Positions 1 through 64,000 of a DNA stretch of 64,000 nucleotides are shown here, piece after piece. This stretch comes from Levilactobacillus yonginensis. GTDB lineage: Bacteria; Bacillota; Bacilli; Lactobacillales; Lactobacillaceae. The notes under the pieces are model-generated. The model saw only the letters and a list, made by a program, of their open reading frames with translations. It ran no database searches and was not told where the DNA came from. The number at the start of each line of letters is the position of its first letter. Within the stretch, counting starts at the first letter, position 1. The position numbers and the translations under genes were made by a program. Where the stretch lies: NCBI RefSeq assembly GCF_964065165.1, contig NZ_OZ061549.1, positions 310,001 through 374,000 of the forward strand, written 5' to 3'.

Positions 1-1
1 G

Positions 2-778
2 GTCTTAGAAGAGAAGTTTCGGCTTCTGGAGTTGGACGAGAGCAAGACGACTGGTGCCATGAAAGAAATTACCGATGCACTGGGGATTGCGCCTGGTCAC
101 AAGATTGAAGCGTTTGACCATTCCCATATTCAAGGGGCGGACTTAGTTTCCGCAATGGTCGTGTTCGTTGATGGTCAACCCAATAAGAAATTATATCGGA
201 AATATAAATTAAAAACCGTGGATCACGCGGATGAAACGGCTAGCACATTGGAAGTTATTCGACGACGTTACGGACGTTTGCTGAAGGAAAATAAACCAAT
301 GCCCGATCTAATCCTCATGGATGGGGGCGACATTCAGATGAATGCCGTCAAGGAAGTTTTAGAGGATGAATTTGACTTGCACATTCCCGTCGCTGGGATG
401 GTGAAGAACGATCATCATAAGACTGCCGACCTATTATTTGGTGGCGATGACCATCACATTCATTTAGACCCCAAGAGCCAAGGCTTCTACCTAGTTCAAC
501 GAATTCAAGATGAAGTTCACCGCTTTGCAATCACGTTCCACCGACAGGTTCACAGTAAGCACTCTCTGAGTTCCCGATTGGATTTGATCCCTGGTGTGGG
601 ACCTAAGACGCGGACGAAACTGTTGAAGAAGTTTGGCTCAACTAAGAAGATTGGTGAGGCCAGTGTGGAGGATTTGCAAGCCTTGGGCATTAGCAAGACG
701 GTTGCACAGACGATTCACGTGACGTTGGCGGCGGAGACCGCGGAGATCAAGAATCCGCGGACGCCAACCAAACTTTGA
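2..778 (+). CDS. uvrC: UvrABC system protein C, C-terminal part (start lies before the window)
   Basis: C-terminal half of the UvrC nuclease subunit of nucleotide excision repair, which makes the 5' incision in the UvrB-DNA complex. The frame is open from base 2, so the N-terminal GIY-YIG nuclease and UvrB-binding regions are off the window. Visible are the RNase H-like endonuclease domain (EAFDHSHIQG, LILMDGGDIQ, DEVHRFAITFHR) and a C-terminal helix-hairpin-helix (LIPGVGPKTRTKLL near 590-625). An in-frame TTG at 32 is internal and not a true start. The reading frame is intact and ends about 90 bases before obgE, which has its own upstream gap. Confidence 0.95.
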   Translation, partial: VLEEKFRLLELDESKTTGAMKEITDALGIAPGHKIEAFDHSHIQGADLVSAMVVFVDGQPNKKLYRKYKLKTVDHADETASTLEVIRRRYGRLLKENKPMPDLILMDGGDIQMNAVKEVLEDEFDLHIPVAGMVKNDHHKTADLLFGGDDHHIHLDPKSQGFYLVQRIQDEVHRFAITFHRQVHSKHSLSSRLDLIPGVGPKTRTKLLKKFGSTKKIGEASVEDLQALGISKTVAQTIHVTLAAETAEIKNPRTPTKL

Positions 779-866
779 CGTCACGGCCGTTTGCCGGTAT
801 ACTAGCTAGCAGGAATCTTACAGAGAAAGCAGCGCAGGCTGGTTTAGAAAACGAGGAAAATAAATT

Positions 867-2162
867 ATGTTTGTAGATCAAGTTAAAATTAACGTGAAGG
901 CCGGAAACGGTGGGAATGGTATGGTGGCCTTCCGCCGGGAAAAATTCGTGCCCAATGGTGGTCCCGCTGGGGGCGACGGTGGCCGCGGTGGGAACATCGT
1001 GTTCATGGTCGATGAAGGTTTGCGGACCTTGATGGATTTCCGTTATTCCCGTAAATTCAAGGCGAAAAATGGTGGTAACGGTGCAATCAAGTCGATGACC
1101 GGTCGGGGTGCGGATGATACCCTGATCAAGGTGCCGCAAGGGACAACCATCATCAATGATGAAACGGGCCAGGTCATTGCCGACCTTGTGGCCAGTGATG
1201 ATTCAGCGGTGATTGCTCGAGGTGGTCGAGGTGGTCGTGGTAACATTCATTTTGCATCGCCTAAAAACCCCGCACCGGAAATTGCCGAAAACGGTGAACC
1301 TGGTGAAGAGTTTGAAGTTCGTTTAGAGTTGAAGGTGTTGGCCGACGTTGGGTTGGTTGGTTTCCCATCAGTTGGGAAGTCGACTTTACTTTCAACGGTC
1401 ACGAGTGCCAAACCTAAGATTGCGGAGTATCACTTTACGACCTTAGTTCCTAACTTGGGAATGGTGCGGTTACCTGACGGTCAGGACTTTGTGATGGCTG
1501 ATTTACCTGGTCTGATTGAAGGGGCAGCTACTGGTATCGGCCTGGGATTCCAATTCTTACGCCACGTTGAACGGACACGAGTTATTCTGCATCTGATCGA
1601 TATGAGTGGCTTGGAAGGGCGTAACCCTTATGATGACTTTGAAAAGATTAATGAAGAGTTGAAAACGTATGATCCAGATATCCTGAAGCGACCACAAATT
1701 GTGGTTGCTAATAAGATGGACATGCCGGATTCAGCGGATAATTTGGCACAATTCAAGGAAGATTTGAAGCAAGATAAGTTGTTGACGGACACTCCCGAGA
1801 TTTTTGCCGTATCTGCGTTAACTCACGATGGCTTAACACCACTGTTGCAGCGGACGGCTGTTCTGTTGGCTGAGACACCGAAATTTCCAGTTAAGCAACC
1901 GGAAGCACCCACGACAGCAGAGTATACGTTCAAACCTGAGGAGAAGTTTACCATCGATCGGGATGAAGACGGGACTTGGGTTCTGGGTGGTGCTGAGCTT
2001 GAAAAGTTATTCAAGATGACGGACATCAACCATGACGAAAGCCTGTTGCGGTTTACTCGCCAAATGCGGGGCTTGGGTGTGGACAATGGCCTGCGTGACC
2101 ATGGTGCTCAGAACGGTGACTCTGTTCGAATCGACGACTTTACATTTGAATATATGGCCTAA
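867..2162 (+). CDS. obgE: Obg family GTPase (CgtA/ObgE)
   Basis: Ribosome-associated essential GTPase acting in 50S assembly and stress control. 431 residues, usual length for the family. Domain order: glycine-rich Obg fold (residues 1-158, many GGxGG turns), G domain with P-loop GFPSVGKST near 165, DLPGL (G3) near 211 and NKMD (G4) near 282, then a C-terminal OCT domain ending in a short acidic/aromatic tail. The ATG is preceded by a GAGGA ribosome-binding site 10 bases upstream. A rho-independent terminator follows directly, so this looks like a monocistronic unit downstream of uvrC. Confidence 0.97.
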
Positions 2163-2171
2163 CGAAGAGAC

Positions 2172-2213
2172 GTTCCCGTTGTGCTTAACCGCGCAAGGGG
2201 GACGCCTTTTTTA
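2172..2213 (+). terminator. rho-independent terminator after obgE
   Basis: CGTTCCC pairs with GGGGACG (one G-U pair) across a loop of about 20 bases and is followed by CC and a run of six T. It sits ten bases after the obgE stop. Confidence 0.7.
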
Positions 2214-2277
2214 GTGGCAATCAATTATGTTGACCACTGCCGTGCGGGTGAGACCTGAGGGGGAATCAATTAGGTAA

Positions 2278-2310
2278 CAAAAAAGGACCGTGACTTTACA
2301 TCACAGTCCT
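2278..2310 (-). terminator. terminator for the leftward lipoprotein gene
   Basis: On the minus strand AGGACTGTGA and TCACGGTCCT form a 10-bp stem with one G-U pair and a 7-base loop, followed by a T run. It lies 35 bases beyond the stop of the gene at 2345. Confidence 0.8.
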
Positions 2311-2344
2311 GCTAATTATTCTCGGGGATGCCAAGATTATGCGG

Positions 2345-3094
2345 TTATAGCGTTAATTTCAACCAACTAGTGGGTCTGACCAGTTGTTTTTGATCGCCAT
2401 TGTAAGCGCCGGCGAAGGCAATTTTGACTGTCTTGAACGTTGGCTTAGTCTTTTGACCGGCTAGTCCAGTCGCCCAAGTATTCAGGCTTTGACCCGCGGG
2501 GATGGTTTTACCGGCGCTAGCATCACTCAGCTGGTTTGCGGCATTTAGCTGGAGGCCTTTACGCAGTCGCAAACTTTTGATCCCATCGGTGATGAGGTCC
2601 TGCTTGCCGCGGTTCGTGATGGTAAACTTGACCTGAATCGTATAGTAGGGACTCTGAATTTCTGGTAAGTTGAGAGCTTGCGCAGCCATGCGTTTAGCTG
2701 CCGCGGTTTTCGCCGTGTTTTTGATCAACCGGATGGTAGTGACTTTATAAGTTAATTTGCCACTCTTGATGGTGGCTGCATGGTGAGCAACTTCACTTAG
2801 CTGAACCTTGGTACCGACTTTGTCGTAGGTGAATTGTCCAGCCTTCTTGAGGTTTCCAGATTTTACGTAGCTGGGACTGGTGAGTTGATTTTTCTTGGGT
2901 TTATACGTCTGCGCTTCCTTAGAAGATGAAGAGGCGGAGACAGCGGCGTCCGGTTTTGGGGCGCTGTAATGACTGGATTCTGAAGAACTATCCTTAAAAC
3001 TAGCCGTGCTCTTTGATGCGTTTGACTGACAGCCTGCCAATCCGAGAGCGAGAACGCTCAGCGCTGCAAATAGCGTGGTTTTGAAATAACGCAT
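2345..3094 (-). CDS. lipoprotein with C-terminal immunoglobulin-like (DUF4352/DUF5067-type) domain
   Basis: 249-residue secreted lipoprotein of unknown function. The N-terminus (MRYFKTTLF, hydrophobic stretch, then LGLAGC) is a classical lipobox, so Cys22 should be lipidated and the protein anchored on the outer face of the membrane. A Ser/Lys-rich linker (to about 95) precedes a region with the pattern of a beta-sandwich (YTIQVKFTITNRGKQDL). That pattern resembles Firmicutes DUF4352/DUF5067 lipoproteins, an assignment by impression only. The ATG at 3094 is chosen over upstream in-frame starts because AAAGGAG lies 8 bases before it and the lipobox then falls at the right distance. It is the second gene of a leftward pair. 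Confidence 0.8.
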   Translation of the reverse strand: MRYFKTTLFAALSVLALGLAGCQSNASKSTASFKDSSSESSHYSAPKPDAAVSASSSSKEAQTYKPKKNQLTSPSYVKSGNLKKAGQFTYDKVGTKVQLSEVAHHAATIKSGKLTYKVTTIRLIKNTAKTAAAKRMAAQALNLPEIQSPYYTIQVKFTITNRGKQDLITDGIKSLRLRKGLQLNAANQLSDASAGKTIPAGQSLNTWATGLAGQKTKPTFKTVKIAFAGAYNGDQKQLVRPTSWLKLTL

Positions 3095-3107
3095 GGTAAA
3101 ACTCCTT

Positions 3108-3383
3108 TCATCCAAGTAGAATTTGATGTGGCACCAAACGGTACCCATAGAGGCGCTGTGGTGGCGTTTGTTCAATGAAGAGGCTAGCTTGTTGATTAAC
3201 CTGTTGGCTCCGGGTTCGGAACTGGTCAAGGGTTAAGGGGTGACCGTTACCAGTCAGCAGTCGGAGTTGATCGGTACTAGTTTGCAGATCGACAATGGGG
3301 TCGTGATTACCGGCATGTTCCCAGTAAAGGCCAAGTCCCGGATGCAGGTCGATCGTTGAGAGATTAAAATCAATGAGTCGCAT
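3108..3383 (-). CDS. conserved hypothetical protein, 91 aa
   Basis: Small soluble protein without signal peptide or membrane segment, beginning MRLIDFNLSTIDLHPG. I do not recognise a domain. Start chosen at ATG 3383, since GGAGGTGG sits just upstream; a longer in-frame ATG 15 bases earlier has no ribosome-binding site and overlaps that purine tract. Its stop lies 13 bases before the lipoprotein start, and the lipoprotein's Shine-Dalgarno directly follows the TGA, so the two are almost certainly one operon. Confidence 0.65.
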   Translation of the reverse strand: MRLIDFNLSTIDLHPGLGLYWEHAGNHDPIVDLQTSTDQLRLLTGNGHPLTLDQFRTRSQQVNQQASLFIEQTPPQRLYGYRLVPHQILLG

Positions 3384-3554
3384 GGGCCACCTCCACAATC
3401 ATTAGCTTAACCCTAGTATACCGAACTTTGCGAGGGAACCCTAATGAATTATTTGCTAAAATCAGGTCGGGTTTACGCCGGAAAAGTTGCGGTTTAAGCG
3501 AAAATCCCCTAAAATAGTGGACGGACTTCAATTATAGAATAGGAACGAAAAAAT

Positions 3555-4502
3555 ATGAAAATTGAATTTTTAGGAACGGGCGCCGGTTCACCGGGAAAGT
3601 TTCGCAATGTGTCTAGCACGGCCTTACGCTTGCTGGACGAACGAAACTCGGTGTGGTTATTCGATGTGGGTGAAGCCACCCAACACCAAATTTTGCGGAC
3701 GACTTTAAAGCCGCGGAAGATTGATAAAATTTTTATTACCCACTTGCACGGTGACCACATTTTTGGACTACCGGGCTTGTTGAGTAGTCGGTCGTTTCAG
3801 GGTGGAAACTCTGCACTGACAATTTACGGACCCAAGGGTATTCGGGACTTCGTAGAGGTTAGTATGCGGGTCTCTGAGACCAAGTTATCCTACAAGATTC
3901 ATTACCAAGAAATTGCCACAGATGGCTTAATCTTTGAAGACGATAAGTTTCGTGTCTACGCGCAACATCTGGATCACAAAATTGAATGTTTCGGATATCG
4001 CGTGGTTGAAAAGGACCATCCAGGTGAACTGCAAGTGGATAAGTTGCGGGAGGCTAAGATCCCATCTGGGCCGGTGTACGGCAAGCTGAAGTTGGGCGAA
4101 ACGGTAACCCTACCGGATGGACGAACCATTAACGGTCAGGACTTCCTCGGGCCGGCCCAGCCAGGCCGAATTGTCGCTTTACTGGGTGATACGCGCCAGA
4201 CTAAGAACGCGGAACGGTTGGCCAAGGATGCCGACGTGTTAGTTCACGAGAGTACGTTTGCGAAGGGCGAAAGCAAGTTGGCGCGGTCGTATTACCACTC
4301 CACTAACATCCAAGCGGCTGAACTAGCTAAGCGGATGCACGTGAAACTACTCTTGCTGAACCATATTTCTGCGCGGTACACCGGAAAGATGGCACAGGAT
4401 CTACAACATCAGGCACGAGAGATCTTCCACAACACTCGGGTCGTTAAAGACTTTGATGAGGTGGACGTACCGTTTCAAAAATTGACCACAAAGGGTGAAT
4501 AG
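3555..4502 (+). CDS. rnz: ribonuclease Z
   Basis: Metallo-beta-lactamase-fold endonuclease that removes 3' trailers from tRNA precursors lacking encoded CCA. 315 residues, the normal bacterial length. N-terminal [15 protein letters not shown], zinc motif HLHGDH near residue 64, the HLDH histidine near 140, ALLGDTR near 212, and a late histidine in LNHISARY. The ATG is preceded by AGGAACG. The stop is two bases from the next start, so it is translationally coupled to the LapA-like gene. Confidence 0.97.
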
Positions 4503-4504
4503 CA

Positions 4505-4894
4505 ATGAAAAATCAATGGCGAATTGTCCTCACGATTTTATTGGTAATTGTGGTGGCGGTGTTTGCAATTCTAAACGTGGAGAGTGTGCCGGTTTCCTTT
4601 GGTTTCACGACGGTTCACTGGCCACTGATCCTGGTTTTACTAGTATCGATTTTAATCGGTGCAGTGCTGATGATTCTTTTTTCCAGCATCAACGCCTTCC
4701 AACATAATCGGGCTTATAAAGAGCTGGAGAAGACTAGTGACGACCGTATCGCGGCATTGAACGCCGATAATGAACGTTTGACGAAGCGCCTTCAAAATTC
4801 AAAGAGCAAGCAGGTTGCTGGCCAACAGGATAAGCAGATTCAGGAGTTGGAAGCACAGATTGCCGAGTTACAGGAAAAATTAGCAACTAAATAG
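4505..4894 (+). CDS. LapA-domain (DUF1049) membrane protein
   Basis: 129-residue membrane protein with two N-terminal transmembrane helices (about residues 6-26 and 40-65, separated by SVPVSFGFTTVHWP) and a C-terminal coiled coil rich in Lys, Glu and Gln. The FAILNVESVPVSFGF pattern is typical of LapA/DUF1049 proteins; the E. coli members scaffold LPS regulation, but the role in Gram-positives is unknown to me. It is tightly linked to rnz (2-base gap) and lies just before recJ. Confidence 0.85.
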   Translation: MKNQWRIVLTILLVIVVAVFAILNVESVPVSFGFTTVHWPLILVLLVSILIGAVLMILFSSINAFQHNRAYKELEKTSDDRIAALNADNERLTKRLQNSKSKQVAGQQDKQIQELEAQIAELQEKLATK

Positions 4895-4904
4895 CTTATG
4901 AACG

Positions 4905-4943
4905 AAAGAGTGGTGCCGTTGACACCGCTCTTTACCGTTTTTT
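4905..4943 (+). terminator. terminator-like hairpin between lapA-like gene and recJ
   Basis: AAAGAG-x-GGTG pairs with CACC-x-CTCTTT, followed a few bases later by six T. recJ's ribosome-binding site comes directly afterwards, so this may be a partial terminator within the operon. Confidence 0.6.
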
Positions 4944-4958
4944 AAAGGAAAGGATGGT

Positions 4959-7280
4959 TTGCTGGTGATTGCCGCACAGTACAAATGGAACATTAAAAAC
5001 GTCGATCAACCGTCGTCGGAAGCACAAGCCTTAGCGGAGACGGAAGAAATTTCACCAATTGTGGCGCAAATTTTGTGGAATCGTGGTTACCAAACCCCGG
5101 CAGCGGCGCACGAATTTTTGAATCCCGGTCCGGAGCAACTGCATGACCCAAGCTTGTTACACGATATGGCCAAGGGAACCGCCCGTATTGAAGAGGCAAT
5201 TGGTGCAGGCCAGCAGATCACCATTTACGGCGATTATGATGCTGATGGGGTGACGAGTACGTCGATCCTTTATGAGACGCTCAATGAGATGGGTGCTAAC
5301 GTGAATTACTATATTCCGAACCGGTTTTCGGATGGGTATGGTCCCAACGTGGCGGCGTTCAAAAAGCTAATTGCAGCGGGTACTCAGCTCATTGTCACGG
5401 TCGACAATGGGGTGGCTGGTAACGATGCGATTGACGTGGCTAATGCAGCCGGCGTGGACGTGGTGGTGACCGACCATCATGAGTTGCCAGCGGAACTACC
5501 GGCAGCCTACGCCATTATTCATCCCCGTTACCCGGGAGCCGAATATCCATTTGGTGGTTTGTCCGGTGCAGGGGTGGCTTTCAAGGTGGCTCAGGCATTA
5601 CGTGAAGAGATTCCTCAAGACATGCTTGATTTAGCGGCTATCGGAACCGTTGCCGACTTGGTACCGTTGGTTGATGAGAACCGGGTCTTGGTATACTTTG
5701 GCTTACAGTTGTTACAACAGGATGAACGACCGGGGTTACAGGCACTTATGAAGGGTGCTGGCATCAAACCTGAGGAACTGACTGAACAGTCGATTGGCTT
5801 TGGAATCGCTCCCCGTTTAAACGCCCTAGGACGCCTGGACGATGCAACGCCGGCAGTTAAGCTGTTAACGACGTTGGATGACACGGTGGCGAATGATTTG
5901 GTTCAGGAAACTGAACAGAAAAATCGTCACCGGCAAGAGTTGGTTCAACAAATCAGTGAAAGTGCATTGGCACAAGCCACCGACTCAGATCACTTGAAAC
6001 GACCGACATTGATCATTAGCGGTCACGATTGGCACGAGGGTGTGCTGGGAATTGTGGCTAGTAAGGTGGTCGAACAAACGGGCAAGCCCACTTTAGTTGT
6101 GAACGTCCAGGATGGGCGGGCTAAAGGGTCGGGCCGAAGCGTGGCAGCATTCAATCTGTTTACGGCGTTAGATGGTCATAGAGACCTGATGACAGCTTTT
6201 GGGGGTCATCACATGGCTGTGGGATTAACGGTCCCTGAGACGCAGTTAACAGCCTTAGCGGATGCCTTAGATATGGAAGCTGGCAAGCAAAAATTGACCG
6301 AAAGTGGTCCGAGTGAATTACCGGTGGCGGCTTCGGTGAGCGTGGCGGCGATTACGCCAGCACTCTTCGAAGAGTTAGCCAAGATGGCACCGTTTGGGAC
6401 GGACAACAGTCAGCCGTTGTTTGCCTTTGAGTCAGCAAGTTTGACCCAGGTAAAGGCAATTGGTAAGGATCACAGTCACCTGAAATTCCAGTTACAGGAG
6501 GGGACTCATCAGCTCAATGCCATTCAGTTTGGTGCTGGGGCCTATGTTCCGGAATTAACGGCGGCACCGGATCAGGCGGCTGTACTGGGCGCGATTGAGG
6601 ATAACGTTTGGCAGGGCCGACATTCATTGCAACTCATGGTCAAGGACCTCAAGCTTTCCGCGGAGACAGTCGTGGATGCTAGAACTAGCCGGGTTCATCA
6701 AGCCATGTTCAAGGATGTGGGGACCTACATTTTCTTTCATCGCAATATTTTTCAACAGTTGCGTAGTCAAGTTCCAACTGGCAGTCAAGCCATTCTGTAT
6801 GACGGGACGGCCCAAGCAGCGTTACCTGCTGATACAGCGGCGTTTGTGGTCGATTGCCCCGATGCGACGAGTGACCTGGAGACGGTTTTACAGCAATTGC
6901 AACCGGCAAGAGTCACCGCTTATTTGTACAAGAAGGAAAGTCTTTCGCAATTAGGGATGCCAACTCGCCCGCAATATGCTAAACTATTTAAGTTCATTGC
7001 TACGCATCAACAAGTCGATGTTGGGCATCAGCTAGCGGAATTGACTAAATTTCTACAGATTCCGCGAACTCAGTTAGTCTTCATGATTCAGGTCTTCTTC
7101 GAATGTGGTTTCATCACAATCGAGCACGGCATGATGAATGGTGTGGCGCACCCAGAACATAAGGAATTAACGACGGCGCCAAGCTACCAACTAAGACAGC
7201 AGCAGGTACAGACGGAAGCGGATCTTTTACTTTGCCCATCCGCCGTACTCAAGCAGCGTCTTCATGCCCCATTGAACTAA
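4959..7280 (+). CDS. recJ: single-stranded-DNA-specific exonuclease RecJ
   Basis: 5'-3' ssDNA exonuclease used in recombination and mismatch/base-excision repair. 773 residues, long because it carries the extra C-terminal domain of Firmicutes RecJ. DHH-family motifs: DYDADG near 91, VVTDHHELP near 171, then DHHA1 with GRAKGSGRS near 390, an OB fold to about 560 and the C-terminal extension ending near an HTH-like region. Start: TTG at 4959, with AAGGAAAGG 5 bases upstream; GTG at 4965 is a possible alternative. Followed closely by apt. Confidence 0.95.
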
Positions 7281-7303
7281 AATTAAAGGAGCTACTTAAA
7301 CTT

Positions 7304-7822
7304 ATGGCAACTGATTTTACGAAATATATTGCAAGCGTTCCGGATTACCCAGAAAAGGGCATCATGTTCCGGGATATCTCGCCATTAATGGCTGATGGTG
7401 AGGCCTTCCACGCCGCAACCAACGAAATTGTGGCCTACGCTAAGGATAAGGGTGTTGAAATGGTCGTGGGTCCAGAGGCCCGTGGCTTTATCGTAGGTTG
7501 CCCAGTAGCCTACGAGATGAATATTGGGTTTGCCCCGGCTCGTAAGCAAGGTAAGTTGCCTCGTGAAACGGTCAAGGCAACCTATGATCTGGAATACGGT
7601 CAATCTGCCCTGTACATGCACAAGGACGCCATCAAGCCTGGCCAACGCGTGTTGGTAACGGATGACCTGTTAGCCACCGGTGGAACTATTGGGGCCACAA
7701 TTCAATTGGTCGAAGACTTAGGTGGTATCGTGGTTGGTACGGCATTTCTGATTGAATTAAAGGATCTTCACGGTCGTGACAAGCTGAAGGGTTACGATAT
7801 CTTCAGTTTGATGGACTACTAA
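7304..7822 (+). CDS. apt: adenine phosphoribosyltransferase
   Basis: Purine salvage: adenine + PRPP to AMP + PPi, cytosolic. 172 residues, the usual length. The PRPP loop [13 protein letters not shown] lies near 117-129; FRDISPLM and PEARGFI match the family. ATG 7304 is preceded by AAAGGAG; the upstream in-frame extension overlaps recJ and is not used. recJ-apt adjacency is common in Firmicutes. A strong terminator follows. Confidence 0.96.
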
Positions 7823-7829
7823 AAATACG

Positions 7830-7877
7830 AAATGGTGGATCGCTTCTGTGTTTAGAAGCGATCCACCATTTTTTTGA
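7830..7877 (+). terminator. strong terminator after apt
   Basis: A near-perfect 17-bp stem (AATGGTGGATCGCTTCT and its complement) with a 6-base loop and a run of seven T. The A-rich 5' side means it could also act on the facing MFS gene. Confidence 0.9.
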
Positions 7878-7961
7878 CAATATTGATGAGTAGGTTGGAA
7901 TTGTGTATTTATTTAAATTTGCCGCGTATTGAAGGATAGCTAACTTTTCGAGGGTGAAAAG

Positions 7962-9140
7962 TTATTCGGCAATCAGACCATGATGCTGAATGAGGACGCC
8001 CGTTAGACTCAGGAGAACTGCAAATAGTGCTAAGAGGCCGATAACGGGCAGCCAGGTTCCTAATAGGCTCTGGAGATAGCCGAAGAGTAACGGTCCAACA
8101 GCGGCTAGTAGATAGCCTGCAGACTGGGCCATTCCGGAGACGGCCGCAGTTTGGATGGGATTAGTCGTCTTCTCCGTGAAGAAAAGCACGGCTAAGTTAA
8201 AGGCTACCCCGGCGCCAACGCCAATGGTGAGTGAGCAGAGTGTTAACCAGCTAAGTGCGTGGGTTGGTAAGAGGAAGCCGAGCGGTGCGATAACGTATCC
8301 TAGCGTCATGAGGGCAATCAACCAACTGACACCGTGGCGTTTATTGAAAAGATAGGGAACTAGGAATGAGAGTGGTAGACCGCTGATTTGCAGAATGGTG
8401 AGGAGATTGCTGGCCGTCAAAGCGGAGATGCCGTGAACACTGAGTATACCGGGCAGCCACGTGACAAAGGAGTAGTAAACGAGTGCTTGGAGGCCAAAGA
8501 ACAGGGTGATTAGCCAACCTAATGGTTGATGCCAGACACTTTGGTAGTGGGCTTTAGATTGGGTGTGCTTAGTGGCCATTGTTGTGGGATGCCAGCGGAG
8601 GTTGGGTATCCAGGCAAGTGCGGCCACGATGCTTAAGACGGATAGCCAGCCTAACGTGGCCTGAAGGCTGATTTGGCCAATTAGGAAGCCGGCGGTCGCG
8701 GTACCTAAAGCGCCAATTAGTAGCATTGCGAGGGTGTAAAGGCCGGTTCCCACATTGACGCGGTCGGGCATATTTTCTTTAATTAGGGCGGGAATCAAGA
8801 CGTTACCACTGTCGACACCGATACCGATTAGAAATGTTCCAAAGAAGACGGCCGCCACGGTGGGAATCAACCGAAGGTAACTGCCAAGAATCAACAGAAG
8901 AAATAGGCTGAAGACGGTCCAGGTATTACCCCACCGTTGTGCCAACTTCACAATAATGGGCGAGAAGATGGCAAAGGTGACTAATGGAATCGATGTCAAT
9001 AGCCCCCCCATAGCACTGGGCAGTGCCAGCGCGTGCTCAATCTTGGACAGGAGCGGTGGAATAATGGTGATTGGAAGCCGTAAATTGGCGGCTATCAGCA
9101 TCATGCTGACTAGGAACCAAGGTTGTTTGGAACGTGACAA
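7962..9140 (-). CDS. MFS transporter, CynX/NimT-like
   Basis: 392-residue polytopic membrane protein with about 12 hydrophobic helices and no large loops. MLIAANLRLPITIIPPLL at the N-terminus is typical of the CynX/NimT group of the major facilitator superfamily (cyanate, 2-nitroimidazole and similar small organic solutes). The substrate cannot be read from sequence. Start is TTG at 9140, with AGGAGGG six bases upstream. It stands alone, transcribed leftward, facing apt. Confidence 0.85.
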   Translation of the reverse strand: MSRSKQPWFLVSMMLIAANLRLPITIIPPLLSKIEHALALPSAMGGLLTSIPLVTFAIFSPIIVKLAQRWGNTWTVFSLFLLLILGSYLRLIPTVAAVFFGTFLIGIGVDSGNVLIPALIKENMPDRVNVGTGLYTLAMLLIGALGTATAGFLIGQISLQATLGWLSVLSIVAALAWIPNLRWHPTTMATKHTQSKAHYQSVWHQPLGWLITLFFGLQALVYYSFVTWLPGILSVHGISALTASNLLTILQISGLPLSFLVPYLFNKRHGVSWLIALMTLGYVIAPLGFLLPTHALSWLTLCSLTIGVGAGVAFNLAVLFFTEKTTNPIQTAAVSGMAQSAGYLLAAVGPLLFGYLQSLLGTWLPVIGLLALFAVLLSLTGVLIQHHGLIAE

Positions 9141-9246
9141 AAAAATCCCTCCTAAAATAAGTCATCAATCAATTATAAGCTGAATCGTGATTGAAAGGAA
9201 AGACTGAAAAGTTTTTGGAGGCATTAGCTGTATAAGAGAATGGTCT

Positions 9247-9269
9247 AAAAAAGAGCCAGTCAATGGCTC
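9247..9269 (-). terminator. terminator after universal stress protein gene
   Basis: Minus-strand GAGCCA-TTGAC-TGGCTC stem followed by six T, 10 bases beyond the stop of the gene at 9280. Confidence 0.8.
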
Positions 9270-9279
9270 CCCAGCAAAA

Positions 9280-9732
9280 CTATGATTTGGCGGGTTCACT
9301 GTCGTTTACAACGAAGACGTTAGGCCGAGCGTGCTGGACAACATAGTTGGTGGTTGATCCAACTACCATCCGTGAGAAAGCGTTAGTTCCGGACTTGCCA
9401 ATAACGACGAGGTCGATGTCGTCGGCGGGACTGTTAGCAATTTCGACGATATGTTGCTTTGGTGAGCCGTCGCTTTGGAGAATTGTCGCTGGAATATCGC
9501 TGCCGGCAGCCATGGCCTGGGCGTCAGTGAGAATCTTATGGCTAGCCTCGCGCATTGAAGAAACAACATCGTTGTAGCTGGCACCTAGGCCACCAGAGCT
9601 GACTTGGGTGATGTCATCAATGTGGAGTAAAACCAGTGAAGCATGCCAATCTTTGGCTAACCGAATGGCTGTCTTCAGGGCCTCAATCGAGTTACTGGAT
9701 CCATCAAGTGGGACTAATAATCGTGAGTACAT
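9280..9732 (-). CDS. universal stress protein, UspA family
   Basis: 150-residue cytosolic nucleotide-binding protein of the UspA fold. N-terminal YSRLLVPLDGSSNS and C-terminal GxxGx9GS loop (GKSGTNAFSRMVVGS) are the ATP-binding signature, so it belongs to the ATP-binding subclass. ATG 9732 is preceded by AAAGGAGG; the longer in-frame extension is not translated from any good site. Flanked by terminators on both sides, so monocistronic. Confidence 0.93.
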   Translation of the reverse strand: MYSRLLVPLDGSSNSIEALKTAIRLAKDWHASLVLLHIDDITQVSSGGLGASYNDVVSSMREASHKILTDAQAMAAGSDIPATILQSDGSPKQHIVEIANSPADDIDLVVIGKSGTNAFSRMVVGSTTNYVVQHARPNVFVVNDSEPAKS

Positions 9733-9864
9733 ACTGAAAACCTCCTTTAGGAAAAATGAGTGGGTAACGCTAATGATGAAGGTCGCGTAAAGGACGTTCA
9801 TCAGGAAGGAAAAATATGCTGGGGGGCGTCGGATTGATAGCCCTTTCAGTGCCAGTATAACAAA

Positions 9865-9905
9865 CAAAAGGCGCCGACCCAAGTTGTGCTGGGACGGTGC
9901 CTTTA
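9865..9905 (-). terminator. terminator after TM2 gene
   Basis: Minus-strand AGGCACCGTCCCA and TGGGTCGGCGCCT pair (one mismatch) around a 7-base loop and are followed by TTTTG. It lies between the TM2 gene and the stress protein gene. Confidence 0.8.
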
Positions 9906-9923
9906 CGAGTGATGCCAATTAAA

Positions 9924-10394
9924 TTAGGCGTGAGAGACAGGATCGTTTGAAGGGGTAGCATCAGTATCGGCAGTGGTCGCGGCTGATGCCTCAGGTTCAG
10001 CTGATTGGGCAGCTTGAACGGGTTCCTGTGCGCGATTCTGACGCATTTGTTTCCGCATGAAGATATCATTGATGGCTTGTTTTTCTTTGTCACTCTTGTC
10101 ATCAACAATCCAACCATGAATGAGGAAGACGTCGACTAACATCCAGATACCATTGATGAGGGCACCTAAACCAAAGACCCAAACTAACAACCAAAAGATT
10201 AAGGTCATGGCAACGGCACTACCGGTCTTACCAAAGTAGTAACGGTGACCGCCCATAAATCCGGTGAACCACCACAGCAAGTAGGCCACAACGGGGGACT
10301 TAGCATTCTTTTCGACGTCGGAATTTACCAGCATTAACTCTTGGTCAGTTAACTGACTCTTTTCGTATAGATTATCCACAAAAAACGACTCCAT
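9924..10394 (-). CDS. TM2 domain-containing membrane protein
   Basis: 156 residues. The central segment (about 36-95) carries a TM2 domain: two hydrophobic helices separated by a short turn, with GGHRYYFGKTGSA and DVFLIHGW. The N-terminus is polar; the tail is Ala/Glu/Gln/Thr-rich and probably disordered. Function of bacterial TM2 proteins is unknown. The ATG lacks a strong Shine-Dalgarno and a GC-rich hairpin lies about 14 bases upstream (10408-10426). Confidence 0.85.
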   Translation of the reverse strand: MESFFVDNLYEKSQLTDQELMLVNSDVEKNAKSPVVAYLLWWFTGFMGGHRYYFGKTGSAVAMTLIFWLLVWVFGLGALINGIWMLVDVFLIHGWIVDDKSDKEKQAINDIFMRKQMRQNRAQEPVQAAQSAEPEASAATTADTDATPSNDPVSHA

Positions 10395-10826
10395 TCTTTT
10401 TAATTTTCCGGCTAGAAACGAGCCGGGGAATGATGTTCTTTAAGAAAAAATTAAAAGTGCAAGATTATTATACCGCAATGTGCTGGTTAGTTGCGGGGAA
10501 AATTGCAAAAATTTGAAAAAAGTATGAATTTTTTGAGAAGCTAAGAAAATGTTTTGAATTTTACAATGAGATTTGTATTAGATGTAAAAATAAGCTGCGG
10601 GTAGCTGATCAGTTAAGCCGGTAAACTGGATTAACACTTGTTAAGTAAGCTGTGGATAGGGTTAAACGGCTGAGATAAATGTAAGCTTAAATTAGAAAGT
10701 ATTTGATGATTAACTAGCGATATTAGCAATCGAATATAATGTTCATAAGAAATAAACATTTCTGTAATGGCTCTGACTCATGTGAAGCATACAATGGACC
10801 TAATACAGTGAGAGGAGACGAAAGTG
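10395..10826. other. AT-rich intergenic region
   Basis: 432 bases between two divergent genes with no convincing reading frame. Contents seen: a CCGGCT/AGCCGG hairpin at 10408-10426 in the 5' leader of the TM2 gene, then unusually AT-rich DNA with several TTAA and TGAATTTT runs. No clear promoter pair could be fixed for the TIR gene. The AT bias compared with neighbours suggests acquired DNA. Confidence 0.5.
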
Positions 10827-11225
10827 ATGAGTGATTTGTTTGTGAGTTATCAGTCGGCAGATCCGTTGGCGCATTCCGTGCAGGTGCGGTTTCACCGGTG
10901 GGCTAACCACAATTGGGATTTTCCAACGTTGAGTTTTCATGAACAGGAGCCACCCGTGAAGTTTACGGAACGGGAAGCAAGTCGAATCAAACGCGAATTA
11001 TTACGAGAAATTAAACGGTCCCAGCAATTATTGGTCATGATTAGTCGGACAACTTGGCAGTCGGAATGGACGGATTGGGAAATCTCGATGGCGTTGGCCC
11101 ACGATAAGCAATTGTTGGCGGCCAAGTTAGATAGTACGAGTATTGTCCCGCTGGGTCTATTGAGCACGCAGCCGGTGTGGATTGATCCGTTTGACCCAGT
11201 CATGCTGACCCAACGGAGATTTTAG
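10827..11225 (+). CDS. TIR-like (DUF1863/ThsB-type) domain protein
   Basis: 132-residue stand-alone protein made only of a TIR-like domain: beta-strand DLFVSYQ at the N-terminus, helix EREASRIKRELLREIKRS, strand QQLLVMIS, then SEWTDWEISMALA with Glu85 where TIR NADases carry the catalytic glutamate. This layout is that of DUF1863 (MTH538 TIR-like) proteins such as ThsB of the Thoeris anti-phage system. No ThsA-like SIR2/SLOG partner occurs in the window. Start ATG 10827 (GTG 10824 possible); AGAGGAG lies 9 bases upstream. It sits beside tRNA-Ser and the accessory island. Confidence 0.7.
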   Translation: MSDLFVSYQSADPLAHSVQVRFHRWANHNWDFPTLSFHEQEPPVKFTEREASRIKRELLREIKRSQQLLVMISRTTWQSEWTDWEISMALAHDKQLLAAKLDSTSIVPLGLLSTQPVWIDPFDPVMLTQRRF

Positions 11226-11279
11226 CAAACGGGGCTTGCATTTATATTCATAATTGGTAGAATAAATAAGTAGTCACTT

Positions 11280-11367
11280 GGAGAGTTGGCAGAGTGGTAA
11301 TGCAACGGACTCGAAATCCGTCGAACCGGCTAATACCGGCGCGCAGGTTCAAATCCTGTACTCTCCT
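11280..11367 (+). tRNA. tRNA-Ser (anticodon CGA)
   Basis: 88-nt class II tRNA. Acceptor GGAGAGT pairs with ACTCTCC at the 3' end; the anticodon loop reads CTCGAAA with CGA as anticodon; the long variable arm is closed by CCGG/CCGG; the T arm is CAGGTTCAAATCCTG. CCA is not encoded. The base after the acceptor stem is T. The integrase remnant on its 3' side points to use as a phage attachment site. Confidence 0.95.
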
Positions 11368-11472
11368 TATTAGAACTCGTTAAAGGAATATTAAAAAACA
11401 GGAATCCCGTTAAATCTGCACTAGTCCCTGTCAAGTTGACGGATGAAATACTATAATTTTTTGTAGATTTGA

Positions 11473-12369
11473 TTAAGCGGCTTCACCGCGGTATTCAACC
11501 GCGGTGGAGCCGTTTCTTTGTGCTGTGCGGTCAATATAGTTGAAGTAGTGAATACCTTCCTCAATAAGCTTAATTAGCTCCTCCTTGGTTTTAGGCATTG
11601 GGTGGCTGTCTAACCAGTTTAACTTGAATTCATTCCACCAACGTTCCATTGGGGCATTGTCATAAGGCGTTCCCGGTCGGGACATGCTCCGAACGACTTT
11701 GTGTTCGGTCATTAGATCATTAAAATCTTTGGAAGTGTAAGCCGAACCACGATCAGTATGAACCATTGGATGAACTTTTCCAGCTTTGCTAAAGGCTCGC
11801 TCAAAGACTTCAACCATTGCGTCACTAGTCTCAGTAACACTCAGATTGTAGGATAAAAGACATCTGCCATACAGGTCTAGTACACCACACAATCGAGCTT
11901 TGTACTCGCCATTGATACCGTAACGAACTTCGGTGGCGTCCGACAACCACACTTCATTTGGGTTATCGGCCATATTAAACCGTTGATTTAATACGTTGTC
12001 TCGTAATTCTTGCTCAGCTTGTTTTACTCGATGGTGTTTCTTCAGTCTACTTTGGCACTTGAGATGGAGGAGAGTCATAAGCCGCTTAACGCGCTTAAGT
12101 GAGACGTAAAAATCAAGCTCTGAATCATGGTCTAGATAGATCTTCAATTTTCCTGCGCCGATTCTCTGACGATGTGCGTTGAAGTACATGAGTATCTTTT
12201 GCTTGAGCTGTGTTTCTTGTTGTTCCCGAGGGGTTTCTTCACGATGAAGCCATTGATTAAATGCTTGGCGAGATAGACCCACTTTGCGAAGAATAATGGC
12301 TTGGGCGCCATGAATCTGGGGACTGAGTTCCTGAATTGTCTGGAATACTAATTTATGTTGGGCGTTCAC
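11473..12369 (-). CDS. IS3-family transposase OrfB (DDE integrase domain)
   Basis: 298 residues. N-terminal HTH_21-like region (residues 1-110) and rve integrase core with the DDE triad in WLSDATE, VHTDRGSAYTS and NAPMERWWNEFK. The GTG start overlaps the orfA stop (GTGA), and orfB lies in the -1 frame, so the active transposase is expected as an OrfAB frameshift product. Sequence is intact, with no internal stops. Confidence 0.93.
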   Translation of the reverse strand: MNAQHKLVFQTIQELSPQIHGAQAIILRKVGLSRQAFNQWLHREETPREQQETQLKQKILMYFNAHRQRIGAGKLKIYLDHDSELDFYVSLKRVKRLMTLLHLKCQSRLKKHHRVKQAEQELRDNVLNQRFNMADNPNEVWLSDATEVRYGINGEYKARLCGVLDLYGRCLLSYNLSVTETSDAMVEVFERAFSKAGKVHPMVHTDRGSAYTSKDFNDLMTEHKVVRSMSRPGTPYDNAPMERWWNEFKLNWLDSHPMPKTKEELIKLIEEGIHYFNYIDRTAQRNGSTAVEYRGEAA

Positions 12370-13049
12370 TCCTTGTTTTGTAGTTCCCGGAATTTTTTTG
12401 CGAAGAGCTCCATTACCTCCTGTTCTTTGAGCTGGGCCTTTAGTTGACGATTCTCTAGTTTTAAACGTTCAACTTCAGTCATTTCTTCAACTGGTTTAGT
12501 ACGTCCACGGCCATCCTTTAATGCTGTGTAACCACCGTCTTTGGATTTGAGAACCCAGGCTCTTACCTGTTGGTAAGAGACGTTGAAGTGTTCGGATGCT
12601 TGGGAGTACGAATGCTTTCCAGCCGTGACATACTCCACAATTTTAATTCGTTCTTCGAATGTTGTTTTACGACTCATAATGCGGACCTGCCTTCTTGACG
12701 GGGGATCCGTCAATGATTTATTGGTCCCATTATACTGGAATTTCTTAATCCAGTCGCGAAGTTGCTTATCGCTTCTCAATCCAAAATGATTGCTGATTTC
12801 AACTAAACTACCTTTACCATTTAAATAGGCTTCCACGGCTTGCTGCTTGGTCTCTGCACTATAACGTGTCCAGATATGGCGTTCTTTTAGGCCGTCAAGG
12901 CCATCACGTTTGTAAAGTTCTCGCCATGAACGAATAGTAGTGTCATAAATACCATATTGCTCAAGATATTTGCTTCTGTTCAAATTGGTCTGTGATAGAC
13001 CAGTCAAAATATCCAGTTTCTCCATAGCTGTAAATCTTGTCCTAGGCAT
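12366..13049 (-). CDS. IS3-family transposase OrfA (two helix-turn-helix domains)
   Basis: 227 residues with two HTH domains (about 1-60 and 120-180, each with the SYQQVRAWVLKSKD-like pattern), a short RRQVRIMSRKTT linker and a C-terminal leucine-zipper-like coiled coil (VERLKLENRQLKAQ). Slippery A-AAA-AAA lies at 12393-12399 on the minus strand, ten codons before the stop. The ribosome-binding site (AAGGGGA) lies inside the left-end hairpin of the element. Confidence 0.92.
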   Translation of the reverse strand: MPRTRFTAMEKLDILTGLSQTNLNRSKYLEQYGIYDTTIRSWRELYKRDGLDGLKERHIWTRYSAETKQQAVEAYLNGKGSLVEISNHFGLRSDKQLRDWIKKFQYNGTNKSLTDPPSRRQVRIMSRKTTFEERIKIVEYVTAGKHSYSQASEHFNVSYQQVRAWVLKSKDGGYTALKDGRGRTKPVEEMTEVERLKLENRQLKAQLKEQEVMELFAKKFRELQNKE

Positions 13050-13114
13050 AGAAAAATCCCCTTAAAGTTAACAGATGAATTATAGTTTTTCATCTGTCAA
13101 CCTTAAGGGGACTA
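13050..13114 (-). promoter_or_regulatory. left-end hairpin of IS copy 1 covering the orfA Shine-Dalgarno
   Basis: Reading on the minus strand, AGTCCCCTTAA...TTGACAGATGAA is complementary to TTCATCTGTTAA...TTAAGGGGA across a loop of about 9 bases. The AAGGGGA that should serve as orfA ribosome-binding site is the 3' arm, and a T run follows it, as in a terminator. Confidence 0.6.
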
Positions 13115-13489
13115 TAGCAGAAATGGTAATCTAGCGTTTTTTGTAAGTAACTTAGTTAGGATAGTCATATCATGAATGCTTAAGTAGTCGATTTTCTTAG
13201 TTCTCTTTGGGTCAAATAGGATTGATGAGTTAGCTACGAAATCTTTCCTGATCACACTGTCATAGATAGCGTCTTTCACACAAGCGTGAATTAAAGAATT
13301 GTTTTTTGAGACAGTAGACTTAGCGTGACTTCTACCATATCGCTGTAAAAATAGCTGGTAGTCATGTCTAGTAATTGATTCTATAGAGGTATTGTCAACA
13401 TATTGAGTCAAAACGTTATGGACTTGTATGTACGTTAATTTGGCTGGTAGGGGGGATGCGCTTTTTATTTTGTCTAAGACTTCATGCGT
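13112..13489 (-). pseudogene. phage-type tyrosine integrase, core-binding fragment
   Basis: An open frame of about 125 codons without a valid start. The N-terminal arm-binding part is missing (in-frame stop just upstream of 13489) and the catalytic domain is cut off by IS copy 1. The visible part (KLTYIQVHNVLTQYVDN, then SIESITRHDYQLFLQRYG and STVSKNNSLIHACVKDA) matches the SAM-like core-binding domain of lactobacillal prophage integrases. The stop codon TAG is supplied by the IS inverted repeat. It points towards tRNA-Ser, the usual arrangement for an integrase beside its attachment site. Confidence 0.75.
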
Positions 13490-13558
13490 TTAGGCTTACT
13501 ATCCTTAGAATTATCATAAAACATGCTATGGCCATGCTTGGCCTGATAGATAAACTTG

Positions 13559-13732
13559 TCACTTGTCGTACATTCCAAACGCCACGGCCACAAGTAGAGC
13601 GGTAAGAGCCATATGATGGATAATCCACAGTCCAAAGTCAAACACGATGGCAACAGGTAGCAGCCACCAAATCCAGTCACTTAGGAGCTTATAGCTTAGT
13701 AGGCAAAATACGATTACCAGTAAAAGTAGCAT
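13559..13732 (-). CDS. small membrane protein, 57 aa
   Basis: Short reading frame (MLLLLVIVFCLLSYKLLSDW...) with two hydrophobic segments, about residues 1-18 and 20-52, ending FGMYDK. It is preceded by AGGAGG 7 bases before the ATG and starts 12 bases after the stop of the upstream gene, so it is very likely translated. A longer overlapping frame (13474-13680) lacks a ribosome-binding site. Small double-spanning proteins of this kind sit next to integrase genes in lactobacillal prophages; function unknown. Confidence 0.6.
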   Translation of the reverse strand: MLLLLVIVFCLLSYKLLSDWIWWLLPVAIVFDFGLWIIHHMALTALLVAVAFGMYDK

Positions 13733-13744
13733 TGTAGTGACCTC

Positions 13745-14572
13745 CTAGTAAATTTTAATTCCACCCGTAACGGTAGTACGTGCGATGTTGTCATAGTCTT
13801 TCGTTTGAATGAATTGAGTTGTAGGAGCATCAATATCTGAAAGTGCTGCTAACTTTTCAGTATGGGAAAATAAATATGTAGCAATTGTTTTCTTGTCTTT
13901 TTTACTCAATGAAGTAGCACTGTCAGGAAGGTAAAATGTCACTTCACTATCTTTATTATTAAATTTAGCCGAAATAGAATTGGAAATTCCTAATTTTGAG
14001 CTAGCATTAGTGGCTAACTCATTTACTGACTGTTCAAAGGCTTTTTGGTCTTCTTTATTGGCGGTTAAGTTACTACTATCGTCTTTGTCTACAATTTTTT
14101 TTCGTGCGCGTTCTTTAGGTGCATATGTTGTATCAATGACAGTAAGTGTCTTATCAGGACTTTCGTAACGTCCTTTCATTCCCGCTGAGGCGGTGTAAAC
14201 ATGCTCTTTATGACCACCGTAATATAAAAGGTGGTCTTCAAAAAAACCACTCTTATTTGTTTTAACATAATCGTCAAAGCTAGTAACGTTGCTTTGTATT
14301 TCAACTATGGATCCTGGCGTGGCTTCCCCTCTAACAGTTGCATATCCATCTGAGTCTGTTTTGATCGTAGACTTGTTGAGCGATAATTGTGTATTGAATA
14401 TTGGCAGATAGGCAAGGCCAAAACCTAAGGCCATCAATATTACCCCAGTTAGCAAGGCCAAGAGTGGTACTTTTAGCTTATGGTGGCGTTTAAGTGAAAC
14501 AAGAGCCCAAATGATTGCAACAGGAATAATGATAAAACTAATTAATGAGAAAGCTTCAAAAAAATTAAGCAC
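13745..14572 (-). CDS. membrane protein with extracellular domain, prophage-type hypothetical
   Basis: 275 residues. Two N-terminal transmembrane helices (about 6-28 and 36-58) are followed by a beta-rich, Ig-like segment (SDGYATVRGEATPGSIVEIQ) and a charged C-terminal domain rich in Ser, Lys and Asp. Starts at GTG 14572 with AGGGAGGA upstream. No enzyme motif is seen. Its place between the integrase remnant and an ImmA-type gene matches the lysogeny region of temperate phages in lactobacilli, but I cannot assign a role. Confidence 0.65.
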   Translation of the reverse strand: MLNFFEAFSLISFIIIPVAIIWALVSLKRHHKLKVPLLALLTGVILMALGFGLAYLPIFNTQLSLNKSTIKTDSDGYATVRGEATPGSIVEIQSNVTSFDDYVKTNKSGFFEDHLLYYGGHKEHVYTASAGMKGRYESPDKTLTVIDTTYAPKERARKKIVDKDDSSNLTANKEDQKAFEQSVNELATNASSKLGISNSISAKFNNKDSEVTFYLPDSATSLSKKDKKTIATYLFSHTEKLAALSDIDAPTTQFIQTKDYDNIARTTVTGGIKIY

Positions 14573-14622
14573 AACGATTCCTCCCTGAAATCTACAATTT
14601 TAAATCTAATGTCACGTGAACT

Positions 14623-14784
14623 TTAGTATAAATCTAAATCAGGAATCGTAACACTTAGCGTATCTTCATCGACGTTAGCTGCCAAGAAGATGTATCTATC
14701 GGGGATGTGATACTGTTTGCGGAAACATAGCAAGTCGAATTCTTCAGGCTCAACGTTTGTGAGCTCGATATACTTTTTGATCAT
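14623..14784 (-). CDS. small hypothetical protein overlapping immA-like gene, 53 aa
   Basis: Begins MIKKYIELTNVEPEEFDLLC and ends TIPDLDLY. The ATG overlaps the upstream TGA as ATGA, which implies translational coupling with the metallopeptidase gene. Soluble and acidic; no recognised domain. Short, but the coupling and the lack of stops argue that it is real. Confidence 0.55.
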   Translation of the reverse strand: MIKKYIELTNVEPEEFDLLCFRKQYHIPDRYIFLAANVDEDTLSVTIPDLDLY

Positions 14785-15077
14785 TGGTTAGCACGATTCT
14801 CAGTTTTAAAACCATCCACTATTATAGATTTGATGAGAGGCTGTACGGTGTCGTCTAGCAGACAGTGCATTAACTCATGCGCCTTAATGCGCTCTGGGTA
14901 ATCCAATTGATTATTGATAAAAATCGTTCTGGTTAGCGGAAGGGCGTATCCATTGATTGTACGGGTCATATTTGAATATTGAACATCAATGTCATAATGA
15001 TTGATTAGACTATCCAAGTGGTAATCCACTAATGTATCGATGCCGGCAAGAGCCGATTGTAGGTTGTCAAACAGCAT
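14781..15077 (-). CDS. ImmA/IrrE family metallo-endopeptidase
   Basis: 98 residues with a zinc-binding HELMH motif near residue 69 (AHELMHCLL), preceded by the strand TRTIFINNQLDYPERI. This is the minimal ImmA/IrrE core; phage and ICE members cleave the element's own repressor on induction. The normal partner repressor is absent: only a short open frame that could be its tail lies directly upstream. ATG 15077 has a weak ribosome-binding site (GGGGAT). Confidence 0.8.
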   Translation of the reverse strand: MLFDNLQSALAGIDTLVDYHLDSLINHYDIDVQYSNMTRTINGYALPLTRTIFINNQLDYPERIKAHELMHCLLDDTVQPLIKSIIVDGFKTENRANQ

Positions 15078-15080
15078 ATA

Positions 15081-15152
15081 TTAGTTATCCCCGTTCTCAC
15101 CAGAATGTTGTTCATCGTAACCACCACATTCTTTAAGCAGATCCTGTTCGTC
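15081..15152 (-). pseudogene. possible C-terminal remnant of a phage repressor
   Basis: 24 open codons ending ECGGYDEQHSGENGDN directly before the immA-like start, with no start codon and an in-frame stop upstream. In intact lysogeny modules the repressor gene sits here. Identification rests on position only. Confidence 0.25.
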
Positions 15153-15274
15153 TCAAGAGTTAAGATAACCAGTTAGCATAGCTTTTTATTGCCTTACGAC
15201 TTTTAAATAATGCACGTTCACGTTAGGTGAATATAGAAATGTTTTGGCATCTTTGATTGCAAACGGTGCGGCAT

Positions 15275-15727
15275 CTACTTAATGCCTAATTGATCTTCCA
15301 TTTGGATTTCTCCAGAAGATTTCATCGAGTCTGGTGTGGAAGCCAGAGCTTCTTTTTGTGACATACCATGATCCATTTTATAAGCAACCGGTGATTCGCC
15401 GTACTTATTAATAAATGCAGTTAGTGTCGTTGGCGTTGATTCACTTGCAGCACTAGATTGATTTGATACAGATGACCCACTAGTTGAGGTAGATGAATTC
15501 TGAGAACTTGCTGCCAGACTGGATGATCTGCTGTCTGACTGAGCTTTAGCTGATTTTTTTGATTCACGTTTGGCTGTCCTTTTTGCCGAGTGCTTCTTTT
15601 GCTTGGATACTAGGGTACTAGATGGCCTGGAACTAGAAGATGTTTCACTAGAACGATTACTTTTACCGCACGCTGCCAACAGTGATGTTGCCAATAAAAC
15701 TGTCAAAATTATTGAACCTTTTTTCAT
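15275..15727 (-). CDS. prophage-type lipoprotein
   Basis: 150 residues. Signal sequence MKKGSIILTVLLATSLLAAC gives lipobox LAAC with Cys20 as the acylation site. It is followed by about 80 residues almost wholly of Ser, Lys, Arg and Thr (a disordered stalk) and a compact C-terminal segment (TLTAFINKYGESPVAYKMDH, ending in EDQLGIK). The C-terminal block resembles small lipoproteins in lysogeny regions of lactobacillal phages. It is not the Ltp repeat. Superinfection exclusion is a conceivable role but not shown. Confidence 0.7.
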   Translation of the reverse strand: MKKGSIILTVLLATSLLAACGKSNRSSETSSSSRPSSTLVSKQKKHSAKRTAKRESKKSAKAQSDSRSSSLAASSQNSSTSTSGSSVSNQSSAASESTPTTLTAFINKYGESPVAYKMDHGMSQKEALASTPDSMKSSGEIQMEDQLGIK

Positions 15728-16422
15728 GTTTAGTCTCCCCGGGAATATAGACAGCTTTTAATGTCATCAGTTTTGGACGAAATTTCTAAAATCGCAAGGC
15801 AGCATTAGAGATGTCAATAATATCTGTTTGTGCATTTTCAAACGGACGAGCACGCGTAGTTTTCAGACTAAAGGTCGTCTTAAGTTACCTTGATTAAGAA
15901 TAATCAGTGTCATAAATAGTCGTACCATTGGTTTCATAATTCGAACGGTCATAGTGATCATCGTCTGGATCTGGGGTGACGGTTAATACTTGTTGAACTG
16001 TCTTAGCAGATGATCGTTTTGAAGTGAGGGTCACCGTTTCACCAATGGCTAATAGACCCTGGGATTTTATTTTGAGCTTAAATGTTCCGTCCTTATAAGC
16101 TTGAGTGTTTTCGCCACTGCTAAGGGAAAGGGCTGCTCCGGGCAAAGTTTTCCCAGTTATTTTGTAATAGTCGAAAGGGAGTCCTAGTTGATAGATGGGG
16201 TCCAATTTGATGAAATTAGTATCTTTGTAAGGGTACTTGAGTAAGTTTCCCTTATAAAATAGTCCATCGTATCCAGAGGTAGAGGGGTTAACTTTAATGC
16301 TCAGCGTTTTAACGCTCTTTCGATTACCGACGATGCGACTGTTATAGAAGATTTTGATTGGCTTATGCTTGTTTAAATAAAAGGTGTAATGCTTGGATGA
16401 GGTCTTTTTAGCGTGACGAATT

Positions 16423-17526
16423 TACAATTGAAGTGCAACAAGTAAGAAGAAAATAAAAAAGAACTCATAGCCTGAGTCCTGTAAAATGAAGTCACCACAA
16501 CAATCACTTAAAGGAGATCTTAGGCTATGAGTCCGTACAATCATCTTACCTTAAAAGACCGAGAATGCATACTGTTAGGAGTCACTTTAAACGATACTTA
16601 TCAAGGTATTGCGGAGAAAATTGGCTGTTCAAAAGCCACCGTATCACGCGAAATTAAGCGCAACGGTGGCCGTGATGCATATTCAGCTGTCAAAGCACAA
16701 GAGAACTATCAGAGACGGCGACTGAAAAGCCGACGTCCTAGGATCTTAGCTGACTTGAAACTACGAGATTTTGTCCTTCACCGCATCGTTCAATGCCAAT
16801 GGTCTCCGGAACAAATCTCAGGCCGTTTAGTTCACGAAAATAGCGAATGGCAAATCAGTTACAATACTATTTATCGCGGAATTAAACTCGATAATTTAGG
16901 GATTAAACGCAAGAGTCACGGTGCTCGTGGTTTTGCCCGAAAGTTGCGCCACCGTGGCAAAACCCGTAAGGTCAAAGGAACGGTTAACGAACGACGTGGT
17001 CGGTTTAACGAAGTTCTTTCAGTTCATGAACGACCAGTTTCGTGTAATAAACGGAGCTGGTTCGGCCATTGGGAAGGCGACACCGTTCGGGGTAAAACTG
17101 GGCGTTCAGCTTTGGTTACATTGGTGGACCGTAAATCACGGTACTTATTGTCTCAACGAGTTTCCAAAGTAAACGCCAAGAACGTCACGCAAGCTATGAT
17201 TGACCTACTGCATACTGTGACGCCCAAACGAGTTCGTACGCTTACGCCGGATCGTGGAACTGAATTCGCAGGATACCGCGAAGTTAGTCAAGAACTTGGT
17301 ATTCCAGTCTATTTCCCAGATCCACATGCGCCCCAGCAACGGGGAACCAATGAGAATACCAATGGCCTTATTCGTGAGTACTTCCCCAAGGGAACCGATT
17401 TAGATCAGCTCACTGACCAAGATATTTATCAGTTCGTTGAAGTGCTAAATAACCGACCGCGCAAGATTTTAGGCTGGAAGAGTCCATCTGAAGTTTTCTT
17501 TGGGACAAAGTTACACTTGATTTGAC
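16423..17526 (+). mobile_element. IS30-family insertion sequence
   Basis: About 1.1 kb. The ends are imperfect inverted repeats (ACAATTGAAGTGCAAC and the complement of GTTACACTTGATTTGA). AATT is duplicated at 16419-16422 and 17527-17530, and the joined target GACG-AATT-CGTC is a perfect palindrome, in keeping with the palindromic target preference of the family. It carries a single transposase gene. Confidence 0.88.
16527..17525 (+). CDS. IS30-family transposase
   Basis: 332 residues. N-terminal helix-turn-helix (LTLKDRECILLGV and IAEKIGCSKATVSREIKRNG, about residues 7-50), a second DNA-binding region with WSPEQISGRL, and a DDE core: GHWEGDT, LTPDRGTEF and NENTNGLIREYFPKGT. Intact, so the element may still be active. 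ATG preceded by AAGGAGAT; the stop codon lies within the right inverted repeat. Confidence 0.95.
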   Translation: MSPYNHLTLKDRECILLGVTLNDTYQGIAEKIGCSKATVSREIKRNGGRDAYSAVKAQENYQRRRLKSRRPRILADLKLRDFVLHRIVQCQWSPEQISGRLVHENSEWQISYNTIYRGIKLDNLGIKRKSHGARGFARKLRHRGKTRKVKGTVNERRGRFNEVLSVHERPVSCNKRSWFGHWEGDTVRGKTGRSALVTLVDRKSRYLLSQRVSKVNAKNVTQAMIDLLHTVTPKRVRTLTPDRGTEFAGYREVSQELGIPVYFPDPHAPQQRGTNENTNGLIREYFPKGTDLDQLTDQDIYQFVEVLNNRPRKILGWKSPSEVFFGTKLHLI

Positions 17527-17830
17527 AATTCGTCGTAGCGCAATCTATATGAATGGCTACCTAAATTAATATCTTTAGAATAGATCTGAATCTTGCTATC
17601 GGGAAGTTTCCCGGTGGTGACCCATTTGGGATTCCAAGTCCCTCTGGTGACTGAAGGGGTGGTTTTATGCCTGGTTGACGCATTTACTGACATACTGGTG
17701 AAAGTGCTAAGTGAGGAAACAGTAAATAGGGTAAGCAGCAATGAGGTTGACCTGTTCATAATAGTGTTTCTCCGAAAATTCTATAATTTTTTGGGACTGT
17801 GACTAAGTAGCGCTTAAGGGGTCATTTGAC

Positions 17831-18040
17831 TTATCGTGCCAGTGGGACCGCGTACATGATGTTAGCTGGATTGATCACAATTGGTTTGTCATTCCAAGTT
17901 GTAGCAACCAACACGTCGGTTCGTTCGTTAGAAACCGATTTAATGGTCAAATGTTTTTCGGTACTCAGCAGATGTAGAGCAATTTGGTCATGTTCAGCAG
18001 CAAGGTTAATAATTTCGACGACTAATGGATTTTCAGTCAT
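17831..18040 (-). CDS. conserved hypothetical protein, 69 aa
   Basis: Small soluble protein (MTENPLVVEIINLAAEHDQI) with a beta-rich second half (VLVATTWNDKPIVI) and no recognised motif. Start chosen at ATG 18040, with TTGGAGGAAAT just upstream, over a longer frame without a ribosome-binding site. It lies inside the accessory island, upstream of the split gene on the same strand. Confidence 0.6.
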   Translation of the reverse strand: MTENPLVVEIINLAAEHDQIALHLLSTEKHLTIKSVSNERTDVLVATTWNDKPIVINPANIMYAVPLAR

Positions 18041-18333
18041 AAGATTTCCTCCAAATAATTGCGCTACTCGATAGTCAAGTAGCAAGATAGGTAAATGATA
18101 CCATATACGCTGGTATTTGAGGTGGTCCTTTATGATGGGGCAGTTTTCTGTGAATAGGAAGTGAAACCAATGGGTAATCCGGTTATGGCATGATATGGTT
18201 TAGAATGCACTGGTTAGGGCTAGAAAGCTGGTCAATAATTACGACATCGCTTTCATAGTCAAATAAATGATGCAGATTCCCTATGCCGGTTTGGCGCCAC
18301 ATGCTAGACTCAAAAAAGTAGGAGGGAACGTAC

Positions 18334-19302
18334 ATGAAAAAATACAGTCAATGGATGATTGGACTTGCCGTTATTTTGGGTATTTTCAACATAACCGATA
18401 CTAATGCTCATGCCAGTCACAATTATTCGGTTCGTCGGTCAAATTCAGTAAAACTGGTGTGGCGCAAGTCAATGGGAAAACATACCCTGATGACTAAAAG
18501 TGGGACCCTCTATTCGAAGCACCTCGGTGCCAAGCGTTCGTACGGTCATGCGTTGACCAATCACGCAGTCGTTACCAATAGTCATGAGAAGTTATATCGT
18601 AAGGCCAAGAAGAGCTCGGCGGTCTATTATCATGTGACTAGTGTAGATGGCCGATACTCCGGATGGATTTGGCGGGGGTACCTTACCAAGAAATCAGGAG
18701 ACGGTCAGTCAAATGTTCAAACTGTCACGTCTAAACCCGTCTCAACGAATTTTATCGTACCTAAAAATTCTAAAGATCATAATTACCGGGATAGTCAGAA
18801 GTTCACGAAATTAGTTACCGAACAGATGCAACGAGACGGTTATCGTCAAAGTCAGAACTTATCAGCGATTTACACGGCCGCTTTGTCAGATCTTGACGAT
18901 TGGACTGGCACATTAACAAAGTCAATCTTGACTAGTGGGTTTGGGGAAGAGGCAGGACCGCTCGAATTACAGCCGAAAGATTTACACTTTATTTATTCAG
19001 CGACTGACGGAAAGGTTGGTAGTGATACAGCAACACCAATGCTTGATAGCTGGAACCAACCAGTAATTGAAAGTGTATTACATACTTCTGGTTTCAACTC
19101 GAATACGGGGGAGACCGGCACTTTAGTCAATGATTTGGCTAAGTATTTGGAAAAAGCACTCAATACGCATCATTCCAAGAATTTCTATTTGGTTGCCGCA
19201 ATTGGTTATCCGGGAAGTCTAATGGACGCCGGTTGGCCCGACACTTCAGGATTTGGAATCAGTTTCCATTTTCTATACAGTAGGGTAGCAGATGGCAAGT
19301 GA
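18334..19302 (+). CDS. secreted protein with N-terminal SH3-like domain
   Basis: 322 residues. Signal peptide (MKKYSQWMIGLAVILGIF..., cleavage probably after NAHA near 27). Residues about 45-115 form an SH3-like module with LYRKAKKSSAVYYHVTS and GRYSGWIWRGYL, a pattern seen in cell-wall-associated proteins of lactobacilli. The C-terminal part (150-322) is not recognised; it carries HNYRDSQKFTKLV and YLVAAIGYPGS. No lipobox or LPXTG, so it is released or held by the SH3-like domain. AGGAGGG precedes the ATG. Confidence 0.75.
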   Translation: MKKYSQWMIGLAVILGIFNITDTNAHASHNYSVRRSNSVKLVWRKSMGKHTLMTKSGTLYSKHLGAKRSYGHALTNHAVVTNSHEKLYRKAKKSSAVYYHVTSVDGRYSGWIWRGYLTKKSGDGQSNVQTVTSKPVSTNFIVPKNSKDHNYRDSQKFTKLVTEQMQRDGYRQSQNLSAIYTAALSDLDDWTGTLTKSILTSGFGEEAGPLELQPKDLHFIYSATDGKVGSDTATPMLDSWNQPVIESVLHTSGFNSNTGETGTLVNDLAKYLEKALNTHHSKNFYLVAAIGYPGSLMDAGWPDTSGFGISFHFLYSRVADGK

Positions 19303-19314
19303 TAGGAGTTATTC

Positions 19315-19355
19315 CAAAAAAGCCTTCAAGCTAGGGTGAATCCTAACCTGAAGGC
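19315..19355 (-). terminator. terminator between convergent genes
   Basis: GCCTTCA and TGAAGGC enclose a second stem (TAGG/CCTA). The minus-strand side is followed by six T, so it mainly terminates the leftward gene at 19387, and may also serve the rightward gene. Confidence 0.75.
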
Positions 19356-19386
19356 AATGGTAGTCATAAAATTTTAAACGCTTAAC

Positions 19387-19779
19387 TTATTTATAGAGGC
19401 TGATACTGGTACTCTTTTTGACATGCTTGAAGTTAGAAACTTCAATATGGTGTTTTGAAACCCGCTTGATGTACAAGTTGCCACGCTTTTTAGAATAGAT
19501 TGGCTCATAACCGTTGATCTTGTAGACATGGTGGCCTACATACTTAAATTTAGTATTATTCAAATACGTGGGGTCATTGGCTTGAAAATGGTAATAATTT
19601 TTGCCAATTTTAGCCTTGCTATGGAAAACTTTATCGTGATGAGCGCGCCAAGTACCTCTGAGTTTCTTGGCCATGCCCCAATGCCAAGTTGATGCATTAG
19701 CTTGAGTCAGGGGTAAAGCAGGTAATGCTAGTGATAAACCAACAATTGCCAATGTGATTGGTTTCGTAATGCTTTTCAT
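19387..19779 (-). CDS. small secreted basic protein
   Basis: 130 residues. Signal peptide MKSITKPITLAIVGLSLALP with a likely cleavage after ANA near 33. The mature part is rich in Lys, His and Tyr (YHFQANDPTYL, YVGHHVYKINGYEP) and resembles short secreted proteins of unknown function common in lactobacilli. ATG 19779 is preceded by GAAGGAGAAAT; the longer upstream frame runs into the IS element and is not used. Confidence 0.7.
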   Translation of the reverse strand: MKSITKPITLAIVGLSLALPALPLTQANASTWHWGMAKKLRGTWRAHHDKVFHSKAKIGKNYYHFQANDPTYLNNTKFKYVGHHVYKINGYEPIYSKKRGNLYIKRVSKHHIEVSNFKHVKKSTSISLYK

Positions 19780-19885
19780 TATGTAATTTCTCCTTCGGAA
19801 ATGCCAGCTTTTAAGGACTTCAGCATTTGGTCCAAGTGCATTCATGAAAATTCCAATAAAAATAGCCCGCCTACGCAGTGTTATG

Positions 19886-19945
19886 ATCCCTCTGTGGTTG
19901 TCAGATGAAATAATATAATTCATCTGACAATGACGGAGGGATTTT
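19886..19945 (+). promoter_or_regulatory. left-end hairpin of IS copy 2 covering the orfA Shine-Dalgarno
   Basis: ATCCCTC...TTGTCAGATGAA pairs with TTCATCTGACAA...GAGGGAT around a loop of about 9 bases, followed by six T. GGAGGG, the ribosome-binding site of orfA, is part of the 3' arm. Confidence 0.65.
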
Positions 19946-19949
19946 TTGT

Positions 19950-20624
19950 ATGCCAAGAGCCAAGTTTAGTGCCATGGAGAAGCTGGCATTGATTAACGAA
20001 TTTGAGGCTTCGGGACTATCAAGTACAGCCTTTGGAAAAGCAAATGGTTTAGGTGAGCATACGGTGGCTCAGTGGCTAGATCGATACCACCGTGATGGCC
20101 TTGATGGACTGAGGGAAGCCAAGAAAAATCATCACTACAGTAGTGCCTTCAAACTACAGGTTATCTATGCCTTTTTGAACGGTGAAGGTTCCGCACAGGA
20201 ACTAGCTATGAAGTATGGTTTACGTTCATTTTCCCAAGTAATGACTTGGGTTTCCAAGTATAATAGGGACAAAACTGTGACGGCGTCGCCGTCAAGAAAG
20301 CAGGTCCCGAAAATGAGTCGAAAAACCACGTGGGAAGAGCGTATTGAAGTCGTTGAATTCATTACCAAACACAAGCACTCATATAGCGAAGCGGCCGAAC
20401 ATTATCAAGTCTCCTATCAGCAGGCTCGTTCATGGGTTATGAAGGCTAAAGATGGCGGATATGAGGTTCTAAGAGACAACCGTGGGCGCCGTAAGGCACA
20501 AAAAGAAGTGACCGACCTAGACAAAGCGAATCTACGGATTCGACAATTGGAAGGTCAGGTCGCCGACATGAAACTACTGGAAGAATTTGTAAAAAAATAT
20601 CAGGAACTTCAGCGCAAGGGGTGA
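19950..20624 (+). CDS. IS3-family transposase OrfA
   Basis: 224 residues; two HTH domains (LINEFEASGLSSTAFGKANG and the one around YSEAAEHYQVSYQQARSWV), SRKQVPKMSRKTTW linker and a C-terminal coiled coil. Reads into A-AAA-AAA at 20591-20597, where a -1 slip would fuse it to OrfB. Confidence 0.92.
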   Translation: MPRAKFSAMEKLALINEFEASGLSSTAFGKANGLGEHTVAQWLDRYHRDGLDGLREAKKNHHYSSAFKLQVIYAFLNGEGSAQELAMKYGLRSFSQVMTWVSKYNRDKTVTASPSRKQVPKMSRKTTWEERIEVVEFITKHKHSYSEAAEHYQVSYQQARSWVMKAKDGGYEVLRDNRGRRKAQKEVTDLDKANLRIRQLEGQVADMKLLEEFVKKYQELQRKG

Positions 20625-21514
20625 AACAACAACATCGACTGGCATATCGGGCAATCAGCGAGGTCAGTCAAGGGAAACACGGTGCCATCACAAAATTATT
20701 GTCATACGTCGGCGTGAGCCGGCAAGCCTACAATAAGTTCCTCCACCGTCAAGAAACGGTCTGGGGCGCTCAAGAAAAGCTACTAGAAGAACGCATCACA
20801 TATTGGTTTAAACAACATCATCAAGCAATCGGTGCTGGTAAGATTTTATCAAACCTGAACCGAGACGAGCAGATCACCTTTGACGTTACCATTAAGCGAG
20901 TCAAACGCATTATGGGTAACCTAGGGATTCGATGCCAGATTCGGGTCAAGAAGCATCATAGAATCAAGGAACAAGAACAGTACATGCAAGATAATCTTTT
21001 GAACCAAAATTTTACGGCCACCGCCCCTAATCAGGTTTGGCTGTCCGATTCAACTGAATTATCTTACGGCGTTAATGGGCAGTTCAAAATGCGGTTGAGC
21101 GGCGTTTTGGACCTTTACGGACGGGTCTTGATTGCCTCTAACTTAAGTAAAACAGAAACAGCAGATGCCGAAATCGAAGTATTTCGGCGGGCTTTTGAGT
21201 ACGCTGGTGACGTCAATCCGGTAGTTCATACTGACCGCGGATCGGCTTATACGTCCAAACAATTCAATAACTTTCTGGTCCCCTACGAAGTCACACGCAG
21301 TATGTCACGACCGGGTACGCCTTGCGATAACGCGCCAATGGAACGTTGGTGGAATGAGTTCAAGACGCATTGGATGGATCGTCATCCAATGCCCAAAACC
21401 TACGAAGAATTTGAAGCGCTGGTAAAGGAAGGAATCCACTACTTCAATCACCTAGATCGCTCACCAGCAAGAAACGACCTCACCCCGGTAGAATACCGGA
21501 GTGAGGCCGCTTAG
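20621..21514 (+). CDS. IS3-family transposase OrfB (DDE integrase domain)
   Basis: 297 residues with the rve catalytic core: WLSDSTE, VHTDRGSAYTS and NAPMERWWNEFK supply the DDE triad. GTG start overlapping the orfA stop. Intact reading frame; transposition functions therefore look complete. Confidence 0.93.
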   Translation: MKQQHRLAYRAISEVSQGKHGAITKLLSYVGVSRQAYNKFLHRQETVWGAQEKLLEERITYWFKQHHQAIGAGKILSNLNRDEQITFDVTIKRVKRIMGNLGIRCQIRVKKHHRIKEQEQYMQDNLLNQNFTATAPNQVWLSDSTELSYGVNGQFKMRLSGVLDLYGRVLIASNLSKTETADAEIEVFRRAFEYAGDVNPVVHTDRGSAYTSKQFNNFLVPYEVTRSMSRPGTPCDNAPMERWWNEFKTHWMDRHPMPKTYEEFEALVKEGIHYFNHLDRSPARNDLTPVEYRSEAA

Positions 21515-21585
21515 AGACAACATAAAATTATATTATTTCATATGACAACTTGACAGGGACTAGTACACAGGCTATTACCGATCAT

Positions 21586-22047
21586 TTATTTCTTGTTACT
21601 ACTTTGTTTGTGAGCAGCTACTGCCAGTTCTGGGAACCAGATAGCAATTTCGTGGTGGGCGTTTTCACGACTGTCAGAGGTATGGATAATATTTCGCAAA
21701 ATGCCATCTGGGTACTCGTGAGCAAAGTCACCGCGAATTGTTCCTGGTTGGGCATCATTTGACCGGGTCTTACCGGCCAAGTGATGGACCGCTTTGACAA
21801 CATCAGTCCCAGTTACGATGATTGCAACAAGTGGTCCTTCCTTCATGTAGGTTTCAATTTCATGGAAGTAGGGTTTTTCAACCTGCTCTCGATAATGTTG
21901 TCTTAGTTGTTCGTCAGTTGCACTGACAACCTTTAATGCAGAAATCTGGAATCGTTTACGTTCGAACCGAGAAATAATTTCACCAATATGACCTTCGGCA
22001 ACGCCGTCGGGTTTAACTAATACTAAAGTCTTTTCAGAATTTGCCAT
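21586..22047 (-). CDS. ndk: nucleoside diphosphate kinase
   Basis: 153 residues; interconverts NTPs/NDPs by a phospho-histidine ping-pong. LVLVKPDGV at the N-terminus and the active-site His in NIIHTSDS (near 118) are present. Start ATG 22047 has AAGGAGG upstream. Copy 2 of the IS3 element lies 24 bases beyond the stop, so the natural terminator may have been displaced. Confidence 0.96.
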   Translation of the reverse strand: MANSEKTLVLVKPDGVAEGHIGEIISRFERKRFQISALKVVSATDEQLRQHYREQVEKPYFHEIETYMKEGPLVAIIVTGTDVVKAVHHLAGKTRSNDAQPGTIRGDFAHEYPDGILRNIIHTSDSRENAHHEIAIWFPELAVAAHKQSSNKK

Positions 22048-22152
22048 GGTAGAAACCTCCTTGATTTTAGAACAACTCACAATTGCTCAGTATCTAACAA
22101 GTTGTTACTCTAAATTGTAGAAGAAGCGGGGTCTGCCGTCAACTAAGTTCTA

Positions 22153-22188
22153 TAAAAAAAGCGCTAATCATAAAAAAATAATTAGCGC
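22153..22188 (-). terminator. terminator upstream of ndk, after pspC
   Basis: GCGCTAAT/ATTAGCGC stem with A and T runs on both sides. It lies 9 bases beyond the stop of the pspC-like gene, which runs leftward towards it. Confidence 0.8.
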
Positions 22189-22196
22189 AGCGATAT

Positions 22197-22382
22197 TTAA
22201 ACGGGGTCTCCCATGATCATCCAGAGAATTAAATAGACAATTAAGCCGGGAAATACTGGTGTGATGGTTAAAACGACAAAAAGTAACCGAGCAACACCGA
22301 CGTTCCAATCGAAATGTTCAGCTAAGCCGCCAATAACTCCTGCAAATACTTGGTTTGAACGGGAGCGATGAATGTTCTTCAT
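22197..22382 (-). CDS. PspC domain protein
   Basis: 61 residues, essentially one PspC domain: basic N-terminus (KNIHRSRSNQVFAGVIGGLAE), then a hydrophobic helix (residues 30-56) with VYLILWMIMG. Membrane protein linked to envelope stress in other bacteria. RBS AGGAGGTATTCGT before the ATG. Follows the histidine phosphatase gene by 17 bases on the same strand, probably cotranscribed. Confidence 0.88.
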   Translation of the reverse strand: MKNIHRSRSNQVFAGVIGGLAEHFDWNVGVARLLFVVLTITPVFPGLIVYLILWMIMGDPV

Positions 22383-22399
22383 ACGAATACCTCCTTAGA

Positions 22400-23062
22400 T
22401 TAGGACTGGAAATCAATCCGATTGAAGAAGTCAACGTGGACGTCATCATCTGTGATTTCAAGTTTAGTGATACTCCCGTTAATAGTCGGAATACCTTCAT
22501 CCAATTCTGGTGCGTATCGATCAACGATTGAACGAATTGTCATTCCGTGAGAGACCACTAAGACTGATTCGCCGTCTTTGGTGTTGGCACGGAGCTTATC
22601 AAAGCCACGGTCAAGTCGTTTCCAGAACATAGCGTCGTCTTCAGCGTCTTCGTACAGGTCAGCCTTCCGAATCAGGTCCCGGGCCCGTTCAAGCCCGTAC
22701 TTACCTAGGATATCGGATTCGGAGGTCAAGTTGACCTGGGCACCGACGAATTGCCACATCTGATTGCCGTCATTACCTTCGAAATAGCCAAAGCATTGTT
22801 CCCGAAATTCAGGGTACTGGTAGGAAACGAGGTTGACGTTGTCTTGGTTTTGCCGTAAGGCTATCCGAGATGTCTCAATGGTCCGACCCGAATCACTGCT
22901 GTAGGCAGCTGCGAGTTTGATGTTGCTGAGTTGTTTCCCCGCACGAACCGCATCCGCGCGGCCCTTTTCAGTCAGTGGTGAGTCAACCCAACCTTGAACC
23001 TTATTGTAATGATTCAGCATGGTTTGACCGTGACGAACAAAATAAGCGGTAAACTTTTTCAT
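22400..23062 (-). CDS. histidine phosphatase family protein (phosphoglycerate-mutase-like)
   Basis: 220 residues; catalytic RHG motif (YFVRHGQTMLNHYNKVQGW) near residue 10 and the second histidine in VVSHGMTIRS near 170. Belongs to the broad-specificity phosphatase branch; the substrate cannot be told from the sequence. Start ATG 23062. Upstream lies a 175-base divergent region shared with the polyphosphate kinase gene. Confidence 0.9.
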   Translation of the reverse strand: MKKFTAYFVRHGQTMLNHYNKVQGWVDSPLTEKGRADAVRAGKQLSNIKLAAAYSSDSGRTIETSRIALRQNQDNVNLVSYQYPEFREQCFGYFEGNDGNQMWQFVGAQVNLTSESDILGKYGLERARDLIRKADLYEDAEDDAMFWKRLDRGFDKLRANTKDGESVLVVSHGMTIRSIVDRYAPELDEGIPTINGSITKLEITDDDVHVDFFNRIDFQS

Positions 23063-23237
23063 AAATGAATGCCCCTTTTCGTTGACTCCATTATTGTTAC
23101 GTCTTTAGTATAGCAAGCTCAATGAAAGAACGCGACGGTTTTACTCGATAAATTAAGGCCGGAAACAATTCCGGGTGATTTCAACAGTCATTTTTCTTAA
23201 TGCGTGCTACAGTAAAGGGCAATAGGAGATGATGCGT

Positions 23238-24119
23238 ATGAGTACGGAAAATAGTTATCGGTATACGGGAGAGCGGTCGGTGGACCTCTCTCAGCTGGCA
23301 ACTAAGGCTAGTCGCGTTCCTGAGACCAGCGTCATCAACAACGCTATAGAGGCTAACGTAGCCGCGTTGAGTGACCTACAAAGTCGGCTTTACTCCCAAC
23401 AACAGGCAGGGGTCATCATTATTTTACAGGGGATGGATACGGCTGGTAAGGACGGTCTTATTCGACACGTGTTTAGCGGATTAAATCCCGCGGGAACTAG
23501 TGTAGTGAGTTTTAAGCAACCGACCCATCTTCAATTGGATCATGATTTCCTGTGGCGAATAAATCAGGAATTGCCAAGGCGAGGAGAAATTCGGGTATTT
23601 AACCGCTCGCAATATGAAGATGTCCTAATTAGTCGGGTTCATCCGGAAATCATTCTGGGTCAGAATCTCCCAGGAATTACAAAATTAGCGGATGTTGATG
23701 ACCGGTTCTTTGCAAAACGATATGGTGACTTGCGCAATTACGAAAAGTATTTGCGTCACCAAGGGTTTGTGACGATTAAATTCTTTCTCCATCTATCTAA
23801 GGAGGAACAGACCAAGCGGTTTGAACGACGAATCGAAATTCCTAGCAAAAATTGGAAGTTCTCGCCAAGTGATATGACCGAGCGAACGTTTTGGCAGGAC
23901 TATCAAATTGCCTATACCAAGATGCTGGAACATACGTCTACCAAGAAGCAACCTTGGTACCTAATTCCGGCTGATGACAAGGCAGTGGCCCGACTAATTG
24001 TTTCCAATATTTTAGTTGAACGGTTGCGTGAGTTAGATCCAAGTTATCCGGTTGTGAGTGCAGCAGAACAAGAAAAGCTTAAAACTATCTTGAGGCAGCT
24101 CAAAGAAGGAGAGTTGTGA
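23238..24119 (+). CDS. PPK2 family polyphosphate:nucleotide phosphotransferase
   Basis: 293 residues from the chosen start. P-loop-like QGMDTAGKDGLIRHV near 73 and the Walker B-type segment RVFNRSQYEDVLISRV near 120, with the lid region around KHWRFSP-like KNWKFSPSDM. These mark a PPK2 enzyme that moves phosphate between polyphosphate and nucleotides. Which class (AMP or ADP use) is uncertain. ATG 23238 is preferred to 23229 because AGGAG lies 9 bases before it. Transcribed divergently from the histidine phosphatase. Confidence 0.9.
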   Translation: MSTENSYRYTGERSVDLSQLATKASRVPETSVINNAIEANVAALSDLQSRLYSQQQAGVIIILQGMDTAGKDGLIRHVFSGLNPAGTSVVSFKQPTHLQLDHDFLWRINQELPRRGEIRVFNRSQYEDVLISRVHPEIILGQNLPGITKLADVDDRFFAKRYGDLRNYEKYLRHQGFVTIKFFLHLSKEEQTKRFERRIEIPSKNWKFSPSDMTERTFWQDYQIAYTKMLEHTSTKKQPWYLIPADDKAVARLIVSNILVERLRELDPSYPVVSAAEQEKLKTILRQLKEGEL

Positions 24120-24270
24120 TATACAATTTGTCAGCAAATAGTCAAAAGATGGCAATTTGATTCAGTACTGTTGTATATAGCAATTGTCTCAAATTTGCTC
24201 TCACTAGTCATAAAATGGTACAGTAGTTTCATTAATTAGTGAGGATTTAGCCTCAAGGAGGAAGTACAAC

Positions 24271-25443
24271 ATGACGGTGACGGTTGGTATTGATAAAATA
24301 GGATTTTATACGCCAGGAATGTATCTGGATATGACTGATTTAGCCCACGCTCGGCATGATGATCCTAATAAATACTTGATTGGGATTGGTCAGTCCAAAC
24401 AGGCAGTGATCCCACCAACCCAGGACGTTGTGACGATGGCCGCAAACGCTGCTAGTCAGTTTATGACACCGGCAATTAAATCAGATATTGCCATGGTATT
24501 GTTTGGAACTGAATCCGGTATCGATAATTCCAAGGCGACTGCCGTTTATTTAGCGCACCTCTTGGATTTGCCACAAACGACCCGGGCGGTGGAAATTAAA
24601 CAAGCCTGCTATGGTGCCACGGCAGGGCTACAACTTGCGGCGGATTATGTTCGCGTCCATCCCAACGCCAAAGTATTGGTTGTGGGTGCTGACATTGCGC
24701 GATATGGGTTGCGAACGGCCGGTGAGGTCACGCAAGGTGGCGGTGCAGTGGCATTCTTAGTGACGGCTAATCCGCAAATCCTAGCGCTCGATGCAGTCAG
24801 CAGTTATCACACCGAAGACGTGATGGATTTTTGGCGACCGGTTTATCGGACAGAAGCCCTAGTCGATGGTAAGTATTCAACGAACGTTTACTTAGACTTC
24901 TTTAAGACGGTGTGGGCGGACTATCAACAACAAACGTCCCGCAAGATTGCCGATTTTGATGCGTTTGTTTTCCATATTCCGTTTACCAAGATGGGTCGCA
25001 AGGGGTTGCGGCAAATTTTGCCAGAGGCCACGCCAGGCCATCAAGCGGAGCTGACTGCAGCGTTTGAGGCGAGTCAGGAAGATAATCGCAACGTTGGGAA
25101 TCTTTATACTGGGTCTTTGTACCTAAGCTTTCTTTCACTTCTTCGGCACGGAAACTTAAGCGCTGGCCAGCAAATTGGGTTCTTTAGCTATGGTTCCGGT
25201 GCGGAGGGTGAATTCTTTAGTGGTCGAGTACAACCTGATTATCAGCAGGGTTACGACGAATCAGCTATTAGCCAACTGTTGGCCAAACGGCGACGGGTTT
25301 CCGTGGCTGAATATGAAGAAATCTTTAATCAACGACTTGATACCACTGGTAGGGATCAGCGATTGGCACTTGGTGAGGAATCAGCCAAATACTATTTAGC
25401 CGGCCGCTTAAATGAGCAACGGCAATATAGAGTTCAAAAATAA
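24271..25443 (+). CDS. mvaS: hydroxymethylglutaryl-CoA synthase
   Basis: 390 residues. Condenses acetyl-CoA and acetoacetyl-CoA to HMG-CoA, an early committed step of the mevalonate route that feeds undecaprenyl phosphate (compare uppS at 40.1 kb). Active-site Cys in EIKQACYGATAG near 111; catalytic Glu in the TESG region near 80; His in FHIPFTKMG near 234. AAGGAGG precedes the ATG. A plausible promoter (TTGCTC, 18 bases, TACAGT at 24195-24224) lies upstream. Confidence 0.96.
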   Translation: MTVTVGIDKIGFYTPGMYLDMTDLAHARHDDPNKYLIGIGQSKQAVIPPTQDVVTMAANAASQFMTPAIKSDIAMVLFGTESGIDNSKATAVYLAHLLDLPQTTRAVEIKQACYGATAGLQLAADYVRVHPNAKVLVVGADIARYGLRTAGEVTQGGGAVAFLVTANPQILALDAVSSYHTEDVMDFWRPVYRTEALVDGKYSTNVYLDFFKTVWADYQQQTSRKIADFDAFVFHIPFTKMGRKGLRQILPEATPGHQAELTAAFEASQEDNRNVGNLYTGSLYLSFLSLLRHGNLSAGQQIGFFSYGSGAEGEFFSGRVQPDYQQGYDESAISQLLAKRRRVSVAEYEEIFNQRLDTTGRDQRLALGEESAKYYLAGRLNEQRQYRVQK

Positions 25444-25469
25444 AAGGGCGCCAATCCGGCGTCCTTTTG
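25443..25469. terminator. bidirectional terminator between mvaS and the next gene
   Basis: GGGCGCC/GGCGTCC stem flanked by A and T runs; serves mvaS and the convergent gene at 25473. Confidence 0.75.
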
Positions 25470-25472
25470 CAT

Positions 25473-26054
25473 TTATTCAAATTCATTCTTGGTAACGTAG
25501 CCATCTTTGAAGACAAGCACGGGTGATTGTCCTTTCAGACCAAGGGTCAGAGAGTAACCCTTACCCAGTGCTTTTTCTAAGGACTGGCTGGTTTGCGTGA
25601 AGTTGCTGACAAATTTAGGCCACTTAGCTTGCTTAGCCTGACTGGGGTCCTTCTCCAGGGCCTTGATAGTTTTGACAAGGTCCGAATTCGAAATGGTTAA
25701 GACGTACGTTTTAGTTTTTTGATTAAACGTAACTGGTCCTAGTTTATGCAATGACTTATTGAGTTGCTTTCGAACGGTCTCTTCGTTTTGGGACTGACTG
25801 GTTGTACTATTGGATGAAGTGAAGGGGTGGCTAGAGGCTAGGCTAGCACTCTTACTGGAACTTTCCGTATTCGTAGACTGGTGATTACTCGACCAGTAGG
25901 GTAGCTTCCAAATCGAGACACCCGTTAAGACAACAGCAATTGTCAAAACAATGGCAGCCCCAATTGGTGAATCATGGTGCTGGATAGCCGTGGCCATTGA
26001 GAAAATAGCAATGACTGCTAAAAAAATACCAAAAATAACAAAACCAAGAATCAT
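25473..26054 (-). CDS. membrane-anchored protein of unknown function
   Basis: 193 residues. Two transmembrane helices (about 3-22 and 32-52), then a Ser/Thr-rich linker (58-92) and a C-terminal soluble domain (KQLNKSLHKLGPVTFNQKTK and LEKALGKGYSLTLGLKG). The soluble half is presumably extracellular. No family recognised. Convergent with mvaS. Confidence 0.65.
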   Translation of the reverse strand: MILGFVIFGIFLAVIAIFSMATAIQHHDSPIGAAIVLTIAVVLTGVSIWKLPYWSSNHQSTNTESSSKSASLASSHPFTSSNSTTSQSQNEETVRKQLNKSLHKLGPVTFNQKTKTYVLTISNSDLVKTIKALEKDPSQAKQAKWPKFVSNFTQTSQSLEKALGKGYSLTLGLKGQSPVLVFKDGYVTKNEFE

Positions 26055-26143
26055 AGGTGAATCCCCCCAAGTTACGTGTCTTAAGCTAAGTATAGCATGA
26101 AATAATTATTGTTTGAATGGTTGCCTGGTCATTTGTGAAAAGT

Positions 26144-26202
26144 CGAATAATAAGGTGAGTAATCTTTTCTTTTTCGAATAATGTGAATTATAACCGAATA
26201 TT
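26144..26202 (+). promoter_or_regulatory. three iterated CGAATAAT-type repeats upstream of the deoxyribosyltransferase gene
   Basis: CGAATAAT at 26144 and 26175 and CGAATATT at 26195, all on the same strand. A TATAAT box lies at 26239-26244, but no good -35 box can be placed 17 bases before it. The layout is that of a regulator-dependent promoter; the regulator is unknown. Confidence 0.4.
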
Positions 26203-26277
26203 AATTTTAAATAGGTCGCCAAGCGTTAACTTTTCCAGTATAATAGGGCTATTCGAGAGAGAAATGAGGAGATTAGT

Positions 26278-26718
26278 GTGACTAACGTATATTTAGCAGG
26301 ACCATTCTTTGATGACGAACAGATTGCCCGCATCGAACGGGTGGAAAAAGCCTTAGCAGCTAACCCAGCCGTAGCGAATGTCTTCAGCCCTCGGTTGAGT
26401 GAGATTCCTGGGCTAACCATGGGAACCCCTGAATGGGCCACACAGACCTTTGAAATGGATGTTCATCAAATTGACCAGGCCGACGTTGTCGTTGCTTTGG
26501 TGGATTTTGTGGGGGACCAGGTAGACTCAGGAACGGCTTTTGAAATTGGATATGCCTTCCACAGCAAGAAACCCGTCGTAATTTTACATGAGAAGGATAC
26601 AATTCTGAATCTGATGATTGCCGAAGGGTTACACGCCTACTTACGAGAGGCAGGTTCTTTAGCCACGTACGATTTCTCCACGCTTCCGGAGAGTCACTAT
26701 TCAGGAAAAGTGATTTAA
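26278..26718 (+). CDS. nucleoside 2-deoxyribosyltransferase
   Basis: 146 residues. Exchanges the base of 2'-deoxynucleosides during salvage, a hallmark of lactobacilli. NVYLAGPFFDDEQ at the N-terminus, Asp pair in VVALVDFVGDQVDSGT and the nucleophilic Glu in DSGTAFEIGYA near 88. Start GTG 26278, with GAGGAG 7 bases upstream. Followed by a terminator shared with lexA. Confidence 0.93.
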   Translation: MTNVYLAGPFFDDEQIARIERVEKALAANPAVANVFSPRLSEIPGLTMGTPEWATQTFEMDVHQIDQADVVVALVDFVGDQVDSGTAFEIGYAFHSKKPVVILHEKDTILNLMIAEGLHAYLREAGSLATYDFSTLPESHYSGKVI

Positions 26719-26748
26719 GAACGTCATTGAGTTGATAGCCTAAATTAA

Positions 26749-26781
26749 AAATGAGGCCGAGATATTATCTCGACCTCATTT
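26749..26781. terminator. bidirectional terminator between deoxyribosyltransferase gene and lexA
   Basis: A 15-bp stem (AAATGAGGCCGAGAT and its partner, one G-U) with a short loop and A/T runs on both sides. Confidence 0.85.
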
Positions 26782-26794
26782 ACTTTACAGAAGA

Positions 26795-27424
26795 TTAATG
26801 AACGTCGTCGCGGAAAAGCCCAACAACTCGGCCCAAGATGCTAACGTGATTTAAGATAATTGGCGCCATTGTGTCATTTTCGGGTTGTAACCGGAAATGA
26901 TCAGCTTCTTTAAAGAACCGTTTGCAGGTTGCTTCATTATCTTCAGTCATGGCAATGACAATGTCGCCATTGTCGGCTGACTGTTGGCGACGAACAATCA
27001 CTTGATCACCATTTAAAATACCAATGTTGATCATACTTTCGCCACGGATCGTCAACATAAACAACTGATCATCATCATTTTCAAATTCTGGAGGAACTGG
27101 GAAGTAGTCAGTAGCTTCCTGAACAGCCAGAATTGGCTCGCCAGCTGTAACCGTTCCTAGAACGGGAATCTTAGTCTGTTGTTCGTGAACGCCCAGTTCT
27201 TCCAAACCAGCTGCTGTGACTTCCAAAGCCCGGGGTTTCGTCGGATCTTTAGTCAAGAGCCCCTTCTTTTCCAGACGGGCAATGTGACCATGGACCGTAG
27301 AGGTTGAAGAGAGAGCTACGGCTTCACCAATTTCGCGGACGGTTGGTGGATATCCTTTTTCATTGACCCGTTCCCAGATGAAACGAAGAACGGCCATTTG
27401 TTTGCTTTCTGATGCTTTACTCAT
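26795..27424 (-). CDS. lexA: LexA repressor (SOS regulator)
   Basis: 209 residues from ATG 27424, chosen because GAGGTGG lies about 9 bases upstream; an in-frame ATG 24 bases earlier has no such site. N-terminal winged HTH ([16 protein letters not shown]), Ala-Gly self-cleavage site in VTAGEPI near 93, catalytic Ser in RGESMI near 130 and Lys in TCKRFFKE near 168. Represses DNA-damage genes until RecA-driven autocleavage. An SOS operator lies in its own promoter. Confidence 0.97.
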
Positions 27425-27459
27425 CTTTACTGCCACCTCGTTCGTCATTCGATTTATAG

Positions 27460-27508
27460 TTTAGTTAGAGTGTAGCATAGGTAGCGAACATTTTCAAACA
27501 GATGTTCG
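27460..27508 (-). promoter_or_regulatory. lexA promoter with SOS (LexA) operator
   Basis: On the minus strand CGAACATCTGTTTG (27508-27495) matches the Gram-positive LexA box CGAAC-N4-GTTCG with one mismatch and overlaps a -35 box TTGAAA. A 17-base spacer leads to TACACT as -10. A wider inverted repeat (CGAACA...TGTTCG, 27485-27508) surrounds the -35 box, indicating autoregulation. Confidence 0.75.
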
Positions 27509-27518
27509 GTTAAACCAG

Positions 27519-27547
27519 TTGAAATCTGAAAATAACCCTGATATGAT
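27519..27547 (+). promoter_or_regulatory. sigma-A type promoter for the DUF896 gene
   Basis: TTGAAA, 17-base spacer, TATGAT, pointing right. It begins about 10 bases from the LexA box, so LexA may also affect this promoter. Confidence 0.6.
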
Positions 27548-27615
27548 AGGTCATGGCTTGAAAACAAGTGGTACGACCCGCTACAATGGGTCAAGTAAAT
27601 AAAGGAGGTTTGTTC

Positions 27616-27864
27616 ATGGCAGAACCAACGATGGACACCTTATTAGTCCGGATTAATGAACTCGCCCACAAAGCGAAAGGCGAAGGGCTCACGCCTGCTG
27701 AAACGGCAGAACGGGCCAAGTTACGTAAACAGTATCTTAAACTGTTTAGAGCAAGCTTCAAGAGCCAGGTTGAAATGATGCAGGTCTATAACGACCAAGG
27801 CGAAGAAGTGACCCCTGAAAAGGTTCGAGAAGTTCAACGGAAAAAGGGTCTGCGGGACGATTAA
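27616..27864 (+). CDS. DUF896 family protein (YnzC-like)
   Basis: 82 residues, mostly helical: VRINELAHKAKGEGLTPAETAERAKLRKQYL matches the DUF896/YnzC helix-turn-helix hairpin fold. Start ATG 27616 with AAAGGAGG. In Bacillus ynzC lies in the SOS operon yneA-yneB-ynzC divergent from lexA; here it faces lexA directly and yneA and yneB are missing. Confidence 0.9.
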   Translation: MAEPTMDTLLVRINELAHKAKGEGLTPAETAERAKLRKQYLKLFRASFKSQVEMMQVYNDQGEEVTPEKVREVQRKKGLRDD

Positions 27865-27870
27865 TTAGGA

Positions 27871-27903
27871 AAGCGACTCCCAATTAGGGATTCGCTCTTT
27901 TAA
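27871..27903 (+). terminator. terminator after the DUF896 gene
   Basis: AGCGA-TCCC pairs with GGGA-TCGCT (two mismatched positions) and is followed by CTTTT. Confidence 0.65.
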
Positions 27904-27966
27904 TTTGCGTTAAATTTGTGTAAAATTATGTATTGAATGACGTTTCGAAGAAGGAGGGGAATCGAT

Positions 27967-28191
27967 TTGCACACTTGGATATGGATCTTAATCCTCATCG
28001 TGGTCGCTTTGGCCAGTGCTGCCGCAGGTTTCTACGGCGCCCGTAAGTACATGGAAAACTACTTGAAGAAGAATCCACCGATCAACGAAGATCAATTACG
28101 AGCAATGATGTTACAAATGGGACAAAAGCCTTCACAACGTAAGTTACATCAAATGATGAATGCGATGCAGCAAAACGCAAACAAAAAGTAA
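27967..28191 (+). CDS. YneF family (UPF0154) membrane protein
   Basis: 74 residues from TTG 27967, which has GGAGGGG 7 bases upstream; the longer frame from 27937 runs through that ribosome-binding site. One N-terminal transmembrane helix ([20 protein letters not shown]), then [23 protein letters not shown] and [14 protein letters not shown], the conserved UPF0154 signature. Function unknown. The lexA/ynzC/yneF neighbourhood is conserved in Firmicutes. Confidence 0.9.
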
Positions 28192-28207
28192 GGGCTGCTT
28201 TACTTCT

Positions 28208-28246
28208 TAGACTCATCACCGTTTCCAGCGGGGTGAGTCTTTTTTG
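28208..28246 (+). terminator. terminator after yneF
   Basis: GACTCA-CACC pairs with GGTG-TGAGTC, followed by six T. Confidence 0.85.
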
Positions 28247-28329
28247 TTGTATTTTATGAAAATATCTGTAAACTATATTAGTCTGTGCTATATTTTAATC
28301 ATATTCTAATTTTTTAAGGAGGGATGTTC

Positions 28330-30090
28330 GTGAGTATTTTTAAGAAACTTGCCTGGTACTTTCGCCTAGAATGGCGTCGTTACCTGATGGGCGTGCTCGG
28401 CTTATTATTAACGGCCATTATTGCAATTGTCCCCCCCAGAATCATCGGGAACATGGTGGACGGCATTCACGGGCAGACCATGACGGGCCGGCTACTCATG
28501 ATCGATTTACTGTGGGTCACGCTCGCAGCACTCGCCCAGTACGGTACCCGGTACATTTGGCGAAATGCCATTTGGGGTGGTGCTGCCCGACTTGAGCAAT
28601 TGCTGCGGGATCGGCTATTCGCCCACTTCATGAAGATGGACCGGGTCTTTTACCAGAAGTATCGGACCGGGGATCTCATGGCGCACGCAACGAACGACTT
28701 GGAGGCTATTCAACGGGTTGCTGGTGGGGGGATTCTGCAGTTTGCGGATGCCATCATCACTGGTGGGACCACGTTGATTGCCATGATGACCTTGATCGAC
28801 TGGCGGCTGACCTTGCTAGCCATTGTTCCATTTCCATTCTTAGCTCTGATTTCGTGGTACCTGGGTCAAAAGATTCATCGGGCCTTTGGTGCTTCGCAAG
28901 CAGCCTTTTCCCGGTTGAACAACAAAGCGCAAGAGAGCATTAGTGGCATCAAGGTCATCAAGGCCTTGGGTCAGGAGGATGCCGACGTGGCTGATTTTGA
29001 CTCTCAGGTTGATCGTACCATTCAGATCAATCGCCGCGTCAATCGACTAGATTCACTATTTGATCCTGCCATTACGCTGGTGATTTCATTGTCCTACGTG
29101 GCAACTATTGTTTTGGGCGGTCTCTTCGTGAACCATCAAATCATTACGATTGGGAACCTGGTCTCGTTTATCAGTTATCTAGCCATGATGGTTTGGCCGA
29201 TGTTTGCCGTGGGGATGTTGTTCAATACGATGGAACGGGGAAACGCCAGTTATGACCGAGTCATGGAGCTGTTGGACCAGCAGACGCACATCATCGATAA
29301 ATCTAATGGGATACAGCAACGACCTACGGGGGCTCTCAGTTATCATGTAAATCGGTTTGACTACCCCGATGACGCTGGGGCCAGCTTGAAACAGATTGAC
29401 TTCGAGCTGCCAGCTGGCCATACTTTAGGAATTGTTGGTCGGGTTGGTGCTGGGAAGTCAACGATTATGAAATTGATTCTGCGGGAGTTTGATACTTACG
29501 CTGGTGAAATTGACTTTGGCGGGCATCCCATTAAAGACTATGCGCTGGATAGTTATTTGCCAGCTATCGGGTACGTGCCCCAAGAAAGCTTCCTATTCTC
29601 TTCGAATATTTTCGAAAATATTCGTTTTGCTCAGCCGGATGCCACTCAGGCACAGGTGGAGGACGCGGCGGCGAAAAGTGATTTGGCTGGCCAGATCAGT
29701 AAACTACCCGCTGGCTACGATACTGAGGTCGGTGAAGAGGGAATCTCACTGTCCGGCGGTCAACGGCAACGGTTAGCCATCGCCCGGGCGTTATTGATCA
29801 ATCCCGAGTTACTGATTTTGGACGACGCATTGTCGGCCGTCGATGCTGAAACGGAAGCCGAGATTTTGGCCAACTTAAAGGCGGAACGGGCCAACAAGAC
29901 GACCATTATTTCAGCCCACCGGCTGAGTTCCGTCATGAACGCCGATGAAATCTTGGTCTTAGACCACGGTGCCGTCGTTGAACGGGGAACTCACGCTGAG
30001 TTGATGGCGACCCATGGTTGGTATCAACGGATGTTTGTGCAACAACAATTAGAGACGCAAGTGAAGGGAGGCGTTAGCGATGGCAGATAA
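28330..30090 (+). CDS. ABC exporter half-transporter, degenerate-site subunit
   Basis: 586 residues: six-helix transmembrane domain (1-315) fused to an ATPase domain. Walker A GRVGAGKST near 377, Q-loop QESFLF, signature LSGGQRQR near 476, and H-loop AHRLS. Walker B reads LLILDDAL, with Asp where the catalytic Glu should be. This is the mark of the degenerate site of heterodimeric exporters such as BmrC/LmrC. Start GTG 28330, since AAGGAGG ends only one base before the ATG at 28324. Overlaps its partner gene by 11 bases. Confidence 0.92.
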   Translation: MSIFKKLAWYFRLEWRRYLMGVLGLLLTAIIAIVPPRIIGNMVDGIHGQTMTGRLLMIDLLWVTLAALAQYGTRYIWRNAIWGGAARLEQLLRDRLFAHFMKMDRVFYQKYRTGDLMAHATNDLEAIQRVAGGGILQFADAIITGGTTLIAMMTLIDWRLTLLAIVPFPFLALISWYLGQKIHRAFGASQAAFSRLNNKAQESISGIKVIKALGQEDADVADFDSQVDRTIQINRRVNRLDSLFDPAITLVISLSYVATIVLGGLFVNHQIITIGNLVSFISYLAMMVWPMFAVGMLFNTMERGNASYDRVMELLDQQTHIIDKSNGIQQRPTGALSYHVNRFDYPDDAGASLKQIDFELPAGHTLGIVGRVGAGKSTIMKLILREFDTYAGEIDFGGHPIKDYALDSYLPAIGYVPQESFLFSSNIFENIRFAQPDATQAQVEDAAAKSDLAGQISKLPAGYDTEVGEEGISLSGGQRQRLAIARALLINPELLILDDALSAVDAETEAEILANLKAERANKTTIISAHRLSSVMNADEILVLDHGAVVERGTHAELMATHGWYQRMFVQQQLETQVKGGVSDGR

Positions 30091-31873
30091 TCAACATCAA
30101 TCCGCGTGGGCGCACAGCATGTCCACCAAAGAGCAATTGACGGTCATTAAACGATTATTCAGGTTTGCTGCACCATACAAGTGGTTCTTCATCGGTTCAG
30201 TTGTCTTGTCAGCAGTGATCAGTGCCATTAACGTCTTTCTGCCATGGCTCCTTCAAGTCTACATGGACCGGTACCTCCGGACGGATAATGCCACAGTGGT
30301 TATCATGTGGATGTTTGCTGGTCTTTACCTGATGGGAATGATTTTTAAAGCACTCTTTCAATTCTGGCAAAATTACACCAGTACGATGGGCGCCGAGTAC
30401 ATGTTAGAAAATGTCCGGCGGAAGTTGTTCAAGGATCTTCATGGCAAGGGAATGCGCTACTTTGATCAAACACCGGGTGGCTCAATTCTGTCGCGGCTAA
30501 TGAATGATACCATGACTTTCTCTAATTTCTGGGCACTGTTTAATACGCTTGTGCTGGCGTTGTTTGCGGTGATTTCCTCCTTCATCGCGATGTACGCCAC
30601 GGACGTGAAGGTGGCCCTGTGGACGCTGATACTGGTTCCGTTCCTGGCGCTAACAATTTGGTACTACCAACGGTTCAGTTCAAAGGTTTACCGGCGTATG
30701 CGGGAGCGGTTGAGTGAACTAAACACCAAGTTGGCAGAAGCCATCACCGGAATCAGCGTCATTCAAGAGTTTCGCCAGGAGAAACGGACGGCTGGTAACT
30801 TTAAAAAGACTAACCAGGCCTACTACGGTACGCGACGTGACATGATTCGGACCAACTCGTTACTGTTGAGTCCCATCATTAATTTATTTTATGCACTGGG
30901 AACGGTAATTGTCCTGGGGATGTTCGGAATTCGGGGATTACACGAAGTTGTCGCTGCCGGGGTAATTTACGCATTTATTACTTATCTGAATAACTTTTAC
31001 AGTCCTATGAGCAATATGATGGATAATCTGAGTGATTTTCAAAATGGGATGGTCGCTGGTTCTCGAGTCTTAAGGATCTTAGACGACCAAACCCTTGCGC
31101 CACAACAACACCCTGTGGTGGGTGCTAAGATCACCAAGGGTAAGGTAGAATTTCGTCACGTGACCTTTGCCTATGACCAGGAACACCCAGTCCTTCGTGA
31201 CGTCTCTTTCGTGGCGGAACCCGGCCAAACGGTGGCGCTTGTTGGGCAAACGGGTTCCGGGAAAACTTCTACTATTAACGTCCTAATGCGGTTCTATGAA
31301 TTTCAGGCCGGTGAAGTCTTAATTGATGACCGGGATATTCGCAACTATCCTGCTGAAGAATTACGGTCAAAATTGGGACTGGTTCTACAGGAACCACAAC
31401 TCTTTTACGGGGACATTCAGACTAACATCCGAATGTTTAATCCAAATATTTCGGATGAACAGGTTGAACGTGCAGCACAGTTTGTCCAAGCAGATGACTT
31501 CATTGATCAGCTACCGAAAGGCTATGAAACGCCCGTTTTGGAACGGGGGACGGAGTATTCTGCGGGTCAACGGCAATTAATTACCTTTGCCCGGACGGTG
31601 GTCACTGATCCTAAGATTTTAATTCTGGATGAAGCCACCGCCAATGTCGATACCGAAACTGAAACAATGATTCAAAATGGGTTAGACCGGATTCAAGAAA
31701 ATCGAACGACCATTGCAATTGCCCACCGACTATCCACGATTCAGAACGCTGATTTGATTTTGGTTCTGAACCAAGGAAAAATTGTTGAACGGGGCAATAA
31801 CGATGAGCTGATGGCGAAGCACGGTTACTACTATGATATGATTCAATTACAGAATTCGGCGCACGTTGACTAA
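30080..31873 (+). CDS. ABC exporter half-transporter, consensus-site subunit
   Basis: 597 residues, same architecture as its neighbour. Walker A GQTGSGKTST near 392, Walker B LILDEATANVD with the catalytic Glu, and H-loop AHRLST. The signature is altered to YSAGQRQ in place of LSGGQ, as expected for the subunit that completes the degenerate site with its partner. Together they form one heterodimeric exporter for drugs or lipophilic compounds (BmrCD/LmrCD-like). The 11-base overlap indicates coupled translation. Confidence 0.92.
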   Translation: MADNQHQSAWAHSMSTKEQLTVIKRLFRFAAPYKWFFIGSVVLSAVISAINVFLPWLLQVYMDRYLRTDNATVVIMWMFAGLYLMGMIFKALFQFWQNYTSTMGAEYMLENVRRKLFKDLHGKGMRYFDQTPGGSILSRLMNDTMTFSNFWALFNTLVLALFAVISSFIAMYATDVKVALWTLILVPFLALTIWYYQRFSSKVYRRMRERLSELNTKLAEAITGISVIQEFRQEKRTAGNFKKTNQAYYGTRRDMIRTNSLLLSPIINLFYALGTVIVLGMFGIRGLHEVVAAGVIYAFITYLNNFYSPMSNMMDNLSDFQNGMVAGSRVLRILDDQTLAPQQHPVVGAKITKGKVEFRHVTFAYDQEHPVLRDVSFVAEPGQTVALVGQTGSGKTSTINVLMRFYEFQAGEVLIDDRDIRNYPAEELRSKLGLVLQEPQLFYGDIQTNIRMFNPNISDEQVERAAQFVQADDFIDQLPKGYETPVLERGTEYSAGQRQLITFARTVVTDPKILILDEATANVDTETETMIQNGLDRIQENRTTIAIAHRLSTIQNADLILVLNQGKIVERGNNDELMAKHGYYYDMIQLQNSAHVD

Positions 31874-32012
31874 CGTCTAGTGGTAAATCGCATGGCAAAC
31901 TCTGGAACGTCACTCATTGTGTAACCATGAATACCAGTGCCTGGCTACGGGTGGGCTTCATGCATGATTTATTTGCAAAGGGGCACATTTTAACCAGTTA
32001 AGGTTGAAACTG

Positions 32013-32057
32013 CAAAAAAACCGCGACACTTTCCAATTGGAAGTTGTCGCGGTTTTT
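32013..32057. terminator. bidirectional terminator between exporter operon and plsC
   Basis: AAACCGCGACACTT...AAGTTGTCGCGGTTT forms a stem of 17 pairs (one mismatch or wobble) with a 5-base loop and T/A runs on both sides. Confidence 0.88.
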
Positions 32058-32063
32058 AAATAT

Positions 32064-32717
32064 CTACTGTTTTGGGTGTTCTTGTTCAGACTTTTTCTCA
32101 CCAGTCACATCGACATAGTGGAAGTTAGGATCGATTTGCTGGTCGAGCTGGTTAAAGGCATCTTGCATCTGCCGTTCGACTGACGCCTGACCCTCATCGT
32201 CCAGCTTGAGCTTACGATCAATCGTAATGGGGTCACCGAATGCGACCGTAACTCGTTTTCTGGAGAACAATCGCTTAAAGGTCAATGGTCCTTGATAAAC
32301 GGCTGGAACTAGAGGGACCTTGGCCATCTTAGCGATTACCGCGGCCCCAGCTTTGAGCTCCTGTGAATGCCGGGAGCCGGAAGGGAAGATAATCAGCGAT
32401 ATGTCCCCTTGGCGGAGCATACGGACTGGTGTTTTAATGGCTGAAGGACCCGGATGTTCACGATTTACCGGAAAACCATTGACATGGTGGAGCACCCATC
32501 GGAAAATGGAACTTTGAAAGAGTTCTTCCTTTGCCATGAAACCGAACTTACGGGGACTAGCCGCCAACGCAAAGTAGACGGGATCAAACCAAGTTCGGTG
32601 GGGCCCCACCAAGATGTAGGGACCTTCTGGTAATTTTTCGCGGTTGAGGTATTTGGCCTTACCGTTCACAATGAACAGAATAACGCGAATAACGTTCCGC
32701 AGAAATGAATAAAACAT
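32064..32717 (-). CDS. 1-acyl-sn-glycerol-3-phosphate acyltransferase (PlsC family)
   Basis: 217 residues. Makes phosphatidic acid from lysophosphatidic acid at the membrane, upstream of CdsA. N-terminal amphipathic/hydrophobic helix, then GPHRTWFDPVYFA (HX4D motif) near 45, and FPSGSRHS in the position of the EGTRS block, where Glu is replaced by Ser. ATG 32717 is preceded by AGAGGAG; the upstream in-frame extension is not used. Confidence 0.9.
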   Translation of the reverse strand: MFYSFLRNVIRVILFIVNGKAKYLNREKLPEGPYILVGPHRTWFDPVYFALAASPRKFGFMAKEELFQSSIFRWVLHHVNGFPVNREHPGPSAIKTPVRMLRQGDISLIIFPSGSRHSQELKAGAAVIAKMAKVPLVPAVYQGPLTFKRLFSRKRVTVAFGDPITIDRKLKLDDEGQASVERQMQDAFNQLDQQIDPNFHYVDVTGEKKSEQEHPKQ

Positions 32718-32818
32718 GTGTCTTGCTCCTCTCACAGTGACTCTATTGCATCTAGTATGCAAAAAAATGGCCTGGGTTGCAAGCAATCTCTGTAAAAATT
32801 GAAAGAAGGTAGCGTTCC

Positions 32819-33574
32819 GTGTCCACCCCTGAATTACGAGCTGGTGAACGAATTGACCAGCTATATAGTCAAGATATCCAAATTATTCAAAGTCCTGAAG
32901 TGTTTGCTTTTTCTCTCGATGCCGTTTTGTTGGCAGACTTCGCCAAGCTTCCGGTACGGGCTGATAGTCAGACCGTTGACTTGTGTGCTGGGAACGGGGC
33001 TGTTGGTTTATTTATGAGCCATCAGACCCGGGGCCAGATTGCCGAGGTGGAAATTCAGCCGCGGCTAGCTGACATGGCTCGACGGAGCATTGCCTTAAAC
33101 CGGTTAGCCCAACAGATGACTGTCTATGAAGGCGATTTAGCCGAAGTTAACCAGTGGCTTCCCAAAGATTCGGTCGATGTTGTGACCTGTAATCCGCCTT
33201 ACTTTGAGAATTTACCGGATAGTCAGAAGAATCCCAACCAATATTTGGCCATTGCCCGGCATGAGATTACGACTGATCTTGCGACCATTGTAAAGACGGC
33301 CAGCGGACTACTTAAGATGAATGGCAAAGCTTATTTTGTTCATCGGCCGGACCGGTTACTGCAATTATTGCAATTGATGAGTGCTAATCGGCTGGCACCC
33401 AAGCGAATTCGACTCGTTCATCCCAAACCTGGCAAGGAGGCCAATATGGTCCTAGTCGAGGCTATCAAGGATGGCAATCCTGGTGGTGTCCGGTTCCCAG
33501 CACCCATTACGGTTTACGATGCTCGGGGCCAATATACGCCGGAAGTGGGGGCGCTGCTGTATGGTAACCAATAA
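32819..33574 (+). CDS. tRNA1(Val) A37 N6-methyltransferase-like protein (TrmN6/YabB)
   Basis: 251-residue SAM-dependent methyltransferase: [11 protein letters not shown] (motif I, near 56-66) and CNPPYFE near 124, the NPPY motif of N6-adenine methylases. [21 protein letters not shown] matches the YabB group. Start GTG 32819 with GAAAGAAGG upstream. Overlaps the yazA-like gene by 14 bases, the same order as yabB-yazA in Bacillus. Confidence 0.92.
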
Positions 33575-33830
33575 GGCGTATTACTTTTATGTTCTGCTCT
33601 GTGAGGACAACTCACTCTATGGCGGTTTTACCACAGATGTGGCCAAACGGTTTGCCATGCACGTTGCAGGTAAGGGGGCGAAGTATACCCGCGTTCATCA
33701 CCCCTTAAAGGTGCTTTACAGTGAACAATTTACGACCAAACACGATGCCTTACACGCCGAGTGGGCTTTCAAGCATCAAAGTCGACAAAAGAAGCTGGCT
33801 TACTTAGCCGCTCATGGCGTGAGCGTTTGA
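33561..33830 (+). CDS. GIY-YIG nuclease domain protein (YazA/UPF0213)
   Basis: 89 residues; [21 protein letters not shown] is a GIY-YIG type nuclease core (YVL and LYGG as the paired motifs), with conserved Arg and Glu downstream (HAEWAFK). Physiological substrate unknown. ATG 33561 lies inside the trmN6-like gene, so translation is coupled. Confidence 0.93.
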
Positions 33831-33916
33831 CTAGGCAATTATTTAGCCACCATGGTATGCTAAGCGGGTGCAACAGAGAAGGGTCCTAGACTCAGCTATC
33901 TAAGGAGGAACTTACT

Positions 33917-34912
33917 GTGAAAATTATTGCTTATGGCATCCGTGACGACGAACGACCTTACTTGGACGAATGGTCCGAAGAACAGGGCATTACGGTCAAG
34001 GCAGTCGGGGATTTATTGGACGAAACGACTGTTGGTCTTGCTAAGGGCTATGACGGGGCAGTGGTTTATCAGCAAAAGCCGTACACTGCGGCAGTCCTGG
34101 ATCAATTAGCTGCTAATGGCGTTACCAACTTATCTCTGCGTAACGTGGGGGTCGATAACGTTGACGCTGATGCGGTGAAACGTAATGGCTTCAAGGTTAC
34201 CAACGTTCCTGCGTACTCACCAGCAGCTATTGCGGAATTGACGGTGACCCAGTTGATGCGCTTGTTACGGCGGACACCAACTTTTGACCGCAAGCAGGCA
34301 CAAGGTGACTTGACTTGGGCACCGGATATTGCTGATGAGTTGAATACCATGACGGTTGGTATCGTGGCTACTGGTCGTATCGGCCGGGCCGCCATGCAAA
34401 TCTATCGGGGGTTTGGTGCCAAAGTGATTGCGTACGACGTCTTCCACAACCCTGAGTTAGAAAAGCAGGGGATTTACGTGGATACACTGGATGATCTGTA
34501 CGCCCGAGCCGATGTGATTTCACTTCACGCACCCGCTACCAAAGAAAATGATCGAATGTTAAACGATGAAGCCTTCAGTAAGATGAAGGATGGTGTCTGG
34601 ATCTTGAATCCTGCGCGTGGAGCGTTGATCGATACGGATGCGTTGATTCGAGCGTTAGACAGTGGCAAGGTGGCAGGGGCTGCTTTGGACGTTTACGAGG
34701 ATGAAGTTGGTATTTTTAACACCGATTTTGGTAGTTTTGATGCGATTCCTGATGAACGGCTGAAGAACCTGTTGAAACGGGAAAATGTACTGGTAACGCC
34801 ACACGTGGCGTTCTACACCCGCACCGCGGTCAAGAACATGGTGCAATTTGCTTTGAATAATAACAAACAGCTGATTGAAACGGGTCAGGCTGAGAATGAA
34901 GTGGCGTTTTAA
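33917..34912 (+). CDS. D-lactate dehydrogenase (D-2-hydroxyacid dehydrogenase)
   Basis: 331 residues, normal for D-LDH. Reduces pyruvate to D-lactate with NADH. Rossmann motif VGIVATGRIG near 148 (VATGRIG in place of the usual GxGxIG), active-site Arg in NPARGALID near 235, Glu in YEDEVGIF near 264 and His in TPHVAFYT near 296. GTG start 33917 with AAGGAGG. Substrate range is not fixed by sequence, but HicDH-type seems less likely. Confidence 0.92.
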   Translation: MKIIAYGIRDDERPYLDEWSEEQGITVKAVGDLLDETTVGLAKGYDGAVVYQQKPYTAAVLDQLAANGVTNLSLRNVGVDNVDADAVKRNGFKVTNVPAYSPAAIAELTVTQLMRLLRRTPTFDRKQAQGDLTWAPDIADELNTMTVGIVATGRIGRAAMQIYRGFGAKVIAYDVFHNPELEKQGIYVDTLDDLYARADVISLHAPATKENDRMLNDEAFSKMKDGVWILNPARGALIDTDALIRALDSGKVAGAALDVYEDEVGIFNTDFGSFDAIPDERLKNLLKRENVLVTPHVAFYTRTAVKNMVQFALNNNKQLIETGQAENEVAF

Positions 34913-34983
34913 GGTGTCGCAAATTTGCTGGTAGCTTTTTTGCCTTGCTCGCCGCCATCAATGGTAATTAGAGTTGAGCAGCA

Positions 34984-35015
34984 GAAACAGGCCTGAGAAC
35001 TTTCTCAGGCCTGTT
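34984..35015 (+). terminator. terminator-like hairpin after ldhD
   Basis: AACAGGCCTGAGAA and TTCTCAGGCCTGTT pair perfectly around a 3-base loop. Only a short T run follows. Confidence 0.7.
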
Positions 35016-35045
35016 TGAGTTAGCCAAATGGTGTGCAATTTAAGC

Positions 35046-35186
35046 GGAGGTGGCCAGAGACGGGGCTGGCCGTGAAAATATCGTCAGCTGGCGTACTTTG
35101 TTAGCTGGCGATATGGGTAGACAGGTGGGCTTCGTGGCTTCAAAGCGAGGAAGCGTCCCCACGGCAGGCCCCGGCCCTGGGCGCCG
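35046..35186 (+). repeat. structured intergenic element, copy A
   Basis: About 140 bases of GC-rich non-coding DNA. Ends GGGGCTGGCCGTG (35062-35074) and CACGGCAGGCCCC (35160-35172) form a closing stem. An internal hairpin ATATCGTCAGCT/AGCTGGCGATAT occupies 35078-35114. The core GGCTTCAAAGCGAG (35136-35149), preceded by GTAGAC and GGTGG, is shared with copies at 49.5 and 50.1 kb. Confidence 0.6.
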
Positions 35187-35220
35187 CAGCGCGATCATGT
35201 TAGTTCATTTGATAGCAGAC

Positions 35221-35259
35221 AACAAAAAACGACCTTCTCAATAAATTGAGAAAGTCGCA
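35221..35259 (-). terminator. terminator after the HAD hydrolase gene
   Basis: Minus-strand GCGACTTTCTCAA-TTTA-TTGAGAAGGTCG stem followed by six T. Confidence 0.85.
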
Positions 35260-35272
35260 TTGATTAAGTTTC

Positions 35273-35992
35273 CTAAAATTCAGGAACGGCACTCAATGCC
35301 AGTAATAAATCTTGTAACTCTAAGGCGTTGCCAACCGTTTGGTCAGGAATCCACTCACCATCTGGAATTTCCAGGTTACGGTGATTAAACCAAAAGGCAT
35401 GCCAACCAGCCTTTTTGGCGGCTTTGACGTCCATACTGTAACAATCACCGACGTAAGCCACTTCGCTAGCCCGCAGGCCTAAACGTCGGTTCATCATGGT
35501 AAAAATTTGCGGATCGGGTTTTTCCACGCCAGCATCCTCTGAAGTGAGGATGGCTTCACGATCAATCCAGCGATGCATTTGCAACCGCATCACTTTTGCC
35601 AATTGGTGTTGCGTTTTACCATTGGTAATAATGCCCAGTTGGAATTGGGAGTGGAGGCGGTCAAGGGCCGTCTTTAGTCCGGGGAAGAGTTCAATATGAT
35701 TCAGGCCATGGGTGTAAGCTTGCTCAAAATCTAACGCTTGGGCCGTCGTTACACCTGGTAAGTTTTGTTGCTGAAGCGCAATATTTAACCGGTTAACGGC
35801 CATTTCCTCACGCGACCAGCGACCGCTGGCAACCTCAGCATAGGCTTGCATGCTTTGCTGCCGATAGGACTGAAAAATTGGGTCTAGATCATAGTCAGCT
35901 GGTAACTGTAACTGTGTCCGTAAAGCCGCTACAAACGGGGCTTTTTGGTCATAGAGCGTGTCATCGACATCGAAGACGACCGCTTTTATCAT
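35273..35992 (-). CDS. HAD-superfamily hydrolase (YjjG-like)
   Basis: 239 residues. Motif I VVFDVDDTLYDQ near residues 5-16 holds the nucleophilic Asp; motif II IITNGK; Lys in GVEKPDPQIF; motif IV YVGDCYSMDVKAAKKAG. Helical cap type C1, as in 5'-nucleotidase YjjG and related housekeeping phosphatases. Substrate not determinable. GAGGAAC precedes the ATG. Confidence 0.9.
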   Translation of the reverse strand: MIKAVVFDVDDTLYDQKAPFVAALRTQLQLPADYDLDPIFQSYRQQSMQAYAEVASGRWSREEMAVNRLNIALQQQNLPGVTTAQALDFEQAYTHGLNHIELFPGLKTALDRLHSQFQLGIITNGKTQHQLAKVMRLQMHRWIDREAILTSEDAGVEKPDPQIFTMMNRRLGLRASEVAYVGDCYSMDVKAAKKAGWHAFWFNHRNLEIPDGEWIPDQTVGNALELQDLLLALSAVPEF

Positions 35993-36077
35993 GTTCGTTC
36001 CTCCTCATGTAAGTCCTAAGCAGTTTACCACAACTAGCATTTTTTTCCAATTTAATGCAAAACTTTCACGTTTTTCC

Positions 36078-36106
36078 TTGTGTTAGGGCCTGCGATTTTG
36101 TATAAT
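36078..36106 (+). promoter_or_regulatory. rpsB promoter
   Basis: TTGTGT, 17-base spacer, TATAAT. It gives an untranslated leader of about 115 bases before rpsB. Confidence 0.8.
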
Positions 36107-36112
36107 AACTTT

Positions 36113-36229
36113 CGGTGCGTATGCGCCAATTCACACCTTGCGTGATGACTGGAGGGGTGCTCGCTAGCGAGTTCTCTGGTCAAATGAGCGTGGGGGAGGA
36201 AATCAAAAACTATTTGGAGGCATTTTATC
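36113..36229 (+). promoter_or_regulatory. structured 5' leader of rpsB
   Basis: Contains a hairpin in which ACTGGAG (36148-36154) pairs with CTCTGGT (36174-36180) and an inner CTCGC/GCGAG stem stacks above it, plus a small GCGTATGCGC hairpin near the 5' end. Likely a ribosomal-protein leader for autoregulation by S2; inferred from structure and position only. Confidence 0.5.
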
Positions 36230-37033
36230 ATGGCTGTTATTTCAATGAAACAACTGCTCGAAGCCGGTGTCCACTTTGGTCACCAAACCCGTCGTTGGAA
36301 CCCTAAGATGAAGCAATACATCTTCACGGAACGTAACGGTATCTACATCATCGACTTACAAAAGACGGTGAAGTTGATCGACGCTGCTTACAACTACATG
36401 AAGGACGAAGCTGCAAAGGGCGCCGTTGTTCTGTTTGTTGGTACGAAGAAGCAAGCTCAAGATTCTATCGAAGAAGAAGCTACCCGTGCTGGTCAGTACT
36501 ACGTTAACCACCGTTGGTTAGGTGGGACTTTGACCAACTGGGAAACCATCCAAACTCGGATCAAGCGTCTTAAAGATTTGAAGAAGATGGCTACTGACGG
36601 TACTTTTGATGTTCTTCCTAAGAAGGAAGTTTCCTTACTTAAGAAGTCACAAGACAAGTTGGAACGTTTCTTAGGTGGTATCGAAGACATGCCTAAGCTG
36701 CCTGACGTTATGTTTATCGTTGACCCTCGCAAGGAACAAATCGCTGTTCACGAAGCACAAAAGTTGAACATTCCGATCGTTGCTATGGTTGATACGAACA
36801 CTGACCCAGATGAAATTGACGTGGTTATCCCATCTAACGATGACGCTATCCGTGCCGTTCGTCTGATTACTTCTAAGATGGCTGATGCTATCGTTGAAGG
36901 CCGTCAGGGTGAAGACCAAGTTAACGAAAAGACCTTTGAAGGTCAAAAGTCTGATGCCGCTAAGGGCGACAAGAAGACCGCTGACAACTCAATGGAAAGC
37001 ATCGTTAACGCTGTCGAAGGCGACAACAAGTAA
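36230..37033 (+). CDS. rpsB: 30S ribosomal protein S2
   Basis: 267 residues; [29 protein letters not shown] N-terminus, VGTKKQAQ near 69 and the [16 protein letters not shown] block are diagnostic. The C-terminal tail (after about 235) is an unstructured Lys/Asp/Glu-rich extension common in lactobacilli. Strong RBS TTTGGAGGC. Codon use is that of a highly expressed gene. Followed by tsf. Confidence 0.98.
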
Positions 37034-37183
37034 TTAAATGCAAGGTAGCGGGTTAACTGCTACTTTCCAAATATAGATTTAAAGCACCTTAGGCTGGCTT
37101 AATGTTTAGGACCGATAATGGCCTGAGATTGAGTCAGTCTTTTTTGGTGAATTAGATGAAATGACAAAAGGAGGCCATTACAC

Positions 37184-38068
37184 ATGGCAAGCAAAATCAC
37201 TGCGGCACAAGTAAAAGAATTACGGGACAAGACCCAAGTTGGGATGATGGATGCTAAGAAGGCTCTGGTTGCTTCTGAAGGCGATATGGACAAAGCCATC
37301 GACTTCTTACGTGAAAAAGGTATCGCTAAGGCTAAGAAGAAGAGTGGCAACGTTGCTGCTAACGGTTTAGCTCGGGTGAAGGTTGACGGTAACACCGCCG
37401 CTATCATCGAAGTGAACTCAGAAACTGACTTCGTTGCAACCAACGACACCTTTAACGGTTTAGTTGACTTAGTTGCTGACACGATTGCTGCTAAGCAACC
37501 AGCTGACTTGGACGCAGCTTTAGCTTTACCAACAGCTGATGGGTCAACGATCAACGAAGAAATTGTTAAGACGACGCAAGTTACCAGTGAAAATGTGCAA
37601 TTACGTCGTTTCGCTATCGAAAAGAAGACGGACAGCCAAGTATTTGGTTCATACCTACACCAAGGTGGCCAAATTGCTGCTTTAGTTGTCTTGGAAGGCG
37701 CTGATGAAGCAACTGCTAAGGACGTTGCAATGCACGTTGCTGCTATCAACCCTGAATTTGTTTCTCGCGATGACATTCCTGCTGACCGTTTAGCTCACGA
37801 ACGTGAAGTCTTGAAGCAAGAAGCTCTGAACGAAGGCAAGCCTGAAAAGATCGTCGAAAAGATGGTCGAAGGCCGTTTACACAAGTTCTTGTCAGAAATC
37901 AGCTTAGCTGACCAACCATTCGTTAAAGATGGCGACCAAACTGTTAGCCAATTCGTTGCTAGCAAGGGTGGCAAGTTAGTCAACTTTGTTCGTTACGAAG
38001 TTGGTGAAGGAATCGAAAAGCCAACGGTTGATCTGGCTAAAGAAGTTCATGACCAAATCAACGGTTAA
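37184..38068 (+). CDS. tsf: elongation factor Ts
   Basis: 294 residues. Nucleotide exchange factor for EF-Tu. N-terminal UBA-like module with [16 protein letters not shown], and core [20 protein letters not shown] before the ATG. The 150-base gap after rpsB holds a weak hairpin and a T run, so the rpsB:tsf ratio may be tuned there. Confidence 0.98.
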
Positions 38069-38076
38069 TTTTTTGA

Positions 38077-38114
38077 AGAAAAGCGTAGATTCCGCTCGGA
38101 AACTACGCTTTTTT
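38077..38114 (+). terminator. terminator after tsf
   Basis: AAAAGCGTAG and CTACGCTTTT form a 10-bp stem with T run; loop about 14 bases with internal pairing. Confidence 0.88.
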
Positions 38115-38246
38115 GTTAGCTTCACGGGTGGTGTGCCGGTTAGTGATTGATTAAGGGCTACCCACATTTCAGAAATACAGCAAGAATTGTAAGGAAAATG
38201 GGTAATTCATCGCCCGTGACTATCACTAGCCCTGGGTTTATGATAG

Positions 38247-39002
<756 letters not shown>

Positions 39003-39003
39003 T

Positions 39004-39561
39004 ATGGCAGATCAGATAATTACAACTGCACAAGATAAAATGAAGAAGGCTGAAGAAGCCCTGAAACGTGAATTGGGAACGATTCGTGCCGGTCGGGCCA
39101 ACGCCAGCATCTTGAACCGGGTCATGGTCAACTACTACGGCGCTCAAACGCCATTGAACCAAGTGGCTGCCATTACGATTCCAGAACCACGGATTTTGAT
39201 GGTGACGCCTTACGACAAGTCTGCCTTGGAAGACATCGAGAAGGGCATCATGGAATCCGATGTTGGGATTACACCAGCTAATGACGGAACGGCTATTCGT
39301 TTGGTCATCCCACAATTAACCGAAGAACGGCGTAAAGAGATCGCCAAGACGGTTAAGTCCAAGGCTGAGGAGGGCAAAGTCGCTGTCAGAAATGTTCGGC
39401 GTGATGCAATGGACGCTGTTAAGAAGGGCCATAAGAATGGCGACTATACTGATGACGACCTGCACAACCTGGAAGATCAAGTTCAGAAGGTTACCGACAA
39501 GGCCATCAAGGGCGTTGACGCAATCGCCGCTGACAAGGAAAAAGAAGTTTTAACTGACTAA
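39004..39561 (+). CDS. frr: ribosome recycling factor
   Basis: 185 residues, canonical length. Splits post-termination ribosomes together with [33 protein letters not shown], and the C-terminal helix [14 protein letters not shown] are all present. Start one base after pyrH. Confidence 0.98.
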
Positions 39562-39587
39562 AACCAACTGAGAAGGAGCGCTTAAAA

Positions 39588-40010
39588 ATGGCAGAAGAAA
39601 ACGAAAACAACCAAGACAACATGGAAATCACCCCAGGTTCTAAGGAATTTGGGAAAATGGTCTTTCGGCTGAACAACGCGGTTAATGCTGAAAATGTTTC
39701 AGTATTGAACTACAACGGTGCCGAACTTGAACAAATTCAGGAAGGCGTATACGCCCAACCCGCTTTTGTGAGTGATGATTTCAACTTGTTCTTTGTCATT
39801 ACGCAATTGATCGGTGATGACTGGATTATTTCTTTCTCCAAGGCAACCATCGAAAATGGCAACGAAATTACCGATTTGGGCGACCCATTACCAACTGGGG
39901 AAGGCCTGAATCTCTTGGGTGAAGTTAGCGCCGACGATGCTAACAACCTGTTGAGCTACTTTGGCACTTTAGTTGATGCCAAGCGTGGTGAATGGCGGTT
40001 AATTGAGTAA
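39588..40010 (+). CDS. conserved acidic hypothetical protein between frr and uppS
   Basis: 140 residues, very acidic (starts MAEENENNQDNMEITPGSKE). No signal peptide or membrane helix. The region FNLFFVITQLIGDDWIISFSKA suggests a beta-rich globular fold. I do not recognise the family. AAGGAG precedes the ATG; a terminator follows, so it is the last gene of the pyrH-frr transcript. Such a gene is absent from the textbook frr-uppS order. Confidence 0.75.
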   Translation: MAEENENNQDNMEITPGSKEFGKMVFRLNNAVNAENVSVLNYNGAELEQIQEGVYAQPAFVSDDFNLFFVITQLIGDDWIISFSKATIENGNEITDLGDPLPTGEGLNLLGEVSADDANNLLSYFGTLVDAKRGEWRLIE

Positions 40011-40043
40011 GCCGGTCAAAAAACTAAATTTTTGCTCAATTTA

Positions 40044-40076
40044 GGGGCCGGGATAGTTTCCCGGTCCTTTTTTTGT
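40044..40076 (+). terminator. terminator before uppS
   Basis: GGCCGGGA-TAGT-TTCCCGGTCC stem with seven T. Confidence 0.85.
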
Positions 40077-40113
40077 TATGATGAGAGGTTGTAAAGACCA
40101 ATGGAGGTGCGCC

Positions 40114-40902
40114 GTGTTTTCTTTTTTAAATAAGGATCAAACTACAGGTGAAGTTGAAGAACGGCAATTAGATGAGACCAATATTCCCGCTCACGTTGCC
40201 ATTATTATGGATGGTAATGGTCGTTGGGCTCAGCAACGCCATTTACCGCGAATTGCGGGTCACAAACAGGGCATGAATACTGTTAAAACGGTGGCAATGG
40301 CTGCTAGTAATCTTGGGGTCAAAGTCTTGACCTTGTACGCTTTTTCTACTGAAAATTGGAAACGGCCGTCAGCAGAAGTTAATTATCTGATGAAGTTGCC
40401 CGTCGACTTCTTTGGGACGTTCGTGCCTGATTTGGTGAAAAATAATATCCGCGTCAAAGTCATGGGGTACACTGATCAGTTGCCAGCGGCAACGCAAAAG
40501 GCGGTCAACGATGCGATTGCGGATACCAAAGATTGTACCGGAATGGTGTTGAACTTTGCCTTAAATTATGGCGGGCGTGCTGAGATTGTCACGGCTGTTC
40601 AAAAGCTGGCTGAACAGGTGCAAACTGGTCAGTTGACTGCCACTGATATTGATGATGACGCCATCGACCGAGAATTGATGACGGCTGATTTGGGCGAACT
40701 ACGGGACCCCGATCTTTTGATTCGGACGAGTGGTGAAGAACGACTCTCTAATTTCATGCTCTGGCAGGTGGCCTACAGTGAGTTTGTCTTCACCCAGCAA
40801 CACTGGCCAGATTTTGATCAAACGGCGTTAGAACAAGCAATTTATGAGTATCAACAGCGTCACCGTCGTTTTGGTGGGTTAGCCACCGACAACACGAAAT
40901 AA
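40114..40902 (+). CDS. uppS: isoprenyl transferase (undecaprenyl diphosphate synthase)
   Basis: 262 residues from GTG 40114, which has GGAGGTGC upstream; the longer frame from 40078 starts inside the terminator. Makes the C55 lipid carrier for peptidoglycan and teichoic acid. HVAIIMDGNGRWAQQR with the catalytic Asp near 39, YAFSTENWKRP, and LIRTSGEERLSNFMLWQ are diagnostic. Next to cdsA with a 23-base gap. Confidence 0.97.
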   Translation: MFSFLNKDQTTGEVEERQLDETNIPAHVAIIMDGNGRWAQQRHLPRIAGHKQGMNTVKTVAMAASNLGVKVLTLYAFSTENWKRPSAEVNYLMKLPVDFFGTFVPDLVKNNIRVKVMGYTDQLPAATQKAVNDAIADTKDCTGMVLNFALNYGGRAEIVTAVQKLAEQVQTGQLTATDIDDDAIDRELMTADLGELRDPDLLIRTSGEERLSNFMLWQVAYSEFVFTQQHWPDFDQTALEQAIYEYQQRHRRFGGLATDNTK

Positions 40903-40925
40903 AATTGAATTGAGGAGCTTGTGAA

Positions 40926-41714
40926 ATGAGACAACGGGTTATTACAGCAGTTGTTGCGTTGATTATCTTTATTCCCATTATCATTGCTGGGGGTATCTGG
41001 GTAGATATCGCGGCCGTTGCTTTAGGGTTAGTAGCACTTTCTGAAGTGCTGATCATGCGGAAGAAACTTTTGGTCAGTCCAGAGGCTTGGATTTCTGGAA
41101 TTGGGATCATTGCGGTGATTGCCCCCACGAGTTGGTGGGATTGGTTACCCAGTTATTTAAATCCTTGGTACATCGTTTACCTATTTGTCCTGCTATTATT
41201 GTTGCGGACGGTGGTTTCCAAGAACCGGTTCTCATTCGACGATGCCGGCGTGATTACCTTGAGCATGTTATACATCGGAATTGGGTTCCACTTCTTTATT
41301 GAAGCTAGAGGCGTTGGCTTGGTGGCCTTATTGTACGCGCTCTTCATTGTTTGGACGACGGACTCTGGTGCCTACATGATTGGACGTAAGATTGGGAAAA
41401 ATAAATTAGCGCCCCACATCAGCCCTAACAAGACCTGGGAAGGCTCAATTGGTGGGACGCTGGTCGCAACCATCGTTGGAACCATCTTCTGGTACTTCTA
41501 CCCAATTGGGAACTTTAACTTGGGAATCATGATTTTATTGACGCTGATTTTCTCCGTTACCGGTCAGTTTGGCGACCTGGTTGAGTCTGCTTTGAAACGG
41601 TATTACGGTGTTAAGGATTCGGGTAAGATTTTACCTGGACATGGTGGTATTTTGGATCGGTTCGATAGTTTATTGTTAGTTCTTCCCGTCATTCACCTCT
41701 TTGGGTTGATCTAA
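40926..41714 (+). CDS. cdsA: phosphatidate cytidylyltransferase
   Basis: 262-residue polytopic membrane enzyme, PA + CTP to CDP-diacylglycerol. The C-terminal signature (KRYYGVKDSGKILPGHGGILDR, split here as SGKILPGHGGILDR at about 238-251) with its conserved Asp is present. About eight hydrophobic helices. It follows uppS and precedes rseP. Confidence 0.96.
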   Translation: MRQRVITAVVALIIFIPIIIAGGIWVDIAAVALGLVALSEVLIMRKKLLVSPEAWISGIGIIAVIAPTSWWDWLPSYLNPWYIVYLFVLLLLLRTVVSKNRFSFDDAGVITLSMLYIGIGFHFFIEARGVGLVALLYALFIVWTTDSGAYMIGRKIGKNKLAPHISPNKTWEGSIGGTLVATIVGTIFWYFYPIGNFNLGIMILLTLIFSVTGQFGDLVESALKRYYGVKDSGKILPGHGGILDRFDSLLLVLPVIHLFGLI

Positions 41715-41808
41715 GTCTAGCTGTTCGCTTGCGTCTCAGCGGGTCGTTAAGGTATGCTAGGGAGCAGGTAAAAAACAACGAACAGTACTTGAAGAAGGGA
41801 CGACATCT

Positions 41809-43086
41809 GTGATTACAACGATTATTACCTTTATCATTGTTTTTGGGATTTTGGTAATCGTGCATGAGTTTGGGCACTTTTACTTTGCCAAGCGAGGCGG
41901 TATCCTGGTTCGGGAGTTCTCTATCGGGATGGGTCCCAAACTGGTCTATCACCGGGGAAAGGATGGCACGACTTATACGTTGCGCCTCCTCCCCGTCGGT
42001 GGGTACGTCCGCATGGCGGGTGCTGAAGACGACGAAGAAGAATTGAAACCTGGAACACCCGTTAGCCTCTACGTTGGGGATGACGAGAAGGTTCAACGCA
42101 TTAATACCAGTAAAAAGTCGACGTTGTTCAACGGTATTCCGTTGGAAGTAACGGGCACTGATTTGGAAGAAGAACTCTGGATTGAGGGTTACGAGAATGG
42201 CGACGAATCCGAAGTCAAGCGCTATTCAGTGGCTCACGACGCTACAATTATAGAAAGTGACGGCACTGAGCTGCAAATTGCGCCGAAGGACGTTCAATTT
42301 CAATCCGCTTCTTTGGGCCGTCGTTTGATGACCAACTTTGCTGGACCGATGAACAACATCTTTTTGGCAATCATTGCCTACATGTTGATGGCCTTCGTGC
42401 AGGGTGGTGTGCCCATGGGCACTAACCAGGTTACGGTGGCAAGTTCACCGGTCTCGGTGGCACAAAAAGCCGGCATTAAGACTAATGACAAGATTATGGC
42501 AGTTGATGGCAAGAAGACCAGTAGTTGGACTGATCTGAGTACCGCTATTCAACCCCGGGCCAACCAGAAGACCACGTTAACGATCAAACGGGGGTCAACG
42601 ACGAAACAAATCGTGTTGAAACCAGCTGGTCAAAAGTCCAATGGGAAGACTGTCGGGATGATTGGTATCACTCAGGCACAGAATAAACACGTAGGAGCCA
42701 TCCTGGCTTCTGGCTTTACACAGACTTGGATGATGACCAAGACCTTGTTAGGTGCGCTCTGGAGTATGGTTTCTGGCCATTTTAGTTTGAACGATTTGGG
42801 TGGTCCGGTGGCCATCTTTGCGACGACTTCTCAAGCCACCAAGTTTGGGATGGTTGGGGTGCTGAACTTCTTGGCTTTCCTATCGATCAACTTGGCAATT
42901 GTCAATTTAATCCCAATTCCAGCCCTAGATGGTGGTAAAATATTATTAAACATAATTGAGGCCATCCGACGCAAGCCGCTTTCAGAAAACGTGGAAGCTG
43001 GGATTACGCTGGTTGGAGTGGGGTTCTTAGTTCTACTGATGTTGCTAGTCACGTGGAACGATATTGAACGCTTCTTCATTCATTAA
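41809..43086 (+). CDS. rseP: RIP zinc metalloprotease RseP (Eep-like)
   Basis: 425 residues. Site-2 intramembrane protease. HEFGH at residues 20-24 in the first helix, PDZ domain (about 195-275) and NLIPIPALDGG in the third helix. Cleaves membrane-bound anti-sigma factors or residual signal peptides; targets here unknown. GTG start 41809 with GAAGGGA. Confidence 0.95.
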   Translation: MITTIITFIIVFGILVIVHEFGHFYFAKRGGILVREFSIGMGPKLVYHRGKDGTTYTLRLLPVGGYVRMAGAEDDEEELKPGTPVSLYVGDDEKVQRINTSKKSTLFNGIPLEVTGTDLEEELWIEGYENGDESEVKRYSVAHDATIIESDGTELQIAPKDVQFQSASLGRRLMTNFAGPMNNIFLAIIAYMLMAFVQGGVPMGTNQVTVASSPVSVAQKAGIKTNDKIMAVDGKKTSSWTDLSTAIQPRANQKTTLTIKRGSTTKQIVLKPAGQKSNGKTVGMIGITQAQNKHVGAILASGFTQTWMMTKTLLGALWSMVSGHFSLNDLGGPVAIFATTSQATKFGMVGVLNFLAFLSINLAIVNLIPIPALDGGKILLNIIEAIRRKPLSENVEAGITLVGVGFLVLLMLLVTWNDIERFFIH

Positions 43087-43106
43087 CAGAATTAAGACGT
43101 CACTAG

Positions 43107-44831
<1,725 letters not shown>

Positions 44832-44840
44832 GTTTACCGT

Positions 44841-44870
44841 AAAGACCAGCATTCACGGCTGGTCTTTTTC
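44841..44870 (+). terminator. terminator after proS
   Basis: AAAGACCAGC-ATTCAC-GGCTGGTCTTT stem followed by a short T run. Confidence 0.88.
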
Positions 44871-44936
44871 TAACGACACATGCGATGGTGTCCGGTTAGT
44901 CGGGCCATCGTTCAATGAGATGAAAGGAGTTTCCTC

Positions 44937-47900
44937 GTGGACGAAGATCGCCATGCTTTATTTGAAAAATTATTACAACAACTAGACCTCACGGAAATGG
45001 CTGATCAGCCGTACTATCAAACGGCGACCATTGACCATTTGACCGTACACGAACAGTCACGCCGGTGGCACTTTTTCTTGAAGATGTCGACTATTTTACC
45101 ATTCACCGCTTTTGTTGATTTCCACAATCACTTACAGGTGGCTTTCCGCGAAATTGCGATGGTTGAGGCCACCATTGAAGTGGCTGAACCTGAATTGACG
45201 AGCCGCTTATTGGGAGATTACTGGGAATGGATCATCAAGAATAGTGGTTTAACGGGTAACTTGGTTCAGGAACTATGTCAGTCACAAGTGCCAGAACTGG
45301 ATAGTGATGGTCGGGTTCTGCTGTACGCACAGAACGAGGTGGTTAAGGATTTCCTGACTAATCAGGCCCTAGGGCCAATTGAAGATAGCTACGTGGATGC
45401 TGGTTTCCCTAAGTTCAATATCCACGTCATGGTAGATGAATCACGGTCGCAGGCTAAGATTGATGAGTTTAAAGCCCGTCAGGAGAAGACGGATGCCCAG
45501 TTGGCTCAACAAGCGGCTGTTGCCATTGAGAAAGCTAATCAGAGGCGACAGGAGGATGTCCCGGCTGCCAGTGGGCCCACTCAGATTGGTCGTCAAATCA
45601 AGGGTGACCAGCCAACGTTACGGATGGTAGATATTACCCAAGAGGAACGGTCCGTCATTGTTGAAGGGTATATCTTCGACAAGGAAGTTCGGAAATTGCG
45701 GTCCGGTCGCCAGTTATTGACAATCAAAATTACCGATTATACATCGTCCATTTCCGTCAAGAAATTCTCGAAGGGTGCTGAAGACGAGGCCCAATTTGCT
45801 GGTATTGAAGAGGGTAGCTGGGTCAAAGTACGTGGGAGCGTTCAAGAGGACAGCTACGTTCGAGACCTCGTTTTGACGGCGTATGATATTAACCAAGTTA
45901 AGCACGCCACGCGTCAGGACACTGCACCAGAGGGTGAAAAACGGGTGGAGCTTCATCTACACACGACCATGAGCCAGATGGACGCTACCAACCCGATTGG
46001 CGATTACGTCAGTCAAGCTAAAAAGTGGGGCATGCCCGCACTAGCCATTACAGATCACGCTGACCTTCAAGGGTTCCCGGCAGCATTTAATGCGGGGGCT
46101 AAGGCTGGCGTAAAGATGCTCTACGGGGTTGAGGCTAACCTGGTGGACGATGGGGTACCAATTGGATACAACAGCGCTCACGAGCCGTTAGACGGTGCAA
46201 CGTACGTGGTCTTTGACGTGGAAACGACGGGACTATCTGCCATCTATGACAAAGTTATTGAATTGTCAGCCGTCAAAATGCAACACAAGAACGTAGTTGA
46301 CCAATTTGAGGAATTTATTGATCCCGGTTTCCCATTGTCTGAACAGACGACGAACCTGACGAGTATCACGGATGATATGGTAGCTGGATCGAAGTCTGAA
46401 GAAGAGGTCTTCAAACTCTTCCGAGAATTCTGTGGCGACGCAATTATTGTCGGCCATAACGTCACGTTTGACGTGGGATTCATGAACACTGGGTATAAAC
46501 GCCATGGGATGCCGGAAATTCCTAACCCCATCATTGATACGTTGACGCTAGCGCGCTTTCTGTACCCAACTCTGAAGAGTTACCGGTTGAACACACTGGC
46601 CAAGCGGTTCCACGTTAGCTTGGAGCATCATCACCGGGCCGTCTACGATGCGGAGTCGACTGGTCATCTGAACTACCTATTCTTGAAGGATGCAGAGGAA
46701 CGCTACGACATTCAGTATCACGACCAGCTGAACGATCACATGACCGATAACGATGCGTACAAGCACGCGCGGCCGAGTCATGCGATTCTAATTGCGAAGA
46801 CGCAGGCTGGCTTGAAAAACATGTTCAAGCTAGTCTCGGCATCTAACGTCGACTACTACTACCGGGTGCCCCGGGTGCCCCGTAGTGTACTCGACCACTA
46901 TCGTGATGGCATCATCGTGGGTTCTGCCTGTTCATCGGGTGAGGTCTTCACGGCCATGATGCAAAAGGGCCAGGTCGAAGCTGCCGCCAAGGCAAAGTAC
47001 TACGACTATTTGGAAGTCCAACCCAAGGCGGCTTACCAGCCGTTGATTGATTCTGGATTGATTGCTGATGAGGCGAACCTGGAAGAAATTGTGGGGAACA
47101 TGGTCAAGCTGGGTCATGACTTGAATAAGCCGGTGGTTGCCACCGGGGACGTTCACTACTTGAATCCAGAGGACTACATTTACCGGAAGATCCTGATTCA
47201 CTCGCAGGGGGGCGCCAATCCGCTCAACCGACAGGAATTGCCAGATGCTCACTTCATGACGACGGACGAAATGCTGAAGGACTTTGCTTATTTGGGTGAA
47301 GAAACAGCCAAAGAAATCGTGGTCACCAACACCCAGCAGATTGCCAATGATGTGGATGATGTTCATCCATTGAAAGATAAGCTCTACACGCCACGGATGG
47401 AGGGGGCCGAAGATGAAATCCGGCAACGAACCATGGATACCGCTCATGCGTGGTACGGAGACCCGCTACCTGAATTGGTACAACATCGAGTGGACCGGGA
47501 ATTGAAGTCGATCATTGGAAACGGATTCTCTGTGATCTACTTGATTGCCCAACGACTAGTAGCTAAGTCCAATAAGGATGGTTACTTGGTTGGGTCTCGG
47601 GGGTCCGTTGGATCCAGTGTGGTCGCAACGTTTACGGGAATCACTGAGGTGAACCCTCTGCCACCCCACTACCGTTGTCCCAAGTGTCAGTATTCTCATT
47701 TCTATACCAAAGGGGAATATAGTTCTGGGTACGATTTACCGGAAAAGGATTGTCCGAACTGTGGGACGCTCATGATTGGTGACGGTCATAACATTCCTTT
47801 CGAAACTTTCTTGGGATTCAAAGGGAACAAGGTCCCCGATATTGATTTGAACTTCTCTGGGGACTATCAACCAATCGCCCATAACTATACTAAGGTGTTG

Positions 47901-49268
47901 TTCGGTGAGAAGAACGTGTACCGGGCCGGAACGATCGGTACCGTGGCCGACAAGACGGCTTACGGGTACGTGAAGGCCTACGAGCGTGATACGGAGCAGA
48001 CGTTCCGGGGCGCTGAGATCGACCGACTGGCTAAGGGCGCAACCGGGGTCAAGCGGACGACTGGACAACATCCCGCGGGAATCATTGTTGTGCCGGATTA
48101 CATGGATATTTACGACTTTACGCCGATCCAGTACCCAGCCGATGACCAAAACGCGGCTTGGCAAACGACCCACTTTGATTTCCATTCGATTCACGACAAC
48201 ATTTTAAAAATTGATATTCTGGGACACGATGACCCCACGATGATTCGGACACTGCAAGATTTGTCTGGGGTCGATCCTCAGACGATTCCCATGGATGATC
48301 CGGGTGTCATGGCGTTGTTCTCCGGGACAGATTCCTTGGGCGTGACGCCAGAACAGATTCAGTCTAAAACTGGGACGCTCGGTGTGCCTGAATTTGGGAC
48401 GCGGTTTGTGCGGGGAATGCTCGAAGAAACCCATCCAAAGAACTACTCGCAATTGCTTCAAATTTCTGGTCTGTCTCACGGGACTGACGTGTGGTTGGGT
48501 AATGCCGAAGAATTAATTAAAAACGGTACTGCCACCATCGCTAACGTGATTGGGTGCCGGGATAACATCATGACCGACTTAATCAACTTCGGTCTTGATT
48601 CCGAAACGTCGTTCCAAGTAATGGAGCACGTGCGGAAGGGCCGAGGGATTCCGGATGAATGGCAGGAGAAGATGAAGGCGACGGACTGTCCGGACTGGTA
48701 CATTGATTCTTGCTTGAAGATTAAGTACATGTTCCCCCGGGCCCATGCCGCTGCTTACGTGTTAATGGCGTTGCGCGTGGCCTACTTCAAGGTTTATTTC
48801 CCAATCATCTACTACGCGGCTTACTTCTCCGTGCGGGCGGATGACTTCGACGTCGTTTCCATGTCTCAGGGGAAAACGGCGGTTAAGGCAGCGATGAAGG
48901 CCATCACTGATCAGGGGATGGATGCGTCGACTAAGGATAAAAACTTGTTAACAGTCCTGGAACTGGCCAACGAAATGCTGGAACGGGGTTACAAGTTTAA
49001 GATGATTGACCTGGAAAAGTCTGATGCGGCCGATTGGATCATTGACGGTGACACGTTGATTGCACCATTCCAAGCAGCTCCAGGGCTAGGCCTGAACGTT
49101 GCCAAGCAAATCGTGGCTGCGCGAAATGATCGGGCGTTCATCTCTAAGGAAGATCTGGCCAAGCGAGGCAAGGTCTCCAAGACCATCATTGACTTTATGA
49201 CGGAAAATGGTGTGCTGAACGGCTTACCAGATGAAAACCAATTGAGTCTATTTGACGATATGATGTAG
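44937..49268 (+). CDS. polC: DNA polymerase III alpha subunit, PolC type
   Basis: 1443 residues, full length. Replicative polymerase of low-GC Gram-positives. Domain order: N-terminal DnaX/DnaB-binding domain and OB fold (to about 330), PHP domain ([10 protein letters not shown] near 339), inserted 3'-5' exonuclease of the DEDDh class ([11 protein letters not shown] near 424, [10 protein letters not shown] near 565), second PHP part, zinc-binding CPKCQ and CPNCG near 914-940, polymerase catalytic acidic residues in [10 protein letters not shown] near 968, and C-terminal thumb/HhH region. Start GTG 44937 with AAAGGAG. Confidence 0.98.
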
Positions 49269-49337
49269 CGAACGGTAAACACCGCGACAACATTTGCCGA
49301 AGGAAAAGACGTTTGCGGGTTTGTCATAAACGCCACA

Positions 49338-49379
49338 GAAAGGTTCGACTTAGCAAGCTGCTGAGCCGAGCCTTTTTTG
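49338..49379 (+). terminator. terminator after polC
   Basis: AGGTTCGACTTAG and CTGAGCCGAGCCT pair with a few wobbles and mismatches around CAAGCTG; six T follow. Confidence 0.75.
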
Positions 49380-49444
49380 ATGTTATTAGGCCAAGAATAG
49401 TAAGGCGTTATAGGCTTAAAATTAGTCTCACCGGGCCACCTGCG

Positions 49445-49606
49445 GCTGTCAGAGATTCCGCCTGCTGTGGGGAACGCCTACGGGCTGAGAAGCGGTCCTT
49501 CGGCTCGGTTTGAAGCCTGTAAAACCACCAGTCTCCAAACGCGTCCCACGCTGTAAGCCGAGAATCGGCTAACACCGTCGACACAGCTGGCTCCACCTCT
49601 GACAGC
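49445..49606 (-). repeat. structured intergenic element, copy B
   Basis: 162 bases on the minus strand. The ends GCTGTCAGAG and CTCTGACAGC are perfectly complementary. Inside are an AGCCGA/TCGGCT hairpin and the core GGCTTCAAACCGAG (minus strand of 49504-49517), preceded by GGAGAC and GGTGG. It shares an identical 19-base run with copy C (49568-49586 here). Confidence 0.7.
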
Positions 49607-50065
49607 CTCCGGTTAAACGTGTTCTTGAAACTAAGCTAGTTTAAAATCCTGAATGACAGCACTTACTCAATATTATTGGCGCTCAACAAGGTAGCCAAGA
49701 GTGAGTCAAATTTGTACTAAGCCGTGGAGTCTTCAATTGATTTTCTTGAAAATGTCAACTTGAAGACGTGTTTTGCGGTTTCAAGGGAGGGGTAAGACCG
49801 TCTTGGGGTTGGCTTGTCCCGTCCTTTCCATCGCGTTCCAGTCCAAATTTGGTGAACGGTAAGGCTGCAATTTCCCGCTATGTATGCCGAAACCCCAATA
49901 GCCAATCCTCGTTGCATCAGGTACGGTGGGTGTTTCAGTGCTTTCGGTTTTTAGCACATATGTTATTTTGAAGTGGATAATCAACGTTACAAGCATTCAG
50001 ACGACTAATTTGTTACGGCAGTTATCCCAGTGAGAAATGAATCGACTAACGTAGCCGCAGGAGGT
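49607..50065. other. intergenic segment between copies B and C, with a diverged core copy
   Basis: No credible gene. At 49761-49800 the plus strand reads GAAGAC, then TTTTGCGG, TTTCAAGGGAG and AAGACCG. This matches the order of conserved blocks in copies A-C. A CTTCAA...TTGAAG inverted repeat at 49731-49765 precedes it. Probably a fourth, degenerate copy of the structured element. Confidence 0.4.
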
Positions 50066-50223
50066 CAGGGATGATGGCCACTGTGTCGACGGTGTTAGCT
50101 GGTGGGTTACCAGCTTACAGCGCGGGACGGCCTTGGAGACCCGGTGGTTTGCCGGGGCTTCAAGCCGAGGAGAAAGACCGCACTATGGCTTTCCCCGGTC
50201 CCCACAGTGGCCGTCATCTCTGG
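50066..50223 (+). repeat. structured intergenic element, copy C
   Basis: 158 bases on the plus strand, inverted relative to copy B. Closing stem: CAGGGATGATGGCCACTGTG (50066-50085) pairs with 50203-50223, about 20 pairs with a few wobbles. Internal hairpins AGCTGGT/ACCAGCT and CCCGG/CCGGG, and core GGCTTCAAGCCGAG (50156-50169). The base changes relative to copy B keep the stems paired. Confidence 0.7.
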
Positions 50224-50375
50224 CAGCCGGAGGCGGTCGTAAGCGGTTTGAATCTAATTAAACAAACCATGATAAAATCGCATTGCAAACGCTTACAAAA
50301 CTGGCAATTCGTGATATACTATGAGTGAGGAATGAAAAGACCATTAATAAACTCTAACGAAAGCGGGTGTTCACC

Positions 50376-50651
50376 ATGCTACGACATTTCGTAAGATTAC
50401 CAGATGGGTGGATTTTTCTGGCAGGTTATTGTTTGATTGGTTTAGGTTACATTTTGTTCGGCCTCTTGGCCAACGTTGGTGAAGCGACCTTTTTAGCCAT
50501 GGTGATTGCCTACTTCGTGGTGGCGTTCATCCTGACCCTCATCAAGACGTTTAGTTTGAAGGCAATGAATTCGACGCGACTGAATTTCTTGGTATTTGAA
50601 TTTATTACAATTGTCGGCTTCGTTTTGCTCCTGCTCACTTGCGAGGCGTAA
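50376..50651 (+). CDS. small integral membrane protein, 91 aa
   Basis: Three hydrophobic helices (about 12-34, 37-60 and 68-88) with short loops; begins MLRHFVRLPDGWIFLAGY. No recognised family. ATG 50376 is chosen (GTG 50367 is an in-frame alternative); an AAAGCGGG tract lies upstream. Inserted between polC and rimP, which are neighbours in many Firmicutes. Confidence 0.65.
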   Translation: MLRHFVRLPDGWIFLAGYCLIGLGYILFGLLANVGEATFLAMVIAYFVVAFILTLIKTFSLKAMNSTRLNFLVFEFITIVGFVLLLLTCEA

Positions 50652-50663
50652 GTGGTGGAACAG

Positions 50664-50692
50664 TTGCAATCACGGGGAAACTGTAGTAAAGT
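50664..50692 (+). promoter_or_regulatory. candidate promoter of the rimP-nusA-infB operon
   Basis: TTGCAA, 17-base spacer, TAAAGT, just after the small membrane protein gene. A transcript starting near 50699 would meet the hairpin at 50722. Confidence 0.5.
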
Positions 50693-50721
50693 TGTGTTTG
50701 TAGTTAAACTCGTTTTTAAAT

Positions 50722-50750
50722 GAGTGAGCAGTCAATGCTCACTCTTTTTA
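50722..50750 (+). terminator. terminator/attenuator upstream of rimP
   Basis: GAGTGAGCA-GTCAA-TGCTCACTC perfect 9-bp stem followed by five T, located between the candidate promoter and the rimP ribosome-binding site. Confidence 0.85.
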
Positions 50751-50777
50751 ATGGAAAAATGTAGGAGGCGGAATTCT

Positions 50778-51251
50778 TTGAGTACTGTCGTCGAGACCGT
50801 GACGGCCTTAGCCCAGCCAATCGTGGCGCAGCATCAGTTTGAGCTAGTTGACGTTGAATTTGTTAAGGAAGGTAAGAGTTGGTACCTGCGGCTCTACATT
50901 GATAAGCCCGGTGGTATCAACATCGAGGAATGTGCAATGGTCAGCGACGAGGTGTCCGAAAAAATGGACAGCCTTGATCCAGATCCAATTCCTCAGGCCT
51001 ACTTCCTGGAGGTATCCTCACCAGGTGCCGAACGACCACTGAAGAAACCGGAAGACTTTGACAAGGCCGTGGGTGATTACATTCACGTCTCCCTCTACCA
51101 AAAGATTGGGCAGAGCAAGGTCTATGAAGGAACACTGATGACGTTGACGGATGAGAGCATGGATCTTAAGGTTAATCTGAAGGGCCACATCAAAACCCTG
51201 ACGATCCCTCGAGATAATATTGCCCAGGCCCGTTTAGCCATCAAGTTCTAA
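50778..51251 (+). CDS. rimP: ribosome maturation factor RimP
   Basis: 157 residues from TTG 50778, which has TAGGAGGCGG upstream; the longer frame starts inside the attenuator hairpin. 30S assembly factor. [32 protein letters not shown], and [14 protein letters not shown] are diagnostic. First gene of the rimP-nusA-ylxR-ylxQ-infB-rbfA operon. Confidence 0.97.
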
Positions 51252-51273
51252 CGAATAAGGAGCGAAGCAAAAC

Positions 51274-52503
51274 ATGAGTAAAGAATTATTGGGGGCGTTA
51301 GACGTCCTAGAAACGGAAAAGGGTATCGATAAGCAGATCGTTATTGACGCTCTGGAAGCCGCTTTAGTTTCTGCATACAAGCGGAACTATGATCAAGCCC
51401 AAAACGTTGAAGTCAATTTTGACCCGCGTAAAGGTGATATCCACGTCTTCGCCGTTAAAAAAGTTGTTGATCAGGTCTACGACTCTCGGCTGGAAGTGGG
51501 CTTAGATGAAGCACTGACCATCAACAAGGGTTACGAATTAGGTGATGACATTAAATTTGAAGTTACGCCTAAGAACTTTGGTCGGATTGCTGCCCAGACT
51601 GCTAAGCAAGTTATCTTGCAACGGGTTCGTGAAGCAGAACGGACAATCATTTACGATCAATACAGCCAATACGAAAATGAAATCGTAACTGGTGAAGTTG
51701 AACGCCAAGATTCCCGGTTCGTTTACGTGAGCTTGGGTAAGGTTGAAGCCGTGATGGGTCGTCAGGATCAAATGCCGAACGAAACGTACCGGATCCATGA
51801 TCGAATCAAGGTCTACGTGACGCGGGTCGAAAACGCTACCAAAGGGCCTCAAGTTTTCGTTAGTCGGACTCACGCTGACTTGTTAAAGCGTTTGTTTGAA
51901 CAAGAAGTTCCTGAAATTTACGACGGGACGGTTGAAATCATGGCCATTGCGCGTGAAGCCGGTGACCGGGCCAAGGTAGCTGTTCGTTCGAACAACCCGG
52001 ATATTGACCCCGTGGGAACCAGTGTTGGTCCTCGTGGGCAACGGGTCCAAACCATCGTTAACGAACTTGGTGGCGAAAACATGGATATCGTAGAGTGGAC
52101 GGATGATGAAGCAAAGTTTATTGCTAACGCGTTAAACCCTGCCGAAGTTTTAGATGTCATTTTTGACCCCAACAACGAACGAGCTTGTGAAGTCGTCGTA
52201 CCGGACTATCAATTATCCTTAGCTATCGGTAAGCGGGGACAAAATGCTCGTTTAGCCGCTAAGTTGACTGGATATAAGATTGATATTAAATCAGAATCAG
52301 AAGCATCTGCTATAATGGAAGCTGATCAGGCAACTACTGATGACGCTACCACGGAAGATGCTGGCGAAGAGGCAAGCGCAACGCCTGATGACGTAACGCC
52401 TAGCGAAGCCACGGCTGACGACGTTACACCAGCTGAAGCTGAGGCGTCAGCAGCGGCAGAGCCAACTAGCGACGCCACTGTTGATGATCAGTCTGCAGAA
52501 TAG
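51274..52503 (+). CDS. nusA: transcription termination/antitermination factor NusA
   Basis: 409 residues. N-terminal RNA-polymerase-binding domain (1-130), S1 domain (about 135-200), two KH domains (200-345, with GPRGQRVQ and AIGKRGQNARLA). The last 55 residues form an acidic Ala/Thr/Asp/Glu tail with a repeated DDVTP block, in place of the AR repeats of E. coli; probably disordered. AAGGAG before ATG. Confidence 0.98.
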   Translation: MSKELLGALDVLETEKGIDKQIVIDALEAALVSAYKRNYDQAQNVEVNFDPRKGDIHVFAVKKVVDQVYDSRLEVGLDEALTINKGYELGDDIKFEVTPKNFGRIAAQTAKQVILQRVREAERTIIYDQYSQYENEIVTGEVERQDSRFVYVSLGKVEAVMGRQDQMPNETYRIHDRIKVYVTRVENATKGPQVFVSRTHADLLKRLFEQEVPEIYDGTVEIMAIAREAGDRAKVAVRSNNPDIDPVGTSVGPRGQRVQTIVNELGGENMDIVEWTDDEAKFIANALNPAEVLDVIFDPNNERACEVVVPDYQLSLAIGKRGQNARLAAKLTGYKIDIKSESEASAIMEADQATTDDATTEDAGEEASATPDDVTPSEATADDVTPAEAEASAAAEPTSDATVDDQSAE

Positions 52504-52530
52504 TTTACATCTGAAGGAGGGTTAAGACCC

Positions 52531-52827
52531 ATGAAACAACGGAAGATCCCCATGCGCAAGGACATTGTGACCGGGGAAATGGCACCAAAGAAGCAATTGG
52601 TCCGGGTCGTTCGCAATCAGGATCAAGAAGTTAGTGTTGATCCTACTGGGAAGCAATCCGGTCGTGGTGCCTACATCTCTTTGGATGTAGACATTGCCAA
52701 ACGGGCCAAAAAGGAACGGACTTTCGACCATACCTTTGGTGTTAAGATCGATGATCAGTTTTACGACGATTTAATCGCCTACGTTGATCATCAGCAAGCA
52801 CGGCGGGAATTATTTAACAATGACTAA
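52531..52827 (+). CDS. ylxR: YlxR/RnpM family RNA-binding protein (DUF448)
   Basis: 98 residues; RKIPMRKDIVTGEMAPKKQLVR and GRGAYISLD are the DUF448 signature (usual GRGAY). Binds RNA; Bacillus YlxR modulates RNase P. Overlaps the next gene by 8 bases. Confidence 0.94.
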   Translation: MKQRKIPMRKDIVTGEMAPKKQLVRVVRNQDQEVSVDPTGKQSGRGAYISLDVDIAKRAKKERTFDHTFGVKIDDQFYDDLIAYVDHQQARRELFNND

Positions 52828-53122
52828 TGCCGAGCAAGCTTTACAATTACTAGGATTGGTCCGGCGAGCAGGTAAACTGGTTACCGGCGAATCCTTCGTT
52901 TTAGCCGCTGTGCGGGATTCTTCTGCCAAGTTGGTTTTACTGGCTAGTGATACTGGTAAGAGCAGTCAGAAGCAATTTCGTGACAAGACAACGAGCTACA
53001 ACGTCCCGTTGAATGAATCATTTACCAAAGACCAGTTGAGCACGGCCATTGGGTCCGCGCGCACGGTCATAGCAATCACCGATCCGGGATTCGTCCGGAA
53101 AATGCAACAACTACTTCAGTAG
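52820..53122 (+). CDS. ylxQ: L7Ae-family ribosomal-protein-like (YlxQ)
   Basis: 100 residues from ATG 52820, inside the ylxR tail. LLGLVRRAGKLVTGE and KLVLLASDTGKSS identify a YlxQ-type kink-turn RNA-binding protein. The 8-base overlap means coupled translation. Confidence 0.93.
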   Translation: MTNAEQALQLLGLVRRAGKLVTGESFVLAAVRDSSAKLVLLASDTGKSSQKQFRDKTTSYNVPLNESFTKDQLSTAIGSARTVIAITDPGFVRKMQQLLQ

Positions 53123-53169
53123 CCACCTGACGTTCCCGTGATCGGCCGAAAATTAAGGAGTGTGAAGAT

Positions 53170-55623
53170 ATGGGGAAAAAGCGAATCTATGAACTCGCAA
53201 AAGAAATTAACGTCTCCAGTAAACAGATCATTGCGAAAGCCGAAGAAAAGGGCTTTCCGGTGAAAAACCACATGTCAACGCTCGGCGATAACGAGGAACG
53301 TCAACTGCGGTCAGCCTTTCAAACTAAGGCTGCAGGGTCCAAACCAGCGGCGAAGCCACAGGCTAAGCAACCGGTTAAGACTGAGGCAGCGCGCCCCACA
53401 AACCAGGGTGGTCACACGAAGGGTAACGCTACGACACACCAGAATAATCGTGGGTCACAGGCGTCAACTAATCGGCAGAATAGCCACACCAATGGGAACC
53501 AGAGCCAAAACAGAGGTAATGGTAACCAGCAGAACCACAGTACTGGGAACCGGAGCCAAAGTCAGGGAACTGGGAACCAAAATAATCGTAACAATAATAA
53601 AAATAATGGCCAGGCCGGGAGTAATCATACTGAACAACATAATTCCGGCACCGGCAGATTTGGTGGAAGTTTGAATAATAATACAAATAATAGCAATGGC
53701 CGGCGGAGCAGCAACAATAGTACCAACAGTCGCGGGGGCCGGAATAACCGGAACAACCGTAACCGTCGCCGTAATAACAATAATAATAACCGTTACAAGA
53801 AGAATCAACGGATCAAAGACACGAACCAACACAAGGGCGCGCCAGAACGTAAGAACAAGGCCTTGCCAGAAACCTTACTCTATACTGATGGTATGAACGC
53901 CCAAGATTTGGCCAAGATCTTGCACCGTTCTTCAGCTGAAATCGTGAAGAAACTCTTTATGTTAGGTGTGATGGTCAACCAAAACCAATCCCTGGATAAG
54001 GATACGATTGAAATTTTGGCTGACGACTATGGCATCAAGGCTGAAGAAAAAGTTCAAGTCGATGTTTCTGATATTGATAAGGCCTTTGACGCTGAAATGG
54101 CTAACACTGACCACTTAGAATCACGGGCACCAGTTGTCACGATCATGGGTCACGTTGACCATGGTAAGACGACGCTGTTGGACCACTTACGTCATTCTCA
54201 CATCACTGAAGGCGAAGCTGGTGGGATCACGCAGGCCATTGGTGCCTACCAAGTCCACTACAACGACAAGCTGATCACGTTCTTGGATACCCCAGGACAT
54301 GCTGCCTTTACTGAAATGCGGGCGCGTGGTGCCGAAATTACCGACATTACTGTGCTGGTGGTTGCCGCTGATGATGGTGTGATGCCACAAACCATCGAAG
54401 CCATTCACCATGCGAAGGCCGCTGGAACCCCAATCATCGTGGCGGTCAACAAGATTGATAAGCCGGGTGCTAACCCGAACCACGTCATGGAACAGTTAAC
54501 GGAATACGAATTGATTCCAGAAGACTGGGGTGGTGACACCATCTTCGTTGAAATCTCAGCGAAGTTTGGGAAGAACATTGATGAGCTGCTCGACATGATC
54601 TTGCTACAATCCGAAGTGCTTGAATTGAAGGCTAACCCAGAACAAAATGGTGCTGGGAACGTCATCGAAGCCCGGTTGGACCAAGGTCAAGGTTCCGTTG
54701 CCACGTTGCTGGTTCAACAAGGGACCTTACACGTTGGGGATCCAATTGTGGTTGGGAACACCTTCGGGCGAGTCCGGACAATGGCCAACGAACGTGGTCG
54801 GCGGATCAAGGATGCCGGTCCATCGACGCCAGTGGAAATCACTGGTTTGAACGATGTACCAGAAGCCGGGGACCGCTTTGTGGTCTTTGACGATGAAAAG
54901 ACGGCCCGGGCCGCTGGTGAAGAACGGGCTAAGGAAGCCTTAGTCAAGGAACGGGGTAATACGAACCACGTGACCTTGGACAACCTCTTTGATTCCCTTA
55001 AAGAAGGCGAAATGAAGGAAGTTGACGTCATCATCAAGGCTGACGTTCAAGGTTCTGTTGAAGCTTTAGCTGGTAGTTTGAAGAAGATCGACGTTTCTGG
55101 CGTGCGGGTCAACATTATTCACTCTGCCGTTGGGGCCATCAATGAAAGTGATGTCACATTGGCTGAAGCATCTGACGCCATCATCATTGGATTCAACGTT
55201 CGTCCAACACCACAGGCACGTGCCCAAGCCGACAGTGACAAGGTCGACATTCGTTTGCACAACGTCATCTACAACGCCATCGATGAAATCGAAACGGCGA
55301 TGAAGGGGATGCTGGAACCTACTTACGAAGAAGAAGTTACTGGCCAAATTGAAGTTAAGAACATTTTCCACGCTTCTAAGGTCGGTACCATCGTCGGTGG
55401 GATGGTTACTGAAGGTTACGTGACTGCTGACGCTGACGTTCGTTTAATTCGGGACGGCGTGGTTATCTACGAAGGTAAGCTTGGTAGCTTGAAGCGCTTC
55501 AAGGATGACGTCAAGCAAGTTAAGATGGGTTATGAATTAGGTTTAACTATCGAGAACTACAACGACATCAAGGTAGACGACGTTATCGAAGCCTATGTGA
55601 TGAAGGAAGTTCCCGTTAAATAA
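53170..55623 (+). CDS. infB: translation initiation factor IF-2
   Basis: 817 residues. N-terminal IF2N HTH ([18 protein letters not shown]), then a 170-residue low-complexity linker very rich in Asn, Gly, Gln and Ser (about 75-235). The G domain follows with GHVDHGKTT near 326, DTPGH near 372 and NKID near 427, then domains II-IV that bind fMet-tRNA. The Asn-rich linker is longer and more repetitive than in Bacillus. AAGGAG before ATG 53170. Confidence 0.97.
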
Positions 55624-55642
55624 AAATCGGAGGCAAACGTAA

Positions 55643-55993
55643 ATGGCACAATATCGAGTTGGCCGGTTGGAACAAGAAATCCAACGGGAAGTTACGGATA
55701 TTTTACTAAAACGTGTTCGCGATCCTCGGGTCGAGGGTGTCACCGTTACCGGCGTGGAAGTCACTGGTGACTTGCAACAGGCAACGATTTACTACAGTAT
55801 TTTGTCTGACAAGGCTTCATCTGCAGAAAAAACGCAGCAGGGTTTGAACAAGGCCACTGGCTTGATCCGTTCAGAACTAGGGTCCCGTTTAAGCATCTAC
55901 AAGACGCCTGAACTGAATTTCGAACAAGATTCGTCCGTTCGTTACGGTAGTCATATCGATGAACTGTTAAGCGAACTTCACCACAAGGATTAA
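55643..55993 (+). CDS. rbfA: ribosome-binding factor A
   Basis: 116 residues. KH-like 30S maturation factor: YRVGRLEQEIQREVTDIL and RVRDPRVEGVTVTGVEVTGDL. Last gene of the nusA operon; a terminator follows 19 bases later. Confidence 0.97.
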   Translation: MAQYRVGRLEQEIQREVTDILLKRVRDPRVEGVTVTGVEVTGDLQQATIYYSILSDKASSAEKTQQGLNKATGLIRSELGSRLSIYKTPELNFEQDSSVRYGSHIDELLSELHHKD

Positions 55994-56012
55994 ACGGTGT
56001 AGTTTCACCACG

Positions 56013-56047
56013 AAAGGCGTTGATCTCAGCGGATCGACGCCTTTTTG
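56013..56047 (+). terminator. terminator after rbfA
   Basis: AGGCGT-GATC pairs with GATC-ACGCCT around a 6-base loop, five T follow. Confidence 0.88.
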
Positions 56048-56438
56048 GTTGCTCTGCTAAAGGCTGAAAGATCGTTTAATGTAAATTGCCCGTACTCCGG
56101 CTCTAATTGTGGTTTAACGTGAGCATGGTTGAAGACGTTAGAAGTATGGTGGTTTTGCGGTAGTTGGTCTCAAAGTACTGTGTGAGCTGCGAGGGTGACT
56201 AATTTAAACGTTGTTATGATGAGACTAGCGGGATTAAAAACTTTCAATCTTTAGTTGCTCAGAGCGGCGGTCAGAACCGCTCGCCGACGACGTGAGTCTG
56301 GCCTATTTTCACAAAGAGTGATAGGCTAATAGAACTGACATTTAGCATCGATCTGGTGGGCGGTGGGTTTTTACCTGTCGCCCCTGGATTGGAAAGTGCA
56401 TCACACTTAACCACAATCAAAAAATTGGAGGAGTCTCA
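56048..56438 (+). other. intergenic region upstream of truB with hairpins
   Basis: 391 bases without a credible gene. GAGCGG/CCGCTC hairpin near 56261-56281, GCCTAT/ATAGGC near 56310-56336, and a GGGCG...CGCCC hairpin near 56359-56384 just before truB. At about 56139-56160 the sequence GGTGGTTTTGCGG recalls one block of the structured element family, without the rest. No known riboswitch recognised. Confidence 0.45.
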
Positions 56439-57347
56439 ATGGACGGCATCATTCCCCTTTATAAAGAACGCGGTCTGACCAGTTTTGACTGCGTAGCAAA
56501 GTTACGGCGCATCTTACACACGAAAAAAGTGGGGCACAGTGGTACCCTGGATCCGGGTGTCGATGGGGTTTTACCCATCTGTATTGGATCAGCTACGAAA
56601 GTGGTGCCCTACCTAATGGCTTCCGGCAAAGTTTACCGAGGAAGTGTAACGCTTGGTTTTGCGACCACAACGGAAGACTTAGATGGCGAAGAAATCAGCC
56701 GACAGCAGCTGACTGAGCCATTTTCATTAGCAAATCTTAAAGCGGCCGCAGCGACTTTGACCGGGACAATTCAGCAAACCCCGCCCATGTTTTCTGCTGT
56801 GAAGGTGAATGGGCGCAAGTTGTATGAATACGCGCGGGCTGGTGAAACCGTGGAACGGCCAACGCGGACCATTACGGTTGATCACTTTACGTTGACTAAT
56901 GCTGGTACCTTTGATGAAACGGCCGGTACCCAAACAATCAAGTTTGAAATTGGCTGTTCGAAGGGGACTTACATCCGAACGCTTGCCGTTGACTTAGGGC
57001 GGGCGCTGGGGGTACCAGCTGTTATGTCGGACTTAACCCGGCTAAAAAGTGGCGGCTTTACGCTCGACCAAGCGGTCAGCTTGGATGAAGTGGCTTCAGC
57101 TGTGGCTGAGGAACGCTTAGACGACGTTTTACGACCAATTGACTATGCACTCCAAGACTTCCCGCATGTAGCCTTAAACGACCATTTATGGGGACTGGTG
57201 AAGAACGGTGTTTTTTTGAGCGCCCATGAAGTGTCCAGCTCGGCACCAACGATTGCACTGAGCTATCAGGGACAGACCAAGTGTCTCTACCAGTGGTCCG
57301 ATGAAAAAAGACAATATAAACCGCTTAAAATGTTTGCAGTGAATTAA
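56439..57347 (+). CDS. truB: tRNA pseudouridine(55) synthase
   Basis: 302 residues. Makes psi55 in the T loop. IIPLYKERGLTSFDCV, catalytic Asp in KVGHSGTLDPGVDGVLPI near 40, and GSVTLGFATTTED. C-terminal PUA-like domain. TTGGAGGAG before ATG. Followed by ribF, as in most Firmicutes. Confidence 0.97.
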   Translation: MDGIIPLYKERGLTSFDCVAKLRRILHTKKVGHSGTLDPGVDGVLPICIGSATKVVPYLMASGKVYRGSVTLGFATTTEDLDGEEISRQQLTEPFSLANLKAAAATLTGTIQQTPPMFSAVKVNGRKLYEYARAGETVERPTRTITVDHFTLTNAGTFDETAGTQTIKFEIGCSKGTYIRTLAVDLGRALGVPAVMSDLTRLKSGGFTLDQAVSLDEVASAVAEERLDDVLRPIDYALQDFPHVALNDHLWGLVKNGVFLSAHEVSSSAPTIALSYQGQTKCLYQWSDEKRQYKPLKMFAVN

Positions 57348-57370
57348 GCTTTGAGAAGAGGAATTGTAAA

Positions 57371-58321
57371 ATGGAAGTTATTAACATCCACCATCCGTTA
57401 GATGAACGGCAGATTCCGAATGATCCAGTGGTTCTGGCCATGGGATTCTTTGACGGGGTCCATCGGGGGCATCAAGCGGTCATCAACCGAGCGAAGGCAG
57501 AGGCACAGCACCGGAACGTTAAGCTCGCCGTTCTGACCTATGATCACCATCCGGCGTTGGTTTATCGGCCCCTGGAAGCGGATGATCGGAAGTATTTGAG
57601 TACGACTGAGCGTAAGCTACGAAAGCTGGATCGGTTAGGCGTAGACCGGGTCTTCTTGGTTAACTACACTGGGGAATTCTCTGCGCAGACTCCCCAAGAA
57701 TTTGTCGACAACTACCTCGTGAAGTTTCACACGGTAGCCGCTGTGGCGGGGTTTGACCATACCTACGGTAAAAGGGATGTGGCGACCATGGATAAGCTTG
57801 CTGGGTACGCCCGGGGCCGGTTTGACGTGATTACTGTTGCCGAAGAGTCCAAGAATCAGGAAAAGATTAGTTCTACCCGCATTCGACAGGCTTTGAAGGC
57901 GGGCGACGTGGACTTGGCCAATCAGTTATTGGGGTACACGTACCGTTCGACTGGCTTGGTCGTTCACGGTGAGGCTCGGGGCCGGACAATAGGGTTCCCA
58001 ACGGCCAATGTGCTGTCACCGGAAGACGAATGGCTTCCAGGAATTGGCATCTACACAGCCCGGTTAAAAGTGGGGGCAATCTGGTATCCCGGAATGGTCT
58101 CTGTTGGTCGCAACGTGACCTTTGGTGACGATCGGCCGATTACCGTCGAAATGAATCTGCTTGACTTCCAGGGCAACCTGTATGGTGAACCGGTCGAGGT
58201 TGAGTGGCATCACCGACTGCGAGGTGAAGTCAAGTTTGCCGGTGCTGACGCACTGGTGGCTCAGCTCAAGCAAGATGAAATGGCGACCAGAGACTACTTT
58301 AAGCAAGTAGCCGCTGACTAA
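57371..58321 (+). CDS. ribF: bifunctional riboflavin kinase/FAD synthetase
   Basis: 316 residues. N-terminal FMN adenylyltransferase domain (GFFDGVHRGHQAVI with HxGH; SSTRIRQAL near 172), C-terminal riboflavin kinase domain (GRTIGFPTANVL near 205). Converts riboflavin to FMN and FAD. GAAGAGGAAT precedes ATG. End of the truB-ribF pair. Confidence 0.97.
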   Translation: MEVINIHHPLDERQIPNDPVVLAMGFFDGVHRGHQAVINRAKAEAQHRNVKLAVLTYDHHPALVYRPLEADDRKYLSTTERKLRKLDRLGVDRVFLVNYTGEFSAQTPQEFVDNYLVKFHTVAAVAGFDHTYGKRDVATMDKLAGYARGRFDVITVAEESKNQEKISSTRIRQALKAGDVDLANQLLGYTYRSTGLVVHGEARGRTIGFPTANVLSPEDEWLPGIGIYTARLKVGAIWYPGMVSVGRNVTFGDDRPITVEMNLLDFQGNLYGEPVEVEWHHRLRGEVKFAGADALVAQLKQDEMATRDYFKQVAAD

Positions 58322-58334
58322 GTAGTTTTCGCCT

Positions 58335-58388
58335 TACCATTTAAATTGAGACTAGGTGGTGTTCGAAACTAGCTGTCTAAAAATGGTA
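58335..58388 (+). other. stable hairpin downstream of ribF
   Basis: TACCATTT (58335-58342) pairs with AAATGGTA (58381-58388); inside, GAGACTAG faces CTAG-TGTCT. The loop holds GGTGG and TTCGAAA. It is not followed by a T run, so it is not a simple terminator. Confidence 0.5.
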
Positions 58389-58414
58389 GCGCAAGGACGA
58401 ACTGGTTGCATGAA

Positions 58415-58450
58415 GAAGGGTTTGGGACAAAAGTCTCAAATCCTTTTTTG
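58415..58450 (+). terminator. terminator after ribF
   Basis: AGGGTTTGGGAC-AAAA-GTCTCAAATCCT stem with two wobble pairs, six T following. Confidence 0.85.
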
Positions 58451-58636
58451 TTTTTCAAACATTTATAGGCAAACGGGCGACAAACGGTAATTGACGCTCT
58501 TCCTTTTTAGTTAACCAATCAGAATACGGACTGAAGGTTAGGTACAAGTGGGGGTCGATCAGTGGTGATAGTATTTGTCAGAAAATATGAGACATTTACC
58601 GCCGATTAGGACGAATTCAGCGGAAAATTCAAAAAA

Positions 58637-58663
58637 TTAGCACTTGACAGCAGAGTTTGCTAA
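58637..58663 (+). promoter_or_regulatory. degenerate CIRCE operator (upstream)
   Basis: TTAGCACTT, 9-base spacer, GTTTGCTAA: the 9-9-9 layout of CIRCE, with one and two mismatches in the half-sites. It lies 18 bases before the -35 box of the hrcA promoter. Confidence 0.55.
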
Positions 58664-58680
58664 AAATTCTGCCGGATTTC

Positions 58681-58709
58681 TTGACTTCAAAACCGGGTTT
58701 TGATACATT
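58681..58709 (+). promoter_or_regulatory. hrcA promoter
   Basis: TTGACT, 17-base spacer, TACATT, predicted start near 58716, between two CIRCE-like repeats. Confidence 0.65.
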
Positions 58710-58720
58710 ATATATGTGTC

Positions 58721-58747
58721 TTAGCACTTGTGTAGCTTGAGTGCTAA
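58721..58747 (+). promoter_or_regulatory. CIRCE operator of the hrcA operon
   Basis: TTAGCACTT, 9-base spacer, GAGTGCTAA; one mismatch to the consensus inverted repeat. Binding site of HrcA, just downstream of the predicted transcription start. Confidence 0.93.
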
Positions 58748-58763
58748 AAAAGGGGTGATTGTG

Positions 58764-59801
58764 ATGCTTTCAGAAAGACAAATGATGATTCTGCGAGCCG
58801 TTGTCCGCGACTTTACAAACACCGGGGTACCGGTGGGGTCAAAGGCATTAGCCAAGCAGTTACCCATCCACGTAAGCTCAGCGACAATTCGTAACGAGAT
58901 GGCCGCGTTAGAGGAACAGGGATTGATTAAGAAGACCCACTCCTCGTCTGGACGCATTCCTTCGGTGGAAGGCTATCGATACTATGTTGATCATCTGGTC
59001 AAGCCAGATCCACTACAACCAAACGATATGGACGTGATTCAATCCTCACTTGGTGGGGATTTCCACAAGATCGACGAGATCATTTCACAGTCCGCCACGA
59101 TTCTGTCCAATCTGACGTCGTATACGGCGTTTACGTTGAAGCCAGAATTGAAGGATGCCCGGTTAAGCGGGTTTCGGTTGGTGCCGTTAGGTCGGCGTCA
59201 GGTCATGGCGATTCTGGTGACCGACGGTGGCGATGTGGAAAACCAGACGTTTGATGTCAGTGAGGACGTTAAGGGTGAGCAGTTAGAGGCCGTCGTGCGG
59301 CTGATTAATGACCAACTGGTTGGGTTGACCCTACCGGAAGTCATCAAGAAACTGCAACTCGACATCCCCGTGCAGATCGGCAATTATCTTCAAAGCCCTA
59401 CCGGATTTTTGGATATCTTTGGCGATGTGCTGACTCGAGCAGCTCAGGAGCGCTTCTACGTCGGCGGCCGACTTAACCTGTTGAATTTTTCACAGGATAG
59501 TGACGTCGATTCACTGAAGTCACTGTACTCATTGATCGATCAGAGTGATGATATTGCCAATGTCTTAGGACAACCACGTGATAACATTTCCGTCCAGATC
59601 GGTAATGAGATGACCAACGATGCGTTACGTAATTACAGCCTGATCACCGCAACCTATGACGTTGATCAGCACGGGAAGGGCATGATTGCTATTCTCGGGC
59701 CGACCCGCATGCCGTACTCGCGGATGTTGGGAATTGTCGGTGCGTTTCGTGAAGAGCTCGCGAAAAAACTTTTAGATTATTATCGGTTTTACGACGAGTA
59801 A
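58764..59801 (+). CDS. hrcA: heat-inducible transcription repressor HrcA
   Basis: 345 residues from ATG 58764, after GGGGTGATTG. N-terminal winged HTH ([35 protein letters not shown], then [10 protein letters not shown]), GAF-like dimer domain, insertion domain. Represses class I heat-shock genes through CIRCE; GroE feeds back on its activity. First gene of hrcA-grpE-dnaK(-dnaJ); autoregulated by the CIRCE elements upstream. Confidence 0.98.
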
Positions 59802-59821
59802 AGAAAGGGAGGTTTTTTATC

Positions 59822-60400
59822 GTGGCTGACAAGCAACAACCATCCACTGATGATGAAACTGCGGCAAAGGCCGCCACAACCAAGCAAGATCCAGGCAAGA
59901 CTGAGCAAGGCAAGGATGCGCCAGGGAAAGCCCAAGCGGCGCCCAAGTCGCAAGAAGTGATTGACTTAGAAAAAAAAGCCAGTGACTTTGAGGACAAGTA
60001 CCTGCGGGCCGAAGCTGAGGTTCAAAATATGCAGACGCGGTTCCAAAAGGAACAGGCGACGCTCATCAAGTATGATGGCCAACAACTTGCAAAGGACGTG
60101 CTCCCCGTGATCGATAACCTGGAGCGGGCCCTCGCAGTTGAAGCAACCGATGATACGGGTGCTCAGCTTAAGAAGGGTGTCCAAATGACCTATGATCATT
60201 TGGAAGACGCCTTGAAGCGTAACAACGTCACGGAGATTGAAGCAATGGGCCAAAAGTTTGACCCAACGCGTCATCAGGCCGTGCAATCCGTTCCTACTGA
60301 GGCAGGACAGGATGCAGAGACGGTAGTCAAGGTGCTCCAAAAGGGTTATCTCTTGAAGGACCGTGTACTTCGGCCAGCAATGGTCGTTGTTGCACAATAA
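59822..60400 (+). CDS. grpE: nucleotide exchange factor GrpE
   Basis: 192 residues. Acidic/Lys-rich disordered N-terminus (to about 45), long coiled-coil helix ([18 protein letters not shown]), C-terminal beta domain ([12 protein letters not shown] and [11 protein letters not shown]). Releases ADP from DnaK. GTG start 59822 with AGGGAGG. 20 bases from hrcA. Confidence 0.97.
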
Positions 60401-60412
60401 TTAAACAAATAA

Positions 60413-62305
<1,893 letters not shown>

Positions 62306-62333
62306 TTTCTAGCTCACGGTAGCAAGTGGTAAG

Positions 62334-62370
62334 CAAAAAGTCAGAGTCCGTGGGGCTTTGGCTTTTTGTT
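62334..62370 (+). terminator. terminator between dnaK and dnaJ
   Basis: AAAAAGTCAGAGTCC and GGGGCTTTGGCTTTTT pair with a 4-base loop and mismatches. It would make dnaJ expression partly independent of the hrcA operon. Confidence 0.7.
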
Positions 62371-62428
62371 TCGAGTATGCTATTCTTACAAGTAGCGAAA
62401 AATATCGGTAAGAATTGGGAGGAAAAAG

Positions 62429-63574
62429 ATGGCGGAAACGGACTTATATGGCGTATTAGGTGTCGCAAAGGATGCCAGCCAGGATGAAATTAAGAAGGCC
62501 TATCGAAAATTATCAAAGAAGTATCATCCAGATTTGAATAAGGCACCGGATGCGGCGGATAAATTTAAAGCCGTTCAGGATGCGTATGACGTTCTGGGGG
62601 ATGAACAGAAGCGGGCCAATTATGATCAGTACGGTTCAGCCGATGGCTCCCAAGGTTTCGGTGGCTTCAGCGGTGGTCAACAAGGCGGCTTTGGCGGTTT
62701 TGGTGGCGGCGGGGGCTTCGACGACATCTTCAATTCATTCTTTGGTGGTGGCGGTGGCCAACGGAATCCCAACGCACCACGTCCTGGTCGGGACCTTCAG
62801 TACCAGATGGATTTGAAGTTTGAAGAGGCCATTTTTGGTAAGAAAACCAAGATCAAATACACGCGTGAATCACAATGCCATACTTGTGGTGGGAATGGTG
62901 CTAAACCAGGTACTTCACCAGTTACCTGTCACCAATGTGGTGGTTCTGGGTTCGTGACAACTGAGACGAATACTCCCCTCGGTCGGATGCGTAGCCAACA
63001 GCCATGTCCCGTATGTCACGGAACTGGTAAAGAGATCAAGGAAAAGTGCCCAACCTGTGGCGGTTCTGGTCACGAGGAAGAACGGCATGAAGTTGAGGTT
63101 TCCATTCCAGCTGGTGTGGATGATGGTCAACAAATGCGGTTACAGGGTCAGGGTGAAGCCGGCCAAAATGGTGGTGGCTACGGTGACCTGTTCATTATTT
63201 TCCAAGTTGAACCTAGCAAGGACTTCCGTCGTGATGGTACAGAAATCTACTTTAATCAAGACATTTCCTTTGTTCAAGCTACAATGGGGGATGAAGTCAC
63301 GGTCAAAACCGTGCATGGAGATGTTAAGTTGAAGGTTCCTGCTGGTACACAAGGCGGGACTACTTTCCGTTTGAAGGGTAAGGGGGCACCACGCCTACGT
63401 GGTAACGGTAACGGTGACGAACACGTCACTGTGAAAGTCGTAACCCCTAAGAACCTGAACAAGGGTCAGCGAGATGCACTGCGGGACTTTGCCAAGGCCA
63501 GTGGTGAGACGGTCTCGGGGACTGGAAAAGGAAACTTATTTAACAAAATGCGCGATAAATTTAACGAAAATTAG
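62429..63574 (+). CDS. dnaJ: chaperone protein DnaJ (Hsp40)
   Basis: 381 residues. J domain with HPD near 33 ([11 protein letters not shown]), Gly/Phe-rich linker (70-115), four CxxCxGxG zinc repeats ([32 protein letters not shown], about 150-215) and C-terminal substrate domain. Stimulates DnaK ATPase. TTGGGAGGAA before ATG. Confidence 0.99.
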
Positions 63575-63609
63575 TCGGCGAGTAAAATCGCTGTGATGGC
63601 TAATCTATC

Positions 63610-63642
63610 AAGGCTGCTGAAAATTTTCAGCGGCCTTTTTTG
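63610..63642 (+). terminator. terminator after dnaJ
   Basis: AAGGCTGCTGAAAA and TTTTCAGCGGCCTT stem with one wobble, T run follows. Confidence 0.9.
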
Positions 63643-63701
63643 TGGCCCAAAATGACTTAGACCCGGTCGAAAAGAAAAGAAAGCTTTAAGGTTGAGTAGT
63701 G

Positions 63702-63731
63702 TTGTTTGCAATCCGGTTTTCACAATGATAA
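63702..63731 (+). promoter_or_regulatory. candidate promoter of the dlt operon
   Basis: TTGTTT, spacer 17-18 bases, then ATGATA/TGATAA. Weak -10 match; placement inferred. Confidence 0.4.
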
Positions 63732-63742
63732 CCTCAAAATAT

Positions 63743-63877
63743 AAGGAGCGTAGCTGGGGCTACGATTACTCCTCACCTGGTCAGAAGGATTCGTCGGGGA
63801 AAGTCCCTTCTGAGCAGGGGCGAACGGACGTCGGTTTTGGGGACGAATCAACCGACAAAACTTTGGGGGTGAATTTC
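63743..63877 (+). promoter_or_regulatory. structured RNA leader upstream of dltX with potential kissing loops
   Basis: Three hairpins in a row. P1: AGGAG-CGTAGC (63744-63754) with GCTACG-CTCCT (63759-63773). P2: CCTG-TCAGAAGG (63777-63788) with CCTTCTGA-CAGG (63806-63818). P3: GTCGGTT (63830-63836) with AACCGAC (63850-63856). The loop of P2 (ATTCGTC, 63789-63795) is exactly complementary to the loop of P3 (GACGAAT, 63842-63848). The ribosome-binding site GGGGGTG follows P3 closely. I do not recognise a known riboswitch class. Confidence 0.6.
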
Positions 63878-64000
63878 ATGAGAGCAAAGTGGCTGGCATT
63901 ATGGCATCAGCCAGTAATCGCGTTCATTGGCTGGACGGCATTCTACTTTGTGATTTTGATGGCATTAGTATATTTATACGGCTACAGCGGATTAAACAAC
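63878..64000 (+). CDS. dltX: DltX-like small membrane protein (5' part; runs off the window)
   Basis: The first 41 codons are visible: MRAKWLALWHQPVIAFIGW, a transmembrane helix, then LVYLYGYSGLN. The length so far, single helix and YLYGYSG motif match DltX, the short protein that opens dlt operons (D-alanylation of teichoic acids) and ends in a conserved FIYNEF-type tail, which is off the window. TTTGGGGGTG precedes the ATG. Confidence 0.8.
   Translation, partial: MRAKWLALWHQPVIAFIGWTAFYFVILMALVYLYGYSGLNN

Follow-up and report, generated by a model that had tools for sequence, protein, structure and literature searches.

By tuning the charge of the cell surface, dlt operons influence how well a cell tolerates acid and cationic peptides; in brewing strains the same may apply to hop acids. 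To our knowledge, the control of these operons described so far is exerted by protein regulators that act at the promoter. Among structured RNAs, the purine riboswitch consists of an enclosing helix, P1, and of two hairpins, P2 and P3, that are docked to each other by a loop-loop helix, and the M-box and yybP-ykoY RNAs are ion riboswitches. The VirR regulon of Listeria has been described as including dltABCD (PMC5491136), and comparative genomics has brought out orphan cis-regulatory leader motifs (PMC8632094, PMC7266159). A search of the main text of PMC8632094 for the terms lactobacillus, dlt and teichoic gave no occurrence. Among the matches listed from the open-access literature, the titles and abstract starts do not name a dltX or dlt leader RNA, and the leader that we analyse here is apparently undescribed so far.

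This leader lies near the end of the window, which is the whole stretch of 64,000 nt of Levilactobacillus yonginensis DNA that was analysed, in the gap between dnaJ (62429-63574, Pfam DnaJ) and dltX. A terminator-like hairpin of the intrinsic type (63610-63637; 12 pairs, 6 of them GC, with a T tail) stands 3' of dnaJ, and all window coordinates given for it and for the features below refer to the + strand. It was the one site found by the terminator scan, as compared with a mean of 0.4 in shuffled sequences, and its presence after dnaJ indicates that the dlt operon probably has its own promoter. The first gene of the operon, dltX (ATG at 63878; 63878-64000, cut by the window end), has 49 codons and matches PF12459 (1.3e-22). 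Past the window end (locus L223), dltX, dltA (AMP-binding), dltB (MBOAT), dltC (PP-binding) and dltD are consecutive according to their open reading frames and Pfam domains, and the dltXABCD operon is complete. Just past dltD (L223:9430-10874), two transposase-like frames, one integrase-like and the other a helix-turn-helix partner, were recognized by eye on the opposite strand.

A sequence-only reading of this DNA had placed three hairpins ahead of dltX as a candidate regulatory RNA, with the stem of P3 ending about 8 bases upstream of the Shine-Dalgarno sequence, and these coordinates proved correct. The leader occupies 63744-63864 and measures about 140 nt up to dltX. P1 (63744-63773) has arms at 63744-63754 and 63759-63773, in which CGTAGC pairs with GCTACG in the inner part and AGGAG with CTCCT in the outer part. 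P2 (63776-63818, arms 63776-63788 and 63806-63818) contains one G.G mismatch and is followed by a linker (63819-63829) whose (A/T)CGG core is mostly conserved. P3 (63830-63856, arms 63830-63836 and 63850-63856), with 99.5% of its alignment cells paired, carries a GGGG run within its loop (63839-63842); it ends 8 nt before the Shine-Dalgarno sequence GGGGGTG (63865-63871) and 21 nt upstream of the dltX start codon. The Shine-Dalgarno sequence, 6-7 nt upstream of the start codon, is identical in 35/35 loci of the genus; at all 35 its third letter is G, although the A of GGAGGTG would match better.

The genus set consisted of 35 genomes with one locus each (L003-L037), the window's own included. 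A DNA search of 58 genomes gave a match at the same place in all 34 other genomes of the genus, limited in 8 of these 34 to the end that runs from P3 to the start codon. A covariance model (R1), built on the 27 distinct leaders of what we call group 1, found one strong copy per genome before dltX in the whole genus set (35/35), with best E-values from 1.6e-46 to 3.3e-4, and the next-best match in any of these genomes had an E-value of 0.011. Group 1 comprises 27 genomes that score 98-156 bits with R1, and group 2 comprises 8 genomes (loci L030-L037, but 7 distinct leaders) that score 23-33 bits. DltX is encoded next after the leader at each of the 35 loci examined. Among the matches listed, the leader is 97.1% identical to a record named L. 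yonginensis and 96.5% to one named L. tongjiangensis, dnaJ being 92% identical to both, and its identity to five further named Levilactobacillus species is 68-77%.

Conservation is unevenly distributed along the leader. When 26 group-1 sequences are compared with the window, identity amounts to 59% ahead of the promoter, 60.5% in P2, 70% in P1, 73% in the P2-P3 linker and 77% in P3, and it rises to 97% in the P2 loop strand and to 100% in the GGGG of the P3 loop. This run is also 100% identical in the 8 group-2 sequences. Since the identity of P2 is close to the background and its helix is still kept, the sequence of P2 drifts while its structure persists. The sequence-only reading had staked its proposal on conservation in relatives, and the leader is kept in 35/35 genomes of the genus with helices that covary (see later in the text). 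Judging from these alignments, we conclude that the dlt operon has a structured leader that is conserved and not a product of chance.

A second block of conservation lies in the promoter region. Upstream of and overlapping the -35 region, an operator-like stretch represented by TTAAGGTTGAGTAGTGTTGTTTGCAAT and its relatives (63685-63712) contains GTT(G/A) recurring at a 10-bp step, with GTTG in the window. Its identity to the window is 89.7% in the 26 group-1 sequences and 84.4% in the 8 group-2 sequences, versus 59% further upstream, and its sequence has a single match in the genome at up to 3 mismatches. We describe this stretch as a candidate response-regulator site. The alignment points to GATAAC (63727-63732), which is GATAAT in several relatives, as the probable -10 element; a consensus scan does not include it. 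We infer that transcription starts at about 63738-63741, which would place P1 a few nucleotides from the 5' end of the transcript.

The helices were evaluated by a covariation test in the manner of R-scape, with a G-test, average-product correction and a null in which the same substitutions are replayed on the tree. Among 32 proposed pairs, 9 reached E<0.05 in the 27 group-1 sequences and 12 in all 34 sequences, with P1, P2 and P3 represented. These pairs are 9-50 and 12-43 in P1 (and also 7-52 in all 34), 61-122, 69-115, 68-116 and 70-114 in P2 (group 1), and 145-177, 143-179 and 146-176 in P3 (group 1). In group 1 the summed covariation score was 447, and 400 simulations of the phylogenetic null did not go beyond 88; in all 34 sequences it was 651, versus a null maximum of 99 in 300 replicates. 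When the test was extended across all column pairs, just 1 pair (group 1) or 3 pairs (all 34) were significant, each of them inside the proposed structure. Thus, all three hairpins drawn from the window covary significantly, against the phylogenetic null, in the regions upstream of dltX.

Further comparisons agree with this result to different degrees. In the structural alignment of 34 leaders, which was fitted to the structure itself, 27/30 pairs had changes on both sides, versus 11-17 when the 3' partners were slid. In a plain MAFFT alignment of 27 leaders, such changes were present in 24/38 pairs, versus 10-13 when slid; one of five shuffle measures, that of further pair types, was not exceeded in this alignment, 374 of 500 shuffles reaching it. 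The single 201-nt sequence is modestly more stable than its shuffles (z -1.87), and the z value of the leader core is negative in 34/35 loci (mean -2.49), the core of L011 being no more stable than shuffles. For group 1, RNAalifold draws P1, P3 and a shorter P2, plus an enclosing helix.

The same alignments bear on the level at which the signal acts. It could in principle be a DNA-level or a coding signal, either inverted repeats recognized by a DNA-binding regulator or an upstream start that lengthens DltX at its N terminus, and in the window no stop codon interrupts the dltX frame across the leader. However, the 138 nt upstream of dltX are open in this frame in 8/35 loci only, the stems are broken up in their inner parts, with the spacing of RNA hairpins, and G.U cells outnumber A.C cells (82 versus 33 in the structure-fitted alignment), as expected for selection on the + strand RNA. 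We therefore hold this explanation to be very improbable. A conserved upstream ORF or attenuator peptide was looked for among ATG starts and none was found, the window leader having no ATG and the 35 leaders 0-3 each.

It had also been noticed that the P2 loop (63789-63795) and the P3 loop (63842-63848) contain an exact 7-nt complement, and ATTCGTC and GACGAAT are indeed present at these positions. The pairing can be extended to 8 by G63788:C63849, so that its two strands become GATTCGTC in the P2 loop (63788-63795) and GACGAATC in the P3 loop (63842-63849); for G63788, closing P2 and joining the loop-loop helix are mutually exclusive. A 7-nt complement arose in 0.2% of 200,000 trials in which the letters of both loops were shuffled. 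In 27/27 group-1 loci, ATTCGTC is followed, after the P2 loop, by (A/G)CGAAT. The eighth pair is G-C in 19 of these loci, C-G in 4 and U-A in 2, while two loci (L012 and L016) have a mismatch there. In a dltX-dltA tree of 29 loci the C-G and the U-A cases form two separate clades. After correction, this pair alone had an E-value of 0.37 in group 1 and of 0.13 in all 34 sequences. Another loop-loop pair, at columns 56-109, is U-A in 14 sequences and U-G in 13.

Because hardly any variation occurs in the seven core pairs of the loop-loop helix, covariation does not prove their pairing, and sequence-specific binding could also explain their conservation. A protein or a trans-acting RNA might thus recognize the invariant loops of P2 and P3, their mutual complementarity being secondary. 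However, the eighth pair shows compensatory change in two clades and the complement is kept in 27/27 group-1 loci, and for these reasons we find such a binding site quite unlikely. Docking of P2 and P3 by a loop-loop helix in group 1 is the likely arrangement; as the eighth pair is not significant alone, this relies mainly on exact conservation. The sequence-only reading had taken the kissing loop as typical of ligand- or ion-sensing leaders, but a kissing loop by itself is no pointer to ligand sensing.

The loop-loop complement is absent from 8/35 genomes of the genus, and ATTCGTC is found in 0/8 group-2 loci. An alternative kissing partner was sought in the 7 distinct group-2 leaders; the longest complement, of 6 nt, was found in one of the 7, and no consistent partner emerged. 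In most group-2 leaders, P2 and P3 are instead topped by local apical stems when the sequences are folded singly, and group 2 keeps the GGGG of the P3 loop and the same Shine-Dalgarno sequence. CCGGAAA occurs in the P1 loop region at 6/8 group-2 loci. Species devoid of the complement are natural controls for the effect of docking.

We then considered how the leader could communicate with translation or transcription of dltX. No terminator-like site was found between P3 and dltX, which argues against transcription attenuation. Occlusion of the Shine-Dalgarno sequence by the folding of P3 and the leader, as the earlier proposal had envisaged, is not supported: the mean unpaired probability of the Shine-Dalgarno sequence is 0.39, versus 0.34 with a shuffled leader, in nested folds that ignore the kissing helix. 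With access so close to that of a shuffled leader, no switch is visible in nested folds. Several candidate pairings were rejected. A hairpin between the Shine-Dalgarno sequence and dltX codons 3-5 (ACUUUG/CAAAGU) is lost in relatives with ACCUG or ACUUG, and there is no compensation. An anti-Shine-Dalgarno in or after the 3' arm of P1 (CUCC, UCACC) is strong in L004 and L017 and not in others; anti-Shine-Dalgarno pairing is thus strong in some sequences only and has no compensatory support. Finally, the enclosing helix is drawn by RNAalifold once the CUCAAA strand is included. In this helix, CUCAAA/UUUGGG, whose 3' strand is at the Shine-Dalgarno sequence, at least 4 contiguous pairs are possible in 34/35 loci, and no compensatory change was seen. 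Its 5' strand is probably upstream of the start site; if the -10 element is GATAAC at 63727-63732, the CUCAAA strand would not be transcribed and the enclosing helix would be excluded.

These results are in part those expected of a constitutive mRNA stabilizer and ribosome platform, a leader that blocks a 5' exonuclease, keeps the ribosome site open and senses nothing. P1 would lie within a few nucleotides of the 5' end of the mRNA, P3 leaves 21 nt between its end and the start codon, and with a shuffled leader the Shine-Dalgarno sequence is on average at least as buried. However, the invariant loop letters ATTCGTC and GGGG exceed the needs of a protective hairpin, and we regard a purely constitutive role as a possibility of lesser weight. 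In our favoured interpretation, which we believe to be probably correct, the dltXABCD mRNA begins with a structured 5' leader, specific to the genus, that acts in cis after the start of transcription, on translation or on mRNA stability; this regulatory role and its mode of action are what we infer from the comparisons above. P1 would cap the 5' end of the mRNA, and P2 and P3 would dock via the 7-8-bp loop-loop helix into a compact fold, with the G-run held in the P3 loop. The docked fold would reach to within 21 nt of the start codon, near the expected upstream edge of the ribosome footprint, and its formation or loss could alter ribosome loading on dltX, mRNA decay or both. The leader would thereby constitute a second layer of dlt control beside the control of the promoter.

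The leader was also compared with known families and with other genomes. The Rfam comparison suggested together with the candidate returned no matching family. With the 4227 families of Rfam 15, the whole window gave only a tRNA at the gathering score; the 401 bases around the leader gave five weak matches at E<=10, of which one, of 14 nt and on the other strand, falls in the leader; and the leaders of 11 relatives gave, at E<=1, one chance match outside the leader. With models R1 and R2, no strong copy was found in 372 other genomes of the family. At E<=0.01, 7 of these genomes had weak matches with R1 and 20 with R2, the latter exceeding the number predicted from these rough E-values; the best E-value outside the genus was 1.2e-4, and no match there exceeded 25.9 bits. 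Ten weak-match loci were examined (L069-L073 and L224-L228), and none of them encodes DltX or has the loop pair; the weak matches beyond these ten include 35-nt ones in one genus (g40).

The DltX protein is present in 62/81 sampled genomes of the family, 59 of them outside the genus. At 27 dltX loci outside the genus, no model match exceeded 12.8 bits with all filters off. The idea of a dlt leader common to lactobacilli thus holds within Levilactobacillus (35/35) and fails in the 372 other family genomes and at these 27 dltX loci, and within the genomes searched the leader appears to be restricted to one genus. A collection-wide scan for the loop pair gave at least 118 matching stretches. Among the 80 matches listed, seven are named Levilactobacillus records and the rest are scattered over unrelated phyla; by our own estimate these other matches are at about the chance level and have no bearing on absence elsewhere. 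In one locus of another genus (L100), the 240 nt upstream of dltX contain long GC-rich, partly repeated inverted sequences with no R1 match, which might belong to an unrelated repeat or structured element.

Such a distribution is relevant to a riboswitch or ion sensor, in which the docked P2-P3 would bind a metabolite or a divalent cation and dltX translation would change. D-alanylation is considered to alter how teichoic acids bind cations, and for this reason Mg2+ and Mn2+ would be natural candidates as ligands. A conserved aptamer-like structure, as in riboswitches, is found here in what would be transcribed as a 5' leader. Aptamers typically combine invariant loops with variable, covarying stems, as is the case here; all 35 loci share the GGGG of the P3 loop, and the association with a single operon is maintained in 35/35 genomes. 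However, the distribution is narrow (one genus), 8 genomes lack the loop-loop complement, and no expression platform is seen, neither a terminator nor an anti-Shine-Dalgarno with compensatory change; we judge sensing of this kind rather doubtful. It should be noted that the riboswitch, the stabilizer and the binding site are partly special cases of the favoured structured cis-acting leader, so that the likelihoods given to them overlap. A more specific and still less likely proposal is that of a new Levilactobacillus riboswitch class, in which the docked P2-P3 with a G-run pocket would sense a cation or a cell-wall metabolite and in which, in group 2, local stems would replace the kissing helix while the place of the G-run in P3 is kept. 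If this speculation were true, D-alanylation of teichoic acids would be set through RNA by this class, and not by two-component systems alone.

Independently of ligand sensing, a leader present in every sampled species of this genus of food and beer-spoilage bacteria would add an RNA layer to dlt control, and with about 140 nt and two loops it is a compact and easily tested element. It looks like other structured leader RNAs. Like the purine riboswitch, it has a neighbouring pair of hairpins able to dock loop to loop; in contrast to that RNA, it has a separate 5' hairpin, no supported enclosing helix and no Rfam match. The resemblance to the M-box and yybP-ykoY riboswitches is thematic and lies in the cation-related gene setting, whereas the dlt leader has no Rfam match at the gathering score or, across the leader, at E<=10. 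With the orphan leader motifs, as these are presented in PMC8632094 and PMC7266159, it shares a covarying structured 5' leader and the association with a single operon, but the dlt leader is confined to one genus in the genomes searched. Finally, two-component control of dlt by VirR, as described in Listeria (PMC5491136), targets the same operon, and here too the promoter is preceded by a conserved stretch resembling an operator. However, two-component control is a protein-DNA action at the promoter, whereas the leader would add an RNA element to it.
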